Positions 1 to 64,000 of a stretch of 64,000 nt of DNA are shown in pieces; the stretch's first letter is position 1, and every line of letters begins with the position of its first letter. The DNA comes from Luteimonas terrae (lineage in GTDB: Bacteria; Pseudomonadota; Gammaproteobacteria; Xanthomonadales; Xanthomonadaceae). Where the stretch lies: NCBI RefSeq assembly GCF_004358165.1, contig NZ_SMTG01000005.1, forward strand, positions 62,001-126,000, given 5' to 3'. Under the pieces are notes generated by a model, which was given only the letters and a program-made list of their open reading frames with translations, searched no databases and was not told the origin of the DNA. A program made the translations under genes and the position numbers.

Positions 1-2
1 CG

Positions 3-545
3 TCTGCGACGTTCAACCTGACCAGCACGAGTGGTAACTTCTGGGTTGAGAAGCTGGTTGGTGACTCGTGGAACCCGGTGATCCAGGCCAGCAACTACAC
101 GGCCAGCCTCGACGGCGTGTCCGCCAACACCACCGCCTATAACCTGCCGGTCGTGGCGTCGGGTGTGATCGGCAACATCGTCCGCAACGGCACTGAGCTG
201 CAGGCACCGCTCGCACAGGTCCCGGCTGGTTGGGTTTCGCGCGTCGCGCTGACCAATACCGGCAATACCGCCCGTCCGTACACCATCCGCGTGATCGGCG
301 AAGAGGGTCAGTCCTTCGAGACCGCCAACCTCACCGGTACGGTTCCGGCCAACGGCACCCGCGTGATCGACCTGAACGCCGTGCTCACCGGCTTCGGTGA
401 TTCGACCCGTCCGCGTGGCACGCTGCTGATCAATGTCGCCGGTCCGGCAGGTCAGATCGAGGGTCTGTACCAGATCGTCAACCCGGCTTCGGGTTCGATC
501 AGCAACCACATCCTGGCCCGTCCGGCCGCTCCGGTGTGGTGGTAA
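3..545 (+). CDS. C-terminal part of an unidentified, probably exported protein
   Basis: An open frame runs in from the left edge (first full codon at base 3) and stops at 543-545, so only the last ~180 residues are present. The sequence is rich in Gly, Thr, Asn, Ala and Val with short beta-strand-like stretches (ALTNTGNTARPYTIRVIGEE; GTLLINVAGPAGQIEGLYQI) and ends in VWW. That composition suits a secreted or surface beta-rich domain, but no family is recognised. A GTG at 78 is internal to the frame and is not a start. A strong intrinsic terminator follows 44 nt after the stop, so this is the last gene of its transcript. Confidence 0.75.
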   Translation, partial: SATFNLTSTSGNFWVEKLVGDSWNPVIQASNYTASLDGVSANTTAYNLPVVASGVIGNIVRNGTELQAPLAQVPAGWVSRVALTNTGNTARPYTIRVIGEEGQSFETANLTGTVPANGTRVIDLNAVLTGFGDSTRPRGTLLINVAGPAGQIEGLYQIVNPASGSISNHILARPAAPVWW

Positions 546-588
546 TCGATCGTCTGCTCTGATCAGCGAGTGATTTAAAGTTGTGTTG

Positions 589-620
589 AAAGGCCCGCAA
601 ATGCGGGCCTTTCTTTTTTT
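589..620 (+). terminator. Intrinsic terminator after the left-edge gene
   Basis: A perfect 10-bp stem (AAAGGCCCGC at 589-598, GCGGGCCTTT at 603-612) with a 4-nt loop is followed by C and seven T (614-620). This is a textbook rho-independent terminator separating the left-edge gene from the acyltransferase. Confidence 0.95.
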
Positions 621-696
621 CTAAGACGATTAGGTGATCTGCGATGCTTGCTTCATCGCGAATGCAAGCCTCACAGGTGCGAGTGGAGTAAGGCCT

Positions 697-1797
697 TTGG
701 AGTTCCGATTGACTAGGTGGTTTTTGGGAACACCGCACAATCGATTGCAGCAATTCGATGCATTGGATGGACTGCGTGGACTTGCCGTGCTGATCGTTAT
801 CGGGTCCCACTTGTCGAATTACGGCCTGTTGCCGCAACCGGGGCTGTCGGGAACGGGCAAGAGCGGCGTGTACCTGTTCTTCGTGCTCAGCGCGTTCCTG
901 CTCGGCCGGATCCTGCTGGCCCGGCCGCTGTCGGCGCTGACCGCGCCGCGCTTGTGGGCCGACTACTTGCTGCGCCGCGTGCTGCGGATCTGGCCCCTGT
1001 ACCTCGTCGTACTGCTGCTGTCGTGGGGGCTCACGACAGCGGGTCTGCCGTGGCACTACCGTCTCGACGATGGCGCGCTGCTGCGGCATCTGACGCTGCG
1101 CGACGGGCAGAGCGTGCTGTGGAGCATTCCGGTCGAATTCGTTTTTTATTTCGTGTTGCCGCCGCTGGTGCTGGCCCTCGCGTGGCTGCGCGGGCGCTGC
1201 CCACCGGGGGGGCTCGTGGCGCTAGCCGGGCTGCTGCTGGCATTGGCGATGTGGCGGTGGCCGGCTTCCGCCATGGCGGTCAACGATGTGCGGCTGGGGC
1301 CGTATCTGCCGGTGTTCCTGTGCGGGCTGCTCGCGGCGCGCATCGATTTGGCGCTGGAAGAGGCACTGGATCGCCCGCGCATCTGGACCCTGATCGCGCT
1401 CGCCGCGGTGGCCGCGTGCCTGCTGATGGTGCCCTCCATCTGGTCCCGGCTGAACGGCAACGCGTTCGATCCCGCCCTCAATCACGGCTGGTTCCTGGCC
1501 CACGGCCTCGCCTGGGCGACCCTGCTGCTGGCGCTGCTCCACGGTCCCGCCTGGCTGCGGCGTCCCTTCGCCTGGGCGCCGATGCGGCTTGTCGGCATCG
1601 TCAGTTTCAGCGCCTATCTCTGGCACATGCCGGTGCTTGAGTTTGTGCTGTGGCTGGGCGGTGGCGCGTGGGCGGTACTCGGCCCGGCCCTGATGCTGGC
1701 CCTCACGCTGATCGCATCGATGCTGTCGTTCCTGCTGTTCGAGCGCCCTTGGCGCCATGTGCGCCTCGCGCACGTGCGGCCGGCATCGGCTGGCTGA
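697..1797 (+). CDS. Acyltransferase 3 family membrane protein (OafA/YrhL type)
   Basis: Polytopic membrane O-acyltransferase with about ten hydrophobic segments. The family signature lies at the N-terminus: FDALDGLRGLAVLIVIGSHL, with the presumed catalytic His in GSHL, then FFVLSAFLLGR and the basic LRRVLRIWPLY segment. Such proteins usually transfer acetyl or other acyl groups to surface sugars, so O-antigen modification is a plausible role given the adjacent LPS locus. The frame is open from a GTG at 634, but that lies only 14 nt past the terminator T-run. I prefer TTG 697, which has GGAG 9 nt upstream (366 aa); TTG 709 is also possible. The substrate is unknown. Confidence 0.85.
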   Translation: MEFRLTRWFLGTPHNRLQQFDALDGLRGLAVLIVIGSHLSNYGLLPQPGLSGTGKSGVYLFFVLSAFLLGRILLARPLSALTAPRLWADYLLRRVLRIWPLYLVVLLLSWGLTTAGLPWHYRLDDGALLRHLTLRDGQSVLWSIPVEFVFYFVLPPLVLALAWLRGRCPPGGLVALAGLLLALAMWRWPASAMAVNDVRLGPYLPVFLCGLLAARIDLALEEALDRPRIWTLIALAAVAACLLMVPSIWSRLNGNAFDPALNHGWFLAHGLAWATLLLALLHGPAWLRRPFAWAPMRLVGIVSFSAYLWHMPVLEFVLWLGGGAWAVLGPALMLALTLIASMLSFLLFERPWRHVRLAHVRPASAG

Positions 1798-1897
1798 ATC
1801 GCCCGTTATCGCCGGCGCTTCGTTGTCGAACGGCGCGAAAGGGGGCTTAATGGGGCTTCCGTTATGATGGCGGCCCCTCGAATTTACCCCGCCCTCC

Positions 1898-3046
1898 ATG
1901 ACCCATCGCCTCGGGACACTCGCCATCCACGCCGGACAGTCACCCGACCCGTCGACCGGCGCGGTGATGCCGCCTATCTACGCGACCTCGACCTATGCGC
2001 AGTCCAGCCCCGGTGAACACCAAGGGTTCGAGTATTCGCGCACCCACAATCCGACGCGCTTCGCCTACGAGCGCTGCGTGGCGGGCCTGGAAGGGGGGGC
2101 GCGCGGCTTCGCGTTCGCATCCGGCATGGCGGCGACGGCGACCCTGCTCGAACTGCTCGACAGCGGCGACCACGTGATCGCTATGGACGACCTCTACGGC
2201 GGCAGCTATCGATTGTTCGAGCGCGTGCGCACCCGCAGCGCCGGCCTGTACTTCAGCTACGTCGACATGACCGATCCGGCCGCGTTCGAAGCCGCGATCA
2301 CCGACAAAACGAAGCTGGTCTGGATCGAAACCCCGACCAACCCGATGCTGAAGATCGTCGACATCCGCGCGATCGCGGACATCGCCCACACGCGCGGCCT
2401 GATCGTCGTCGTCGACAACACCTTCGCTTCGCCGATCCTGCAGCGTCCGATCGAACACGGCGCCGATATCGTCATGCACTCGGCGACCAAGTACCTCAAC
2501 GGCCACTCCGACATGGTCGGCGGCATGCTGGTGGTCGGCGACAACGCCGAGCTCGCCGAGCAGCTGGCGTTCCTGCAGAACTCCTGCGGCGCCGTGCAGG
2601 GGCCGTTCGACAGCTTTCTCGCGCTGCGCGGATTGAAGACCCTGCATCTGCGCATGCAGGCGCACTGCGAGAACGCGCAGGCGCTGGCCGAATTCCTCGA
2701 CACGCATCCGGCGGTCGAGCAGGTGATCTACCCGGGTCTGCCGTCGCATCCGCAGCACGCGCTCGCCAAGCGCCAGATGGACGGCTTCGGCGGCATCATC
2801 TCGGTCCGCATCAAGGGCGGATTCGAGGCGGCGAAGCGGTTCTGCGAGCGTACCGAACTGTTCACGCTGGCCGAGTCGCTCGGTGGCGTGGAAAGTCTGG
2901 TCAACCATCCGGCAGTGATGACGCATGCGTCGGTGCCGGTGGAGCGGCGCGCGGCGCTGGGCATCCATGATGATCTGGTGCGATTGAGCGTCGGGGTCGA
3001 GGACGCGGACGATCTGAAGACGGATCTGGCGAGCGCGCTGGCATAG
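1898..3046 (+). CDS. metB: Cys/Met-metabolism PLP enzyme (cystathionine gamma-synthase/lyase)
   Basis: A 382-residue PLP-dependent enzyme of fold type I that acts on cystathionine or O-acylhomoserine in transsulfuration. Visible motifs are EYSRTHNPTRFAYERCVAGL, FASGMAATATLLELL, the Asp motif VVVDNTFASPILQRP, and SATKYLNGHSDMVGG with the PLP-binding Lys. Length matches the family. Sequence alone does not separate synthase from gamma-lyase. A TATGAT -10-like hexamer lies at 1863-1868. In Xanthomonas this gene (called metB) is the fixed left border of the variable LPS locus, and the same arrangement is seen here: an O-antigen exporter starts 63 nt downstream. Confidence 0.92.
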   Translation: MTHRLGTLAIHAGQSPDPSTGAVMPPIYATSTYAQSSPGEHQGFEYSRTHNPTRFAYERCVAGLEGGARGFAFASGMAATATLLELLDSGDHVIAMDDLYGGSYRLFERVRTRSAGLYFSYVDMTDPAAFEAAITDKTKLVWIETPTNPMLKIVDIRAIADIAHTRGLIVVVDNTFASPILQRPIEHGADIVMHSATKYLNGHSDMVGGMLVVGDNAELAEQLAFLQNSCGAVQGPFDSFLALRGLKTLHLRMQAHCENAQALAEFLDTHPAVEQVIYPGLPSHPQHALAKRQMDGFGGIISVRIKGGFEAAKRFCERTELFTLAESLGGVESLVNHPAVMTHASVPVERRAALGIHDDLVRLSVGVEDADDLKTDLASALA

Positions 3047-3109
3047 GCGGGCGCGAGCGGCCGAGGCCGCGAGATCATCCCGCAGTGGTCCGGCTTGGCC
3101 GGACCGACG

Positions 3110-3952
3110 ATGTGCCATCCAGAGGCCCGATTCTTGAAACTATTCCCCCGCTTGCTGCTTTCGCCGGCGCTCGAGGTCATCCGGCACCGGGCGCTCATCC
3201 GCGAGCTGACCCGTCGCGAGATCGGCGGTCGCTATCGTGGCGCTAGCCTCGGCGTGCTCTGGTCGCTCGCCAGCCCCTTCATTCTGCTGTGCATCTACAC
3301 CTTCGCGTTCGGCACCGTGATGGGGGGACGCTGGCCGGAGCCGCAGGCCACGGGGACCCACTTCTCGGTCGTGCTGTTCGCGGGGCTGGTGGTGTATTTC
3401 CTGGTGTCGGAGTGCATGGTGCGTGCCCCCGACCTCGTGATCGGCAACCCGTCCTTCGTCAAGCGGGTGGTGTTTCCACTGGAAATCCTGCCTTGGCCGA
3501 TGCTGCTGACGGCCTGCTTCCACTGCCTCATGAACACGCTCGTCTTCATCGCGCTGAGGCTTGTGCTGGACGGCGAGTTCTCCTGGACCATCGTGATGCT
3601 GCCCATCGTGCTGGCGCCCATGGCTCTGGTGGCGCTCGGCATCTCCTGGTTGCTAGCTTCGCTGGCGGTTTATATGCGGGATATCCAGCAGGTCATCGGC
3701 ATGGCGAGCATGGCGCTGCTGTTCCTGTCGTCGGTGATGATTCCGACCACATCGGTACCTGCGGAATACCGCTGGGTCTACCAGCTCAATCCACTGTCTT
3801 TCATCGTCGACCAGGCGCGCGCCGTGATGATCTGGGGTGTCCAGCCGGACTGGAAGGGCCTGTTTTTCTACAGTCTCGGCGCGGTGGCCTTCATGTATGT
3901 CGCACGCGCCTGGTTCGTGGCCACGAAGCGGGGGTTCGCCGATGTCCTGTGA
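3110..3952 (+). CDS. wzm: O-antigen/polysaccharide ABC exporter permease (Wzm)
   Basis: ABC-2 type inner-membrane permease, 280 aa, with six predicted transmembrane segments. The N-terminal amphipathic stretch LIRELTRREIGGRYRGASLG before TM1 (VLWSLASPFILLCIYTFAFG) is typical of Wzm/TagG/KpsM exporters, as is LNPLSFIVDQARAVMIWG near the C-terminus. It should form the channel that moves undecaprenyl-PP-linked O-polysaccharide to the periplasm together with the next gene product. ATG 3110 is chosen over an upstream TTG at 3095. Its 3' end overlaps wzt by 11 nt, indicating translational coupling. Less G+C-biased codons than the housekeeping genes fit a transferable locus. Confidence 0.9.
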   Translation: MCHPEARFLKLFPRLLLSPALEVIRHRALIRELTRREIGGRYRGASLGVLWSLASPFILLCIYTFAFGTVMGGRWPEPQATGTHFSVVLFAGLVVYFLVSECMVRAPDLVIGNPSFVKRVVFPLEILPWPMLLTACFHCLMNTLVFIALRLVLDGEFSWTIVMLPIVLAPMALVALGISWLLASLAVYMRDIQQVIGMASMALLFLSSVMIPTTSVPAEYRWVYQLNPLSFIVDQARAVMIWGVQPDWKGLFFYSLGAVAFMYVARAWFVATKRGFADVL

Positions 3953-5294
3953 GCCCGCCATCGTCACGCGCGGCGTGCACAAAATCTTTCCGATGTACGA
4001 CAAGCCGTACAAGCGGCTGATGGAACTGTTGGACCCCCGGGATGGCACGCACTGGCGACGCGATTTCCATGCGCTCAAGGGCATCGACCTGGAAATCTCG
4101 CGGGGTCAGACGGTCGGCATCATCGGCCGGAATGGGTCAGGCAAGTCCACGTTGCTGCAGATCATCTGCGGCACGCTCGCGCCGTCCTTGGGCACGGTGG
4201 CCGTCAACGGGCGGATCGCGGCACTGCTCGAACTGGGCGCCGGATTCAACCCGGAGTTCACCGGTCGGGAGAATGTGTTCCTCAACGCCACCATTCTCGG
4301 GCTGGACCGGGCGCAGACCGAAGCGCGGCTGGACGACATCCTCGCGTTCGCGGAAATCGGCGAGTTCATCGATCAGCCGGTCAAGAACTATTCCAGCGGC
4401 ATGTACGTGCGCTTGGCCTTCGCGGTCGCGATCAACGTCGAGCCGGACATCCTGGTGGTGGATGAGGCGCTTTCCGTGGGCGACGAGGCATTCCAACGCA
4501 AGTGTTTCGCGAGGATCGAAGCGATTCGCGAGACGGGCGCGACGATCCTGTTCGTGTCCCACTCCGCCGGCGCCGTGGTCGACCTCTGCGACCATGCCGT
4601 GGTCCTCGACGCAGGCGAGGTGATATTCAGAGGCTCACCGAAAGATGCGGTGACCAACTACCAGAAGATGCTATACGCGCCGAAGGAGCGGCAGTCCGCG
4701 ATCCGTGCATCGATCATCGGGCAAGGTCGCGCAGCCGACAATGCCGCCGCGGCACCGGGTTCGCCGATGCGATCCGAAACGCCGCAGGCCTTGGCCGAAG
4801 GCGCGCGGGCTTGGTTCGACCCCGGGCTGGTGTCCGCCAGCACGATCTCCTACGAGAACAAGGGGGTCGAAATTCGCGAGCCTCGTGTGCTCACGCCGGA
4901 GGGAGAGCAGGTCAACATGCTCGTGCACGGGCACGATTACATTTACACCTATCACATCGAGCTGCAGCAGACGCTGTCCCGCTTGCGTTGCGGGATGATG
5001 ATCCGCAGCACCACAGGTGTCGAAATCGGTGGTTTCTCGACCGACGCATCCGATCCGGCAATGGCGCTTCAAGCTGCTGGAGCCTGCATGGAAGTGCGCT
5101 TCCGCTTCCGATGCCTGCTCAATCCGGGCGTCTATTTTCTGAATGCCGGCTGCCTTGCCGATGTCGACGGAGCCGAGGCGTACGTCGGCCGGCACATCGA
5201 TGTAGCGATGTTCCGGGTCCAGGCCGAGCCGGCGCTGGGCGCCACGGCGTTGGTCAACTTCGTCGAACGCGCGACCGTGGAGATGCGGTCTTGA
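3942..5294 (+). CDS. wzt: O-antigen ABC exporter ATPase with C-terminal glycan-binding-type domain (Wzt)
   Basis: 450-residue ATPase. The nucleotide-binding domain (about 1-240) has Walker A GRNGSGKST (near residue 62), signature YSSGMYVRLAFA, Walker B DILVVDEALS and H-loop FVSHSAG. The remaining ~200 residues form a Wzt_C-type beta domain (GVEIREPRVLTPEGEQVNML; MMIRSTTGVEIGGF). In characterised systems (E. coli O8/O9a, Raoultella O12) this extra domain reads a modified chain terminus and gates export, so a terminally modified O-polysaccharide is expected here. The start is ATG 3942 inside the end of wzm; the stop overlaps the next gene by 4 nt (TTGA). Confidence 0.9.
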   Translation: MSCEPAIVTRGVHKIFPMYDKPYKRLMELLDPRDGTHWRRDFHALKGIDLEISRGQTVGIIGRNGSGKSTLLQIICGTLAPSLGTVAVNGRIAALLELGAGFNPEFTGRENVFLNATILGLDRAQTEARLDDILAFAEIGEFIDQPVKNYSSGMYVRLAFAVAINVEPDILVVDEALSVGDEAFQRKCFARIEAIRETGATILFVSHSAGAVVDLCDHAVVLDAGEVIFRGSPKDAVTNYQKMLYAPKERQSAIRASIIGQGRAADNAAAAPGSPMRSETPQALAEGARAWFDPGLVSASTISYENKGVEIREPRVLTPEGEQVNMLVHGHDYIYTYHIELQQTLSRLRCGMMIRSTTGVEIGGFSTDASDPAMALQAAGACMEVRFRFRCLLNPGVYFLNAGCLADVDGAEAYVGRHIDVAMFRVQAEPALGATALVNFVERATVEMRS

Positions 5295-6811
5295 GTGTTC
5301 GATTGGATCGGATCGGCATTCTTGTCGCAGGTATGCACCGGAGCGGCACCTCGGCGATCACCGGATGTCTGGAAAGCCTGGGTGTTGCGCTGGGGACCGG
5401 CCTGCTGCCGCCGGGAAGCGACAACCCCAAGGGGTATTTCGAGAGCGAGCGGGCCGTTCGCATCGACGATGCGCTTCTCGCTGGACTGGATCGACGCTGG
5501 GACGATGCGCGTGCGCTGCCTGCTGGCTGGACGGAAACCGCAGTCGCGACGTCGGCGCTCGCGGAGATCGCCGCGCTGCTGCAGGACGAGTTTCCTGCCG
5601 AACCCGTATTCGCGATCAAGGATCCACGTCTCTCGCGATTGTTGCCGGTGTGGCTGGATGCGCTGCGCCGGACCGGTAGCACGCCGCGCGTCGTCCTGGT
5701 GGTCAGACACCCGTCGGAGGTGGCGGCGTCCATCCAGAAGCGCAATGGATGGTCGCCCGCGGTTTCCGAGTTGCTCTGGCTGCGCCACATGCTGGCCGCG
5801 GAGCGCGACTCGCGCGGCGTTCGCAGGGTGGCGGTGACCTACGACCAGCTCATCGATCGACCCCTGCAGACGATGACGGCGGCGCTCGGCGCGCTGGGCG
5901 TGGAGGTCGATGGTCGCGGCGACGTGCTGGATGCTTTCGTGTCGGCCGGGGATCGGCATTTCGAGGGTGGCGAAGGTGCAGCGTCCGGAACCGGACTGAC
6001 GGAAATCGCCACCGGCGTCTACAAGGATTGCGTGGCCATGGCTGGCGGGCAAGACGTGCCGCCGGCGGCGTTCGACAGGCACGCGCAGGCGCTGGAGACG
6101 CTGCTCTCTTCGACAGGCCCGCTGGTCGATGGCTTGGGGGGCATGGCGCTTGCATTCGCACGCCGAGTGGAGGAGGCCGAGGCGGAACTGGCGACGGTCC
6201 GGTCATCTCTAGAAGCGCAACTCGCTTGGTCGAAGAGTGCGGTCGAGGCGCGTGAACGTCTCAATGCGGAACTGGCGAGGGTGCAGTCCGAGCTGGCAGC
6301 GCAGGTGTCGTGGTCGGAAAGCGCGGTAGCCGAGCGCGAGCGCCTCCACGCGGCTGTGGCGGAGCTTCGCTCGAACCTGACGGCGCAGACGCAGTGGTCC
6401 GAGCATGCCGTCGACGAACGCGATCGCCTCAATGCGGCGTTGGCGAAGCTTCGCTCCGACCTGACGGCGCAGATCGCCTGGTCGGAGAGCGCAGTGGTCG
6501 AGCGCGAGAAGATGCACGAGACCATCGCGCAACTCCGCTCGGATCTGGCCGCGCAGGTGCGATGGTCGGAAGAGTCGATGGCGGTGCGCGAGCAGCTACG
6601 CGCGGAACTGGCCGAGGCCTCCGTCGAGCTGGATGCGACCCGGCTCGAAGCGCAGCAGTCGAGGCAGCATTTCGAGGCACGGGAGGCTGCCCTGGCATCG
6701 GATGCAGACTGCCTGCGCCGCCGTCTCGAGCGTTACGAATCCAGCCTGTTCGGAAAGCTCCACCGCAGGTGGGTCGACAGGAATTCCCAAGACACTCCGG
6801 ATACCAATTAG
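5291..6811 (+). CDS. Sulfotransferase-like domain fused to a repeat coiled coil (candidate O-antigen terminator/ruler)
   Basis: 506 residues. Residues ~8-280 look like a PAPS-dependent sulfotransferase: the 5'-phosphosulfate loop GILVAGMHRSGTSAI (8-22) and a 3'-phosphate motif RVVLVVRHPSEVAASI near residue 135. Residues 305-444 are five 28-residue heptad repeats (see separate entry), followed by more predicted coiled coil and a basic C-terminus. The start is a TTG at 5291 overlapping the wzt stop (TTGA); no ATG precedes the motif. Chain-terminating enzymes such as WbdD also combine a modifying domain with a coiled-coil ruler next to Wzt, so an analogous sulfation-based role is inferred. Other nucleophilic transferase roles are possible; activity is unproven. 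Confidence 0.75.
   Translation: MSVRLDRIGILVAGMHRSGTSAITGCLESLGVALGTGLLPPGSDNPKGYFESERAVRIDDALLAGLDRRWDDARALPAGWTETAVATSALAEIAALLQDEFPAEPVFAIKDPRLSRLLPVWLDALRRTGSTPRVVLVVRHPSEVAASIQKRNGWSPAVSELLWLRHMLAAERDSRGVRRVAVTYDQLIDRPLQTMTAALGALGVEVDGRGDVLDAFVSAGDRHFEGGEGAASGTGLTEIATGVYKDCVAMAGGQDVPPAAFDRHAQALETLLSSTGPLVDGLGGMALAFARRVEEAEAELATVRSSLEAQLAWSKSAVEARERLNAELARVQSELAAQVSWSESAVAERERLHAAVAELRSNLTAQTQWSEHAVDERDRLNAALAKLRSDLTAQIAWSESAVVEREKMHETIAQLRSDLAAQVRWSEESMAVREQLRAELAEASVELDATRLEAQQSRQHFEAREAALASDADCLRRRLERYESSLFGKLHRRWVDRNSQDTPDTN
6203..6622 (+). repeat. Five in-frame 84-bp tandem repeats coding coiled coil
   Basis: Five consecutive units of exactly 84 bp begin at 6203, 6287, 6371, 6455 and 6539. 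Each encodes 28 residues (four heptads) around the pattern S-x-L-x-A-Q-x-x-W-S-E-x-A-V-x-E-R-E-x-L. Examples are SELAAQVSWSESAVAERERL and SDLTAQIAWSESAVVEREKM. The units have diverged at many positions, so the array is not a fresh slippage product, but the fixed length argues for origin by unit duplication. Confidence 0.95.
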
Positions 6812-6819
6812 GCGAGCAC

Positions 6820-7959
6820 ATGATCTATTTCACATCCATCTGTTCCAACTATCTTCCCAAGGCGATGGCGCTCGCCGAGTCGGTGAAGCGCCACTGCAAG
6901 GACGCCACGTTCGTGCTGTGTCTGGTCGAACGCGAGGTGCCGGAGGTCGCGCTCGCGTTCCCGCACTTCGACGAAGTCGTGCTCGCCAAGGACGTTGGCT
7001 GGGAGGACTTCGACCAGTTCATCTTCAGGCATTCGATCGTCGAGGCGTCCACGGCGGTCAAACCGCAGTTCATGCGAGGCCTTCTCGAGCGCCATCCGGA
7101 GGTCGAGAAGTTCGTGTATCTGGACCCGGATGTGCTCGCCTACAGCCACTTTTCCGAACTCGAGGAGATCCTCGATACACAGAGCATCGTCGTGTGCCCG
7201 CATCTGCTCCGACCGGGCAATATCGACATGGAGATCAGCTCGCTGGCGCACGGCACCTACAACCTTGGATTTCTGGCGGTTCGGCGGAGTGCGAACGCGG
7301 AGGCGTTTCTCGGCTGGTGGGCCGAGCGTCTGTTCCGCTTCTGCTACGACGACAAGGCGCGCGGCATCTTCACCGACCAGAAGTGGATCGATCTCGCGCC
7401 CTGTTTCTTCGACGTGCATATCCTCAAGCATCACGGATACGACTTCGCGACTTGGTCACTGCTCGACAGTGACCTGAGGAGAGTGGGCGACGCTCACGTC
7501 GTCAACGGCGATCCGCTCCGGTTCATCCATTTTTCTGGCCTGGATTCCGGCACCATCGACAAGGCGATCGGCTGGTGGCTGCGTGACGACAACAAGGCCG
7601 ATTTCGTGGCGCTGTACCAGCACTACCTTGCGCTGCTCGATGCCCACGGTCAAAAGACGCTCGGGAAGATGCCCTGGTCGTATGCCAACTATGTTAGCGG
7701 GGAAAAGATCGAGAACGATGCCCGAGTGGCCTATCGGGATCCCGACATGTGGCAGCGGTATCCGCGTCCGTTCGATGTGAGCAACGCCACGTTTCGGGCG
7801 CCGCCCGCGCCACAGGGCGTTCTGGAGGTGACGGAATCAACCGGCGCCGGGCAGACGCCGGGTCTATATGAGAAGTTCCGTCGATCCAGTCGGGAGATCG
7901 GTGTGGTGGGCACGCTGAAGAAGTCGGTCGACAGGGTACTCAACGGGCCAGTGCGCTGA
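6820..7959 (+). CDS. Glycosyltransferase (GT-A fold, GT8-like)
   Basis: 379-residue cytoplasmic glycosyltransferase. It opens with YFTSICSNYLPKAMALAESV, a GT8-like N-terminus, and carries the metal-binding DxD in KFVYLDPDVLAYS near residue 104, then YNLGFLAVRR, the QKWIDLAPCFF segment and HFSGLDS. ATG 6820 is preceded by GGCGAG, a weak ribosome-binding site, and follows the sulfotransferase-like gene by 8 nt. It overlaps the next gene by 1 nt. It probably adds one sugar of the O-polysaccharide; donor and linkage cannot be read from the sequence. Confidence 0.82.
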   Translation: MIYFTSICSNYLPKAMALAESVKRHCKDATFVLCLVEREVPEVALAFPHFDEVVLAKDVGWEDFDQFIFRHSIVEASTAVKPQFMRGLLERHPEVEKFVYLDPDVLAYSHFSELEEILDTQSIVVCPHLLRPGNIDMEISSLAHGTYNLGFLAVRRSANAEAFLGWWAERLFRFCYDDKARGIFTDQKWIDLAPCFFDVHILKHHGYDFATWSLLDSDLRRVGDAHVVNGDPLRFIHFSGLDSGTIDKAIGWWLRDDNKADFVALYQHYLALLDAHGQKTLGKMPWSYANYVSGEKIENDARVAYRDPDMWQRYPRPFDVSNATFRAPPAPQGVLEVTESTGAGQTPGLYEKFRRSSREIGVVGTLKKSVDRVLNGPVR

Positions 7960-8876
7960 TGGAAGGTCTGCGCAAGGTGTCTGTCGTGATTCCGTGTTTC
8001 AACGGGGGTGCGACGATCGACGAGGCGATCCGGTCGGTCCATGAGCAGACCTATCCGAATATCGAAATCGTGGTCGTGGACGATGGTTCGACAGACCTTT
8101 GCACCATCGAATTGCTGAAGCGCTCCGAGTGGGCGAATACGCGCATCGTCTGGAAAGACAACGGTGGCCCGGCATCCGCGCGCAACAGGGGCATTGCCGA
8201 GTCGTGTGGCGAGTACGTCCTGCCGCTCGATGCGGACGACCGGATCGCTGCAACCTATATCGAGCAGGCGGTCGCGGTGCTCGATGCGAGGGCCGACGTC
8301 GGCGTCGTGTACTGCAAGGCCATGCGTTTCGGCGCTGACAGCGGCTTGTGGATGCTTCCGGATTACTCCGAGCGCGAGCTGACGATCGACAATGTCATCT
8401 TTGTCACGAGTCTTTTCCGCAAAGCCGACTGGACGGCAGTTGAGGGTTTCAGCGAGACGCTCAAGCATGGTGTGGAGGACTACGATTTCTGGCTGAAGAT
8501 CGTCGGTGGACTGAATCGGGCGGTGGTGCAGCTGGACGAGCCGCTATTCTTCTATCGCGTCCAGGATGTCTCGCGCACCACGCAGTTCAATGGTCAGCGC
8601 CCGATCGTGGTGACCACGTATGCGGACATTTTCAGGAACAACATCGCGTTCTTCGCCCGGAATGCCGAGTACATCTTCGAACATCGATTCGGCATTTACG
8701 ATGAGCTGGTGCGATACAGGGCGCGATATGCCCGATTCGACGCATTAATGGACAGGCACGTGCGGGTCAGACGGGTGCTTTCTGGACTCTGGGCCGTGGT
8801 GTGCCGGGTGATCGATAGCCGATTGGTGTCGGGTCTCCGCGACCGGGTGCGGGCTGTCGGTTCCGGTGGGAAATGA
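7959..8876 (+). CDS. Family 2 glycosyltransferase
   Basis: 305-residue inverting GT-A glycosyltransferase. The N-terminus KVSVVIPCFNGGATIDEAI, the nucleotide-binding IEIVVVDDGSTD and the DxD region YVLPLDADDRI (near residue 87) are diagnostic; KHGVEDYDFWLKI carries the usual ED acceptor-site motif. Its start overlaps the previous stop (TGATG), so it is co-translated with the upstream glycosyltransferase. It is predicted to extend the O-polysaccharide or its adaptor on undecaprenyl-PP. Sugar specificity is unknown. Confidence 0.9.
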   Translation: MEGLRKVSVVIPCFNGGATIDEAIRSVHEQTYPNIEIVVVDDGSTDLCTIELLKRSEWANTRIVWKDNGGPASARNRGIAESCGEYVLPLDADDRIAATYIEQAVAVLDARADVGVVYCKAMRFGADSGLWMLPDYSERELTIDNVIFVTSLFRKADWTAVEGFSETLKHGVEDYDFWLKIVGGLNRAVVQLDEPLFFYRVQDVSRTTQFNGQRPIVVTTYADIFRNNIAFFARNAEYIFEHRFGIYDELVRYRARYARFDALMDRHVRVRRVLSGLWAVVCRVIDSRLVSGLRDRVRAVGSGGK

Positions 8877-9260
8877 GCGGCGTGGAAGCCGGCATTCACG
8901 CTCGTGCCGGGTTGGCTGCGTGCAATCTCCGGTCCGGTCGCGTCCGGTGCAAGTTGCGAATAAGAACCGGCCAGTATCAAGCGATGCAGGCGCTGATCGT
9001 CCCATCGAATTTGGAGACGGCCGCTGGACTGCAGACTGCACAGCGGGATGCGTGCGTTGAGTGCGGAGTTTTCACTTTTCCGGCCCGAAACTTCAGCTCG
9101 TGGCACAGGTTGCGTTGCAGGTCTCTATCGCCGACTCCGACACACGCGGCCATCCGGTACGCGTCAAGCTGCGCTTGCGATCGGTCGGCTCGCGAACGGG
9201 GCGCGACGTTCATCATGTTCAAGCGTGAAGCCGCGCTTCTCTAATGCAGGTATCCAACAC
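8877..9260 (+). other. 384-nt gap with no recognised gene
   Basis: Short frames here (for example 8873-9244 on the plus strand) have no conserved motif, no clear ribosome-binding site and an unbiased composition rich in Arg, Cys and Ser. I see no terminator hairpin with a T-run and no convincing promoter. The gap breaks the otherwise tight spacing of the O-antigen genes and may mark a recombination joint. Confidence 0.5.
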
Positions 9261-11855
9261 ATGAATCGACAATCGGCCGAGCGGTCGACCGTCTGGAGCA
9301 ATCGTCCGATCAATCTTCTGCAGCGATTCGTCGATGGCTGGTCGAACATGAGTCTTCTGGGGCGTGTGCTGCTCGTAGGTTCGGTGACGATTTCGATCGT
9401 CTGGCTGTCGCTGGGCGCGTATCAGAGCCACTACATCTCCGGGTTGCGGCTGCTGGGGGACGATGTGACTCAGACCATTTTCGGCAGCCCCAGAGAGGGG
9501 CGTGGCGACGAGTGGTCGACCTACATACCGATGCTCAAGCAGGCGTATCTGGAAGGATTTCCGGAAACGTCGAGGCTCGAGCCCTACCTCGAGTCGTATC
9601 GGCTTTTTGTGGGCATCCCTCGGCCCGACTGGACGATGATATTTACGCCCACGCTCGCTTTGTACTTCGTCTTGCCCGGACCGTTGGCGCTGTCCTTCCA
9701 AGGCTTGTTCTACAACGCGCTGTTCCTGGCCTCGTTCGTCTGGCTGCTGACGAACCTCGGGGCCAGGAAAGAGGTCGCGGTTCCCGTCAGCCTGATGGTG
9801 CTCTTCAGCATGTACTACCAGGTCTGGTGGAGCAGCAATCTGTCCACGTTGGGGCCGAGTCTGCTGCCGCTGGCGGTGCTCTCGGCAAACATGCGCTGGC
9901 GGTACAAGTTCTTTCTGCTCACCTGGTCGATCTCGCACATGCTCATGGGTGCGATGTATCCGGCGTTCTACTACGTCATCGCGTTCTCGCTGGCGCCGCT
10001 TGTACTGCTCATGAAGCGGGATTTGCTGCGGCCGACCGCGTTGATCCTTGCGGCGCTGAGTGCAGCTATCGCGGTTGCCATCTACTGGAGCCAATATGCC
10101 GACTACATCGAGGCAGTCAGCCTGACAGCCTATCCGGGCGCTCGCTTCAGTACCGGTGGAGGGGCGCCTTGGAGCGTGCTCTTGGGCCTGATCTTCCCGA
10201 CCGCTGCCGCCGTCAGCCCGGTGGATGTCGGTCTAACCGTTTACGAGTTGTGCGTGGTCGGGACCGTGCTGCCACTGATCGCGATCGCTGCATTGCTGCG
10301 GACCGGATCGGCCCGGGATTCGGCACCGCTCCTGGTTCTCTTCGTCACGATGTTCGTGATCATGGCGATCTTCACGGTCGTGGGCGGCTTCCCGCAGTCA
10401 CTAGCGAAGTACACGGGGCTGTTCATCGTGCCGGGCCGTCGTATGCAGCTCGGTCTTTCATTGCTGACGGTCGGTGTGTGCGCACTGTTGATCTCGAGAG
10501 CCTACGGAAAGATCGAAAACAGGCAGATGCTCGTCGCCGCGGTGATCTTCACTATCGGAAGCCTTGTGGTCGGCGTCCGGGCGGACGCCCGGGGGCAGTT
10601 CTTCATGATCGAGGCATATCCCTGGATCTTTCTGGCACTGGTCGTGATCGGAATCGCGCTGGATGTGCTCCGCTCGGATCAGCGCGCATTCGCACACGGG
10701 ACACTGGCCTTGCCCGTGGTGCTGTGGGGCGCCGCGCTCGCTCACGTGATCATCTTCGGCTCGTTCAATCCTGTCATGCGGGCGAAAGACATTCTCACGC
10801 CTGTCCGGACCCAGCTGACAGAAGACTGGAAGGCATTGTTCGAGGCGAATGGTGGCAAACCCATCGCAACGCTCGGAAACTACGGGCACCTTCTGCGTGG
10901 CGAGAATCTGCCGGCGCTGGAAGCGATCCATCTGATCAATGTCGAAGACGAGACCTATCGACGCACCTTTCCAGAGTTCACCCGCGCGGATCGCGAAACA
11001 CTGTTCAACCAGATGCGCGGGATCCGGTTCGACAATGTCAAGCAGTACGATGCGGCCGGAATCACGGCGATCCTCCCGGTCATGGAGCACGCGTATCGCA
11101 TTGAGCCGGATTTCCGAACGCTACTGCCGTCTCTGCTGGACGACATCGAGCCGCTAAACGAGCAAATGGCTGTCGACGATGTCGAGCAGATCAACCTCAG
11201 TGACTTCAGAGTGTTCTGGAAATCGAGGCTGGACCAAGCGCTTCCATTGGACTCTCGCCTGGTTGTAAATTCGGGGTGCCGCATTCTTTCCACAGAGCTG
11301 ACGCGTTATCCGGTCGACATCACCGCTTACTCGGGCAATGTGATGCTGCGTGGCCTTGCCGGCGTCACGACGCTGCAAGCGGGAACGAAGGAGGCGGCGG
11401 AAGCCTGTGCCGTCTCGATGAAACTGACGTCGCCCACGATTGCAGCGAGGCACTCGGAAAAATTCGTGATCGTTCCGAATGCTCAGCTCGATGGCGCCGC
11501 GTGGTCGGGACGCGCCTGCGACCTGAGCGGCGAGCCCAACCGGACGTTCGGTCCAAGGCGAAACATTACGCTCGATGGTTATCTCATTGGCGCAAACGGC
11601 GGCTTGGTGTCCGATTTCACCCTGCTGCTGAGAGACAAGGAAGCGGGCAAACTGTACGGCGGCGGCGCGATCACGGGTGCCGTCAGAAAAGATGTCGCCG
11701 AGTACTTCGGGTCGGAGGTGCTGTCGCGCTCGGGTTTCAAGGCACGCTTCTCGCTTGAAGGCGTGGATGCGGGTCACTACGATGTCGTGTTCCTTTTCGC
11801 GGAGAAGGGTGCGAATTTCTTCTGCGAATCCGGAAAAAATATCGTGGTCTTGTGA
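9261..11855 (+). CDS. Large polytopic membrane protein, GT-C-like (possible sugar transferase)
   Basis: 864 residues. About 550 residues of hydrophobic segments (for example LLGRVLLVGSVTISIVWLSL; ALILAALSAAIAVAIYW) are followed by a ~310-residue soluble C-terminal domain. The first extracytoplasmic loop holds acidic residues (LLGDD; GRGDEWSTYIP), as in lipid-linked-sugar GT-C transferases. I recognise no precise family. ATG 9261 is used because the open frame upstream has no coding character. Its position before a small 4-TM protein and a DPM1/GtrB-like enzyme suggests the periplasmic transferase of a three-part glycan-decoration module; this is inference. Confidence 0.75.
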   Translation: MNRQSAERSTVWSNRPINLLQRFVDGWSNMSLLGRVLLVGSVTISIVWLSLGAYQSHYISGLRLLGDDVTQTIFGSPREGRGDEWSTYIPMLKQAYLEGFPETSRLEPYLESYRLFVGIPRPDWTMIFTPTLALYFVLPGPLALSFQGLFYNALFLASFVWLLTNLGARKEVAVPVSLMVLFSMYYQVWWSSNLSTLGPSLLPLAVLSANMRWRYKFFLLTWSISHMLMGAMYPAFYYVIAFSLAPLVLLMKRDLLRPTALILAALSAAIAVAIYWSQYADYIEAVSLTAYPGARFSTGGGAPWSVLLGLIFPTAAAVSPVDVGLTVYELCVVGTVLPLIAIAALLRTGSARDSAPLLVLFVTMFVIMAIFTVVGGFPQSLAKYTGLFIVPGRRMQLGLSLLTVGVCALLISRAYGKIENRQMLVAAVIFTIGSLVVGVRADARGQFFMIEAYPWIFLALVVIGIALDVLRSDQRAFAHGTLALPVVLWGAALAHVIIFGSFNPVMRAKDILTPVRTQLTEDWKALFEANGGKPIATLGNYGHLLRGENLPALEAIHLINVEDETYRRTFPEFTRADRETLFNQMRGIRFDNVKQYDAAGITAILPVMEHAYRIEPDFRTLLPSLLDDIEPLNEQMAVDDVEQINLSDFRVFWKSRLDQALPLDSRLVVNSGCRILSTELTRYPVDITAYSGNVMLRGLAGVTTLQAGTKEAAEACAVSMKLTSPTIAARHSEKFVIVPNAQLDGAAWSGRACDLSGEPNRTFGPRRNITLDGYLIGANGGLVSDFTLLLRDKEAGKLYGGGAITGAVRKDVAEYFGSEVLSRSGFKARFSLEGVDAGHYDVVFLFAEKGANFFCESGKNIVVL

Positions 11856-12043
11856 CGTGGCCAGCGGGCCTACATCCGTTGCACGCTTTCGTTCTTATTC
11901 CGCGATTGTCCGATGTTGCGAAGTCTCGGTGGTGCCACTGATGCGGCTCGCTCGAGCCGTTACACCCGAGGCGAGCGCTTGTACGACCCGGGCTGAACCG
12001 TTCAGCGCCGTAGCGCTGCCCCTCAGACAGAGTGTGAGACGTG

Positions 12044-12424
12044 ATGATCCGCGAAATATTGATGATCGTATTTGTGACCTGTTCCACTCTTGGCAGCCAA
12101 CTATTGGTCAAGCGGGCAGTGACCCAGATTGCATTGCGGGATCCTGTACCGTCGGGAATCCAGTGGTTGTTGGCGGCGTGTCTTTCGCCAGGTGTGATAG
12201 CAGCCGTTGCGATCCAGGGCGTCGGTTTCATCGTCTGGGTCGTGGTCGTAAGCCGGATAAAACTTGGACTGGCGTTCGCAATCTCCGGCTCGTTCTTCTA
12301 CATCCTTATCGCGGCTGCAAGTTGGTTCTTCTACGGAGAGCGGCTCGGATTACTGCAGTGGATAGGCTTGTTGCTCGTGTCCGGCGGCGTCCTGCTGATG
12401 ACACTCACTGGCAAGCCGGCCTGA
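12044..12424 (+). CDS. Small 4-TM EamA/ArnE-like membrane protein (possible lipid-sugar flippase)
   Basis: 126 residues, almost entirely four hydrophobic helices: EILMIVFVTCSTLGSQLLVK, a central VIAAVAIQGVGFIVWVVVV, FAISGSFFYILIAAASWFFY and LGLLQWIGLLLVSGGVLLM. The size and the helix-4 GER/GG pattern resemble half-size EamA/SMR proteins such as ArnE/ArnF, which flip undecaprenyl-phosphate-linked sugars. ATG 12044 is chosen over GTG 12041; a weak GAG lies 5 nt upstream. It sits 7 nt before a glycosyltransferase and one gene before the GtrB-like enzyme, so a flippase role is likely but unproven. Confidence 0.8.
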   Translation: MIREILMIVFVTCSTLGSQLLVKRAVTQIALRDPVPSGIQWLLAACLSPGVIAAVAIQGVGFIVWVVVVSRIKLGLAFAISGSFFYILIAAASWFFYGERLGLLQWIGLLLVSGGVLLMTLTGKPA

Positions 12425-12431
12425 GAATGTC

Positions 12432-13226
12432 ATGAGACCCGATCACAGTTTCGTCATTCCTGCCTACGGTTGTTCGCCACATCTGACCGCATGTCTCGAG
12501 TCCCTGCAGGCGCAGACTGCGCCTGGATCGGAGGTCGTGTTGTGCACGTCGACGCCGTCCGAGACGCTGTCGCGCATCGCGGAGCGATTCGATGTGGAAG
12601 TGCGGGTGCACGAACCGAACGCTGGCATCGGCCGCGACTGGAACGCGGCACTCGATTGTGCGTCGCGCAGTTGGGTCACCATCGCACACCAGGATGATGT
12701 GTATCTGCCACGTTTCGTCGAGCGGACGATGGCGACGGTGTCCAAGACGCCTGGAGCATCCTTGGCGATGACGGGTTACTCGGAACTGCTCGACGAGCGG
12801 ATTCGCGAACGCTCTATGATGCTCCGCATCAAATCCCTGTTGCTCGAAGTCGGCTTTCTCGGGCGTGACGCGGCGGCATCGCGAAGTTCTAAGACTCGCC
12901 TGCTGCGCTTCGGCTGTCCGGTTGCATGTCCCTCCGTCACGCTGGGCCCGTCACTGTCGAATCTGCGCTTCCGCGAGGATCTGCGTGTCGATTTGGATTG
13001 GGATGCGTGGATTCGTGCTGCTCGACTTCCGGGTGCGTTCTGCTACGTGAGAGACCGTTTGATGCTTCACCGCATTCACGGTGAGAGCGAGACGACCGCA
13101 GGTGTGCGAGATGGAGTGCGTGCCCGCGAAGATGCGGAGATGTTCGCGTCGCTCTGGCCGGCGCCGGTGGCAAGATTGCTGGCGCGCGCGTACGCGACGT
13201 CCTACGAGGAGGGCGGTCATGCATGA
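12432..13226 (+). CDS. Family 2 glycosyltransferase
   Basis: 264 residues. The N-terminal HSFVIPAYGCSPHLTACLES, the nucleotide-binding region SEVVLCTSTPSETL and the metal/donor region NAGIGRDWNAALDCASR..IAHQDDVYLPRF (QDD replacing the common DxD, near residue 88) indicate a GT2 enzyme. A later RVDLDWDAWIRAA carries acidic acceptor-site residues. ATG 12432 starts 8 nt after the small membrane protein gene. The stop overlaps the next gene by 8 nt. Specific donor and acceptor are not evident. Confidence 0.85.
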   Translation: MRPDHSFVIPAYGCSPHLTACLESLQAQTAPGSEVVLCTSTPSETLSRIAERFDVEVRVHEPNAGIGRDWNAALDCASRSWVTIAHQDDVYLPRFVERTMATVSKTPGASLAMTGYSELLDERIRERSMMLRIKSLLLEVGFLGRDAAASRSSKTRLLRFGCPVACPSVTLGPSLSNLRFREDLRVDLDWDAWIRAARLPGAFCYVRDRLMLHRIHGESETTAGVRDGVRAREDAEMFASLWPAPVARLLARAYATSYEEGGHA

Positions 13227-14235
13227 GAGCCCTCCGACCGTCATGTCGACGTCCTACGGGGAAATGACCTTGGCTGCAACGAGTGACCGGGTTGCCATCG
13301 TGATCCCGTCTTATCGCGTATCGCGCCACATTCTTGATGTCGTGGCAGGATTGCCGAACTGGATATGGCGGGTGTACGTCGTCGACGATCGCTGCCCCGA
13401 TGGCAGCGGTGCCTTGGTGCAGTCGCAGTGCACCGATCCGCGGATCAGGGTCGTATTCAACGAGGTCAACCTTGGCGTCGGCGGTGCAGTAATGGCCGGC
13501 TACGCACAGGCGGCTGCCGACGGCGCTGACATCATCGTCAAGATGGACGGCGATGGGCAGATGGATCCAGCGCTGCTTTCCCGTTTCGTGGATCCGATTG
13601 CGGCAGGCGAGGCGGACTACACCAAAGGAAATCGCTTCTACGATCTGTCGCAGATCGGGCAGATGCCACGAATCCGTATCTTCGGCAACGCGGGCCTTTC
13701 CTTCATGACCAAGATATCGTCCGGCTATTGGGATCTGTTCGATCCGACCAACGGATATACCGCGATCCACGCACGAGTGGTCTCAAAGCTGCCGATGGAG
13801 AAAATCAGTCGGCGTTATTTCTTCGAGACCGACATTCTGTTCCGGCTCAACACGCTCCGTGCCGTCGTCGTCGATGTGCCGATGGATGCTAAGTATGGTG
13901 ACGAAGAAAGCGGGTTGAAGATCGGCAGGATTTTCTTTGATTTTCTTTCGAAGCACGCGCGCAATACCGGTAAACGAATTTTTTACAATTACTTTCTGCG
14001 CGATCTGTCGCTGGCGACCTTCGAACTTGTCGGTGGTTTGGCTCTGCTGTTTGCGGGTCTCGTGCTAGGGGCGTGGTTCTGGATCGAAGCCTCTAGTCTG
14101 GGCGTACCGACATCGGCCGGGCGAGTAATGTTATCCGCCTTGCCCGTCATTCTCGGCTTGCAGCTGCTTCTGGGCTTTATGGCCTTCGATATCGCCTCGG
14201 TTCCGCGACGCGCCATTCATCGATTGCTGCGCTGA
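13219..14235 (+). CDS. DPM1/GtrB-like polyprenyl-phosphate glycosyltransferase
   Basis: 338 residues. The GT2 domain (about 25-250) has VAIVIPSYRVSRHILDVVAG, WRVYVVDDRCPDGSG, the NLGVGGAVMAGYAQA motif typical of dolichol-phosphate-mannose-synthase homologues, and DxD in IIVKMDGDGQMDP. Two C-terminal helices follow (LALLFAGLVLGAWFWI; VMLSALPVILGLQLLLGFMA). It probably loads a sugar onto undecaprenyl phosphate at the cytoplasmic face. ATG 13219 has a strong AGGAGGG at 13207-13213 and overlaps the previous gene by 8 nt; ATG 13243 and 13264 are alternatives. Relatively A+T-rich stretches near 13980-14000 contrast with the flanking housekeeping genes. Confidence 0.85.
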   Translation: MHESPPTVMSTSYGEMTLAATSDRVAIVIPSYRVSRHILDVVAGLPNWIWRVYVVDDRCPDGSGALVQSQCTDPRIRVVFNEVNLGVGGAVMAGYAQAAADGADIIVKMDGDGQMDPALLSRFVDPIAAGEADYTKGNRFYDLSQIGQMPRIRIFGNAGLSFMTKISSGYWDLFDPTNGYTAIHARVVSKLPMEKISRRYFFETDILFRLNTLRAVVVDVPMDAKYGDEESGLKIGRIFFDFLSKHARNTGKRIFYNYFLRDLSLATFELVGGLALLFAGLVLGAWFWIEASSLGVPTSAGRVMLSALPVILGLQLLLGFMAFDIASVPRRAIHRLLR

Positions 14236-14288
14236 AACTGATTTGCACATGTGCGAGGATGCCCGTCCAGGTGTAAAGGAGCGTCGGG

Positions 14289-14897
14289 ATGTCCACGGAG
14301 TTCGATTCCCGTTATACGCAGTACCAACTGGATCGCAGTCCTGTACGCAAGTGGGTGCGCCAGATCTATCTGGAGCGTGCGGCCTCTCTCGTGAGGGGCC
14401 CGACACTAGACTTCGGGTGCGGCGTCGGAGAACTGCTGAGGAGGTTGCCGGCGGGTTCGAAGGGGCTGGAGTACAACACTGCGACAGTGGAGCACTGTCG
14501 GCGTGAGGGGCTCGACGTGGCGCCCTATGACGGGTTTGAAGACGACTGGGGTCTCACTGCACTTTCAACGAAGCCCGGGTTCGAGAGCATGGTGGTCAGC
14601 CACGTCCTCGAACATCTCAACGCGCCCATGGAAGTATTTGTGAAGCTGCTGGGCGCAGCGTCCAGACTCGGTGTGCGTCGCGTGCTGGTGACTGTGCCAG
14701 GCCAGGCCGGCTTCCGGATTGATCCGACACATCTGACCTTCGTTGATCGATCCATGCTGCTTGACGAGGCGATGTTGGCAAGTACGGGCTTTCGACCGGT
14801 GCGAGATGGATACTTCCCGGGAGATCTGCGCTGGATCGGCGACTGGTTTCCGCATCATGAGTTGCAGGTGGTTTACGAGCGATCGCCGGCCACTTGA
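14289..14897 (+). CDS. SAM-dependent class I methyltransferase
   Basis: 202 residues with motif I GPTLDFGCGVGELLRRL (near residue 40), acidic motif II KGLEYNTATVEHCRREGL, and the post-I/II pattern FESMVVSHVLEHLNAP typical of Methyltransf_11/Ubie-like enzymes. ATG 14289 follows AAAGGAGCGTCGGG, a good ribosome-binding site. As the last gene of the O-antigen locus, with its stop only 24 nt from the convergent etfA stop, it probably methylates a sugar or a lipid-linked intermediate. The true substrate is unknown. Confidence 0.85.
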   Translation: MSTEFDSRYTQYQLDRSPVRKWVRQIYLERAASLVRGPTLDFGCGVGELLRRLPAGSKGLEYNTATVEHCRREGLDVAPYDGFEDDWGLTALSTKPGFESMVVSHVLEHLNAPMEVFVKLLGAASRLGVRRVLVTVPGQAGFRIDPTHLTFVDRSMLLDEAMLASTGFRPVRDGYFPGDLRWIGDWFPHHELQVVYERSPAT

Positions 14898-14911
14898 AGC
14901 AAGCGGCCGGC
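14885..14911. terminator. Weak hairpin between convergent methyltransferase and etfA genes
   Basis: GCCGGCC (14885-14891) and GGCCGGC (14905-14911) can pair around a 13-nt loop. There is no T-run on either side. It is the only hairpin in the 24-nt gap between two convergent genes, so it may act as a poor two-way terminator. Confidence 0.25.
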
Positions 14912-14921
14912 AAGCCCAGCG

Positions 14922-15869
14922 CTATTCGCCCAAAGTCGCTTCCAGCTCCGGCAACACCTTGAACAGGTCGCCCACCAGTCCGATGTCCGCGATCTCGAAG
15001 ATCGGCGCGTCGGCGTCCTTGTTGATCGCGACGATCGTACCGGCGTCCTTGATGCCGGTCAGATGCTGGATCGCGCCGGAGATGCCGATTGCGACATAGA
15101 GCTCGGGCGCGATGATCTTGCCGGTCTGGCCGACCTGCAGTTCATTAGGGACATAACCCGCGTCGACCGCTGCGCGCGAGGCGCCGACGGCGGCGCCGAG
15201 TTTGTCGGCGAACTCGAAGACGATCTTGAAGTTCTCTTCCGAGCCGACGCCGCGGCCGCCAGAGACAACCCGCTTGGCGCTTTGCAGGTCAGGACGATCA
15301 GTGCTGCCGGCGGCGAGGCCGACGAAGCGGGTATGGACGGGCAGGGCAGCATCGACGGTGGCGGTCTCGACAGGGGCACTACCGCCGCGTGCCGACTCCT
15401 GCCAAGACGCGGTACGCACGGTGGCCACGACGGTCTGGTCGGCCGGCGCTTCGACCGTGACGATCGCGTTCCCCGCGTAGATCGGGCGCTTGAAGACGCG
15501 GCTGCCCTCGACCGTCATCAGGTCGGAGACCTGATTCACGCCAAGCAGGGCCGCGACCACAGGCATCAGATCCTTGCCGAATGTGGTCGACGGGGCAAAC
15601 ACGTGGCTGTACCCGGACGCCAGCGCGGCGATCTGCGGGCCGAGCACCTGGGCGAGCGCCTGCGCATTGGCGGGATTGGCGACCGCAAGCACCTTCGCGA
15701 CGCCGGCAATGGTGGCAGCATCGGCCGCAGCGGCCGACGGATCAGCCGCGAATACAGCGACATCGATGGCATCGGGCGACAGCGCTTGCGCGGCGGCGAC
15801 GGTCTTGGCGGTCGCGCTGGCGTTCAGGACGCCGTCGAGATGTTCGGCGATGACGAGGACTTTGGACAC
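14922..15869 (-). CDS. etfA: Electron transfer flavoprotein alpha subunit
   Basis: 315 residues. The FAD-binding C-terminal signature is present: [20 protein letters not shown], then [20 protein letters not shown] and [12 protein letters not shown]. With EtfB it passes electrons from acyl-CoA and other dehydrogenases to ETF-quinone oxidoreductase. The start is taken as GTG at 15869 ([13 protein letters not shown]), preceded on the minus strand by AGGAGAACACC; the longer frame lacks conserved residues. It follows etfB in a two-gene minus-strand operon. etfA is the conserved right-hand border of the LPS locus in Xanthomonas, matching this layout. Confidence 0.97.
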
Positions 15870-15934
15870 GGTGTTCTCCTGTACTCCGGCGGGGCCGGAC
15901 GTCGCTGGGCGCCCGCGTGGCGGGCGCAACGGAA

Positions 15935-16681
15935 TCAGAGCAGGCCCTTGGCCTTCAGGGCAGCGACCAGTTCGGCCGCATCCTTGACCATAACGCCCTT
16001 GCCGCGCTTGGTCGGCGCTTCGAAGTGCGTGGTCCTCAAGGTGTCAGCCGATTCGACGCCGAGATCGGCGAACGGGATCGACTCCATCGGCTTGGACTTG
16101 GCCTTCATGATGTCCGGCAGCTTGATGAAACGCGGTTCGTTGAGGCGCAGGTCGGTTGTGACGACGGCCGGCAGGTCCACTTCGAGCGTCTCCAAGCCAG
16201 CGTCGACTTCGCGCGTGACCGTGGCCTTGCCGTCAGCGATCTCGACCTTCGAGGCGAAAGTCGCCTGCGGGCGGCCCCACAGCGTCGCCAGCATCTGACC
16301 GGTCTGGTTGGCATCGTCGTCAATCGCCTGCTTGCCGAGGATCACCAGATCCGGCTGTTCCTTCTCGACCAGCTTGAGCAGGGTGCGGGCCGCGGTCAGC
16401 GGCTGGATGGCCGCATCGCAGACCACGTGGATGGCGCGGTTGGCCCCCATGGCCAAGCCGTTGCGCAGATGGGCCTGGGCGTCGCCGGGCGCGATGGTCG
16501 CCACCACGACCTCGGCGGCGACACCCTTGTCGCGCAGTCGCAGGGCTTCTTCCAATGCGATCTCGTCGAAAGGATTGGCCGAGAGCTTCACGCCATCGGT
16601 GACCACGCCGGACCCGTCCGGCTTGACCTGGATGCGGACGTTGTAGTCCACCACGCGCTTGTAAGCGACAAGGATCTTCAT
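15935..16681 (-). CDS. etfB: Electron transfer flavoprotein beta subunit
   Basis: 248 residues, beginning MKILVAYKRVVDYNVRIQVK, with the family motifs SANPFDEIALEEALRLRDKG (AMP-binding side), VVVATIAPGDAQAHLRNGLA, DLVILGKQAIDDDANQTGQM and GRPQATFASKV. It is the AMP-containing partner of EtfA and is first in the minus-strand operon, 65 nt upstream of etfA. The 230-nt space to the divergent cysD holds both promoters. Confidence 0.97.
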   Translation of the reverse strand: MKILVAYKRVVDYNVRIQVKPDGSGVVTDGVKLSANPFDEIALEEALRLRDKGVAAEVVVATIAPGDAQAHLRNGLAMGANRAIHVVCDAAIQPLTAARTLLKLVEKEQPDLVILGKQAIDDDANQTGQMLATLWGRPQATFASKVEIADGKATVTREVDAGLETLEVDLPAVVTTDLRLNEPRFIKLPDIMKAKSKPMESIPFADLGVESADTLRTTHFEAPTKRGKGVMVKDAAELVAALKAKGLL

Positions 16682-16898
16682 CGGAGGGAAAACTCCTCGA
16701 TATCTGGCGAAATCACGAGCCGCGGTCCCTCGCGGGCTGCGGAGCGGCCCCGGATTCTAACGCACCCCCGGATGGCGAACGAAGCCACCCGGAAGGATCG
16801 CACCGCTCGGGGCAAGGGCTGCCGGCACCTGCCGCGGCTTCTCCCGAGAAACTCTGTCTGTAGAACCGGCGTTGCCGATCCGTAGAAGATGCGCCGCG

Positions 16899-16904
16899 TA
16901 CAAT
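16899..16904 (+). promoter_or_regulatory. -10-like hexamer immediately before cysD
   Basis: TACAAT ends 7 nt before the cysD ATG, and no Shine-Dalgarno sequence is present. Used as a -10 element it would start transcription at or next to the ATG, giving a leaderless mRNA. No good -35 hexamer is seen at 16-18 nt spacing. Confidence 0.4.
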
Positions 16905-16911
16905 CGCAGTC

Positions 16912-17865
16912 ATGGAAAACGCAGTGCAGTCGTCGTTCGTCCCAGCAATCGGGCTCTCGTCTTCGTCGGTCTCGGCAGATCTCGACCGTCTGGAAGCCGA
17001 AGGCATCCACATCCTCCGCGAGACGGCCGCGGAATGCGCGCGTCCGGTCCTGCTGTATTCGATCGGCAAGGACAGTTCCGTACTGCTGCATCTTCTGCTG
17101 AAGGCGTTTGCACCGGCGAAGCCGCCAATTCCGCTGCTGCACGTCGATACCTTGTGGAAATTCCGCGAGATGATCGAGTTCCGGGATCGGCGTGCAACGG
17201 AAACCGGCGTCAACCTCAAGGTTCATGTCAACGCCGACGGCGCACGCGAAGGGGTCGATCCGCAGATTCACGGTGCCGCGCGGCACACTGAGATCATGAA
17301 AACGGTCGCGTTGAAGCAGGCGCTCGAGGCAGGACGCTACGACGCGGCAATCGGCGGTGCCCGCCGGGATGAAGAGAAATCCCGGGCCAAGGAGCGGATT
17401 TTCTCTTTCCGTGACGGACGGCATCGCTGGGACCCCCGTCAGCAGCGCCCGGAGTTGTGGAACCTGTACAACCCGCGCGTCTCGGCAGGAGAGAGCGTTC
17501 GGGTGTTTCCTCTCTCCAATTGGACAGAGCTCGATGTGTGGCGCTACATCAAGCGGGAGAGCATCCCGGTCGTGCCGCTCTACTTCGCGAAACCTCGGCC
17601 CGTAGTGCGCCGCAATGGCGTGTATCTGATGGTCGACGACGAGCGCTTCAGGTTGTTACCCGGCGAGGAGGTCGAGACGCGGAGTGTCCGGTTCCGCACA
17701 CTCGGTTGCTATCCACTGACTGGGGCTGTGGAGTCGGAGGCGGCCGATCTCGACGCCATCATCTCGGAGATGGCGTCAGGACGTCAGTCCGAACGGGCCG
17801 GGCGACTGATCGATCATGCTGAAGGCGACTCGATGGAAAAGAAGAAGCGCGAGGGATATTTCTGA
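16912..17865 (+). CDS. cysD: Sulfate adenylyltransferase subunit 2
   Basis: 317 residues; catalytic subunit of ATP sulfurylase, forming APS from ATP and sulfate with CysN GTPase. Motifs include the PP-loop variant [20 protein letters not shown] (about 45-64), [39 protein letters not shown] and [18 protein letters not shown]. It overlaps cysNC by 1 nt (TGATG). APS/PAPS can feed sulfate assimilation or sulfotransferases. Here it lies between etfB and rmlB inside the polysaccharide region, which favours a link to the sulfotransferase-like gene at 5291. The ATG lacks a ribosome-binding site. Confidence 0.96.
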
Positions 17866-19703
17866 TGCCCCTCGAGACGGATGCGTTCGTCAGACTCGTT
17901 GCGTGTGGCAATGTCGATGACGGCAAGAGCACGCTGATCGGGCGGTTACTGTACGAGAGCGGCAGCGTGCCGGATGACGAAGTCGCCGCGTTGGTCAGGG
18001 CCAGCGCCGCCCACGGCACGCGCGGCGCCGATCTCGACTTCGCGCTGCTGCTGGACGGTCTGGAGGCGGAGCGCGAGCAGGGCATCACCATCGATGTCGC
18101 ATGGCGGCACTTGGTGACCGGCGCCCGACGATTCCTGATCGCGGACTGTCCGGGACATGTGCAGTACACGCGCAACATGGCCACCGGCGCCTCGCAGGCC
18201 GATGTAGCAGTCATGGTCGTCGATGTCGCGAAGGGGCTGCTGCCGCAGACGCTGCAGCATGCGACCATCGTCGCGCTGCTTGGCGTGCGGCATGTCGTGC
18301 TTGCGGTCAACAAGATGGATCGGGTCGACTACGATCGCGCGGCTTTCGATGATCTGGTTTCGCGATTCGTCGCGCATGCGGCGCGCTTGGGCGTGGAGGA
18401 TGTGGTCGCGATACCGGTGTCCGCTGCGTTGGGCGTGAACGTGTCCAGTCGCTCCAACGAAGCGCGGTGGTATGCGGGTCCGAGCGTGCTCGAAGTGCTG
18501 CAGCGTATCGATGTATCGAAGGAGATTTCAGGTACGCCACGTGTGGCCGTCCAGCAGGTCATCCGTGATGCGGACGGTGCCCGCTGGCTGGCCGGCACGG
18601 TGACCCGCGGGCATTTGGATAGCGGCATCCAGGTCCGGGTGGAGCCGTCGGGGACCGCCGCTGTGATCGAGTCGTTGCTGCGCGCGGGTGTCGAAGCGCA
18701 GGCAGCCAGCGCCGGCGACGCGGTGGCAGTGCGACTGGGCCAGGACGTGGATGCAGGCCGAGGCGATGTCCTGACACCTGTCGACGCGCCGCTGCAGGTC
18801 AGCGACCAGTTCGCTGCCGATGTCTTCTGGTTCGACGATGCGCCACTGGTTGCCGGGCGGCGTTACCGCTTCAAACTGGCCACCCGGACCGTCGGCGCAC
18901 GCATCACGGAGATCAAGCATCGACTCGACCCCGAGAGCCTGCAGTTCCTCGCGGCCAAGCAGCTGGCTTTCAACGGAATTGGGGCAATCTCGTTGGCGCT
19001 TGATGCCCCGATAGCGTTCGCATCCTACCGTGAGGATCCTGGGCTGGGTGCGTTCATCCTGATCGATCCGATTACGAACACCACCGTGGGCAGCGGCATG
19101 ATCCGCCATGGTCTGCGTCGGGCCGACAACGTGTCCTGGCAGTCAGTGGACATCGACCAGGCTGCGCGTGCCGCACTCAAGGGGCATCGAGCCCGGTGCA
19201 TCTGGTTTACCGGTCTGTCGGGCGCGGGCAAGTCGACGATCGCCAATCTGGTGGAGCGTGGACTTGTGGCGAAGGGCGTGCACACCTATCTGCTCGACGG
19301 AGACAACATCCGGCATGGCCTCAACAGCGATCTCGGATTCACCGACCGGGATCGCATAGAGAGCCAGCGACGGGTATCGAATGTCGCCAAGCTGATGACG
19401 GACGCAGGGCTGGTGGTAATCGTAAGCCTGATATCGCCATTCCGCGCCGAACGCGACGCCGCACGCGGACTGTTTGCAACTGGCGAGTTCCTCGAAGTCT
19501 TCGTGGACACGCCTCTGGAAGTCGCCGAGCGTCGGGACGTGAAGGGGCTGTACGCGAAAGCCCGTCGAGGCGGGTTGCCCAACTTCACCGGCATCGATTC
19601 GCCATACGAGGCGCCGCATTCCCCCGAGCTCGTGCTCGACACCACGGCGTTTTCGGCGGCGCAGTTGGCGGAGCGCGTAATCACCCACGTGCTGGATGTC
19701 TGA
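17865..19703 (+). CDS. cysNC: Bifunctional sulfate adenylyltransferase subunit 1 / APS kinase
   Basis: 612 residues. The N-terminal CysN GTPase (about 1-435) has G1 [20 protein letters not shown]3 [12 protein letters not shown] and G4 VNKMD. The C-terminal CysC APS kinase (about 440-612) has Walker [20 protein letters not shown], then [15 protein letters not shown] and the GLYAKARRG segment. The fusion is common in proteobacteria and makes PAPS directly available. It is co-translated with cysD. PAPS is the donor that a sulfotransferase would require. Confidence 0.97.
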
Positions 19704-19804
19704 TGTGACGCGTCGAGGTTTTACGGGGCGTCGCCAGGATGTTCAGGGACTGTCGTGGAAAATAACGGCCTGTCCTCGTATTCGAGCGCCGCTGCGTACG
19801 CCGG

Positions 19805-19810
19805 TATCAT
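19805..19810 (+). promoter_or_regulatory. Possible -10 element of the rmlBACD operon
   Basis: TATCAT at 19805-19810 lies 53 nt before the rmlB start in the 160-nt gap after cysNC; TTCGAG at 19781-19786 is a poor -35 with 18-nt spacing. No terminator hairpin with a T-run separates cysNC from this point, so some read-through is possible. Confidence 0.3.
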
Positions 19811-19863
19811 GCGGGGTCCGCTTGGCGCGGATTGGTGTCCATATTTTTCGGGAGTAAGTTCCA

Positions 19864-20919
19864 GTGCTCACATGGCTCGTGACCGGCGGGGCCGGTTTCA
19901 TCGGCGGTAATTTCGTGCTCGAGGCTGTGCGCCGCAACATCCGGGTGATCAATCTCGATGCGCTGACCTATGCCGGCAACCTGCAGACGCTGGCGTCGAT
20001 CGAGTCCGATCCGAACCATGTCTTCGTGCACGGCGATATCGGCGATCGCGCGCTGGTGGCCGGGCTGCTGGCCGAGCATGCGCCCGACGCGGTGCTGAAC
20101 TTCGCTGCTGAAAGCCACGTCGATCGTTCGATCGACGGCCCTGCAGCGTTCATCGAGACGAATGTGGTGGGCACGCTGGGCCTGCTGGAATCGGTGCGCG
20201 ATTACTGGAAGGCGTTGCCGGACGGCCGTCGGGAGGCTTTCCGCTTCCTGCACGTGTCGACTGATGAGGTCTACGGCACCCTGGGCGAGACCGGCAAGTT
20301 CTCCGAGACCACGCCCTACGCGCCGAACTCGCCGTACTCGGCGTCCAAGGCCGCATCCGATCATCTGGTGCGCGCCTTCCACCACACGTACGGGCTGCCG
20401 GTCCTCACGACCAATTGCTCGAACAACTATGGGCCTTATCACTTCCCCGAGAAGCTCATTCCACTGGTCATCGCCAAGGCGCTGGCCGGCGAGCCGCTGC
20501 CGGTCTACGGCGACGGCAAGCAGGTCCGCGACTGGTTGTTCGTGACCGACCACTGCGCGGCGATCCGCACCGTGCTCGAGAAGGGCCGGGTCGGCGAGAC
20601 CTACAACGTCGGCGGTGACTCCGAGCGGCAGAACATCGAGGTCGTCGAAGCGATCTGCCGTTTGCTCGACGCCCGCCGTCCGCGCGAGGACGGTCAGCCG
20701 CGCAGCAGCCAGATCACCTACGTCAAGGACCGCCCCGGTCACGACCGTCGCTATGCGATCGACGCGTCGAAGCTGCAGGGCGAACTCGGCTGGAAGCCGG
20801 AGCACACCTTCGAAAGTGGCATCGAGTTCACGGTGGACTGGTATCTCGAGAATCAGGAGTGGGTGCAGCGCATCCTCGACGGCAGCTATCGTCTGGAACG
20901 CATGGGAGCGGAGGCATGA
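19864..20919 (+). CDS. rmlB: dTDP-glucose 4,6-dehydratase
   Basis: 351 residues; second enzyme of dTDP-L-rhamnose synthesis, an NAD-dependent SDR. Motifs: Rossmann [38 protein letters not shown], the catalytic [11 protein letters not shown] (Thr-Asp-Glu) and [16 protein letters not shown] (YxxxK). The start is GTG 19864 with GGAG upstream (CGGGAGTAAGTTCCA). It overlaps rmlA by 4 nt (ATGA). First gene of rmlBACD. Confidence 0.97.
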
Positions 20920-21803
20920 CGGCGCGCAAGGGCATCATCCTCGCCGGCGGTTCCGGTACACGGCTGTATCCCATCACCAAGGGCGTCAGCAAGCAGCTGC
21001 TGCCGGTGTACGACAAGCCGATGATCTATTACCCGCTCAGCGTGCTGATGCTAGCGGGCATCCGCGAAGTGCTGATCATCAACACGCCGCACGAGCAGGC
21101 GCTGTTCCAGGCGCTGCTGGGCGACGGCTCGCAGTGGGGCATGGACATCCAGTACGCCGTGCAGCCCAGCCCCGACGGTCTGGCGCAGGCCTATCTGATC
21201 GGCCGCGACTTCGTTGGCGGAAAGCCGAGCTGCCTGGTGCTCGGCGACAACATCTTCCACGGCCACGGCCTGACCGACACGCTCAAGACTGCCGATGCGC
21301 GCAGCGACGGCGCAACGGTGTTCGGCTATTGGGTCAATGATCCCGAGCGCTACGGTGTGGCGGAATTCGACTCCACCGGCAAGGTCATCGACATCGCAGA
21401 GAAGCCCGAGAAGCCCCGTTCCAATTACGCCGTCACCGGCCTGTACTTCTACGATGGGCGTGCCAGCGACTACGCCGCCGAACTGGAGCCGTCGCCGCGT
21501 GGCGAGCTGGAAATCACCGATCTCAACCGCCGCTATCTCGATGACGACGCGCTCTATCTGGAGCAGCTCGGTCGTGGCTATGCATGGCTCGACACCGGCA
21601 CGCACCAGTCGCTGCACGAGGCCTCGAATTTCATTCAGACCATCCAGGATCGCCAAGGGCTGCAGGTGTGCTGTCCAGAGGAAATCGCCTTCGGCAACGG
21701 CTGGATCGATGCCGAGCAGCTGTCCGCGCTCGCCAAGCCCCTGTCGAAGAACGGCTACGGCCAATACCTGATGTCCCTCGTTTCGCGTGGAGTGGTCCGT
21801 TGA
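20916..21803 (+). CDS. rmlA: Glucose-1-phosphate thymidylyltransferase
   Basis: 295 residues. The nucleotidyltransferase signature [20 protein letters not shown] and [20 protein letters not shown] is at the N-terminus, with [13 protein letters not shown] and [19 protein letters not shown] later. It makes dTDP-glucose from dTTP and glucose-1-phosphate. The start ATG overlaps the rmlB stop. It ends in a TTGA overlap with rmlC. Confidence 0.97.
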
Positions 21804-22357
21804 ACCTGATCGAAACCAAATTGCCGGGTGCCGTCGTCATCGAGCCCGCCGTTTTCGGCGACGCACGCGGATTCTTTTTCGAATCCTGGAACGCCGAGCG
21901 GTTCGGACAGCACGGCCTGCCGACGAAGTTCGTGCAGAGCAACGTTTCGTCGTCCGCCAAGGGCGTGCTCCGTGGTTTGCACTACCAGTGGCCGCGCCCG
22001 CAAGGCAAGCTGGTCAGCGTGCTGCAGGGTGAAGTGCTCGACGTCGCCGTCGACATCCGTCGCGGCTCGCCGACCTTCGGCCAGTGGGAAGGCGTGATCC
22101 TGAGCGAGGCCAACAAACGCCAGTTCTGGATTCCGGAAGGCTTCGCGCATGGGTTTGTGGTGCTGTCGGACATGGCGGTCTTCAGCTATCTGTGCACCGA
22201 CGTGTACGTGAAGGAAGCCGACGCCGGCGTGCGCTGGAATGACCCGGCGATCGGTGTCGACTGGGGCGTGGAAGCGCCGCTGCTGTCGGACAAGGACACG
22301 CATGCGCCGCTGCTGGCCGACATCACAGAAGACCGGTTGCCGGTGTTCGGCGCATGA
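21800..22357 (+). CDS. rmlC: dTDP-4-dehydrorhamnose 3,5-epimerase
   Basis: 185 residues, a cupin-fold epimerase. Motifs: [35 protein letters not shown] with the catalytic His, [19 protein letters not shown] and [14 protein letters not shown]. No in-frame ATG or GTG fits; TTG 21800 overlaps the rmlA stop as TTGA and gives the usual family length. It overlaps rmlD by 4 nt. Confidence 0.95.
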
Positions 22358-23259
22358 CCTCGCTGGTCTTCGGCGGTAACGGTCAGGTCGGACAGGAACT
22401 GCTGCGCGCGCTTGCGTCGCTCGGCGCGGTGCAAACCACGACGCGCAGCGGCACGCTGCCGGATGGTCGCGCTTGCCTGCAAGCGGATTTCGCCGATGCC
22501 GACGCTGTTGTCGCCGTGCTCGATACAGTGCGCCCGGCGCGCGTCGTCAATGCGGCGGCCTACACCGCGGTCGACCAGGCCGAAAGCGATGCCGACGCCG
22601 CGCATGCGGCGAATGCCTCGACGCCGGGCGCCATCGCACGGTGGTGCGCCGCCAACGGCGTGCCGCTTGTGCATTACTCCACCGATTACGTGTTCGACGG
22701 CGCCGGCACGCGTCCATACCGGCCGGAGGATCCGACCGCGCCGCTCGGTGTCTACGGCGCCAGCAAGCTCGCCGGCGAGGATGCCATCCGTGCGGCCGGC
22801 GGCCGGCACCTGATCTTCCGCACCGCGTGGGTCTACGCCGCGCATGGACAGAATTTCCTGCGCACGATGCTGCGCGTCGGCGCCGAGCGCGATGTGCTGC
22901 GCGTGGTCGCCGACCAGATCGGCACGCCGACACCGGCGGCGCTGATCGCGGACGTCACAGCCCGTGTCCTGCAGCAGGGCACTGACGCGTCCGGCACCTG
23001 GCATCTGACCGCGGCGGGCGAGACCAGCTGGCACGGGTTCGCGCAGGCGATATTCGACGATGCGGTCGCACGCGGCCTGATCTCGCGCGCGCCGACGGTC
23101 GAAGCGATCACCACGGCCGACTATCCGACGCCTGCGAAGCGTCCGGCCTATTCGCGGCTGGACACGGATTCGCTGCAACGCGATTTCGGCATCGAATTGC
23201 CGCAGTGGCGGGACGCGCTCGGCGACGTCCTGGACACGCTGGCCGCTGCGCAGCGCTGA
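22354..23259 (+). CDS. rmlD: dTDP-4-dehydrorhamnose reductase
   Basis: 301 residues; last step of dTDP-L-rhamnose synthesis. Motifs: FGGNGQVGQELLRALAS (NADPH loop), NAAAYTAVDQAESDADAAHA, VHYSTDYVFDGAG and YGASKLAGEDA (YxxxK). The C-terminal YSRLDTDSLQRDFGIELPQW is family-typical. Last gene of the operon, followed by a hairpin terminator. Confidence 0.96.
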   Translation: MTSLVFGGNGQVGQELLRALASLGAVQTTTRSGTLPDGRACLQADFADADAVVAVLDTVRPARVVNAAAYTAVDQAESDADAAHAANASTPGAIARWCAANGVPLVHYSTDYVFDGAGTRPYRPEDPTAPLGVYGASKLAGEDAIRAAGGRHLIFRTAWVYAAHGQNFLRTMLRVGAERDVLRVVADQIGTPTPAALIADVTARVLQQGTDASGTWHLTAAGETSWHGFAQAIFDDAVARGLISRAPTVEAITTADYPTPAKRPAYSRLDTDSLQRDFGIELPQWRDALGDVLDTLAAAQR

Positions 23260-23280
23260 AGGTCGACGTCGTTCGACAGT

Positions 23281-23306
23281 GAAACGGCGCCCGAGGGCGC
23301 CGTTTC
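23281..23306. terminator. Bidirectional terminator hairpin between rmlD and xanB
   Basis: GAAACGGCGCC (23281-23291) pairs perfectly with GGCGCCGTTTC (23296-23306) around a 4-nt loop. The convergent genes rmlD and xanB end on either side. A short A/T edge (GAAA/TTTC) in both directions suits a two-way terminator. Confidence 0.8.
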
Positions 23307-23329
23307 CGGTTCTGACGCTGACTGGTCGC

Positions 23330-24742
23330 TCACGCGCGCCCGTAGGTGTCCTCGAGACGCACGATGTCGTCCTCGCCCAGATAGCTGCCCGACTGCACTT
23401 CGATCAGTTCCAGCGGCACCTTGCCCGGGTTGCGCAGGCGGTGCGTCACGCCGAGCGGGATGTAGGTGCTCTGGTTCTCAGCCAGCAGCAGCACATCGTC
23501 GCCGCGCGTGACCTCGGCCGTGCCGCTGACGACGATCCAGTGCTCCGCGCGGTGATGGTGCATCTGCAGACTCAGGGTCGCTCCCGGCTTGACGGTGATG
23601 CGCTTGACCTGGAAACGCGGGCCATTGTCGATCGAGTCGTAGGCGCCCCACGGGCGATAGACCTTGCGGTGCCAAGCGGCCTGCGGCAGGTCGCGCGCCT
23701 TGAGTTCGGCCACCACGTCCTTGACCCGCTGGATGCGGTCGCTGCGCCCGACGAGGATCGCGTCGGGTGTTTCCACCACGACGGTGTCTTCCAGTCCGAT
23801 CATCGCGATCAGGCGCTCGCCGTGCGCGTAGGTATTGCGGCAGTCGATCGCGACGACGTCGCCATGGTGTGCGTTGCCGTGCGCATCCTGCGGTGAGACT
23901 TCGCGCAGGCTCGCCCAGGAGCCCACGTCGCTCCACCCCGCGTCCAGCGGCATGACCACCGCGTCGTCAGTCTTCTCCATCACCGCATAGTCGATCGAGT
24001 CCGACGGACTCGCGGCGAAGGCGTCGGCATCGAGACGGGTGAAATCGACATCCTGGCGCGCGCCTTCCCAGGCCGCGCGAACCGCGGAGAGCATTTCGGG
24101 TGCGAGTTTTTCCAGCGCCTTCAGATAGGCATCGGCGCGGAACAGGAACATGCCGCTGTTCCAGTAGTGCTCGCCGGACGCGACGTAGGCCTGCGCGCGC
24201 GCGAGATCCGGTTTCTCGACGAAAGCGTCGACCGGCGAGGGTGCGCCATCGGCGCCTGTTGCCGACTTGATGTAGCCGTATCCGGTCTCCGGTCCTCGGG
24301 GGACGACACCGAACGTCACCAGCTTGCCGGCCTCGGCGGCCGGCAACGCGGCGTGTACGGCGGCATGGAACGCCGCGGGTTGCTGCACCACGTGATCGGA
24401 AGGCAGCACCAGCAGGACGGCCTCGGGCGCGTCGCGCAGCGCCTCGAGCGCGGCGGCGGCGATCGCCGGCGCGGTGTTGCGACCCACGGGTTCGAGCACG
24501 ATCGCCGCGGGGCGCGCGCCGACCTGCTGCAACTGCTCGGCGACGACGAAGCGATGCGTCTCGTTGGCGACGACGATCGGGCCGCGGTCGCCGGCCAGCG
24601 GGGCCGCACGCAGCCATGTCGCCTGCAGCATCGTGTCCTCGCCGACCAGCGGCAGGAACTGCTTGGGATGCATTTCGCGCGACAGCGGCCAGAGCCTCGT
24701 GCCGGAGCCGCCGGACAGCAAAACAGGAACGATCGTGGACAT
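23330..24742 (-). CDS. xanB: Mannose-1-phosphate guanylyltransferase / mannose-6-phosphate isomerase
   Basis: 470 residues, type II bifunctional enzyme. The N-terminal nucleotidyltransferase part has VPVLLSGGSGTRLWPLSREM and HPKQFLPLVGEDTMLQ, then FVEKPDLARAQAYV. The C-terminal cupin isomerase part has RVKDVVAELKARDLPQAAWH, KPGATLSLQMHHHRAEHWIV and YIPLGVTHRLRNPGKVPLEL. Together with XanA it converts fructose-6-phosphate to GDP-mannose for LPS and exopolysaccharide. ATG at 24742; it lies 8 nt after xanA on the minus strand. Confidence 0.97.
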   Translation of the reverse strand: MSTIVPVLLSGGSGTRLWPLSREMHPKQFLPLVGEDTMLQATWLRAAPLAGDRGPIVVANETHRFVVAEQLQQVGARPAAIVLEPVGRNTAPAIAAAALEALRDAPEAVLLVLPSDHVVQQPAAFHAAVHAALPAAEAGKLVTFGVVPRGPETGYGYIKSATGADGAPSPVDAFVEKPDLARAQAYVASGEHYWNSGMFLFRADAYLKALEKLAPEMLSAVRAAWEGARQDVDFTRLDADAFAASPSDSIDYAVMEKTDDAVVMPLDAGWSDVGSWASLREVSPQDAHGNAHHGDVVAIDCRNTYAHGERLIAMIGLEDTVVVETPDAILVGRSDRIQRVKDVVAELKARDLPQAAWHRKVYRPWGAYDSIDNGPRFQVKRITVKPGATLSLQMHHHRAEHWIVVSGTAEVTRGDDVLLLAENQSTYIPLGVTHRLRNPGKVPLELIEVQSGSYLGEDDIVRLEDTYGRA

Positions 24743-24750
24743 GACGGACC

Positions 24751-26106
24751 TCAGGCCTTGGCCGACAGCAGGTCGGAGAGCTCGCGCGTGCGCGCGTCCA
24801 GCAGGGCACGATCCCCACGGGTTTCGACATTGAGCCGCAGCAGCGGCTCGGTATTGGAGCTTCGCAAGTTGAAGCGCCAGTCGCCGAAATCTGCACTGAT
24901 GCCATCGGTGTGGTCGAGCGTCGGCGACTGCGCGGCGTAATGCATCATGACGCGGTCGACCGCGGCCTTCGCATCCGCCACGCGGAAATTGATCTCGCCG
25001 CTGCAGGGAAATTTCGCCACGCGCTCGGCCACCAAATTGCCCAGCGTGCGGCCGCTGGTGGACACCAGCTCGGCGATCAGCAACCACGGGATCATGCCCG
25101 AGTCGGCGTAGGCGAACTCGCGGAAGTAGTGATGCGCACTCATCTCGCCGCCGTAGACCGCATCCTCTGCGCGCATCTTCTCCTTGATGAAGGCGTGGCC
25201 GCTCTTGCACAGCACCGGCACGCCACCCGCCGCCTCGACCTGCTCGACGGTGTTCCAGACCAGGCGCGGGTCGTGCACCACCTTGCCACCCGGCTGCTTG
25301 GCGAGGATCGCCTCGGCCAGCAGGCCGACGAGGTAATAGCCCTCGATGAAGGCGCCGGTTTCGTCGAAGAAGAAGCAGCGATCGAAATCGCCGTCCCAGG
25401 CGATGCCTAAGTCCGCGCCGTGTGCGCGCACCGCGTCGGCCGTCGCCTGACGGTTCTCCGGCAGCAAGGGGTTCGGTATGCCGTTGGGGAAGTTGCCGTC
25501 GGCTTCGTGGAAGACGCGGACGAACTCGAACGGCAGGTGCGGGCCGAGCAGGTCGACGATCGAGCCGGCGCCGCCGTTGCCGGCATTGACCACGAGCTTG
25601 AGCGGACGCAGCGCCCTGGTCTCTACATACCCCAGCAGATGCGCGATGTAGGCCGACTTGTCGAGTGCGACCGTCTCGGTGCCTGGCGTCGCCACCGGCG
25701 CAGGCAGATCACCGGCCTCGACTGCGTCGGAGATCGCGAACAGGCCCGTGTCCGAGCTGATCGGGCGCGCATGCTCGCGCACCAGCTTCATGCCGTTGTA
25801 GTCCATCGGATTGTGGCTGGCGGTCACCATGACGCCGCCGGCCGCGCCGAGATGGTCGACCTGGAAATAGACCTCTTCCGTACCCCCGACGCCGATGTCG
25901 ATGATCTCGCGGCCCTGACTGCGCAGGCCTTCCGACAAAGCCGCCTGCAGATCCGGGCTGCTCAGGCGCACGTCACGGCCCAGCACGATCGCGCCGGGCG
26001 GCAGCTGGGCAGCCAGCGCAATGCCGATGTCGCGGGCGAGCGCGGGATTGAGTTCATCCGGCACGCGGCCGCGGAGGTCGTAGGCCTTGAAGGCGGGCAG
26101 GGGCAT
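24751..26106 (-). CDS. xanA: Phosphomannomutase / phosphoglucomutase
   Basis: 451 residues of the alpha-D-phosphohexomutase family. Begins MPLPAFKAYDLRGRVPDELN; the active-site phosphoserine is in GVMVTASHNPMDYNGMKLV, the metal loop is GIAWDGDFDRCFFFDE, and the sugar loop EMSAHHYFREFAYADSGMIP is intact; RSSNTEPLLRLNVE binds phosphate. It supplies mannose-1-phosphate and glucose-1-phosphate for XanB and RmlA. ATG at 26106. A TAGAAT hexamer on the minus strand at 26133-26138 is its likely -10. Confidence 0.96.
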   Translation of the reverse strand: MPLPAFKAYDLRGRVPDELNPALARDIGIALAAQLPPGAIVLGRDVRLSSPDLQAALSEGLRSQGREIIDIGVGGTEEVYFQVDHLGAAGGVMVTASHNPMDYNGMKLVREHARPISSDTGLFAISDAVEAGDLPAPVATPGTETVALDKSAYIAHLLGYVETRALRPLKLVVNAGNGGAGSIVDLLGPHLPFEFVRVFHEADGNFPNGIPNPLLPENRQATADAVRAHGADLGIAWDGDFDRCFFFDETGAFIEGYYLVGLLAEAILAKQPGGKVVHDPRLVWNTVEQVEAAGGVPVLCKSGHAFIKEKMRAEDAVYGGEMSAHHYFREFAYADSGMIPWLLIAELVSTSGRTLGNLVAERVAKFPCSGEINFRVADAKAAVDRVMMHYAAQSPTLDHTDGISADFGDWRFNLRSSNTEPLLRLNVETRGDRALLDARTRELSDLLSAKA

Positions 26107-26207
26107 GGTCGATCCATCGGTGGGGAAGCCCGATTCTAGCGTTTCGCGTGGACGGGACCGTCTGCGCCACTGCACCAAGGTCCAAGGCCGCGTACACGCG
26201 CAGCCGG

Positions 26208-26213
26208 TAGAAT
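26208..26213 (+). promoter_or_regulatory. -10-like TAGAAT upstream of the CoA-transferase genes
   Basis: TAGAAT at 26208-26213 lies 28 nt before the scoA ATG at 26242. A minus-strand TAGAAT (26133-26138) faces xanA in the same 135-nt divergent gap. No convincing -35 hexamers were seen. Confidence 0.35.
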
Positions 26214-26241
26214 CGAAGGCCGTTGCGCCATGAGGATCACA

Positions 26242-26978
26242 ATGAGCGAGCAGAGTTCCGCCGCGGGTCGACGCGGCAAGCAGTATCCCGATGCCGCGGC
26301 GGCATTGGCCGACATCGTGGCCGACGGCCAGACCTTCGCGGTCGGCGGCTTCGGCCTGTGCGGCATTCCCGAGGCGCTGATCGCCGCTTTGCGCGATTCG
26401 GGCGTCAAGGAAATCACCGCGATCTCCAATAATGCGGGTGTCGATGGCTTCGGCCTCGGCCAGCTGCTGGAGACCCGCCAGATCCGCAAGATGATTTCCT
26501 CGTATGTGGGCGAGAACAAGGAGTTCGAACGCCAATACCTGGGCGGCGAACTCGAGCTCGAATTCAACCCGCAGGGCACGCTGGCCGAGCGCCTGCGCGC
26601 CGGCGGCGCCGGCATCCCGGCGTTCTTCACCGCGACCGGCTACGGCACGATCGTCGCCGAAGGCAAGGAAACGCGCGAGTTCGACGGCAAGCATTACGTG
26701 CTCGAAACCGCGCTGGTCGCCGACGTTGCGCTGGTCAAGGCGTGGAAGGCCGACACGGCCGGCAATCTGGTGTTCCGCAAGACCGCGCGCAACTTCAATC
26801 CCGCCTGCGCGATGGCCGGCAAGGTCTGCGTGGCCGAGGTCGAGGAACTGGTGGAGATCGGCGACATCGATCCGGACCAGGTGCACCTGCCGGGCATCTA
26901 CGTCGACCGCATCGTCGTCAACGCGACGCCCGAGAAGCGCATCGAACAGCGCACCGTGAAAGCCGGAGGAGCGAACTG

Positions 26979-26979
<1 letters not shown>
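26242..26979 (+). CDS. scoA: 3-oxoacid CoA-transferase subunit A
   Basis: 245 residues of CoA-transferase family I, alpha subunit: [60 protein letters not shown] and [19 protein letters not shown]. With ScoB it would move CoA between succinyl-CoA and a 3-oxoacid. ATG 26242 has GAGG a few nt upstream; ATG 26230 is an alternative. Homologues beside xanA in Xanthomonas are named lpsI/lpsJ from position in the LPS cluster, without a proven LPS role. It overlaps scoB by 1 nt. Confidence 0.92.
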
Positions 26980-27608
<629 letters not shown>

Positions 27609-27611
27609 GGC

Positions 27612-30425
27612 CTAGCGGCCGGCTGCGGGCACCTGTCCGCGGCCGGTAAAGGCGTCCTCGATTCCGATCCCCGCAAGCCACGGCGCATGCCAGCGTCGGT
27701 TGCCGATGCATTCGAGTGGGATCTGGACCGATTCCACGTCGAAAACTAGTTCGTCCACGAGCGGGCCCGCGGCGTCCAGCGCGTCATCGATGAAAGCGAG
27801 GGCGCCGGCGTGGACGGCCTCGATGACTTGCCATCGCGCGGGATCGGCATCCCGGCCGGCGAATATGGGTTGCCTGCCTTCGCCACAGGATTCGAATCCG
27901 CTGAACTGTGCATGCGGCGCGGTGAGGATGCTTTCCAGCAGGAGATCGTGCGCCAGCACGGTGGAGCGTCCGGTCTCGCGCCGACCATCGTAATAACGGG
28001 CATGGGCGCTGCTGATACCTGAGAGCCGGCGTTCGGCCCGGTCGTCGAGTGCGAAGTAGGCACCGTCGACTGGATGTCCGAGCAGCCGGGATAGATTGCG
28101 CTGGATGGTGCCCGCGTAGCCAATGTCTGCGATGAGCGCCGCCTTGTCACCGACGTTTTCGCGCCAGTAGGCGCGGTACTCGGTGCGCGCATTCTCGGCG
28201 AGCGCGAGCAGTGCATCGAGCACTGGCGATAGTCGTGTCACGACGGCGTTGTGCATTTCAGGCAGGAACACCATCTCGTCCATGGCGCCGCCGAGCTGGT
28301 CTCGCGCCGAAGCGGCGGCGCGTACGCCGAGCCGCGCATCGAGCAGGCCCCCAAGTGTGCCGTTGTAGGTGCCTTCGAGCAACGTCGCCAGATCATCCGC
28401 ATCGCGCAGCGAGGCCAGGCCCGTCGCCTGCCGGGAGGCCAGGAAGTAGCGTCCTCGCAGGCCGCCTGTCCGATCAGGCGTCGCCGCCTGCAGGCGCTCG
28501 AACGCCTGCACGAGCAGATGTCCCTCGCGGCTCAGGAATAGAACCGTGCTCACGTCGGACGCCAGCGCCTTGCCGATCAACCAGATCAAATAGTCGAGTA
28601 CCAAGGGTCCGATGACCGCATAGCCGAGTGTCCGCGGCGACACGGTGAACGTGTCGAGGAACGTCGTCGGATCGATATCCGCGATCGCACTGAAGTGGTT
28701 GGCGATCAGACCCAGTCGCAATTGTTCGGGCCATGGTGCATCGGCCGCTGGACGAAGCGGACGCAAGGCAGGCACCACATCGAACAGGGCAGACGCGCGC
28801 AGCACGTGAGCGGGTGTCAGCATCCCCTGCCAGTGCGGCTGCTGGATGTCGGCGTGCTCGTTGTCGCCGACATGCAGCCATGCGGCGGGTGCGACGGCAG
28901 ACCAAGAGGCGAGTGCCGGCCATGCGCTGCCGTCGTCCTTGCGCAAGCCGGTCTCGCAGGACACAGACCACTTCTCGGTCAATGCGGCGACCTGCGGCGG
29001 CAATACCTCACGCAAAGTCGCTCCATCGAGATACATGTCCGACAGCGCGATCACGCGCAGTCCCCGCGTCTTCAGCGAACTGACCGACTCAATGACGCCC
29101 GGGCGTGTCCGCAGCAGACGTTGTTCGGTCGAGAGTTCCAGTGCTTGCAATGCATCCACTGGAGCGCAGGGCATGCGCTCCGCCAATGCGGCGTAGATCT
29201 CGACGAGTGTCGGGTCGCGGCCCAGCGCATGGCGCGCGCTCGCTTCGGCGCGAATGCGCAGGTCTTCGAAGGCATCCACACCCAGCGTGCGTGCTGCCAG
29301 CCGTGACAGATAGCGGCGCGCGCCCTCGGGAGACAGGAACGGGCGTTGGACCAGCGTGTCGAACACATCGAGCGAGATCAGCTTTGCATCGACCGCGGCA
29401 ACGTCGATCCGTTCCCGCAGGGGCGAAGCGAAGTAGGCGGTCCAGTTTCGACTGCCCTCGCTCGACAGCGACAGGTTGCCGTCCTGCGGCAGGACGCCGA
29501 TGCGATAGCCGGTACTGCGTGCGACAGCAACGAACAGCCGCTCGATCGCGTGCTGCAGGGTGCCGTCCAGTTGCCCGCTTTCCTCCGGGAATGCGGTCAG
29601 TGGAAGTTCGAGCTGCAGCAGCGGGCGGATCGCATCCAGTCGCGCCCAGAACATCGAGCCCGCAGGGAAATCGATGTAGGCGCTCGCGTCGATCTGGAAG
29701 CCGATACGATCGGCGATTTCCCGTGCGATGGCAGCGTTGCCGAGCCAGGTATGGCCCCAGAGCGGGAAGGTTTCATGACTCTCGGGGTAGAGCAGACCGA
29801 GCGACGGTTCCGCTATGAACATTCCAAGTTGCCACGTGATGCGCTCGCGACTCCCCAGCAGCGAGTCCACCAAATAGCTGCGCCATCGACTCTGGACGCC
29901 TTTGGAATGCAGTGATTTCTTGCTGTGCAGGTGACACACGATGTCGAGCTCGAGGAGATCTTCACGAAACGTCACCAGCAACGGTGCGATGTCGCGACCA
30001 CGGTTAGGTACGGGGATCACCTCGATGCGGCGGATGACATCGATGCCTGCGAACGCCTGGCGGACGCGTGGAATCTCCACCGCATCCGCGACCGACACCA
30101 GCAGCACGAAGGGAACGGGCATGTGCGACAGTGCCGTCGCGAACTCTTCGGCCAGATCCGCATAGAACAGGTGCAGCATGACGCCCACGCGCAGCGTAGT
30201 GCCCTCGATTGGTGCGGGTAGTGGAAACTTGTAGCCGTCTTCCGGGGGAGCAATGACGGATGACGTACGACTCGCAGCCCGCAGGCGGGCGAGTACACCG
30301 CGAGCACCGAGCGCCAGCAGCATCCGCCACACCCGCGCCAGCAACGCGGTGAAGCCGCGGACGCCGCCACCGCGCACGTCGATGCCGCGACGCACGGCCT
30401 GTACCAGCCCCGACACGTGTTTCAT
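27612..30425 (-). CDS. Rhamnan synthesis F (RgpF-like) / HAD-domain polysaccharide protein
   Basis: 937 residues. Residues ~60-350 match rhamnan synthesis protein F: LRVGVMLHLFYADLAEEFAT, NRGRDIAPLLVTFREDLLEL, DIVCHLHSKKSLHSKG and FPAGSMFWARLDAIRPLL. From about 385 a HAD-like domain begins with KLISLDVFDTLVQRPFLSPE, followed by LRVIALSDMYLDGATLREVL and the later HVGDNEHADI. A C-terminal part (~600-937) includes FLSREGHLL and ALIADIGYAGTIQRNLSRLL. This fusion occurs in polysaccharide loci; a rhamnose-chain role fits the nearby rmlBACD. ATG at 30425; the upstream in-frame extension shows no conserved features. No signal peptide. Confidence 0.82.
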   Translation of the reverse strand: MKHVSGLVQAVRRGIDVRGGGVRGFTALLARVWRMLLALGARGVLARLRAASRTSSVIAPPEDGYKFPLPAPIEGTTLRVGVMLHLFYADLAEEFATALSHMPVPFVLLVSVADAVEIPRVRQAFAGIDVIRRIEVIPVPNRGRDIAPLLVTFREDLLELDIVCHLHSKKSLHSKGVQSRWRSYLVDSLLGSRERITWQLGMFIAEPSLGLLYPESHETFPLWGHTWLGNAAIAREIADRIGFQIDASAYIDFPAGSMFWARLDAIRPLLQLELPLTAFPEESGQLDGTLQHAIERLFVAVARSTGYRIGVLPQDGNLSLSSEGSRNWTAYFASPLRERIDVAAVDAKLISLDVFDTLVQRPFLSPEGARRYLSRLAARTLGVDAFEDLRIRAEASARHALGRDPTLVEIYAALAERMPCAPVDALQALELSTEQRLLRTRPGVIESVSSLKTRGLRVIALSDMYLDGATLREVLPPQVAALTEKWSVSCETGLRKDDGSAWPALASWSAVAPAAWLHVGDNEHADIQQPHWQGMLTPAHVLRASALFDVVPALRPLRPAADAPWPEQLRLGLIANHFSAIADIDPTTFLDTFTVSPRTLGYAVIGPLVLDYLIWLIGKALASDVSTVLFLSREGHLLVQAFERLQAATPDRTGGLRGRYFLASRQATGLASLRDADDLATLLEGTYNGTLGGLLDARLGVRAAASARDQLGGAMDEMVFLPEMHNAVVTRLSPVLDALLALAENARTEYRAYWRENVGDKAALIADIGYAGTIQRNLSRLLGHPVDGAYFALDDRAERRLSGISSAHARYYDGRRETGRSTVLAHDLLLESILTAPHAQFSGFESCGEGRQPIFAGRDADPARWQVIEAVHAGALAFIDDALDAAGPLVDELVFDVESVQIPLECIGNRRWHAPWLAGIGIEDAFTGRGQVPAAGR

Positions 30426-30567
30426 CGCGCCGAGCCCTCCGCGTAAGACTGGGTCGCGACACAGTGTGGTGGAAGTGCTCGAGTTGCCTGATGCGGGGTC
30501 ATGTGCCGGATTGTCGCGGGTCGTGCGGTGACGCCGCAAACCCCGCCGTGTGCGGCATGCTGTGGCA

Positions 30568-31170
30568 ATGGTGCTGCAGGACATCGATGGCTTCGAAGGC
30601 GGGCTGCAATGTGCATCCGCGTGGTTGCCTGCGTCCGAGGCCGACGAGCTGTTCATTGCGTTGCAGAGCGAGCTTGGTTGGGCCCGCCATCGCCTGCGCA
30701 TCTTCGGCCGCGAGATCGACGCGCCGCGGCTGAGTTGCTGGATCGGCGATCCGGATGCGGCCTACCGATACTCGGGTGTGCGGTTCATGCCGCATGCGTG
30801 GCCGGCGGCGCTGGTGCCGGTGCGGCAGGCGGTGTCCGAAACCGCCGGTGTCGCTTTCAACAGCGTGCTGGCCAATCTGTATCGAGACGGCCGCGATGCG
30901 ATGGGTTGGCACAGCGACGACGAGCCCGAGCTGGGGTCGGCGCCGGTGATCGCTTCGCTGAGTCTCGGGGCGACGCGGCGGTTCGTCCTGAAGGCGAAGC
31001 GACCCGACGCGCACGGGCAGCTGGCGCGGCACGTGCTCGAGTTGCCGCACGGCAGTCTGCTGTTGATGCGTGGGGACACGCAGGCCCACTACCGGCATGC
31101 ACTGCCGCGGACGGCGAAGCCGGTCGGGCCGAGGATCAATCTGACGTTCCGCAGGATCCTACCGGTGTAG
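30568..31170 (+). CDS. alkB: AlkB-like 2-oxoglutarate/Fe(II) dioxygenase (DNA alkylation repair)
   Basis: 200 residues of the AlkB family (ALKBH2/3-like short form). The iron ligands are His and Asp in DAMGWHSDDEPELG and His in HYRHALPRT; 2-oxoglutarate is held by RINLTFRRI. YRYSGVRFMPHAWPAAL corresponds to the nucleotide-recognition lid. It oxidatively removes methyl groups such as 1-methyladenine from DNA or RNA. ATG 30568 is used; an in-frame GTG at 30550 would add six residues and neither has a clear ribosome-binding site. Confidence 0.92.
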   Translation: MVLQDIDGFEGGLQCASAWLPASEADELFIALQSELGWARHRLRIFGREIDAPRLSCWIGDPDAAYRYSGVRFMPHAWPAALVPVRQAVSETAGVAFNSVLANLYRDGRDAMGWHSDDEPELGSAPVIASLSLGATRRFVLKAKRPDAHGQLARHVLELPHGSLLLMRGDTQAHYRHALPRTAKPVGPRINLTFRRILPV

Positions 31171-31461
31171 TCATCGACGAAAAAGTCGGCGGCATTTCAA
31201 CCGGGATGCAAGTGCACTGTCCCGCGCGGTTGGGCGTGCGCGGAAGTCGGGCTGCAGTGTTCAGGCACTCGCGTCCACGGGCCGGTGTCCGCGTTACACC
31301 GGTCGCCCGCCTGAGGCGGGATCGCAATTCAGGACATCGCGCGGTGCGTACCCGCGCCGCCCAAGGCTTGATCAAAGCCAGATTTTGCAAGTGAGCGCGC
31401 GCTGTCCGCTTCCGCATCGCCGGCTCAGGGGGCCGACCCTTAGGCGCAGCCGAGTCGCGCG

Positions 31462-32151
31462 TCAGCGGCGGCCCGGCGCAGGCGGCTGCGCGTGCGTCGC
31501 CTCGTGCGCGTTGCCGGAGGTCAGGATCCAGCCGACCATCTGGCCACTCACACTCTGCAGCGCAGTCGAGAACGCGTCCACGACCTGCGCCACCTCCGTG
31601 CCGGCCGCCGGCTGCGCGGCGAGGAACGTGCGCGAGCCCACGACGGTCTGGTCGATGTTGTGGATCAGCTTGACGTTGGCTTCAATCGTCGCGGCCGGCA
31701 GCACGTTTCCGTTGTAATCGGCCTCGAACCGGCGCAGGTCGATCACCAGCTTGTAGTCGGCGGTGATGCCGGCGCCTTGGCGTGCGACGGCCGGGATGTT
31801 GCCCGAGTCTTCCAGCGTGCGCAGCACGGTGTCCTGCAGCATGTCGGTCGGCGTCTTGGCCCAGCTGGCGCCGCGATACACCTGCAGTTCGGCCGGTGTC
31901 GGGCGCACGGCGATGCGGAAACTGTCGATCATGCGCGCGGCGGTCGGCGGGCTCAGCGTGAGCTGCCAGTCGGCGCGGGGCCACGCGGGATCGGCCGCAA
32001 CGCGGGGATCGGGCGCATAGATCGTCGAGCGGTCCCGATCACCGCCACCACCGCCCAGCAGAGAGCTGCAGCCGGCGAGCAGGGTGCCGAGCGCGAGTGC
32101 GACGGCGAAGCGGGGCAGGGCGCGGCGCGCGGAGGTCGAGAGCGTGATCAT
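31462..32151 (-). CDS. ABC-type transport auxiliary lipoprotein (PqiC/MlaD-partner family)
   Basis: 229 residues. The signal peptide ends in a lipobox (ALALGTLLAGCSS), so it is an outer-membrane-directed lipoprotein. The mature part (IDSFRIAVRPTPAELQVYRG; DMLQDTVLRTLEDSGNIPAV; YKLVIDLRRFEADY) matches the ABC_trans_aux domain. It overlaps the MlaD-like gene by 4 nt and is last in the operon, where it probably anchors the lipid conduit to the outer membrane. The 290 nt between its stop and alkB hold no recognised feature. Confidence 0.88.
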   Translation of the reverse strand: MITLSTSARRALPRFAVALALGTLLAGCSSLLGGGGGDRDRSTIYAPDPRVAADPAWPRADWQLTLSPPTAARMIDSFRIAVRPTPAELQVYRGASWAKTPTDMLQDTVLRTLEDSGNIPAVARQGAGITADYKLVIDLRRFEADYNGNVLPAATIEANVKLIHNIDQTVVGSRTFLAAQPAAGTEVAQVVDAFSTALQSVSGQMVGWILTSGNAHEATHAQPPAPGRR

Positions 32152-33074
32152 TCGGGTTCGAATTCCTTCGGCGCGTCGCGGCCGAGCAGATAGCGCGCGG
32201 GATTGGCATCGAGTCGGTCGCTGATGCGGCGCAGGTCGCGGACCAGCGAGCGCAACTCGCCCAGCGTCGGGCCGAGCTGCGACAGGCCGTCGTTGGCGAA
32301 ACTGCTGATCGCCGCGCGGTTCTCGTTGAGGATCGTGTCGGCGCCACCGGCGGCCGAGTCCATGCGCGCCAGCGTGCTTTCGAGGTTCGCGACCAGACCC
32401 GGCAGCTTCTGCACCAGTTCCCGGTCGAAGCTGGTCATCGCGCGGTTGGTCGTCGTCAGGGTCTGCTCGAGCTGCTCGCTGGCCTGGCGCGCGTTGACGA
32501 TCATCGCCGCCAGATCCTCGCGCTGGCCGGCGACCGAGCCTGTCATGCCCTCGATGTTCTCCAGCGTGTTGGAGATGCGCGCGACGTTCTCTTCGCTGAG
32601 CACGCGGTCGAGACGTTCGACCAGGCGGTTCGCGGTATCGGAGATGTTCTGCAGCGCCGAGGCTTCGGTCTGGATGATCGGCACCCGGTCGCTGTCTTCC
32701 GAGACCAGCATCGGTGCTTCGGGCGAGCCGCCGGTGAGCTGGATGATCGGCGAGCCGGTCAGGCTGGTCATCGACATGCGCGCGCGCGTGTCGGTCTTGA
32801 CCGGCGCATTCGCCTGCAGGCGCAGGCGGGCGATGACCTGGCGCGGGTCCTGCGGCGCGAGCTGCAGGTTGTCGACCGTGCCGACGGCGATGCCGTTGTA
32901 CTGCACGCTGCTGCCTTCGGTCAGGCCGGTCACCGGCTCGCGGAAGACCACGTCGTACTCGTTCCAGCTGCGGTCGGACGAATATTTCGCCGCCCACAGC
33001 GCGAAGCCGAGCAGGGCAATCGAGGCGACGATGGTGAACGCACCGATGAGGACGTAATTGGCTCTGGTTTCCAT
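32148..33074 (-). CDS. mlaD: MCE-domain lipid-transport protein (MlaD-like)
   Basis: 308 residues: an N-terminal transmembrane anchor (YVLIGAFTIVASIALLGFAL), an MCE domain (YDVVFREPVTGLTEGSSVQY, VGTVDNLQLAPQDPRQVIAR) and a long helical C-terminal region (about 150-290, e.g. DRVLSEENVARISNTLENIE). The helical tail makes it longer than E. coli MlaD (183 aa) and more like multi-helix MCE proteins that build a periplasmic tunnel. It lies 3 nt after mlaF. Confidence 0.9.
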   Translation of the reverse strand: METRANYVLIGAFTIVASIALLGFALWAAKYSSDRSWNEYDVVFREPVTGLTEGSSVQYNGIAVGTVDNLQLAPQDPRQVIARLRLQANAPVKTDTRARMSMTSLTGSPIIQLTGGSPEAPMLVSEDSDRVPIIQTEASALQNISDTANRLVERLDRVLSEENVARISNTLENIEGMTGSVAGQREDLAAMIVNARQASEQLEQTLTTTNRAMTSFDRELVQKLPGLVANLESTLARMDSAAGGADTILNENRAAISSFANDGLSQLGPTLGELRSLVRDLRRISDRLDANPARYLLGRDAPKEFEPE

Positions 33075-33077
33075 GGT

Positions 33078-33908
33078 TCAGTCGGCTCCCGGGCCGTCGG
33101 CCCTGGCATCGCGGGCCGCGCGTCCGCGCGGGCCGTGGAAATAATCCTGGATCCAGGGGTGATCGATCCGTTCGATCTCCGCCACCGGCGCGACCGCGAT
33201 CACCTGCTTGTCGGCCAATACCGCGATGCGGTCACAGATAGCGTACAGGGTGTCGAGGTCGTGTGTGATCAGGAACACGGTCAGTCCCAGCGCTTCCTGC
33301 AGGGTGCGGATCAGCCGGTCGAACGCGGCCGCGCCGATCGGGTCGAGGCCTGCGGTGGGTTCGTCGAGGAACAGCAGCGGCGGGTCGAGCGCGAGGGCAC
33401 GTGCCAGGCCGGCGCGCTTGCGCATGCCGCCCGAAAGCTGCGCGGGCAGCTTGTCGAGTGCGTCGGCCGGCAGACCGGCGAGCTTGACCTTGAGCAGGGC
33501 CAGTTCGTAGCGCAGCGAATCACGCAGGTCCGGGTGGTGTTCCTTCAGCGGCACCTGCACGTTCTCGCCCACGGTCAGCGACGAGAAGAGCGCACCGTCC
33601 TGGAACAGCACGCCGGTGTTGCGTTCGATGTGCCGCCGCTCCTCGACATCGCGCGAGAGCGCATCCGCGCCCAGGACCTCGATGCTGCCGTTCTGCGGCG
33701 GGCGCAGGCCCAGGATGCTGCGCATCAGCACCGACTTGCCGGTGCCCGAACCACCGACCACGCCGAGAATCTCGCCGCGACGCACGTCGAGGTCGAGGTT
33801 CTCGTGGACGGTCTGCGCGCCGAAGCGGTTGACGAGGCCGCGCACGCGGATGGCGACATCGTCGCCATCGCTGGTCTGCGCGGAGTCATTGGGCTGTTCG
33901 TCGCGCAT
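33078..33908 (-). CDS. mlaF: ABC transporter ATPase (MlaF-like)
   Basis: 276 residues. Walker A GVVGGSGTGKSVLMRSILGL, Q-loop TGVLFQDGALFSSLTVGEN, signature LSGGMRKRAGLARALALDPP, Walker B LLFLDEPTAGLDPIG and H-loop ITHDLD are all intact. The ATPase powers phospholipid movement by the Mla complex. ATG at 33908, 2 nt after the permease stop. The N-terminal ~20 residues (DEQPNDSAQTSDGDD) are a poorly conserved extension. Confidence 0.93.
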   Translation of the reverse strand: MRDEQPNDSAQTSDGDDVAIRVRGLVNRFGAQTVHENLDLDVRRGEILGVVGGSGTGKSVLMRSILGLRPPQNGSIEVLGADALSRDVEERRHIERNTGVLFQDGALFSSLTVGENVQVPLKEHHPDLRDSLRYELALLKVKLAGLPADALDKLPAQLSGGMRKRAGLARALALDPPLLFLDEPTAGLDPIGAAAFDRLIRTLQEALGLTVFLITHDLDTLYAICDRIAVLADKQVIAVAPVAEIERIDHPWIQDYFHGPRGRAARDARADGPGAD

Positions 33909-33910
33909 CG

Positions 33911-35023
33911 TCACCAGCCCACGTGCATGAACCAGATCGCGGCGAACGCGTCGAACACGATCACCAGCGAAATCGTCTGCACCACGCTCGAGGTCGTGCG
34001 CTCGCCGACCGACTGCGCCGTGCCTTCGACCTGCAGGCCTTCGAGGCAGCCGATCAGGCCGATCACGAGCGCGAAGATCGGCGCCTTGGCCATGCCGACG
34101 AGGAAATGCCGCAGCTCCATCGTCTCGTACATGCGCGCCAGATACGCCTGCGGCGGAATGTCGAGGCTGAAGGCGCCTACGCACAGGCCACCGATCAGGC
34201 CGGCGATCATCGCGATGAAGGTCAGCAGCGGCAGCATCACCATCAGCGCGACCACGCGCGGAATCACCAGCAGGTCGACCGGGTCTAGCCCCAGCGTCCG
34301 GATCGCATCCACTTCCTCGCGACTGACCATCGCGCCGATCTGCGCGGTGAACGCACTCGCCGTACGACCGGCCAGCAGGATCGCGGTGAGCAGCACGCCG
34401 AATTCGCGCAGGAAGGCGATCGACACCAGTTCGACGACGAAGATCACCGCGCCGAAGTCGGCGAGCACGGTCGAGCCGAGGAAGGCGATCACCGCGCCGA
34501 CCAGGAACGACAGCAGCGCGACCAGCGGCACCGCGTCCAGGCCGACCTGCTCCATGTGATGCACGGTCGAGGTCAGGCGGAACCGGCGCGGCGCCACCAG
34601 CAGGCGGCCGAGCTTGACCAGCGTCTCGCCGAGGAAACTGACCAGCGCGACGATCTCGCGCCAGTTGTCGTGCATGGTTTCACCCAGACGCGCCAGCGCG
34701 GCCTGGAAACCGTAGTCGCGCTTCTTCTTGGGCCGGTCGTCGGCGACGTCCTCGATCGCCTCGACCAGCGCGTGGTGATCGTCGCGGAAGCGGAAGGTCG
34801 AGAAATCCAGCCCGCGCTTCTCGGCGAAACGCAGCAGCTGCAGCACGCCCACCGAATCCAGCCGGTCCACGCCGGTCGCGTCGACTTCGCCCGCGTGCCC
34901 GTCCTGCGCCCGCAGCGCTTTCTCGATCTCGCCGGCATGCGCGAGCGTCCAGTGACCGCGCAGGCGCAGCGGTCCACCGTCTCCGGATTCGGCGCTGGGC
35001 GTGGCGTGGTGGGGGACGGTCAT
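33911..35023 (-). CDS. mlaE: MlaE-family permease fused to an N-terminal STAS domain
   Basis: 370 residues. Residues ~15-100 form a STAS domain (LRLRGHWTLAHAGEIEKALR; VDATGVDRLDSVGVLQLLRF) equivalent to MlaB; residues ~150-370 form the MlaE permease (VGLDAVPLVALLSFLVGAVI; EFGVLLTAILLAGRTASAFT; MVSREEVDAIRTLGLDPVDL). The fusion explains why no separate mlaB exists. It is first in the minus-strand mlaE-mlaF-mlaD-lipoprotein operon and acts in outer-membrane lipid asymmetry. Confidence 0.93.
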   Translation of the reverse strand: MTVPHHATPSAESGDGGPLRLRGHWTLAHAGEIEKALRAQDGHAGEVDATGVDRLDSVGVLQLLRFAEKRGLDFSTFRFRDDHHALVEAIEDVADDRPKKKRDYGFQAALARLGETMHDNWREIVALVSFLGETLVKLGRLLVAPRRFRLTSTVHHMEQVGLDAVPLVALLSFLVGAVIAFLGSTVLADFGAVIFVVELVSIAFLREFGVLLTAILLAGRTASAFTAQIGAMVSREEVDAIRTLGLDPVDLLVIPRVVALMVMLPLLTFIAMIAGLIGGLCVGAFSLDIPPQAYLARMYETMELRHFLVGMAKAPIFALVIGLIGCLEGLQVEGTAQSVGERTTSSVVQTISLVIVFDAFAAIWFMHVGW

Positions 35024-35158
35024 GCAGGCATGGGCGATCGGAGATGCAAACGCCGGTGAGCATACCCAAATCAGGTGTGACGCCGCGCATCACGGCCCCG
35101 CCCCCCGAAGTCGACGGCACACGGCGACGCCGGAAGACGGGCATGCGATCCTGTGCCG

Positions 35159-36415
35159 ATGTCCGGCGCCTCTCCGCTCACCACCGCCACCTATGCCGCA
35201 CGCATCGCGTTCGTCGTCGAGCTGGCCGAGCACCTGCATGCCTACGGCACCACCGCCCAGCGTCTGGAAGGCGCGATGATCTCGGTCACCCAGCGCCTCG
35301 GGCTGGAATGCGAGCCGTGGATCAATCCCACCGGCATGGTGCTGTCCTTCAGCGATCCTATGCGCCCGCCCGGCGACAGCGACACCACGCGCGTGATCCG
35401 GATGCCGCCCGGCGACACCGATCTCTACAAGCTCTGCGAGACCGACCGCATCGCCGAGCAGGTGATGGCCGGCGAGATGGATCTGGCCGAAGGCTACGCG
35501 GCGCTGCGTGCGCTCGATGCGCGGCAGCCGGGCCGCTGGGGCAAGGCGCTGCAGGTGCTGGCGTTCGCGATGGTGGCGATGGGGCTGGCCGGCGTCTGGC
35601 GGCTGCCGTGGCAGGACATCGCGACGGCGGGCACGATCGGCCTGCTGATCGGCGCGCTCGACCTCGCCACGCGCAACGGCACGCGGCTCAAGGAAGCGCA
35701 GGAAGCGCTGGCGGGCATGCTGGCCGGTGTCGTCGCCATCCTGGTGTCGGCCTTCGTCGTGCCGCTCAATCTCAACACCGTGATCATCGCTTCGCTGATC
35801 GTGATGCTGCCGGGTATGGCGCTGACCAACGCCATCAACGAACTCACCTCGCAGCACCTGGTCTCCGGCACCGCGCGGTTCTCCGGCGCGATCACCACGG
35901 TGCTCAAGCTCACCATCGGCACGATCATCGCGCTGACGCTGATGCAGTTGCTGGGTGTCGAGCCGCAGGTCCGGGCCCTGCGGCCTCAGGCGCAGTGGGT
36001 GGAATGGGCGGGGCTGGCGATCGCGGCGGGTGCATTCGCGATCCTGTTCCGGGCCGCGCGTCGCGACGTGCTGCTGGTCATGGCGGCGGCCGCATCGGGA
36101 TTCCTGATCTCACGCTGGGTCGGCGCCGCGCTGGGCCCGAATATCGGCCTGTTCGTCGCCGCCCTCGTGACCACAGCGGCCGGCAACGGCTACGCGCGCT
36201 GGGTGAACCGGCCGGGCGCGCTGATCCGCGTCCCGGGCATCATCATGCTGGTGCCCGGCAGCAACAGCCTGCGCGGTCTGATGAATCTGGTGCAGCAGCA
36301 GGATGTGGCGGCAGGCCAGGAAGCGGTGCTGATCGTGATGAACATCGTGCTGGCGCTGATCGCCGGTCTGCTGTTCGGCAACGTCCTGGTGCCGGCGCGC
36401 AACAAGAATCTCTGA
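35159..36415 (+). CDS. ThrE-type threonine/serine exporter family protein
   Basis: 418 residues. A soluble N-terminal part (FVVELAEHLHAYGTTAQRLE; INPTGMVLSFSD; QVMAGEMDLAEGYAALRALD) precedes about ten transmembrane helices and corresponds to fused YjjP/ThrE and YjjB/ThrE_2 domains; IMLVPGSNSLRGLMNLVQQQ is the conserved motif of the second half. It probably exports small amino acids. ATG 35159 (GTG 35153 is an alternative); there is no evident ribosome-binding site. It is divergent from mlaE. Confidence 0.87.
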   Translation: MSGASPLTTATYAARIAFVVELAEHLHAYGTTAQRLEGAMISVTQRLGLECEPWINPTGMVLSFSDPMRPPGDSDTTRVIRMPPGDTDLYKLCETDRIAEQVMAGEMDLAEGYAALRALDARQPGRWGKALQVLAFAMVAMGLAGVWRLPWQDIATAGTIGLLIGALDLATRNGTRLKEAQEALAGMLAGVVAILVSAFVVPLNLNTVIIASLIVMLPGMALTNAINELTSQHLVSGTARFSGAITTVLKLTIGTIIALTLMQLLGVEPQVRALRPQAQWVEWAGLAIAAGAFAILFRAARRDVLLVMAAAASGFLISRWVGAALGPNIGLFVAALVTTAAGNGYARWVNRPGALIRVPGIIMLVPGSNSLRGLMNLVQQQDVAAGQEAVLIVMNIVLALIAGLLFGNVLVPARNKNL

Positions 36416-36426
36416 GTGGCGGATAC

Positions 36427-36456
36427 GAAAACGCCCGCCGGGTGGCGGGCGTTTTC
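36427..36456. terminator. Bidirectional terminator after the ThrE-like gene and the H-NS-like gene
   Basis: GAAAACGCCCGCC (36427-36439) pairs perfectly with GGCGGGCGTTTTC (36444-36456) across a 4-nt loop, giving a 13-bp stem with AAAA/TTTT edges in both directions. It separates two convergent genes. Confidence 0.9.
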
Positions 36457-36483
36457 AGGCGCAGGCGGCCAGCGCCGCAGGCC

Positions 36484-36864
36484 TCACTTCTCTATCAGGA
36501 ACTCTTCGAGTTTCTTGCCCTTCTTGGTCAGCGCGGCCAGCCACAGCGGCTGCTTGCCACGACCGGTCCAGGTCTCGTTCTTGTTCGCCGGGTTGCGGTA
36601 CTTCGGCGCGACCTTGCCGAGCTTGCGGCCCTTGGTCGCGCTGGTGCGCTGGGCAGGTGCTGCGGCGCGCGTCGACGCACTCGCGGTGCCGCCGCCGAAC
36701 AGCTCGGCGATGCTGTAACCCTCGGCCGCCGCCTGGTCGGTCAGCTTCTTGCGCACGGCCGCGATCGGCTTGCGCTTCTTCAGCGTGGTCTTGCGCTGCT
36801 TGGCCTGGTTGATCAGGGCATCGAGCTGCTGGGGGGAAAACGCATTGAGGTCGAATGACGCCAT
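36484..36864 (-). CDS. H-NS family nucleoid-associated protein
   Basis: 126 residues. An N-terminal helical oligomerisation region (FSPQQLDALINQAKQRKTTL), a basic Ala/Arg linker and the C-terminal H-NS DNA-binding motif APKYRNPANKNETWTGRGKQ PLWL are visible. Related proteins silence A+T-rich foreign DNA and surface-polysaccharide genes. The start is ATG 36864 (MASFDLNAFS). Position 20 kb from the LPS genes gives no specific regulatory link. Confidence 0.92.
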   Translation of the reverse strand: MASFDLNAFSPQQLDALINQAKQRKTTLKKRKPIAAVRKKLTDQAAAEGYSIAELFGGGTASASTRAAAPAQRTSATKGRKLGKVAPKYRNPANKNETWTGRGKQPLWLAALTKKGKKLEEFLIEK

Positions 36865-37025
36865 TCGAGTCGGCTCCGGCTGGTGAGTGGGTATACCAGT
36901 CCCTGGCATGCCCGCATCTTAATCCGGATTATTCCGCGCCGACAAATGTCACGGCCGCGTGTACGCCGCCCGCGAATGCAGGCGGTGTCGAATCCACAGT
37001 TTCTCTCCGGCGCGAATGGAGCGGT

Positions 37026-38738
37026 TTATTGCTCGGAAAACCTACAGCCGCGCAGGCGTGCCAGCAGGGCCGCGCGGTCGAGATTCTCCGACTCGCTCGC
37101 GCTGCGCGCGCGATATTCGAAGGTGCCCGCTTCCAGTCCACGCCCCGAAACCACCACGCGGTGCGGCACGCCGATGAGTTCGATGTCCGCGAACATCGCG
37201 CCGGGGCGCAGGCCGCGGTCGTCAAGCGCGACATCGAAGCCGGACTCGCGCAATTCGCGGTACAGCGCATCGGCCGCTTCGGCGACGTGCGCCTCGCCCT
37301 TGGGATTGATCACGCACACCGCGACCTGCCAAGGCGCCATCGCGGTAGGCCAGACGATGCCGTTGGCGTCGTGGTTCTGCTCGATCGCCGCGGCGACGAT
37401 GCGCGACACGCCCACGCCGTAGCAGCCCATGAACGGCACGGTGGCCTTGCCGTTGGCGTCGAGTACCTTGAAATCCATTGCTTCGGCGTATTTGCGGCCG
37501 AGCTGGAACACATGGCCGACCTCGATACCGCGCACGAGCTTCAGCGTGCCGCCGTCCTCGGCGCGGTCGCCTTCGACGACGTCGCGGATGTCGGCGACGG
37601 TTTCGGGTTCGGGCAGGTCACGGCCCCAGTTGACGCCGGCGATGTGGAATCCGGCGGCATTGGCGCCGACGACGAAATCGGCGAGGGCCGCGACTTCCGG
37701 GTCGGCGATGACGCGGATGGCCTTCGCCGCACCGATCGGGCCGAGAAAGCCCGGTGTGCTGCCGAGATATTCGGCAATCTCGGCCTCGGTGGCCATGCGG
37801 TAGTCGGCGAGGCCGGCGACCTTGGCCAGCTTGATCTCGTTGACCGCGTGGTCGCCACGCACCAGCGCGAGCACGAAGGTCTTGCCGGCGAACAGCGCGA
37901 CAGACTTCACCGTGCGCGCCATCGGAATGTCGAGCAGCGCGGCGACGTCCTCGCAGGTCTTCTGCGTGGGCGTGTCGACACGGCGCATCGTTTCGGACGC
38001 GGCCGCACGCGGCGCGGGCGCAGCGGCGCGCGCGGCTTCCACGTTCGCGGCGTAGTCCGAGCCGGTCGAGAACACCAGCGCGTCCTCGCCCGATTCGGCG
38101 AGCACGTGGAATTCCTGCGAGGCATCGCCGCCGATCGCGCCCGAGTCCGCCTGCACCGCGCGGAACTCCAGACCCAGGCGCGTGAAGATGCGCGTGTAGG
38201 CCGCATGCATCGCCTGGTAGGACGCGGCCATGCCGGCCTCGTCGATGTCGAACGAGTAGGCATCCTTCATCAGGAACTCGCGCGAGCGCATCACGCCGAA
38301 ACGCGGGCGGATCTCGTCGCGGAACTTGGTCTGGATCTGATAGAAATTCACCGGCAGCTGCTTGTAGCTCGCCAGCTCGCCGCGCGCGAAATCGGTGACC
38401 ACTTCCTCGGCCGTCGGCGCGTAACAGAACTCCTGCTCCTTGCGGTCCTTGACCTTGAGCAGTTGCGGGCCGAACTTCTGCCAGCGGTCGGTCTGCTCCC
38501 ACAACTCGCGCGGCTGGATCGTCGGCATCAGCAGTTCGATCGCACCGGCAGCGTCCATCTCCTCGCGCACCACGGTCTCGACCTTGCGCAGCACGCGCAG
38601 GCCCAGCGGCGACCAGGTGTAGATGCCCGCACCCAGCTTGCGCAGCATGCCGGCCTTGAGCATCAGCTTGTGGCTGACGAGCTCGGCGTCGGCGGGTGTT
38701 TCTTTCTCGGTGCGGAGGTGGAACTGCGACAGGCGCAT
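37026..38738 (-). CDS. proS: Prolyl-tRNA synthetase
   Basis: 570 residues, bacterial-type ProRS with the class II core motifs [40 protein letters not shown], an editing (INS) domain in the middle (about 220-400, e.g. [20 protein letters not shown]), motif 3 [20 protein letters not shown] and the C-terminal anticodon-binding domain. It charges tRNA-Pro. ATG 38738 ([10 protein letters not shown]) gives the usual N-terminus; ATG 38747 is possible. Confidence 0.97.
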
Positions 38739-38812
38739 CGGCGGCATTCGGCTGTGAACGGACCGCCATTGTGCCACGCAGCACACGGCGCTCCGGGCGC
38801 CGTCGGGTGCCC

Positions 38813-39232
38813 TCAGCGGCAGTAGGCGCGCACCGCGGCTTCCGACAATGCCAGCTGGTCGGTGCGCTCGTTGGCCGACAGTTCGCGCGGCTTGCCGTCG
38901 GCGCCGACCTGCTGCACCGCGCCTTCGGCCTTCAGTGCCGCCACGTTCTTGCGGGCGAGGTCGCACTGGCCTGCATCACCGCCGGCACTGGCGTTCGCGT
39001 TGGCCGCCGTCGCGGCGGCAGGCGTCGCGGCCGGCGCGGGCGTTGCCGGCGTCGACGGCGTCGACGGCGGCGTGGTGCCGGCCATGCGCCGCACCTCGAA
39101 GCGGGTCCCCGCCGGTGGCGGCGTTTCCGAATAGTGGGTGACGCCGCGCGCGTCCTTCCAGGTGTAGATCTCGCTGGCGGCGAGCGGCGCGGCGGCCAGC
39201 AGCGCGAGGACGATCACGAAGGTGCGGCGCAT
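38813..39232 (-). CDS. DUF4124 periplasmic protein
   Basis: 139 residues. A signal peptide ([20 protein letters not shown]) is followed by a DUF4124 domain, [20 protein letters not shown], a Pro/Ala/Thr-rich linker and a short helical end with two Cys ([14 protein letters not shown]). The family is common in gammaproteobacteria; its function is unknown. The longer frame start at 39274 lacks conserved sequence. Confidence 0.85.
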
Positions 39233-39323
39233 GGCGGTGTCCGGCGGCTGGCGAATGTGGGGCGATTGCAGCACCCCCGGCCTGCGGGCGCAAGCGCATC
39301 CCCGGGCGGCGCGGCGCCCGCGC

Positions 39324-39329
39324 TACACT
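39324..39329 (+). promoter_or_regulatory. -10-like hexamer immediately before pssA
   Basis: TACACT ends 7 nt before the pssA ATG, the same spacing as TACAAT before cysD. No Shine-Dalgarno sequence lies between. This suggests transcription starting at the ATG. Confidence 0.35.
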
Positions 39330-39336
39330 GCGGCGC

Positions 39337-40107
39337 ATGAGCGAGACCGACCCGACCCCGCGCCGCGGCCGCGGCATCTATCTGCTGCCCAACCTGTTCA
39401 CCACCGGCGGCCTGTTCGCGGGCTTCTTCGCGATCATCGCGGCTTCGCAGGGGCGCTTCAGTGCCGCGTGCATCGCGATCTTCGTCGCGGCCGTGCTCGA
39501 CGGCATCGACGGTCGCGTCGCGCGCCTGACCAATACCCAGAGCGAATTCGGCGTGCAGTACGACTCGCTGGCCGATCTGATCAGCTTCGGCCTGGCGCCG
39601 GCGCTGGTGATGTACCACTGGTCGCTGATGGCGATGCGGCTCGACGGCCCGACGCTGGGCAAGATCGGCTGGCTCGGCGCGTTCCTCTACGCCGCCTGCG
39701 CGGCCTTGCGCCTAGCGCGTTTCAACAGCCAGGTGGCGACGGTCGACAAGCGCTATTTCGTCGGCCTGGCGAGCCCCGCGGCCGCGGGCCTGATGGCGAG
39801 TTTCGTGTGGACCTGCCACGAACTCGATTTCACCGGCGATGCGCTGCGTTATGTCGCCCTTGCCGTCACCGTCATCTGCGGCCTGCTGATGGTCAGCAGC
39901 GTCCGCTACACCAGCTTCAAGGGCAGCGGCACCGGGCCGCGGTCGGATCGCGTGCCGTTCATGGCGCTGGTCGTGGCGGTGGGCATCCTGATCGCGCTGT
40001 GGGTGGATCCGCCCAAGACCCTGCTGATCGCGGCGGTGCTCTACGCATTGTCGGGTCCGGCGCTGTGGGTGCTGCGGCGCCGCGGAGGCGCGGAGGCCGC
40101 GTCGTGA
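39337..40107 (+). CDS. pssA: CDP-diacylglycerol-serine O-phosphatidyltransferase
   Basis: 256 residues with about eight membrane helices. The CDP-alcohol phosphotransferase motif is complete: DGIDGRVARLTNTQSEFG followed by QYDSLADLISFG. It makes phosphatidylserine, precursor of phosphatidylethanolamine (type II, integral-membrane form rather than the E. coli type). No ribosome-binding site precedes the ATG. The stop overlaps the next start by 4 nt (GTGA). Confidence 0.95.
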   Translation: MSETDPTPRRGRGIYLLPNLFTTGGLFAGFFAIIAASQGRFSAACIAIFVAAVLDGIDGRVARLTNTQSEFGVQYDSLADLISFGLAPALVMYHWSLMAMRLDGPTLGKIGWLGAFLYAACAALRLARFNSQVATVDKRYFVGLASPAAAGLMASFVWTCHELDFTGDALRYVALAVTVICGLLMVSSVRYTSFKGSGTGPRSDRVPFMALVVAVGILIALWVDPPKTLLIAAVLYALSGPALWVLRRRGGAEAAS

Positions 40108-40358
40108 GCTGGGATGCGCTGCAGTCCGCGGCGCTCGATGCGCTGGGCCATGTGCGCTACCGCGTGCAGATGCCGGGACAGACGTTGCCCGAACACCCGT
40201 TGGTCGATCCGCTGCTGCACGCGGCGGGTCTGCATCGCGAGGCCGATGGTGCGTTCGCGCTGATGCGCAGTCTCGGTCCGCTGGACGCACTGCGTGCGCC
40301 GACGGCCAAGCGCGCGCTGTGGCCGCGTCTGCGCGGATTGCGCGCGCATGGTGGCTGA
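40104..40358 (+). CDS. holD: Probable DNA polymerase III psi subunit (HolD-like)
   Basis: 84 residues, GTG start with a strong GGAGG 7 nt upstream, overlapping the pssA stop. The N-terminus (SWDALQSAALDALGHVRYRV) and middle (EHPLVDPLLHAAGL) resemble HolD, and the C-terminus DALRAPTAKRALWPRLRGL closely resembles the E. coli HolD end as I recall it (DLRANPTARAALWQQI). As in E. coli, rimI follows directly, here overlapping by 11 nt. It is shorter than E. coli psi (137 aa). If correct, it bridges the clamp-loader chi subunit to the polymerase. The assignment rests on motif memory and synteny. Confidence 0.6.
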   Translation: MSWDALQSAALDALGHVRYRVQMPGQTLPEHPLVDPLLHAAGLHREADGAFALMRSLGPLDALRAPTAKRALWPRLRGLRAHGG

Positions 40359-40851
40359 GCCCGACGCGGTCGCCGCGGCGCAAGGCGTCCAGCCGCGCGA
40401 CTGGTCGATGCGGCCGATGCGTGCGACCGATGTCGACGCGGTCATGGACGTCGAGTTGCGCGCGTATCCCTTCCCGTGGACGCGCGGCATCTTCGACGAC
40501 TGCCTGCGCGCCGGCTATCCGGCCTGGCTGCTGCACGTCGACGGGCGGCTCGCCGGCTACGGCGTGCTGAGCATCGCCGCCGGCGAAGCGCACGTGCTCA
40601 ACGTCTGCATCGATCCCTCGCTGCAGGGCGGTGGCCTCGGCCGCCGGCTTTTCCGGGCGCTGATCGACATCGCCCGCCAGCGCGGTGCCGAGCGCGTGTT
40701 TCTCGAAGTGCGTCCGTCGAACCCGCACGCGATCGCGCTGTATCACGACGAAGGCTTCAACGAAATCGGCCGGCGTCCGCGTTACTACCCCGCGCACACC
40801 GGGCGCGAGGACGCGATCGTCATGGCGCGCGAACTGTTCGCCGGCGACTGA
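40348..40851 (+). CDS. rimI: Ribosomal protein S18 alanine N-acetyltransferase
   Basis: 167 residues of the GNAT fold: MRPMRATDVDAVMDVELRAY, PFPWTRGIFDDCLRAGY, acetyl-CoA loop SLQGGGLGRRLFRALIDIAR, FLEVRPSNPHAIALYHDEGF and RRPRYYPAHTGREDAIVMAR are characteristic of RimI. ATG 40348 gives an N-terminal extension of ~20 residues; ATG 40408 inside is less likely. It overlaps the holD-like gene and ends 3 nt before the convergent priA stop. Confidence 0.92.
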   Translation: MVAEPDAVAAAQGVQPRDWSMRPMRATDVDAVMDVELRAYPFPWTRGIFDDCLRAGYPAWLLHVDGRLAGYGVLSIAAGEAHVLNVCIDPSLQGGGLGRRLFRALIDIARQRGAERVFLEVRPSNPHAIALYHDEGFNEIGRRPRYYPAHTGREDAIVMARELFAGD

Positions 40852-40854
40852 GTT

Positions 40855-43086
<2,232 letters not shown>

Positions 43087-43190
43087 GTGCGAAGTCTATC
43101 TACTCGTCGGCGCGCTTCCACGATTTGCGCGGCGAACCTGTCTTGACTTGCACGTTGTGGCTGCAAGTCCCGGAAAGAAAAGGGAATGAC

Positions 43191-43217
43191 GCTTATCCAC
43201 ACGAACTGTGGATAAGC
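43191..43217. promoter_or_regulatory. Two perfect inverted DnaA boxes upstream of priA
   Basis: TTATCCACA (43193-43201) and TGTGGATAA (43207-43215) are perfect consensus DnaA boxes facing each other, within an 11-bp perfect inverted repeat (GCTTATCCACA / TGTGGATAAGC) with a 5-nt spacer. The 425-nt gap 43087-43511 that holds them contains no gene; it also has A+T-rich sequence near 43280-43320 ending in TACAAT (43311-43316), a possible -10. Confidence 0.7.
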
Positions 43218-43511
43218 CTGTGCATGAACGCTCGCGAGAGGGACGTTATGCGGTATTCAGTGCGGTAAAGGCTTCGTTGGACAAAAAAGTGCCATATCGC
43301 ACATTTCATTTACAATCAGTCACTTGGCCGTGAAACATTGCTGTCACGTAGCATGGCGTCGGCTGCATCTTCAGCTGGATGACAGGGTTGTGAACCCTGT
43401 GAACAACCACTTGCGCGCGTCCCGGCCTGTGGAACGTTTTCGCACGGGTCTGTCAAGGCTTGGGTCGCGGCGTGGGATCGCTAAGATGCGCGGTCTCGCA
43501 CGCGAGCCCCG

Positions 43512-44507
43512 ATGAGCACGCCTCCGCAGTCTTCTTCCTCCGGTCTGTCCTCCGCCGTCGCCGCGTTTCTGCGCGGCGTGGAGCGGCGCGCCGCCGCATT
43601 CGCGCAGTGGCAGACCGGCGACGTCGACACCGGCGATGCTGCGCTGGCCGCGGCGATGACCGAATTCGCCCAGCTGGCCACCGGCACCCCGTTTCCCGAC
43701 TGGCCGCGCCGCTTCTGGGCGCAGCTGCTGGCCGCGCCGGCCCTGCGCGCGCCGGCCGTGCTGCCCGACGACGGCGACGGCCTGCCGGCGCTGGCGGGGT
43801 TGTCCGGCGGGCCGCGGGTGACGGTGCTGCTGCGCATGGTCGCCGGTCTGGCCGAGCACGAAGCGGCCGCGGTCTTGGGCGTGACCCGGGCGACCTACCG
43901 GCTCGGGCTGCAGCGCGCGTTGCCGCATCGCGAGGACGGCAGCCCTGATCCCGAGGCCTGGCGCCGCATCGCCGACGCCGCGCAGGCCGCGATCCGCGCG
44001 CTGCCGCCCGATCGCCTCGCGCGACTGGCCGGTCTGCGCGAAGCCGCGCTGCGCGGCCAGGTGCCCCCGCTGCGCCGCTTTCCGTTGCAGCGTGCGCCCG
44101 CGGTCGAGGCCCCCGTCGAGGTGGCACCGCGGGCGCGTCGCCGCGCGCCGTGGCTGTGGCCGGCGCAGGGGCTGGTGCTGGTCGCGATGCTGGCCGCGCT
44201 GGCCTGGACCTGGCGCGACGCCTGGCCCGGCGGCGGGCTGGAGGACGACGTGGCGATCCGCATCGAGGCCCTGCCCGCGGCGCAGGCCCCGGCGGCGACC
44301 TACGATGACGAGGTCGCGCTGTTGACCGATCCCGATTTCGACCTGCTGACCGAAACCGACACGGCCGCGTGGCGCGAAGAGCCCGCGTTTTACGCATGGC
44401 TGTCGACGCGCATCGAGACGCCCGTCGACGACCGCAGCGACGCGCATCTGGACAGCGTGCCCGAAGCCGCCGACGACACGCTGGAGACCACCGATGCCGA
44501 TCTCTGA
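43512..44507 (+). CDS. Degenerate ECF sigma-like protein with a transmembrane segment
   Basis: 331 residues. Residues ~15-90 resemble a decayed sigma region 2 (FLRGVERRAAAFAQWQTGD; WPRRFWAQLLAAPALR). Residues ~105-145 form a region-4-like helix-turn-helix (LLRMVAGLAEHEAAAVLGVT, RATYRLGLQRAL). A membrane helix at ~215-235 (LWPAQGLVLVAMLAALAW) leads into an acidic C-terminal ~90 residues. A sigma-like domain followed by a membrane anchor is unusual. It overlaps the DUF3106 gene by 14 nt, so the two probably work together. Whether it binds RNA polymerase is unknown. Confidence 0.75.
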   Translation: MSTPPQSSSSGLSSAVAAFLRGVERRAAAFAQWQTGDVDTGDAALAAAMTEFAQLATGTPFPDWPRRFWAQLLAAPALRAPAVLPDDGDGLPALAGLSGGPRVTVLLRMVAGLAEHEAAAVLGVTRATYRLGLQRALPHREDGSPDPEAWRRIADAAQAAIRALPPDRLARLAGLREAALRGQVPPLRRFPLQRAPAVEAPVEVAPRARRRAPWLWPAQGLVLVAMLAALAWTWRDAWPGGGLEDDVAIRIEALPAAQAPAATYDDEVALLTDPDFDLLTETDTAAWREEPAFYAWLSTRIETPVDDRSDAHLDSVPEAADDTLETTDADL

Positions 44508-45141
44508 GCGACGGCTGCGCGGCTTCGGCACGGGCTTTGTGGGCCTGCTGCTGGCCGCGTCGGGCATCGCCGCGGCGCTGCCGCCGGCGCTGCAGTCCGA
44601 CACGTTGCCGGCTGCCGAGCGTGCGCGACTGGAAGCGCGTGCGGCGCGGCTAGCGAAGATGACGCCCGAAGCGCGCAACGCCCTCGCGGCCCGCGTCGCC
44701 GCCTGGCACGCGCTACCGGCCACCGAGCGCGCGCGCCGGCGCATCGCCTACGAGGCCGCCGCCGCCCTGCCGCACGCCGAGCGGGTGCGGCTGCAGCAGG
44801 CCGCGGCGCATTTCGACACCTTGCCCGAGGCCGAACAGGCCGAGCTGCGGCTCGCCTTCGAACAGCTCGACCAGGGCCTGCGCCGGGGCTGGCTGCTCGG
44901 GCCCGAACTCGGCGGCGACTGGCCGGGCCTGCATCCGTTGTTCTCGGCGATGCCCGAATCCGAGCGCGCGCCGTCGCTGCTTGCCCTGCGCGCGATGTCG
45001 CCGCAGGCGCGCGAGGATCTCGCCGCGCTGGCCCAGCGCACGCCGCCGCACGAGCGCGAAGCGCTGCGCAGCGCCTGGCTGGCCGTGCCGGCGGACGCAC
45101 GCGACGCCTGGCTGCGTGCGCGGGTGAGCGGCGCGCCCTGA
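44494..45141 (+). CDS. DUF3106 family exported protein
   Basis: 215 residues. An N-terminal hydrophobic signal ([20 protein letters not shown]) precedes Ala/Arg/Leu-rich helices carrying the DUF3106 pattern of repeated [37 protein letters not shown] and [16 protein letters not shown] units. The function of the family is unknown. It starts inside the sigma-like gene and is likely its partner, perhaps a periplasmic sensor. No terminator is seen before glyA. Confidence 0.82.
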
Positions 45142-45188
45142 CGGACTCGGCACGTCGAACGCGGATCGGAGCGCGGCACCGTCGCTTG

Positions 45189-45194
45189 TACAAT
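45189..45194 (+). promoter_or_regulatory. Likely -10 element for glyA
   Basis: TACAAT at 45189-45194 is 32 nt upstream of the glyA ATG, giving a leader of about 25 nt. No convincing -35 is seen at standard spacing. Confidence 0.4.
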
Positions 45195-45226
45195 GGCCGG
45201 CCGCCGTCCCAGTTCCGGAGTTTTCG

Positions 45227-46495
45227 ATGTTCCAGCGCGATGCCCGACTCGACAGTTTCGACCCCGATCTCGCCCGGGCCATCGCCGACGAGGTCCGCCG
45301 GCAGGAAGACCACGTCGAATTGATCGCCTCGGAGAACTACTGCAGCGCGCTGGTCATGGAAGCCCAGGGCAGCCAGCTGACCAACAAGTACGCCGAGGGC
45401 TATCCGGGCAAGCGCTATTACGGCGGCTGCGAATACGTCGACATCGCCGAGCAGCTCGCGATCGACCGTCTGAAGGAACTGTTCGATGCCGACTACGCCA
45501 ACGTGCAGCCGCACTCGGGCTCGCAGGCCAACCAGGCCGTGTACTTCGCCCTGCTGCAGGCCGGCGACACGATCCTGGGCATGTCGCTGGCGCACGGCGG
45601 CCATCTGACCCACGGCGCCAAGGTCAACGCCTCGGGCAAGCTGTTCAACGCCGTGCAGTACGGCGTGAACGAGGCCGGCCTGATCGACTACGACGAGGTC
45701 GAGCGTCTGGCGGTGGAGCACAAGCCGAAGATGGTCGTCGCCGGCTTCTCGGCGTACTCGCAGAAGATCGACTGGGCGCGTTTCCGCGCGATCGCGGACA
45801 AGGTCGGCGCGTATCTGTTCGTCGACATGGCGCACGTGGCCGGTCTGGTCGCTGCGGGCGAATACCCGACGCCGGTGCCGCATGCGCACGTCGTCACCTC
45901 GACCACGCACAAGACCCTGCGCGGCCCGCGCGGCGGCATCATCATCGCCAGCCAGCAGGGCGCGGGCGACCGGTTCGACGAGATCACCAAGAAGCTGCAG
46001 TCGATCGTGTTCCCGGGCATCCAGGGCGGTCCGCTGATGCACGTGATCGCGGCCAAGGCGGTCGCGTTCAAGGAAGCGCTGGATCCGGCGTTCAAGACCT
46101 ACCAGCAGCAGGTCGTCAGGAACGCGCAGGCGATGGCCAAGGTCGTCATCGAGCGCGGCTACAAGATCGTCTCGGGCGGTACCGAAAACCATCTGATGCT
46201 GGTCGACATGATCGGCAAGGACGTCAGCGGCAAGGACGCGGAAGAAGCGCTGGGCCGCGCCCACATCACCGTCAACAAGAACTCGGTGCCGGGCGACCCG
46301 CGCAAGCCCTTCGTGACCTCGGGCCTGCGTCTGGGCACGCCGGCGGTGACCACGCGCGGCTATACCGAAGCCGACTGCACCGAGCTCGCGCACTGGATCT
46401 GCGACGTGCTCGACGCGCCGTCCGACGAGACCGTCATCGCCACCGTGCGCGACAAGGTCGCCGCGCAGTGCGCGAAGTATCCGGTCTACGGCTGA
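45227..46495 (+). CDS. glyA: Serine hydroxymethyltransferase
   Basis: 422 residues, PLP enzyme interconverting serine and glycine with tetrahydrofolate. Signature sequences: [60 protein letters not shown] and the PLP-lysine region [17 protein letters not shown]. Length is standard. nrdR follows 28 nt later, the common proteobacterial glyA-nrdR-rib order. Confidence 0.98.
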
Positions 46496-46522
46496 TCCGC
46501 CCACCGCGCGCCGGACTGACGC

Positions 46523-47047
46523 ATGTACTGTCCCTTCTGCCAGGGCACCGACACCCGTGTGATCGATTCGCGCGTGTCCGAGGACGGCGCGACGATCCGC
46601 CGCCGGCGCGAGTGCGAGGCCTGCGGCGAGCGTTTCAGCACGCTCGAGACCATCGAACTCAAGTTGCCGGCGATCATCAAGGGTGACGGGCGCCGGGAAC
46701 CGTTCGATGCTCGCAAGCTGCGGCTGAGCATGGACCGTGCGCTGCACAAGCGCCCGGTTTCGGAAGAACAGGTCGAGGCCACGGTGCGCGCGGTGGTGCA
46801 TCAGCTGCGCATGACCGCCGAACGGGAAATCTCCTCACGGCGCGTCGGCGAATTCGTGATCGCCGAACTGCGCAAGCTCGACCATGTGGGTTTCGTGCGC
46901 TTCGCCTCGGTCTATCGCTCGTTCGAGGACGTCGCCGATTTCCGCGAGGAACTCGACCGGCTCGAGCGCGACCTGCCGGGCGGTGACGGCCAGCTGCCGT
47001 TGCTCGAAGGCGAAGCGGCGCCGGCGAAGACGCCGCGCAAGCGCTGA
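46523..47047 (+). CDS. nrdR: Transcriptional repressor NrdR
   Basis: 174 residues. The zinc ribbon [17 protein letters not shown] ... [20 protein letters not shown] is followed by an ATP-cone (about 49-140: [20 protein letters not shown]). It represses ribonucleotide reductase genes in response to bound ATP/dATP. The C-terminal ~25 residues ([20 protein letters not shown]) are a lineage extension. It is probably co-transcribed with glyA. Confidence 0.97.
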
Positions 47048-47113
47048 GACGCCCAGCCGCGCTGCGCCGGTTCAAGGATCGAGGGGAGCAACACGGACCG
47101 GCGCAAGTCACGT

Positions 47114-47261
47114 CTGTGGGAACGCGCGTGCGCGCGATGCCGGAGTGGCTCGGTGCGCGCGCATGTGGTCCATCCGACGGGGCGCTGTGTTGCTCGTGTC
47201 CGCCCGATCGCGCATCCGGTAACAGCGTCTACCGCGATCGCGCGCAAGCGCGATCCCACAG
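47114..47261. repeat. Inverted pair of REP-like palindromic elements between nrdR and ribD
   Basis: A plus-strand unit CTGTGGGAACGCGCGTGCGC (47114-47133 and on to 47139) and a minus-strand unit CTGTGGGATCGCGCTTGCGC (ending at 47261, read leftward to 47233) share a CTGTGGGA head and a GCGC-rich palindromic body. They face each other ~90 nt apart. This is the layout of REP/BIME elements, and similar GTGGGA-GCGCGC-TTGCGCGC units recur in Xanthomonadaceae. The rest of the 305-nt gap (47048-47352) shows no gene. Confidence 0.65.
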
Positions 47262-47352
47262 GAGCATGTATCGCCGACTGCGACCTTGGCGCTGGCCTGG
47301 CCCGCGATTATCTGCGTCAATCCCAAGCCAAGGCTCCTCCCGGGAATTCCGC

Positions 47353-48453
47353 ATGACCGACTTCACTGCCGACGACCACCGCCACATGGCGCAGGCCCTG
47401 CGCCTCGCCGAACGCGGCGCCTGGACAACGCGTCCCAATCCGATGGTCGGTTGCGTACTGGTCGCGGACGGCGCGGTCGTCGGCGAAGGCTTCCACGTAC
47501 AGAAGCGCGGACCGCACGCAGAGGTCGTCGCGCTGCAGGCTGCCGGCGCGCGCGCGCGCGGTGCGACCGCCTACGTGACGCTGGAACCCTGTGCGCACAC
47601 CGGCAGCACCGGGCCATGCGCGGATGCGCTGATCAACGCCGGCGTGTCGCGCGTGGTGGCGGCGATGCGCGACCCGTTCCCGCAGGTCGACGGCGCCGGC
47701 TTCGATCGTCTCCGTGCCGCTGGCATCGTTGTCGATTCCGGGCTGATGGAAACGCAGGCGCGCACGCTCAACCGGGGCTTCCTGTCGCGCGTGGAACGCC
47801 GTCGGCCGTGGCTGCGGGTCAAGCTCGCCTGCAGTCTCGACGGACGCACGGCAATGGCGAACGGCGACTCGAAATGGATCAGCGGCGATGCCTCGCGTCG
47901 GGACGTGATGCGCTGGCGCGCGCGCGCCGGTGCGCTGCTGACCGGCAGCGGCACCGTGCTGGCCGACGATCCGCAGCTGACCGTGCGGCTCGACACGGAC
48001 GCCCCGTTCGCGGTGCCGCTGCGCGTGGTGCTCGATGCCGGGCTGGCGACGATCGCGCGCGGCAACGTCCGCGACGGCGCCGCGCCGACGCTCTACGTCC
48101 ACGCGCACGACACCAAGGTGCCGCACGGCTTCGACGCGCCGCGGGTCTCGGTGCCGCGCGACGCTGCCGGTCAGCTCGACCTGTACGTCGTGCTCGCCGC
48201 GCTCGCCGACGGCGGCATCAACGAGGTCCAGGTCGAGGCGGGCGCGACGCTGTCGGGCGCCTTCCTGCGGGCCGGCCTGGTCGACGAGCTGCTGCTGTAC
48301 GTCGCGCCGGTGCTGCTGGGCGAGCGCGGCCGTCCGCTGTTCGACGGACTCGGCATCGATGCCATGGCGCAGCGCCTGCATCTGCAGACCGTGGACGTGC
48401 GCCAGACCGGCCACGATCTGCGTCTGCTGATGCGACCCGAAGCGGCTGCCTGA
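47353..48453 (+). CDS. ribD: Riboflavin biosynthesis deaminase/reductase
   Basis: 366 residues. The N-terminal deaminase domain has the zinc motifs GPHAEVVALQAAGARARGAT and TLEPCAHTGSTGPCADALIN; the C-terminal reductase domain has RPWLRVKLACSLDGRTAMAN, SKWISGDASR and GTVLADDPQLTVR. It carries out two successive steps in the pyrimidine branch of riboflavin synthesis. ATG 47353 follows GGGAATTCCGC. It starts the rib genes but lies upstream of the FMN riboswitch. Confidence 0.95.
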   Translation: MTDFTADDHRHMAQALRLAERGAWTTRPNPMVGCVLVADGAVVGEGFHVQKRGPHAEVVALQAAGARARGATAYVTLEPCAHTGSTGPCADALINAGVSRVVAAMRDPFPQVDGAGFDRLRAAGIVVDSGLMETQARTLNRGFLSRVERRRPWLRVKLACSLDGRTAMANGDSKWISGDASRRDVMRWRARAGALLTGSGTVLADDPQLTVRLDTDAPFAVPLRVVLDAGLATIARGNVRDGAAPTLYVHAHDTKVPHGFDAPRVSVPRDAAGQLDLYVVLAALADGGINEVQVEAGATLSGAFLRAGLVDELLLYVAPVLLGERGRPLFDGLGIDAMAQRLHLQTVDVRQTGHDLRLLMRPEAAA

Positions 48454-48602
48454 GAGCCTCTTGCGAAGGGGCGGCTGCGCTCGACGGAACGGTCGTTGCG
48501 CGCGAGCGGTTCCCGCGGGCGCCCTGGATCCGTGCTAGCCCGCCGGCTGTCCCTGCAATGAAGCGTCCCGCGGCGGTGCCGGGGACGCCGCCGCGCCGCT
48601 GC

Positions 48603-48608
48603 TAGAAT
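48603..48608 (+). promoter_or_regulatory. Possible -10 element before the FMN riboswitch
   Basis: TAGAAT at 48603-48608 ends 35 nt before the riboswitch P1 stem. It would give the ribE operon its own riboswitch-controlled transcript separate from ribD. No strong -35 is visible. Confidence 0.4.
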
Positions 48609-48642
48609 GCGTGGGCCGGCCTGGCCGGCAACACAATCGAAT

Positions 48643-48782
48643 GTCTTCGGGGCGGGGTGGAAGTCCCCACCGGCGGTAGGCGCGGCGACGCGCGAGCCCG
48701 CGAGCGCTGCCGGCTTTGCCGGCGAGTCAGCAGATCCGGTCCAAGTCCGGAGCCGACGGTCAGAGTCCGGATGCGAGAAGAC
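48643..48782 (+). ncRNA. FMN riboswitch (RFN element)
   Basis: The P1 stem forms from GTCTTC (48643-48648) and GAAGAC (48777-48782). Conserved RFN core segments are visible in order: CGGGGCGGGGTGGAAGTCCC, CACCGGCGGTA, a variable GC-rich stem, GTCAGCAGATCCGGTCCAAG, and CCGACGGTCAGAGTCCGGAT. It binds FMN and controls ribE and downstream rib genes. Downstream, CCTCC (48822-48826) could pair with the ribE Shine-Dalgarno GGAGG (48871-48875), suggesting control of translation. The gap 48454-48642 holds no gene. Confidence 0.95.
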
Positions 48783-48882
48783 GACCTCTTGCGTGGCGCA
48801 TCGCCGCGCACGCTGTCGCGTCCTCCACGACCTTCCCATTCGGCAAGACCGCGCGGGTGTCCGCGTGGATGGAGGCAGCGAC

Positions 48883-49500
48883 ATGTTCACCGGACTGATC
48901 GAGGGCGTCGGGCGCCTGGTCTCCACCGACGCGCGGGGCGGCGACGCGCGACTGCGCATCGCGGTCGGCACGCTGCCCTTCGACGACGTGGCGATGGGCG
49001 AGAGCATCGCGGTCAATGGCGTCTGCCTGACCGTGGTCGCGTTCGACGACGCGCATTTCGAGGCCGACGCGTCGACCGAGACGCTGTCGCTGACGACGCT
49101 CGGTGCACTGGCACCGGGGCGCGCGCTGAATCTCGAGCGCGCGATGCGCCCGACCGACCGCCTCGGCGGTCACATGGTCAGCGGTCATGTCGACGGCGTC
49201 GGCAGTGTCGCCTCGGTACACGACGATGCGCGCGCGCAGCGCTGGCGCTTCGACGCACCGGCCGCGCTGCTGAAGTACGTCGCCCACAAGGGCTCGATCT
49301 GCGTCGACGGCGTCAGCCTGACGGTCAATGCCGTCGACGCGTCCGGCTTCGAAGTCGCGCTGGTGCCGCACACCGTCGCGCACACCGCGTTCGGCAGCAC
49401 CGCCGTCGGCGAGGCGGTGAATCTGGAAGTGGATCTGGTCGCGCGCTACGTCGAGCGGCTGCTGAGCGCCGGCGTCGTCCCGGCAGGAGCACAGGCATGA
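48883..49500 (+). CDS. ribE: Riboflavin synthase (alpha chain)
   Basis: 205 residues made of two lumazine-binding repeats, each starting with a GxVxS-type strand: MFTGLIEGVGRLVSTDARGG and MVSGHVDGVGSVASVHDDAR, with VNGVCLTVVAF and VDGVSLTVNAVD in parallel positions. It dismutates two lumazines to riboflavin. ATG 48883 has GGAGG 7 nt upstream and is downstream of the FMN riboswitch. It overlaps ribB by 4 nt. Confidence 0.96.
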   Translation: MFTGLIEGVGRLVSTDARGGDARLRIAVGTLPFDDVAMGESIAVNGVCLTVVAFDDAHFEADASTETLSLTTLGALAPGRALNLERAMRPTDRLGGHMVSGHVDGVGSVASVHDDARAQRWRFDAPAALLKYVAHKGSICVDGVSLTVNAVDASGFEVALVPHTVAHTAFGSTAVGEAVNLEVDLVARYVERLLSAGVVPAGAQA

Positions 49501-50597
49501 ACTTCGCCCCCGTCCCCGAACTGCTGGAGGAGATCCGCCAGGGCCGCATGGTCGTCATCGTCGACGACGAGGACCGCGAGAACGAAGGCGACCTGATCAT
49601 GGCCGCCGAGCTGGTCAAGCCGGCCGACATCAACTTCATGGTCACCCACGGCCGCGGTCTGGTCTGCCTGCCGGTGACGCCCAGTCGCGCGGCGCAGCTG
49701 GGCCTCGCGCCGATGGTCCGCGCCAACACCGCGCAATTCCAGACCAACTTCACCGTCAGCATCGAGGCGGCCGAGGGCGTGACCACCGGCATCTCGGCGC
49801 ACGACCGCGCGCACACCATCCGCACGGCGGTGCAGCCGAACGCGAAGCCCGACGATCTGCACCAGCCGGGGCACATCTTCCCGCTGGTCGCCCAGCCCGG
49901 TGGCGTGCTGACCCGCGCCGGGCACACCGAAGCCGGCGTGGATCTGGCGATGCTTGCAGGGCTGGAGCCGGCCGGCGTGCTGGTCGAGATCCTCAACCCG
50001 GATGGCAGCATGGCGCGCCGTCCGGAACTGGAAGTCTTCGCGCGCGAGCACGGCCTGAAGATGGGCTCGATTGCCGATCTGATCGCCTACCGCCTGGCGA
50101 CCGAGCACACCGTCGAGCGCCTCGACGAACGCGATATCGACACCGAGTTCGGCCCGTTCAAGCTGGTGACCTACCGCGACCGCATCGCCCACGAGCTGCA
50201 TTTCGCGCTGGTGCGCGGCACACCCGATGCGCAGGCGCCGACGCTGGTGCGCGTGCAGGTGGAAAACCCGCTGGCCGACCTGCTGCACTGGCGCCGCGAC
50301 GATTTCGGTGTGGCCGCCACCGACGCCCTGCGTGCGATCGCCGCCGAGGACCGCGGCGTGATGGTGCTGCTGTCGGCGCCGCGCGATGCCGACGCGCTGC
50401 TGTCGCGCCTGCGCCAGGAACCGGTCGTCCGGCCGCCCGGCAAGGACAAGGACGTGGGCCAGTGGCGCCGCAATGGCGCCGGCGCGCAGATCCTCGCCGA
50501 TCTCGGCCTGGGGCGGCTGCGCGTGCTGGGCACGCCGCGCAAGCAGGTGGGCCTGGCCGGCTACGGTCTGGAAGTCGTCGAATACGTGCCGGCGTGA
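49497..50597 (+). CDS. ribB: 3,4-dihydroxy-2-butanone 4-phosphate synthase with degenerate GTP cyclohydrolase II domain
   Basis: 366 residues. The N-terminal RibB domain is intact: VVIVDDEDRENEGDLIMAAE (catalytic acidic loop), FMVTHGRGLVCLPVTPSRAA, GVTTGISAHDRAHTIRTAV and RAGHTEAGVDLAMLAGL. The C-terminal half aligns with RibA/GCH II, but the zinc-cysteine motif is replaced by VRVQVENPLADLLHW near residues 251-265, so cyclohydrolase activity should be lost. A separate ribA is needed elsewhere in the genome. It starts at ATG 49497 in the ribE stop. Confidence 0.95.
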   Translation: MNFAPVPELLEEIRQGRMVVIVDDEDRENEGDLIMAAELVKPADINFMVTHGRGLVCLPVTPSRAAQLGLAPMVRANTAQFQTNFTVSIEAAEGVTTGISAHDRAHTIRTAVQPNAKPDDLHQPGHIFPLVAQPGGVLTRAGHTEAGVDLAMLAGLEPAGVLVEILNPDGSMARRPELEVFAREHGLKMGSIADLIAYRLATEHTVERLDERDIDTEFGPFKLVTYRDRIAHELHFALVRGTPDAQAPTLVRVQVENPLADLLHWRRDDFGVAATDALRAIAAEDRGVMVLLSAPRDADALLSRLRQEPVVRPPGKDKDVGQWRRNGAGAQILADLGLGRLRVLGTPRKQVGLAGYGLEVVEYVPA

Positions 50598-50637
50598 GCC
50601 ACGCTAAACTGCACGGCCCTGCGCGAGTCCCGAGCCC

Positions 50638-51105
50638 ATGAGCCACATCGAAGGCGACCTGCGCGCCCCTGCCGGCGCGCGTTACGCGATCGTCGCCAGC
50701 CGCTGGAATCCCAAGATCACCGACACGCTCGTCGCCGGTGCGCGCAAGGCTTTCGCCGACCACGGCGTGGCCGACGACGCGGTCGACGTGATCCGCGTGC
50801 CGGGTGCGTGGGAAATCCCGGTGGCGTGCGCGCGGCTCGCCGCGAGCGGCAACTACACCGCGCTGCTGGGCCTGGGCTGCGTGGTCCGCGGTGATACGCG
50901 CCATTACGAGCAGGTGGCCGACGGCTGCAGCGACGCATTGATGCGGGTCGCGCTCGACAGCGGCGTGCCGGTCGCCAATGGCGTGCTCGCGGTCGAGGAT
51001 TACGCCGATGCCGAGAAGCGCGCCGGCGGCAGCCACGGCAACAAGGGCGAGGAGGCGGCACTCGTCGCCATCGAAATGAGCAACCTGCTGGACAAGATCG
51101 GATGA
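50638..51105 (+). CDS. ribH: 6,7-dimethyl-8-ribityllumazine synthase
   Basis: 155 residues: [60 protein letters not shown] (catalytic His region) and [20 protein letters not shown]. It condenses the RibB and RibD products. ATG 50638 lies 40 nt after ribB, and its stop overlaps nusB by 4 nt, the common ribH-nusB pairing. Confidence 0.96.
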
Positions 51106-51566
51106 ACCAGACCCGCAAACCCCATGGCGTCGACCCGGTGCTGCGCTCGCGCGCGCGCCGTCGTGCGCTGCAGGCCATCTACGCGATGCAGATGTCGGGC
51201 ACCGAGCCGCGCGAGATCGTCGCGCAGTTCGCGCACGAGCAGGCCAAGGAAGTCGCGGATCTCGCGTACTTCGAGGACCTCGTGCACGGCGTGGGCACGC
51301 GCTACCGCGAGCTCGACGCCGCGCTGGCGCCGTTCCTGGACCGCGAGATCGACGAGGTCGATCCGATCGAACGCGCGATGCTGCGCATCGCCGCCTACGA
51401 ACTGCAGCACCGCATCGACGTGCCGTATCGCGTGGTCATCGATGAGGCGCTGAAGACGGTCAAGCGCTTCGGGTCCGAGCACGGCCATACCTATGTCAAC
51501 GGCGTGCTCGACAAGGCCGCGGCGCAGTGGCGCGCACCGGAAGTCGGCGCGCTGCGCGGGCGTTGA
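51102..51566 (+). CDS. nusB: Transcription antitermination factor NusB
   Basis: 154 residues, all-helical: [20 protein letters not shown] (boxA-binding N-terminus), [40 protein letters not shown] and [27 protein letters not shown]. It works with S10 on rRNA operon transcription. It overlaps ribH (ATGA). Confidence 0.96.
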
Positions 51567-51582
51567 GCCCGGGCCGCCGCCC

Positions 51583-52539
51583 GTGGCCGGCGAATTCGAT
51601 CTGATCGACCGCATCGCCGCGCGCACCGTTGCGCGCGACGACGTGGTGCTGGGCATCGGCGACGACGCCGCGCTGCTGCAGCCGCCGGCCGGCCGCCAGC
51701 TGGTCGTGGCCATGGACACGCTCAACAGCGGCGTGCATTTCCCCGCCGACACCGCGCCGGCCGACATCGGCTGGAAGGCGTTGGCGGTGAACCTGTCCGA
51801 TCTCGCCGCGATGGGCGCGACGCCCGCGTGGTGCACGCTGTCGCTGTCGTTGCCCGACCCGGATGCGGCGTGGATCGACGCGTTCCTCGACGGCTTCGAC
51901 GCGCTTGCACAGAGGCACGGTGTCGCCCTAGTTGGCGGCGACACCACGCGCGGCCCGCTGTCGATCTGCGTGACGGTGTTCGGGCTCGTCGCGCCCGGCA
52001 GCGCGCTGCGCCGGGATGGTGCACAGCCCGGCGATGACATCTGGCTCAGCGGCACGCCGGGCGATGCGGCCGCGGCGCTCGCGCAGTGGTCGCGCGGCGC
52101 GGTGCGCGATCCTGCGCTGCGATCGCGTCTCGATCGACCCACGCCGCGTGTGGCGCTCGGGTTGGCGCTCGCGAACCTTGCGCACGCGGCGATCGACGTC
52201 TCGGATGGCCTGTTGGCCGATCTGGGCCACGTGTGCCGTGCCAGCAACGTCGCTGCCCATATCGACGTCGATGCGTTGCCGGTCTCCGATGCCCTCGGCG
52301 CGCTCGGTCTCGATGCCGACTCGCGGCGCGCGCTGCAGGCCGGTGGCGGGGACGATTACGAACTGTGCTTCACCGCATCACCGACGGCGCGCGACGCGGT
52401 CGCGTCAGCCGCGGCGACCGCCGCGACGCCGGTTGCCCGGATCGGCCGCATCGTCGAAGGTGCCGGCGTCACAGCAGTCAGGTCCGACGGCGTGGCGTGG
52501 GCGCCGTCACGCGCCGGCTGGGATCACTTCGCCGGTTGA
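51583..52539 (+). CDS. thiL: Thiamine-monophosphate kinase
   Basis: 318 residues of the PurM/ThiL fold: GEFDLIDRIAARTVARDDVV, GIGDDAALLQPPAGRQLVVA, WKALAVNLSDLAAMGATPAW, VGGDTTRGPLSICVTVFGLV, AIDVSDGLLADLGHVCRAS and GGGDDYELCFTAS. It makes thiamine diphosphate. The only sensible start is GTG 51583, 16 nt after nusB. Last gene of the rib-nusB-thiL run. Confidence 0.94.
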   Translation: MAGEFDLIDRIAARTVARDDVVLGIGDDAALLQPPAGRQLVVAMDTLNSGVHFPADTAPADIGWKALAVNLSDLAAMGATPAWCTLSLSLPDPDAAWIDAFLDGFDALAQRHGVALVGGDTTRGPLSICVTVFGLVAPGSALRRDGAQPGDDIWLSGTPGDAAAALAQWSRGAVRDPALRSRLDRPTPRVALGLALANLAHAAIDVSDGLLADLGHVCRASNVAAHIDVDALPVSDALGALGLDADSRRALQAGGGDDYELCFTASPTARDAVASAAATAATPVARIGRIVEGAGVTAVRSDGVAWAPSRAGWDHFAG

Positions 52540-52590
52540 AGCGCCCGCTGGCGGAGCTTGGGCGATACCAAGGTGGAGTTGCGGGTGCGG

Positions 52591-52828
52591 CTTGCTTCTG
52601 CTGTCGCGCTTTTGCTCTGGCTGTTCGCTTTCGGGTTGAATCGAGCCGTAAAGCGAGCCGAGCATCGCAGGGTGGCGGGGTCGAAGAGCAGCCCATGTCT
52701 GAGCGCAGCGAGTTCGGGCTGCGTGCCCCGTCGGCCGAGAAGCGCAGGGGACCGCCGCGGCTGTATCGCGGCGGATCGCGTCCGGCGAAAGGACCTTTTG
52801 GTTCCTTTTGGGTCCATCCAAAAGGAAC
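52591..52828 (+). repeat. ~238-bp dispersed repeat, copy 1, ending in a perfect hairpin
   Basis: This stretch is homologous, in inverted orientation, to 52970-53205. Shared blocks include CTTCTGCTG near the start, CGAGCCGTA and GAGCCGAGCA, the near-identical core GAAGAGCAGCCCATGTCTGA continuing to GGGCTGCGTGCC, AGCGCAGGGGACCG and CGCGTCCGGCGAA. It ends in a perfect hairpin GTTCCTTTTGG / CCAAAAGGAAC (52801-52828, 11-bp stem, 6-nt loop). Across the core a frame MSERSEFGLRAPSAEKRRGP from ATG 52695 stays open, but coding is doubtful. Confidence 0.85.
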
Positions 52829-52969
52829 TCGCACGCACAGCGGGCGAAAGCTCTGCATTTGCTTGTGTTTCTAGCTCGTCGCTCGTCGTTTGCGACTATA
52901 AGGTTCGTACCGAAAAAAGATTAACGGCAGGAGCGAAGATCAAGTACAGGGCTTCCGCGTTGTCGCGCG

Positions 52970-53205
52970 GCTTACTTTTGTCTTGGCAAAAGTAAGCAAA
53001 ACCGTCTTCGCCGGACGCGAGCCGATGCGATGAAGCCGCATCGGTCCCCTGCGCTCCTCGCCTGACGTGGCACGCAGCCCAAACTCGCTGCGCTCAGACA
53101 TGGGCTGCTCTTCGGCCACGCCAGGCTCCGGTGCTCGGCTCACTCTACGGCTCGGTTCAAGTCAAAGGCCCAAAGCCAAAGCCAGAACCACGGCAGCAGA
53201 AGTCC
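52970..53205 (-). repeat. ~236-bp dispersed repeat, copy 2 (inverted), ending in a perfect hairpin
   Basis: Read on the minus strand, this copy runs from 53205 to 52970 and parallels copy 1 block by block, including a frame MSERSEFGLRATSGEERRGP from 53101. It ends in GCTTACTTTTG / CAAAAGTAAGC (52970-52997), again an 11-bp stem with a 6-nt loop. The stem sequence differs from copy 1 on both arms, i.e. compensatory changes. The 141 nt between the copies (52829-52969) and the 53 nt to the yraN stop show nothing recognisable. Confidence 0.85.
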
Positions 53206-53258
53206 ACGACGAAGCGAAAAACAGAACGCAAAGCGAAATAGCGTCCCGCCACGACGGA

Positions 53259-53639
53259 TCAGTCATCCGCGCGGAACGCATCCTCGATCCAGCGCAACGC
53301 AGGCGCATCCGCTGGTCCGCTCGCATCCACGACGTCGAAGCGGCAGGGCAGGTCGCGCAAGCTGGCGTGCTGCAACAGGAACTGCTGAGCCGCGAAAACG
53401 AGCTTGCGCCGCTTGCCGGCATCGATCGACGCGGCGCCGCCGCCGAACGCGGCGCTTTTGCGATGCCGCACCTCGACGAAAACGACCACGCGCGACGCAG
53501 CACGTGCATCGAGCATCACCAGATCCAGTTCGCCGCCGCGGAAGCCGACGTTGGCGGCCAACGGGCGCAGGCCGGCGGCCTGCAGATGCGCGGCCGCTGC
53601 CCGTTCGACGGCAGCGCCATCGCGCCGCCGGTCGTTCAA
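53259..53639 (-). CDS. YraN family (UPF0102) endonuclease-fold protein
   Basis: 126 residues: [40 protein letters not shown] (the E-x-D-L metal-binding pattern), [20 protein letters not shown] and [20 protein letters not shown] are diagnostic of YraN, which has a restriction-endonuclease-like fold of unknown role. The start is inferred as TTG 53639, overlapping the stop of the lipoprotein gene as TTGA; the frame extends upstream to 53690 without conserved sequence. The lpoA-yraN order is common in gammaproteobacteria. Confidence 0.85.
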
Positions 53640-54874
53640 CCGCCCGCGTCCGCCTGCGGCACCACGTTGCCGCCGCGCCAGGTCGCCCACGCGGGCTGAC
53701 GCAGTACGTTGCCGTCGTTGCCGATGCGCAACATGCCGGTCGCGCCGCCGATCGCGTTCTCGGGCGTGCGCGCGAGATGCTCGAGATAGCCGCTCAGCAA
53801 CCAGGCATCGAAGCCGAACGCGAACAGGCGCGCGGCGGCACCGCGCGCGGTCGGCAGTTCACGCGACACCGTCGCCAGCGGCGGCAGCGCGCGCGCGCTG
53901 GCCCCGGTCGACCAGCTTTCGGTCGGGAACACGATGCCGTCCAGGATCTGGTCTTCCTCTGGCTTGCCGGTACCGGTCTGCAGCAGCGAGCTGCCAACGC
54001 GCGGACGCGCGGCGAGGCCGGCGACCGAGAGCTGCGGCGCGAGGACACGCGCCTGGTTGCCACGGATCGCGAGGAACACCGCATCGACGCCGGTGCCGCT
54101 GGCGAGCGCGTTCTGCAGGGCCGCGGTCTGGTCGACCGGCTGGTCGCCGACGATCGCCAGCGTCGCGACGACGCTGCCGCCGCTCTGCGCCAGGCGCGCG
54201 GTGAGCGCATCGACGCTGCGACGCGCGGCGTCCTCGCCGTTGCTGAGCACCAGCACGTTGCGGGCATTGCGCTTGAGCAGGTATTGCGCCGCGGCGTCGC
54301 CCTCGTCTTCCGGCGCCAGCGAGAACGCCGCCGCATTGTCCGGCGCGTGCGCGCTGCCGCGGTTGAGCGCGACGACCGGCACCTGCACCGTGCTGCGGAA
54401 CAGCGCATCGACTTCCTCGCGGCCCAGCGGACCGACCACCTGGTCCGCACCTTCCGCAATCGCGCGCGCGTAGGCGCTCGCGGTGCCGGCGCTGGTGCCG
54501 GTGGTGTCGTAGAACGCGAGCTCGGGGCGGGTGCGGCGTTCGCCGTAGTAGCCGGCCAGCAGGCCGTCGCGCACCGGCCCGGCTGCGGTGGCCAGCGCGC
54601 CCGTCATCGGCAGCAGCACCGCCAGCTTGCGCGGTGGCCGGTAGCCGTCGCGCTCGGCCGGGGCGCGGCTGTCGTCGAAGCGCCAACGCGCCGGTGCCGG
54701 CGCCGTTTCGGTCGGCGCGACGACGGTGCCCGTACTCGTGGTCTGCACGGTCGCGCAGCTGGCGAGCATCGCGGCCAGCGCCGCGCCGGCGAGCACGCGC
54801 AGTGCACGCGGACGGGCGGCCGCACGGCGCGCGGTGTGCGTGCGGGCGTTCGAAGACTGGGCCGTTGCTGCCAT
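53636..54874 (-). CDS. lpoA: LppC/LpoA-like lipoprotein, penicillin-binding-protein activator
   Basis: 412 residues. A signal with lipobox ([18 protein letters not shown]) is followed by a periplasmic-binding-like LppC domain: [60 protein letters not shown] and [21 protein letters not shown]. coli LpoA has an extra N-terminal TPR domain that is absent here, so this is the short form. The family activates PBP1A-type synthases from the outer membrane. It sits in the classic lpoA-yraN block, divergent from rsmI. Confidence 0.88.
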
Positions 54875-54931
54875 GTCGCGGTTCCGCTGCGGGATAATGG
54901 CCGCATTCTAGCGTTCCCCGGTGTGCAGACG

Positions 54932-55780
54932 ATGAGCGATCCTTCCCGTGGCCCCGGCGTGCTGCATGTCGTGGCGACGCCCATCGGCAACCTCGGCGAC
55001 CTCTCGCCGCGTGCCCAGACGGTGCTGCGCGGCGTCGATGCGATCTGCGCCGAGGACACCCGGCACACGCGCCAGTTGCTCGGCCACTTCGGCATCGAGC
55101 GTCCGCTGGTCGCGCTGCACGAACACAACGAGGACGGCCTGGCCGCGCGGCTGGTCGAGCGGTTGCAGGCGGGCGAGTCGCTGGCGCTGGTCAGCGATGC
55201 CGGCACGCCGCTGGTCAGTGACCCGGGCTTCCGCCTGGTGCGCGCGGCGCGCGAAGCCGGCCTGAAGGTGTCGCCGCTGCCGGGGCCGAGCGCCCTGATC
55301 GCCGCCCTCAGCGTGGCCGGCCTGCCGAGCGACCGTTTCGTGTTCGAGGGCTTCCTCCCGGCGAAGGCGGGCGCGCGGCGCGAGCGGTTGCAGGCGCTCG
55401 TCGCCGAGCCGCGCACGCTGCTGTTCTACGAAGCCTCGCACCGCATCGAGGAGATGCTGGCCGATGCGGCGCAGGTGTTCGGCGGCGATCGCAAGGCGGT
55501 GATGGCGCGCGAACTGACCAAGCTGTTCGAAACCGTGCTCGACGGTCCGCTCGATGCGCTGGCTGCACGGGTGCAGACCGAAGCCGACCAGCGCAAGGGC
55601 GAGTTCGTGGTGCTGATCGAGGGTGCCGGCGACGATGCCGACGCGCGCCTTGCCGAAGGCCATCGCGTCTACGCGCTGCTGAGCCGGGAAATGAAGCCCT
55701 CGCTCGCGGCCAAGCTCGCCGCCGACATCACCGGCGCGCCGCGCAAGGCGCTGTACGGGCAGGGAACTCCTGGCGCCTGA
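54932..55780 (+). CDS. rsmI: 16S rRNA (cytidine1402-2'-O)-methyltransferase
   Basis: 282 residues of the tetrapyrrole-methylase fold: GVLHVVATPIGNLGDLSPRA, ICAEDTRHTRQLLGHFGIER, LVSDAGTPLVSDPGFRLVRA, PLPGPSALIAALSVAGLPSD and LLFYEASHRIEEML. The C-terminal LSREMKPSLAAKLAADITGA is family-typical. It methylates the ribosomal P site with RsmH. GATAAT at 54893-54898 is a possible -10; rsmI and lpoA diverge from a 57-nt gap, the usual order. Confidence 0.96.
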   Translation: MSDPSRGPGVLHVVATPIGNLGDLSPRAQTVLRGVDAICAEDTRHTRQLLGHFGIERPLVALHEHNEDGLAARLVERLQAGESLALVSDAGTPLVSDPGFRLVRAAREAGLKVSPLPGPSALIAALSVAGLPSDRFVFEGFLPAKAGARRERLQALVAEPRTLLFYEASHRIEEMLADAAQVFGGDRKAVMARELTKLFETVLDGPLDALAARVQTEADQRKGEFVVLIEGAGDDADARLAEGHRVYALLSREMKPSLAAKLAADITGAPRKALYGQGTPGA

Positions 55781-55817
55781 TCGCGTCGAACGGTCTCCCA
55801 TGGAAGGAGATCACCGG

Positions 55818-56675
55818 ATGCCCGTCCGTTTCGCGCGCCTGTCGGCCGCTGCTCTGTGCGTCACGCTCGCCGCCTGCACCTACCGTCTCGAGGAATCGCA
55901 TCTGGTGCGGCCGCTGCCGGCGCCGCCTGCGGATCTGGCCGCGTTGCAGATGCTCTATCCGGATCACGTCGCCACCGAATCGCGCATCGAGGCGGCCGAC
56001 GGCGCATCGCTGTACCGGCTCACCCTTCGGCGCCCGGACGCGCGCGCGACGGTGCTCTATTACGGCGGCAACGGCTTCCGGATCGGCCCGCACGCGCAGC
56101 ATCTGCTCAAGTCCTACGCAGCGCTGCCGGTCGACCTGATCCTGGTCGACCATCGCGGCTATGGCGCCAGCACCGGCACGCCCGGTGTCGACGCCATGCG
56201 CGCCGATGCGCTGCAGGTCTACGACCGGGTGCGTGCCGACACCGCGGGCCCGCTGGTCGTCCACGGCCAGTCGCTGGGCAGTTTCTTCGCCGGCCACGTG
56301 GCCGACCACCGTCGGCTCGATGCGCTGGTGCTGGAGAGTTCGATGACCAGCGCCGAGGACTGGACCCGTGCGATGCGGGCGCGGGCCGGTTTCTGGACGC
56401 GACTGGCGGTGCGGCGCTTCGACATCGCACCGGCGCTGCAGGCGACCGGCAATCTCGGCGTGGCCGCGCGTCTCGACGAGCCGGTGCTCTACGTCGTGGG
56501 TGCCGACGACGTGGTGACCGCGCCGGCGTTCTCGCAGGCGCTGTTCGATGCGACGCCGCCGCAGGTCGACCCGCGGTTGCTGGTGGTAGCCGGTCGCAGC
56601 CACAACGACGCCACGCTCTCGCCGGAATTCCGCGACGGCCTGCTGGAGCTGCTGGCGCGCATCGAGGGGCGGTAA
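55818..56675 (+). CDS. Lipoprotein alpha/beta hydrolase
   Basis: 285 residues. The N-terminus has a lipobox (SAAALCVTLAACTYRLEE), then an alpha/beta-hydrolase core with VLYYGGNGFRIGPHAQHLLK (oxyanion region), LILVDHRGYGASTGTPGVDA, nucleophile elbow VVHGQSLGSFFAGHVADH (GQSLG), acid VLYVVGADDVVTA and His in GRSHND. The start ATG 55818 has AAGGAG 8 nt upstream; an ATG at 55800 has none. Substrate unknown; likely a membrane-anchored esterase or peptidase. Confidence 0.85.
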   Translation: MPVRFARLSAAALCVTLAACTYRLEESHLVRPLPAPPADLAALQMLYPDHVATESRIEAADGASLYRLTLRRPDARATVLYYGGNGFRIGPHAQHLLKSYAALPVDLILVDHRGYGASTGTPGVDAMRADALQVYDRVRADTAGPLVVHGQSLGSFFAGHVADHRRLDALVLESSMTSAEDWTRAMRARAGFWTRLAVRRFDIAPALQATGNLGVAARLDEPVLYVVGADDVVTAPAFSQALFDATPPQVDPRLLVVAGRSHNDATLSPEFRDGLLELLARIEGR

Positions 56676-56715
56676 CCGCCGGCGCGTGCGCTGCGTGGCG
56701 TGCGACAATGCGCGC

Positions 56716-57081
56716 GGCGGAGTCGGCCAGACAGTCGCGTCATCCCGGGTGCCCGCATCCGGCGATGCCGAGGAAAGTCCGGGCTCCACAGGGCAAGGTG
56801 CCAGGTAACGCCTGGGCGGCGCGAGCCGACGGAAAGTGCAACAGAAAGATACCGCCTACGTCTTCTCCGGAAGGCCGGCAAGGGTGAAATGGTGCGGTAA
56901 GAGCGCACCGCGAGTCCGGTAACGGACCGGCACGGCAAACCCCACCTGGAGCAAGACCAAATAGGGACCTCATGACGTTGCCCGCGTCGGGTCCGGGTAG
57001 GTTGCTCGAGCGTACCGGTGACGGTGCGCCTAGAGGAATGACTGTCCACGACAGAACCCGGCTTATCGGCCGGCTCCGCCA
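56716..57081 (+). ncRNA. rnpB: RNase P RNA (class A)
   Basis: The conserved core segments appear in order: GAGGAAAGTCCGGGCTCCAC (CR-I), CAGGGCAAGGTGCCAGGTAA, CAACAGAAAGATACCGCC (CR-II/III), AAGGGTGAAATGGTGCGGTA, GCAAACCCCACCTGGAGCAA with AAATAGG, and GACAGAACCCGGCTTATCGG (CR-V). The 5' GCGGAG (56717-56722) pairs with 3' CTCCGC (57074-57079) as P1. It is the catalytic RNA that trims tRNA 5' ends. Ends are placed from the P1 pairing and may be off by a few bases. Confidence 0.97.
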
Positions 57082-57326
57082 CTCTTCCGCCTGGCCCCGC
57101 GCTGCAATCACCGATGCCGACCGCACGTGCGCATCTGCGGATGCACGCAGCGAAGGCATCGGGATTCGGGAACCTGTTCGCGCACACGCCGGTTCCCGGC
57201 GTGCATTTGCGCATTCATAAATGACCCATGTTGCGTCGCAGTATGAAGGTCGTGTGAGGCCTGTGTGAGGGGTCGGTTCAGGCCCGAAAATGGCCGATTC
57301 TCAAAATTTGAGACGAAACAGATGCT

Positions 57327-57335
57327 TGTGGATAA
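57327..57335 (-). promoter_or_regulatory. Perfect DnaA box upstream of the dcw promoter
   Basis: TGTGGATAA is a perfect consensus DnaA box on the minus strand, 71 nt before the -35 element of the mraZ promoter. It could link division-gene expression to DnaA. Confidence 0.45.
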
Positions 57336-57405
57336 AGCTTGAACAAGTCTCTGAAGAGTGGCGCAAGTCATTGACGGCACAGGTGAAAAGTCCTCGACAA
57401 AGCTG

Positions 57406-57434
57406 TTGACAACCCAAATGCCGGGTCCTAAGGT
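57406..57434 (+). promoter_or_regulatory. Sigma-70 promoter of the dcw (mraZ) operon
   Basis: TTGACA (57406-57411), 17-nt spacer, TAAGGT (57429-57434). The -35 is a perfect consensus; the -10 keeps the key first, second and last bases. The transcript would start near 57441, inside the MraZ-type repeats. The gap 57082-57521 holds no gene; upstream it contains GTGTGAGG twice 11 bp apart (57252, 57263) and a palindrome TCTCAAAATTTGAGA (57299-57313). Confidence 0.65.
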
Positions 57435-57468
57435 GGCGACTCGTGGGGAAACCGGGAATTTCGTGGTT
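57434..57468 (+). promoter_or_regulatory. MraZ operator: four 10-bp-spaced direct repeats
   Basis: TGGCG (57434), TGGGG (57444), GGGAA (57454) and TGGTT (57464) start at exact 10-bp intervals, matching the known MraZ site layout of TGGGN repeats separated by 5-nt spacers. They overlap the end of the -10 and the predicted start site of the dcw promoter, which suits autorepression by MraZ. Confidence 0.6.
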
Positions 57469-57521
57469 TTCCGAACGCCAAAGCCCGCTCAGACGGGCAC
57501 CTCAGAAGGGCAGGACCGGAC

Positions 57522-57971
57522 GTGTTGCAGGGCGAGACCGCCATCACCATCGACGAGAAGGGCCGGTTGGCGATTCCGACCGCCTATCGGGACTTCGTCG
57601 CGCGTGAATGCGACAACCGGCTGGTGCTGACCTACAACCCGTTCGACGCGGGTGGTCTCTATCTCTATCCGTTCAAGGCCTGGGAAGCGCTGCGCGACCA
57701 GGTCAACGCGCTGCCGCGCACGCTGGCGCGCAACCGCATCCTGCAGCTCAAGCTCGTCGGCGCGGCCACCGTGCTCGAACCCGACGGCAGCGGTCGCATC
57801 GGCATTCCGGCCAGCCAGCGCAATACGGTCGGCATCGAGCGCCGCGCGGTGCTGGTCGGGATGGGCGACAAGTTCGAGCTGTGGAGCGAGCACGCCCACC
57901 AGGCCCAGATCCGCCAGACCCTGACCGATGAGGACATGGCCGGCGACGATCTCGAAGGATTGCCGTTGTGA
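57522..57971 (+). CDS. mraZ: Transcriptional regulator MraZ
   Basis: 149 residues with two AbrB-like MraZ repeats: [20 protein letters not shown] and [20 protein letters not shown]. It forms a ring-shaped repressor of its own dcw operon. The start is GTG 57522 or the adjacent TTG 57525 ([11 protein letters not shown]), with AAGGGCAGGA upstream. It overlaps rsmH by 4 nt (GTGA). Confidence 0.96.
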
Positions 57972-58930
57972 CCGCCGGTGGTGCGGATGCCACGTCCGGC
58001 CACCTCCCGGTGTTGTACGCGCAGGTCCTCGACGGTCTGCATGTGCGCCCGGGCGGCCGCTATCTCGACGGCACCTTCGGCCGCGGCGGTCACGCCGGCG
58101 GCGTGCTCGCACAGCTCGGGCCCGAAGGCCGGCTGCTGGTGATGGACAAGGATCCCGAGGCGATCGCGGTCGCCCAGGCGCGCTTCGGCACCGATCCGCG
58201 CGTGGCCATCCACCGCGGCAGCTTCGTCGAACTCGACCGCTGGTCCGCGGCCACCGAAGCGCCGCTCGACGGCGTGCTGTTCGATCTGGGCGTGTCCTCG
58301 CCGCAGCTCGACGTCGCCGAGCGCGGTTTCAGCTTCGGCAAGGACGGTCCGCTGGACATGCGCATGGATCCCGACGCCGGCGAAAGCGCGGCGGACTGGA
58401 TCGCGCGCGCCGACGAGGCCGCGATCGCCGACGTGCTGTGGACGTATGGCGAAGAGCGCATGAGCCGTCGCATCGCACGCGCGATCGTGGCGCGCCGCAG
58501 CGAGTCGCCGTTCCTGCGCACCGCCGATCTGGCTGCGGTGATCGCCGCGAACGTGCCGCGCAAGGTCAAGCCCGGGCAGAAGGAAACGCATCCGGCGACG
58601 CGTTCGTTCCAGGCGATCCGCATCCACATCAACCGCGAACTGGCCGATCTCGAAGCCGGTCTCGATGCCGCGCTCGACGCGCTGCGTCCCGGTGGCCGCC
58701 TGGCGGTGATCAGCTTCCATTCGCTGGAAGACCGGATCGTCAAGCGCTTCATCGCCGGTCACGCCAAGGCGCCGGCCGGCAATCGCCGTCTGCCCGAGGC
58801 AGCCCCGTTCGTGCCGCGCCTGCGCATCGTCGCCGACGCCGCGAAGGCCGACGAGGCCGAGCTGCGCGACAACCCGCGCGCCCGCAGCGCGGTGCTGCGC
58901 GTGGCCGAGAAAGTGCAGGTGGCCGCATGA
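57968..58930 (+). CDS. rsmH: 16S rRNA (cytosine1402-N4)-methyltransferase
   Basis: 320 residues: [40 protein letters not shown] (SAM motif I), [35 protein letters not shown] and [20 protein letters not shown]. It methylates the same nucleotide as RsmI. GTG start overlapping mraZ; it overlaps ftsL by 4 nt. Confidence 0.97.
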
Positions 58931-59196
58931 AACTGCGCCACCTCGTCATCGCCATCCTGCTGGCCGCCAACATCATCAGCGCGATCGGTGTGGTGCACGC
59001 GCGCCACGACTACCGCCAGCTCTACATCGACCTGACGCGCCTGGAGCGCGCCCGCGACGAGCTCAACATCGACTTCGGCCGCCTGCAGCTCGAGCAGGCG
59101 ACCTGGGCGATGAGCAACCGTGTCGACCAGGTCGCGCGTGAGCGTCTGGGCATGCGTTTCCCCGAGACCGCCGAGATCGTGGTGGTGCGCCCATGA
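58927..59196 (+). CDS. ftsL: Cell division protein FtsL
   Basis: 89 residues: a short cytoplasmic start, one membrane helix ([20 protein letters not shown]) and a periplasmic leucine-zipper-like helix ([25 protein letters not shown]) ending in [20 protein letters not shown]. It forms a complex with FtsB and FtsQ in the divisome and activates FtsWI. It overlaps both neighbours by 4 nt. Confidence 0.95.
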
Positions 59197-61082
59197 AGTT
59201 CGGCAAGCTCAGCCGCTTCATCAAGACCGGCGACGGTCATGCCAAAAAGCCGCGCAAGCGCGCACAGTTCGACCTGCGCCTGCGCCTGATGCTGGTCGGC
59301 GGCGCGCTGGGTCTGGGCGCGGTGGCGCTGGTTGGTCGCGCGGTCGACCTGCAGCTGATCGACAACGCCTTCTATCAGCAGAAGGCCGACGCGCGCTTCC
59401 GCCGCGAAATGCCGATTCCGGCCTCGCGCGGCATGATCACCGACCGCAACGGCGAGCCGCTGGCGATCTCGTCGCCGGTGGAATCGCTGTGGATCAATCC
59501 GCAGGAACTGAGCAAGCACCCCGACCGCATTCCCGAGCTGGCACAGGCCACCGGCCTGCCGGCCGACGAGCTGTCGCGCACGGTGTCGCAGCGTGCGGAC
59601 AAGGAATTCATGTACGTGCCACGGCACCGCCGGATCAGCCCGGTGGCGGCCAAGCGCGTGCTCGACCTGGGCATTCCGGGTGTGTTCTCGCAGCGCGAGT
59701 ACCGCCGCTTCTACCCGCAGGGCGAGGCGGTGTCGCACGTGCTGGGCTTCACCAACATCGACGACCGCGGCCAGGAAGGCATCGAGCTGGCGTTCGACGA
59801 ATGGCTGGCCGGCAAGCCGGGTGCGCAGAACGTGATCCGCGACCGCCACGGGCGCATCGTCGAGCACGTGAACCTGGTGCGCGCTGCCGAAGCGGGCAAG
59901 GATCTGGTGCTGAGCATCGACCGCCGCATCCAGTTCCTCGCGCACCGCGAACTGCGTCGCGCACTGGAGGAAACCGGCGCCAGCGCCGGCTCGATCGTCG
60001 TGCTGGAAGTGGCGACCGGCGAAGTGCTGGCGATGGCCAACCTGCCGACCTACAACAACAATCGCGTCACCGGCGAGAACCGCGACGCGCACCGCAACCG
60101 CGCGGTGACCGATCTGCTCGAGCCCGGCTCGACGATGAAGCCGATCACCGTCGCCGCGGCGCTGGAGAAGGGCGTCATCAGCCCGAACAGCACGTTCAAT
60201 ACCAGCCCCGGCTGGATTCCGAACGGCCGCTATCGCACCACCGACTTCCGCAACTACGGCGTGCTCGACACGACCGGCATCATCACCAAGAGCTCGAACG
60301 TCGGCTCGTCGATGATCGTGCACAAGCTCGAAGACCGGTACTTCTACGACTTCATCCGCAACATGGGCTACGGGCACAGCACCGGCAGCGGCTTCCCGGG
60401 CGAAGCGGCCGGCCTGCTGGCCGACCCCTCGCGCTGGTCGGGCACCGACAAGCAGGTGATGTCCTACGGCTACAACATGGCGGTGACGCCGCTGCAGATC
60501 GCGCATGCCTACGCGACCTTCGGCAACCACGGCGTCGCGCTGCCGCCGACCTTCGTCAAGGGTGGTGCCGGCGAAGGCCAGCGCGTGCTGTCGGCGAACG
60601 TCGCCGACGAAGTCGTGCGCATGATGCAGACCGTGACCGAGCCGGGCGGCACCGGCACGCGCGCGGCGATCCTCGGCTATCACGTCGCCGGCAAGTCGGG
60701 CACCGCGCGCAAGGCCACCGGCGGCAGCTACGCGCGTCGTTATCTGGCGTTCTTCGCCGGCCTGGTGCCGGTGGAGAATCCGCGTTTCGCGATGGCCGTG
60801 GTGATCGACGATCCCGACACCTCCAAGGGCGGCTCGACCTACGGCGGTGGCTACGTGTCCGCGCCGGTGTTCCAGCGGGTCATGGACGGCGCGCTGCGCC
60901 TGATGGACGTGCCGCCGGACGACATCGACACCTGGCTGGCGGCGCAGGCGGCCAACGATGCCAAGCGCGCCCGTGCGCAGGGCCACGCACCCGCCGCCGC
61001 ACCCGCGCCGGTCGCAGCCCCGGCGGCGGCGGCCGTCCATGCCACACCGGTCGCCGCGCACGTCGCCGGAGGCCAGCGATGA
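59193..61082 (+). CDS. ftsI: Peptidoglycan transpeptidase FtsI (PBP3)
   Basis: 629 residues. An N-terminal membrane anchor ([20 protein letters not shown]) precedes the pedestal domain and the transpeptidase with catalytic Ser in [20 protein letters not shown], the KSSNVGSSM (SxN) motif and the [10 protein letters not shown] (KSGT) motif. The C-terminus is an Ala/Pro-rich tail (about 590-629). It makes septal peptidoglycan with FtsW. Confidence 0.97.
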
Positions 61083-62563
61083 GCCGCGCGATGGCGCTCC
61101 GTGAGCTGCTGCCCGATGTCGCGGCCGTGCCCGAGGACACGGTGATCACAGGCCTCGTGCAGGACAGCCGCGCGATCCGCCCGGGCGATGCCTTCGTCGC
61201 GATCGGCGGCTTCGGCACGCACGGTCTGCACTTCACCGCGGCCGCGCGCGAGGCGGGCGCTTCGGCGATCCTGTTCGAACCGCCGGTGCCGGCCGAGATC
61301 GAATCGATGCCGGGCGACGCGATCGCCGTGGCAGGCCTGCGCGCGCGCATGGGCGCGATGGCCGACGCCTTCCATGATCGCCCGTCGCGTGCGATGGCGA
61401 TGGTCGGCGTCACCGGCACCAGCGGCAAGACCTCGACCGTGCAGCTGCTGGCCCAGGCCTTCGAAGCCGTCGGCACGCGCGCCGGCACCATCGGCACGCT
61501 GGGCGCGGGCCTGCACGGCGCGCTGGAGCCCAACGGCTTCACCACGCCGCTGGTGCTGCAGACGCATGCGCTGCTCGCGCAGATGCGCGATGCCGGCGCG
61601 CGGGCGGTGGCGATGGAGGTCAGCTCGCACGCGCTCGACCAGGGCCGCGTGGATGCCGTGCACTACGACGTCGCGGTGTTCACCAATCTCACCCGCGACC
61701 ATCTCGACTACCACGGCGACATGGCCGGCTACGGTGCGGCGAAGGCGAAGCTGTTCGTGCGCGAGGGCCTGAAGGCCGCCGTCATCAACATCGACGACGC
61801 CTTCGGCGCAACGCTGCCCGCGACGCTCGCTGCGGGCGTGCGTCCGATCACCGTCAGCGCCGCCGGCGACGACGCGGCCGACGTCGCCGCGCACGACGTG
61901 GCGCTCGACGATCGCGGCATCCGTTTCGTCCTGCGCATCGGCGGCGAAGCGCTGCCGGTGCACTCGCCGCTGCTGGGGCGCTTCAACGTCGACAATCTGC
62001 TGGTCGTCGCCGGCGTGCTGTGGGCGCTGGGCCACGCGCCGGCGGAGATCGTCCGCGTGCTCGATGGGCTGTCGCCGATTGCCGGCCGCATGAACCGTCT
62101 CGGTGGAGACGCGCAGCCGCTGGTCGTCGTCGACTATTCGCACAAGCCCGATCCGCTGCAGCAGGCGCTGCAGTCGCTGCGTGGCCATCTGCGCGGCGAA
62201 CTGGTCTGCGTGTTCGGCTGTGGCGGCGAACGCGACACCGGCAAGCGGCCGCAGATGGCGGCGATCGCCGAGGCGCACGCCAACCGCGTGATCGTCACCG
62301 ACGACAACCCGCGTCGGGAGGACGGCGATGCGATCGTGGCCGACATCTTGGCCGGCTTCGCGAAACCTGAGGCCGTGACCGTGGAGCGCGACCGCCGCCG
62401 CGCGATCGAACGCGCGATCGGCGAGGCGCGGCCCGGTGACATCGTGCTGATCGCCGGCAAGGGCCACGAGCCCTACCAGGAAGTCGACGGCGTGCAGCAT
62501 GCGTTCGACGATCGCGTCGTCGCACAGGCCGCGCTTGATGCCTACCGGGAGGCGCATTCGTGA
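61079..62563 (+). CDS. murE: UDP-MurNAc-tripeptide ligase (meso-diaminopimelate adding)
   Basis: 494 residues of the Mur ligase family: ATP loop [62 protein letters not shown] and the C-terminal [15 protein letters not shown], whose DNPR motif indicates meso-diaminopimelate as the added residue. It adds the third amino acid of the stem peptide. ATG 61079 overlaps ftsI (ATGA). Confidence 0.97.
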
Positions 62564-63942
62564 TCCCGATGACCCTGGCCCGCATCGCGCAACTGGTCAA
62601 CGGCCGCCTGCACGGCAGCGACGGCGCGTGCGACATCGATGCGCTCGTGACCGATACGCGCAAGCTCGATGCGATCGATGGCCGCGCCCTGCTGTTCGTC
62701 GCGCTCAAGGGTGACCACTTCGACGGACACGACCATGTCGCGAAGGCCGCAGCCTCCGGCGCGCGCGCCGCACTGGTCGCGCGCGTGGTCGAGGTCGACA
62801 TTCCGCAGATCGTCGTCGCCGACCCGCAGGTCGCGCTCGGTGCGCTGGCCGGCGCCGTGCAGCGCACGCGCGTCGCCACCGTCGTCGGCATCACCGGCAG
62901 CAACGGCAAGACCAGCGTCAAGCAGCTGGTCGCCTCGGTGCTGTCTCGGCATGCCGAGACGTGCTTCAACCCAGGCAACCTCAACAACGAGATCGGCTTG
63001 CCGCTCTCGGTCCTCGATGCGCCGGAAGACGCGGCTTTCGCCGTCTACGAGATGGGCGCCGGCAAGCCGGGCGACATCGCCTATCTGACCGCGATCGCGC
63101 AGCCGCGCATCGCGCTGGTCAACAACATCGCGCCGGCGCACATGGAGCGCATGGGCAGCCTGCTGGGTATTGCCGATACCAAGGCCGCGATCTACGACGC
63201 GCTGCCGGCCGACGGCACCGCGGTCATCAACGCCGACGACGCCTTCGCGCCGTATTTCGCCGAGCGCGCGCACGGTCGCCGTCTCGTGCGTTTCGGTATC
63301 GACGCCAGCGCCGACGTGTCCGCACGCGACGTGCGCCTGGACGATGCCGGCGCGCGCTTCCGTCTGCTGACGCCCGCGGGCGAGGCCGACGTCACGCTGC
63401 CGCTGCCGGGCCGCCACAACGTGCGCAACGCGCTGGCCGCCACGGCCATCGCGCTCGCCGCCGGCGTGCCGCTGGCCACGATCGTCGCTGCGCTCGGCGC
63501 TGCCGAAGCCGTGGCCGGCCGTCTCGTGCGCCACGCACTGGCCGACGGTGCGGTGCTGATCGACGACAGCTACAACGCCAATCCCGGCTCGCTCAACGCC
63601 GCGATCGACACGCTGGCCGCCGCCAAGGGCGAGCGCTGGCTGGTGCTCGGCGATATGCGCGAGCTCGGCGGCGACGGTGCGGCGATGCACGCCCAGGCCG
63701 GCGTGCGCGCCAGGGCTGCCGGCATTGCGCGCCTCTACACGCTCGGCAGCCTGAGCGCGGCGGCGGCCGAGGCATTCGGCGAGGGCGCGCGCCGATTCGA
63801 CACCCACGAGGCGCTGATCGAAGCGCTGCGGGCCGATCTGCACGCCGATGCGCGCGTGCTGGTGAAGGGCTCGCGTGGCAGTGCGATGGACCGGGTGGTC
63901 ACCGCACTGCGCAACAACGAAGGAACCGGACATGCTGCTTGA
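62560..63942 (+). CDS. murF: UDP-MurNAc-pentapeptide synthetase (D-Ala-D-Ala adding)
   Basis: 460 residues: [20 protein letters not shown] (ATP loop), [60 protein letters not shown] and [20 protein letters not shown] are MurF signatures. It attaches D-Ala-D-Ala to complete the stem peptide. GTG start 62560 overlaps murE (GTGA); the stop overlaps mraY by 11 nt. Confidence 0.97.
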
Positions 63943-64000
63943 ACTCGCCCGCTGGCTGCAGGGTCTGGAAGACTTCTTCAAGCTGTTCGAGTACCTGACG
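63932..64000 (+). CDS. mraY: Phospho-MurNAc-pentapeptide translocase, N-terminal fragment
   Basis: The first 23 codons ([20 protein letters not shown]...) run off the right edge. The start and position directly after murF match MraY, which often begins MLL-L; AAGGAACCGGAC lies upstream as the ribosome-binding site. MraY would make lipid I at the inner membrane. Confidence 0.85.
   Translation, partial: MLLELARWLQGLEDFFKLFEYLT

Follow-up and report, generated by a model that had tools for sequence, protein, structure and literature searches.

A candidate sulfotransferase-based chain terminator and length ruler coupled to Wzt in Luteimonas terrae

A coiled-coil protein is the marker of chain terminators, the capping enzyme being placed at its distal end (PMC11231755), and the caps described in the literature excerpts examined are methyl, methylphosphate and Kdo. 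In WbdD of Escherichia coli O9a and Klebsiella pneumoniae O3, a kinase-methyltransferase terminator with a coiled-coil ruler, an N-terminal catalytic head is followed by a long C-terminal coiled coil, the C-terminal module of Wzt reads the cap and the glycosyltransferases are separate proteins (PMC3482155, PMC11231755). In WbbB (K. pneumoniae O12) and ORF6 (O7), a single polypeptide combines the terminator with the coil and the glycosyltransferases, and the heads add Kdo or methylphosphate (PMC11231755). A sulfotransferase-domain protein of 216 aa, ORF19, lies between wzt and wbbB in the wbsalmo locus of Aeromonas salmonicida; in the excerpts of that paper the authors report no sulfate in the O-antigen and describe the role of ORF19 as not known (PMC4483657). 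RaxST of Xanthomonas has been reported to sulfate a signalling peptide (PMC4216712).

We analysed a stretch of 64,000 nucleotides of the L. terrae genome, hereafter the window, that carries the following features.

3095-3952, + strand: wzm, ABC-2 membrane subunit (PF01061, 3.1e-23; start codon uncertain)
3942-5294, + strand: wzt, ATP-binding subunit with C-terminal extension (translation: ABC_tran 6.6e-23, Wzt_C PF14524 2.5e-23)
4845-5252, + strand: Wzt_C domain (PF14524, residues 302-437, 2.5e-23), which is presumed to bind carbohydrate and would recognise the end of the chain
5291-6811, + strand: sulfotransferase/coiled-coil gene, 506 aa, with a TTG start overlapping the wzt stop
5318-5911, + strand: Sulfotransfer_3 domain, residues 10-207 (PF13469; Foldseek matches to the sulfotransferases 4gox, 4gbm, 8w5z and 3ap3)
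5330-5353, + strand: loop GMHRSGTS, residues 14-21 (aligned relatives partly picked by this loop)
5705-5731, + strand: motif RHPSEVAAS, residues 139-147 (R139 and S147 invariant)
6116-6739, + strand: one unbroken predicted helix/coiled coil over residues 276-483, which may act as the ruler (AlphaFold model)
6203-6622, + strand: five tandem 28-residue repeats, residues 305-444, with Trp at an equal place (W313, W341, W369, W397, W425)
6746-6784, + strand: basic helix at the C-terminus, residues 486-498, which may contact the membrane or the polymerase (AlphaFold model)
6820-7959, + strand: glycosyltransferase, GT8-like (PF01501, 2.8e-4, below cut-off)
7959-8876, + strand: GT2 glycosyltransferase (PF00535, 5.4e-27)
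9048-11855, + strand: DUF7657 protein (PF24677, 5.4e-40)
12432-14235, + strand: two GT2 glycosyltransferases (12432-13226 and 13081-14235)
14289-14897, + strand: stand-alone methyltransferase, 202 aa, rival cap enzyme (MetW/Methyltransf_23 matches)
14922-16681, strand opposite to the glycosyltransferase run: etfAB
16912-17865, + strand: cysD, ATP sulfurylase small subunit (TIGR02039; second genome copy on contig C5)
17865-19703, + strand: cysNC, sulfurylase large subunit fused to APS kinase, which would make PAPS (NF004035, apsK)

The good PF14524 match points to a partner Wzt with a C-terminal carbohydrate-binding domain, as in terminators of the WbdD and WbbB kind. This Wzt_C subtype has hardly any sequence similarity to the solved modules (E about 0.3; 0.29-0.36 for the ABC-transporter chains 8dky/6o14) and goes with sulfotransferases. 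The start of the 506-aa gene and the wzt stop overlap in TTGA, and another in-frame TTG lies at 5303.

The PF13469 match of the 506-aa protein is barely above the cut-off (1.2e-6; 29.4 bits against 27). We take GMHRSGTS to be the 5'-phosphosulfate loop and RHPSEVAAS to be the 3'-phosphate-binding motif. In an alignment of 25 sequences, the window protein included, G14-A22, K110-R113, R139 and S147 are invariant; since the relatives were chosen with a pattern for the phosphosulfate loop, the constancy of the loop is partly a matter of choice, which does not affect that of R139 and S147. The AlphaFold model has pLDDT mostly 85-98 over this domain, and its six Foldseek matches in the PDB at E<=0.001 comprise Teg14 apo and five chains that carry sulfotransferase in their titles. 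The TM-scores by target of the six best matches are modest (0.41-0.48), partly because the long helix is counted in. A phmmer search of PDB sequences yielded two hits at E of 1 or less (0.18 and 0.85), and no sulfotransferase or WbdD entry was among them. Profile score, conserved loop and R...S motif, and predicted fold all point to a Sulfotransfer_3 head. The four Pfam families with a match at E 0.1 or better included no methyltransferase or kinase domain, so that the protein falls outside the WbdD family, and Pfam found no glycosyltransferase domain in it.

Behind the head, the model predicts one helix with pLDDT mostly 55-85. Self-identity at an offset of 28 residues is 0.475, against a maximum of 0.247 over all offsets in 2000 shuffles, and a chance origin of the repeats was rejected. 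Repeat number differs among relatives: five in the window protein, eight by reading in its closest relative (L168), and 15 Trp in register in L192. Of 113 sulfotransferase proteins, 12 have three or more in register, compared with 0.35% of shuffles. Terminators of the WbdD and WbbB kind are expected to end in an amphipathic, membrane-associated helix; the C-terminal helix here is weakly amphipathic, with a hydrophobic moment of up to 0.60 and a negative mean hydrophobicity. The earlier note on this DNA had described a Wzt with a long C-terminal domain, a gene starting inside the wzt stop, a PAPS-type sulfotransferase domain with these two motifs and a coil of five equal repeats, all of which our analysis confirmed, and the structure prediction that it proposed was run and gave sulfotransferases as the best PDB matches.

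In the model the enzyme head lies at the N-terminal, predicted distal end of a long coil, as in WbdD; unlike WbdD, the head is a PAPS-type sulfotransferase instead of a methyltransferase and kinase. Also as in the WbdD system, a Wzt C-terminal module would read the cap and the glycosyltransferases are on separate proteins. The relatives L014, L015 and L253 are closer to WbbB and ORF6, carrying a sulfotransferase, a coil-like region and C-terminal glycosyltransferase domains in equal module order; the window protein differs in its domain content, and the donor here would be PAPS. The window gene adjoins wzt as the ORF19 gene does, whereas ORF19, at its published length, is too short for a long coil.

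The cysD-cysNC genes, which the earlier note had placed in the same locus, do lie there, about 10 kb away; given this distance and the opposite-strand etfAB between them and the glycosyltransferase genes, they share the locus but only possibly an operon. Two cysD-cysNC pairs are present in the genome, which gave no match for CysH or for the CysI family (NIR_SIR); the latter search was positive in 11 of 14 control genomes. Plain sulfate assimilation was rejected as the role of cysDNC on these results. The 5291-6811 gene is the only PF13469 gene in the genome and PF00685 has no match; as these two were the sulfotransferase families sought, other PAPS users may exist. Of 22 genomes in the genus that have cysD but not cysH, 15 have no such sulfotransferase. 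A table of cys genes, compiled by hand, covers 29 genomes; it omits 23 of 52, including four with a more distant sulfotransferase (G003, G020, G027, G050), and counts G006, with both sulfotransferase and methyltransferase loci, under sulfotransferase.

Gene order, the gene overlap, the sulfotransferase domain with its predicted fold, the repeats, Wzt_C, and PAPS genes in a genome without CysH and CysI families form the sequence and model basis of the following proposal. The 5291-6811 protein would be the PAPS-dependent chain terminator and length ruler of a Wzm-Wzt O-polysaccharide system, with PAPS supplied by CysD-CysNC. The long coil of 28-residue repeats would hold the sulfotransferase away from the membrane-side glycosyltransferases, and sulfate would be added to the non-reducing end of a chain that has grown far enough to meet the head. 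The Wzt C-terminal domain would then read the sulfate cap, the exporter would thereby recognise it, and export would require sulfate. We consider it probable that sulfate is the chain-terminating cap, with length set by the coiled-coil ruler and the cap read by Wzt. The earlier note had put this forward as a hedged proposal, and it gains support from the fold matches, from a slot shared with coil-bearing methyltransferases, from the pairing of Wzt type and sulfotransferase (less clear outside the order), from the varying repeat number and from the PAPS genes without CysH or CysI families. Weighing against it are the shallow and partly discordant pairing, the sulfotransferases with an inexact loop, the genomes of the genus with cysD but neither cysH nor such a sulfotransferase, the modest fold scores, the A. 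salmonicida case and the weak amphipathicity of the C-terminal helix.

Among 43 Wzts of the order other than the window's own, selected by C-terminal domain alone, 42 have a downstream sulfotransferase; its domain lies within 120 nt of the wzt stop in 38 and 1.3-3.6 kb from wzt in four. The exact loop pattern is absent in 6 of the 42 sulfotransferases, four of which score lower. For the best 30 ABC-domain matches (own included), a sulfotransferase was present in the examined fragment for 10 of the 11 that have the C-terminal type and for 0 of the 19 that lack it. Duplicates and Wzts with a short C-terminal part were removed before counting (128 to 112 rows in the comparison of ABC and C-terminal domains). 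Relatives were taken from one search as the best 80 of 567. The tree of 103 Wzt ABC domains also excludes 80 loci selected by sulfotransferase, several of which have a Wzt without the C-terminal type (e.g. L063, L075, L076, L127, L133).

These data bear on the possibility that the sulfotransferase and one Wzt C-terminal type are simply co-inherited as a wzm-wzt-sulfotransferase block, which would say nothing about sulfate recognition. On the tree, the C-terminal type changes 3 times and sulfotransferase presence 8 times, and the independent-pairs test was not significant because it had only 2 pairs; the association is phylogenetically shallow, with few independent events. Wzts with the type also resemble the window Wzt more closely in the ABC domain (55-79% identity) than do those that lack it (32-63%). 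Thirteen of the 103 Wzts are discordant: six sulfotransferase loci have another C-terminal type (L014, L016, L017, L018, L019, L022), and seven with the type have no match to the sulfotransferase profile. One of the seven, L258 from another family, has a Sulfotransfer_1 protein with a coil-like tail behind a Wzt with a similar C-terminal domain. Against co-inheritance, within the 53-61% range of ABC identity the 11 Wzts with the type stand apart in C-terminal similarity (68-150 bits, against 0-45 for the other 35, among which L017 and L076 have a sulfotransferase further on). Six of the 11 come from distant lineages (L084, L090, L096, L120, L123, L132), though these and L093 were found through their sulfotransferase. 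Outside the order, nine Wzts chosen by C-terminal domain only included three with a sulfotransferase matching a home-made profile (two adjacent, one a gene further on), one with a Sulfotransfer_1 protein, one with an unassigned coil protein, three with none and one cut by the contig end. We regard co-inheritance alone as unlikely.

The slot behind wzt is informative about a second alternative, namely that the sulfotransferase modifies internal or side-chain residues, the coil is a membrane or complex scaffold and another enzyme, such as the 14289-14897 methyltransferase, terminates the chain. Within the genus, this slot holds coil-like proteins with sulfotransferase heads, with heads of three methyltransferase families (Methyltransf_11 in L035, L037 and L043, with a partial match in L041; Methyltransf_24 in L036, L039, L040 and L042; FkbM in L045 and L047) or with DUF4915 heads (nine loci). 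Heads were assigned partly with home-made profiles, and the coil calls come from a rough composition-based scan that has no background rate and is not a coiled-coil predictor. A 28-residue period above 300 shuffles occurs under sulfotransferase (window, L014) and DUF4915 (L026, L031) heads; the Trp spacing of 28 is also found in L024 (DUF4915) and L035 (methyltransferase), without exceeding shuffles. Internal sulfation would fit the stand-alone methyltransferase in the cluster, the four relatives with a sulfotransferase at a distance from wzt, and L256, where a methyltransferase-like gene (named by eye) lies between wzt and the sulfotransferase gene. However, in 38 of 43 the sulfotransferase immediately follows wzt, in the place taken by the other coil-bearing heads in the genus, and the methyltransferase, at 202 aa, is too short to include a long coil such as the terminators in the excerpts of PMC11231755 have. 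We consider internal sulfation rather improbable. A third alternative, that the target is a lipid, a protein or, as reported for RaxST, a signalling peptide and that the gene lies beside wzt by chance, is very improbable: tyrosylprotein sulfotransferases (3ap3, 8w5z) are among the best fold matches, but in two families of the order the sulfotransferase gene immediately follows wzt, and relatives have it fused to glycosyltransferase domains.

Turning back to sulfate as the terminal cap, the swapped heads raise the tentative idea, which we put forward with some reserve, that termination is a plug-in system in which a 28-residue-repeat ruler carries interchangeable capping heads. These would include the sulfotransferase, its sulfate cap being read by the matching Wzt domain, and the beta-propeller DUF4915/TIGR03032 as an unrecognised capping enzyme or end-reader, the latter in genomes with PAPS-synthesis genes, mostly without CysH.

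The literature matches listed included no report of a sulfotransferase acting as chain terminator. A 2019 census of chain terminators in Glycobiology reportedly predicts new cap chemistries and may already list sulfotransferases, so that the novelty of a sulfate cap is provisional. If the proposal is true, it would widen the set of mechanisms by which bacteria are known to end surface sugar chains, with charged sulfate as an added cap chemistry, and the swapped heads in one slot would make cap recognition by Wzt testable through matched and mismatched pairs. It would also tie the length of the O-chain to sulfur metabolism and account for the retention of PAPS synthesis in a bacterium without CysH or CysI families.

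The gene content of the window places the sulfotransferase/coiled-coil gene directly behind wzt, among the genes listed below.

Genes of the locus (positions in the window where given)
metB, in the window
3095-3952, wzm
3942-5294, wzt
5291-6811, sulfotransferase/coil gene
GT8-like gene and GT2 genes, in the window
DUF7657 protein, in the window
small methyltransferase, in the window
etfAB, opposite strand, in the window
16912-19703, cysD-cysNC
genes matching dTDP-rhamnose enzymes (nucleotide-sugar dehydratase/epimerase, nucleotidyl transferase, RmlD), in the window
mannose-nucleotide genes and RgpF protein, in the window

As the earlier note had stated, the sulfotransferase gene begins inside the wzt stop and cysD-cysNC is present in the same window. 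The two coding sequences overlap in TTGA. The note had also assigned the product a PAPS-type sulfotransferase domain, and this is supported by a Pfam match to Sulfotransfer_3 (residues 10-207, barely above the cut-off), by invariant R139 and S147, and by the structure comparison that it had proposed. In the AlphaFold model an N-terminal domain predicted with confidence is followed by a single helix (276-483). Sulfotransferases head its list of PDB matches, although the similarity is modest, the first six having TM-scores by target of 0.41-0.48. The loop GMHRSGTSA and K110-R113 are likewise invariant in the 25 aligned sequences, the relatives having been chosen partly by the loop, which bears on its constancy.

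Sulfotransferase genes were found behind wzt in other genomes, where the earlier note had suggested looking for the fusion. When 398 genomes of the order were searched using only the C-terminal domain of the window Wzt (Wzt_C, PF14524), this type turned up in 44, own genome included. A same-strand sulfotransferase lies downstream in 42 of the 43 other Wzts, its domain starting at most 120 nt after the wzt stop in 38 and 1.3-3.6 kb on in four; the sole exception, L210, has a DUF4915-type protein instead. Six of the 42 sulfotransferases deviate from the loop pattern, four of them also having lower scores. Among the 30 best matches to the ABC domain by itself, a sulfotransferase lies inside the examined fragment in 10 of 11 loci with the C-terminal type (own included) and in 0 of 19 without it; in the eleventh (G126) it lies 1.2 kb on. 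As a point against the association, on an ABC tree of 103 Wzts, 46 have both type and sulfotransferase, 44 neither, seven the type only and six the sulfotransferase only; since the type changes just three times on this tree, these counts represent few independent events.

In the phylum sample the type occurs in 11 of 398 genomes, nine of them new. The sulfotransferase adjoins wzt in two (L253, L254), lies one gene on in L256 and is absent from L255, L257 and L260; the contig of L261 ends within the locus. In L258, from another family, a protein with Sulfotransfer_1 and a coil-like tail (4216-5262) adjoins wzt, a second sulfotransferase family in this position; it also matches Sulfotransfer_3, slightly below the cut-off. 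The L259 gene behind wzt (3112-4641) encodes 509 residues with an FRSGST loop, a coil-like region and no Pfam match, and may represent a further sulfotransferase type.

Within the genus, the protein was matched in 12 of 52 genomes (own included), by the coil only in G035, leaving the sulfotransferase part in 11, at 28-33% identity in four (G003, G020, G027, G050). Besides the window, L016 and L019 have the sulfotransferase gene immediately after wzt; it is farther downstream in L014, L017, L018 and L021-L023, on the opposite strand past wzm in L015, and in L020 the examined stretch contains no wzt. Loci L014 and L016-L019 carry a different, mostly shorter Wzt C-terminal domain, a second type of sulfotransferase-Wzt pairing.

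Wzt-like genes occur in 33 of the 52 genomes. In the stretches around them, with genes called by a simple rule, the gene behind wzt scores coil-like in most cases by composition scan. Pfam matched DUF4915 in seven of 19 such proteins, Methyltransf_11 in four (one partial), Methyltransf_24 in four, FkbM in two and only glycosyltransferases in two; one of the latter (L048) is not the gene next to wzt but the one after it, and the gene between them matches the FkbM profile. G006 has two wzm-wzt loci, one with a sulfotransferase-coil-glycosyltransferase protein (L015) and one with a methyltransferase-coil protein (L035).

A home-made profile gives nine DUF4915 N-terminal domains, or heads (L024, L026-L032, L034), each DUF4915/TIGR03032 head being fused to a coil and glycosyltransferases behind wzt. 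For the L034 head AlphaFold predicts a beta-propeller, at pLDDT 88.5; in six sequences, many D, H, R and C residues are invariant. The DUF4915 head is possibly an unrecognised cap enzyme or an end-reader; a literature search on TIGR03032 found no paper in the library covered.

A contig scan with the sulfotransferase alignment gave 567 relatives, the best 80 of which were taken as loci. These include Stenotrophomonas, Dyella, Rhodanobacter, Silanimonas, Desulfonema and Sulfuricella. In 69 of these best 80 the stretch that follows the sulfotransferase scores at least 0.60 in the coil scan, and 22 have a same-strand wzt within about 1.2 kb; being sulfotransferase-selected, they were excluded from the unbiased Wzt-sulfotransferase test.

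The five equal repeats described earlier correspond to 28-residue units at 305-444 within the helix, each with Trp at one constant place. Among the 22 coil regions long enough for a periodicity test, period 28 exceeds 300 shuffles in four, namely the window and L014 (sulfotransferase heads) and L026 and L031 (DUF4915 heads). L024 (DUF4915) and L035 (methyltransferase) have 28-spaced Trp at three or four places, not above shuffles, and the period is absent from the remaining regions. The closest relative, L168, shares the window repeat with eight units versus five, counted by reading the sequence, five of the eight keeping Trp in register without interruption; in L192, 15 Trp stand in register. 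At least three Trp in register occur in 12 of 113 sulfotransferase proteins versus 0.35% of shuffles, and 101 are without them. A varying copy number of a fixed unit is the pattern that would be expected of a tunable ruler, falling short of proof.

As to the source of PAPS, both PF01507 genes of the genome are CysD, one in the window and the other on contig C5; there is one PF13469 gene, and no CysH, NIR_SIR or PF00685. The genome carries two cysD-cysNC sets (16912-19703 and C5:1427790-1428728) and lacks the CysH and CysI families. In the genus, cysD without cysH was found in 6 of 7 genomes with sulfotransferase loci, 8 of 9 with DUF4915 loci and 3 of the 13 whose gene behind wzt has a methyltransferase or another head (Fisher p 0.017 and 0.0075, uncorrected for kinship and from a table compiled by hand). 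Fifteen of the 22 genus genomes with cysD and without cysH have no such sulfotransferase, so in these PAPS serves a different purpose, or none recognised.

The available portions of PMC11231755 treat coiled-coil proteins as the marker of terminators, place the capping enzyme distally, and describe methyl, methylphosphate and Kdo caps; those of PMC3482155 describe the WbdD architecture, and those of PMC4483657 a sulfotransferase-domain gene beside wzt where sulfate is not known. Our literature search, which did not reach a cited census of terminators, found no sulfotransferase terminator among the papers it listed. The window protein is not a member of the WbdD family, because it matches no methyltransferase or kinase domain, and resembles WbdD in its proposed mode of working. 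Confidence in a sulfate-capping terminator and ruler is slightly lowered because the fold matches are modest and because the shared repeat under a methyltransferase head consists of Trp spacing only. The reading with the most support is a terminator that caps the chain with sulfate and carries a coiled-coil ruler; we regard it as fairly likely, with a putative chemistry and a putative terminal position.
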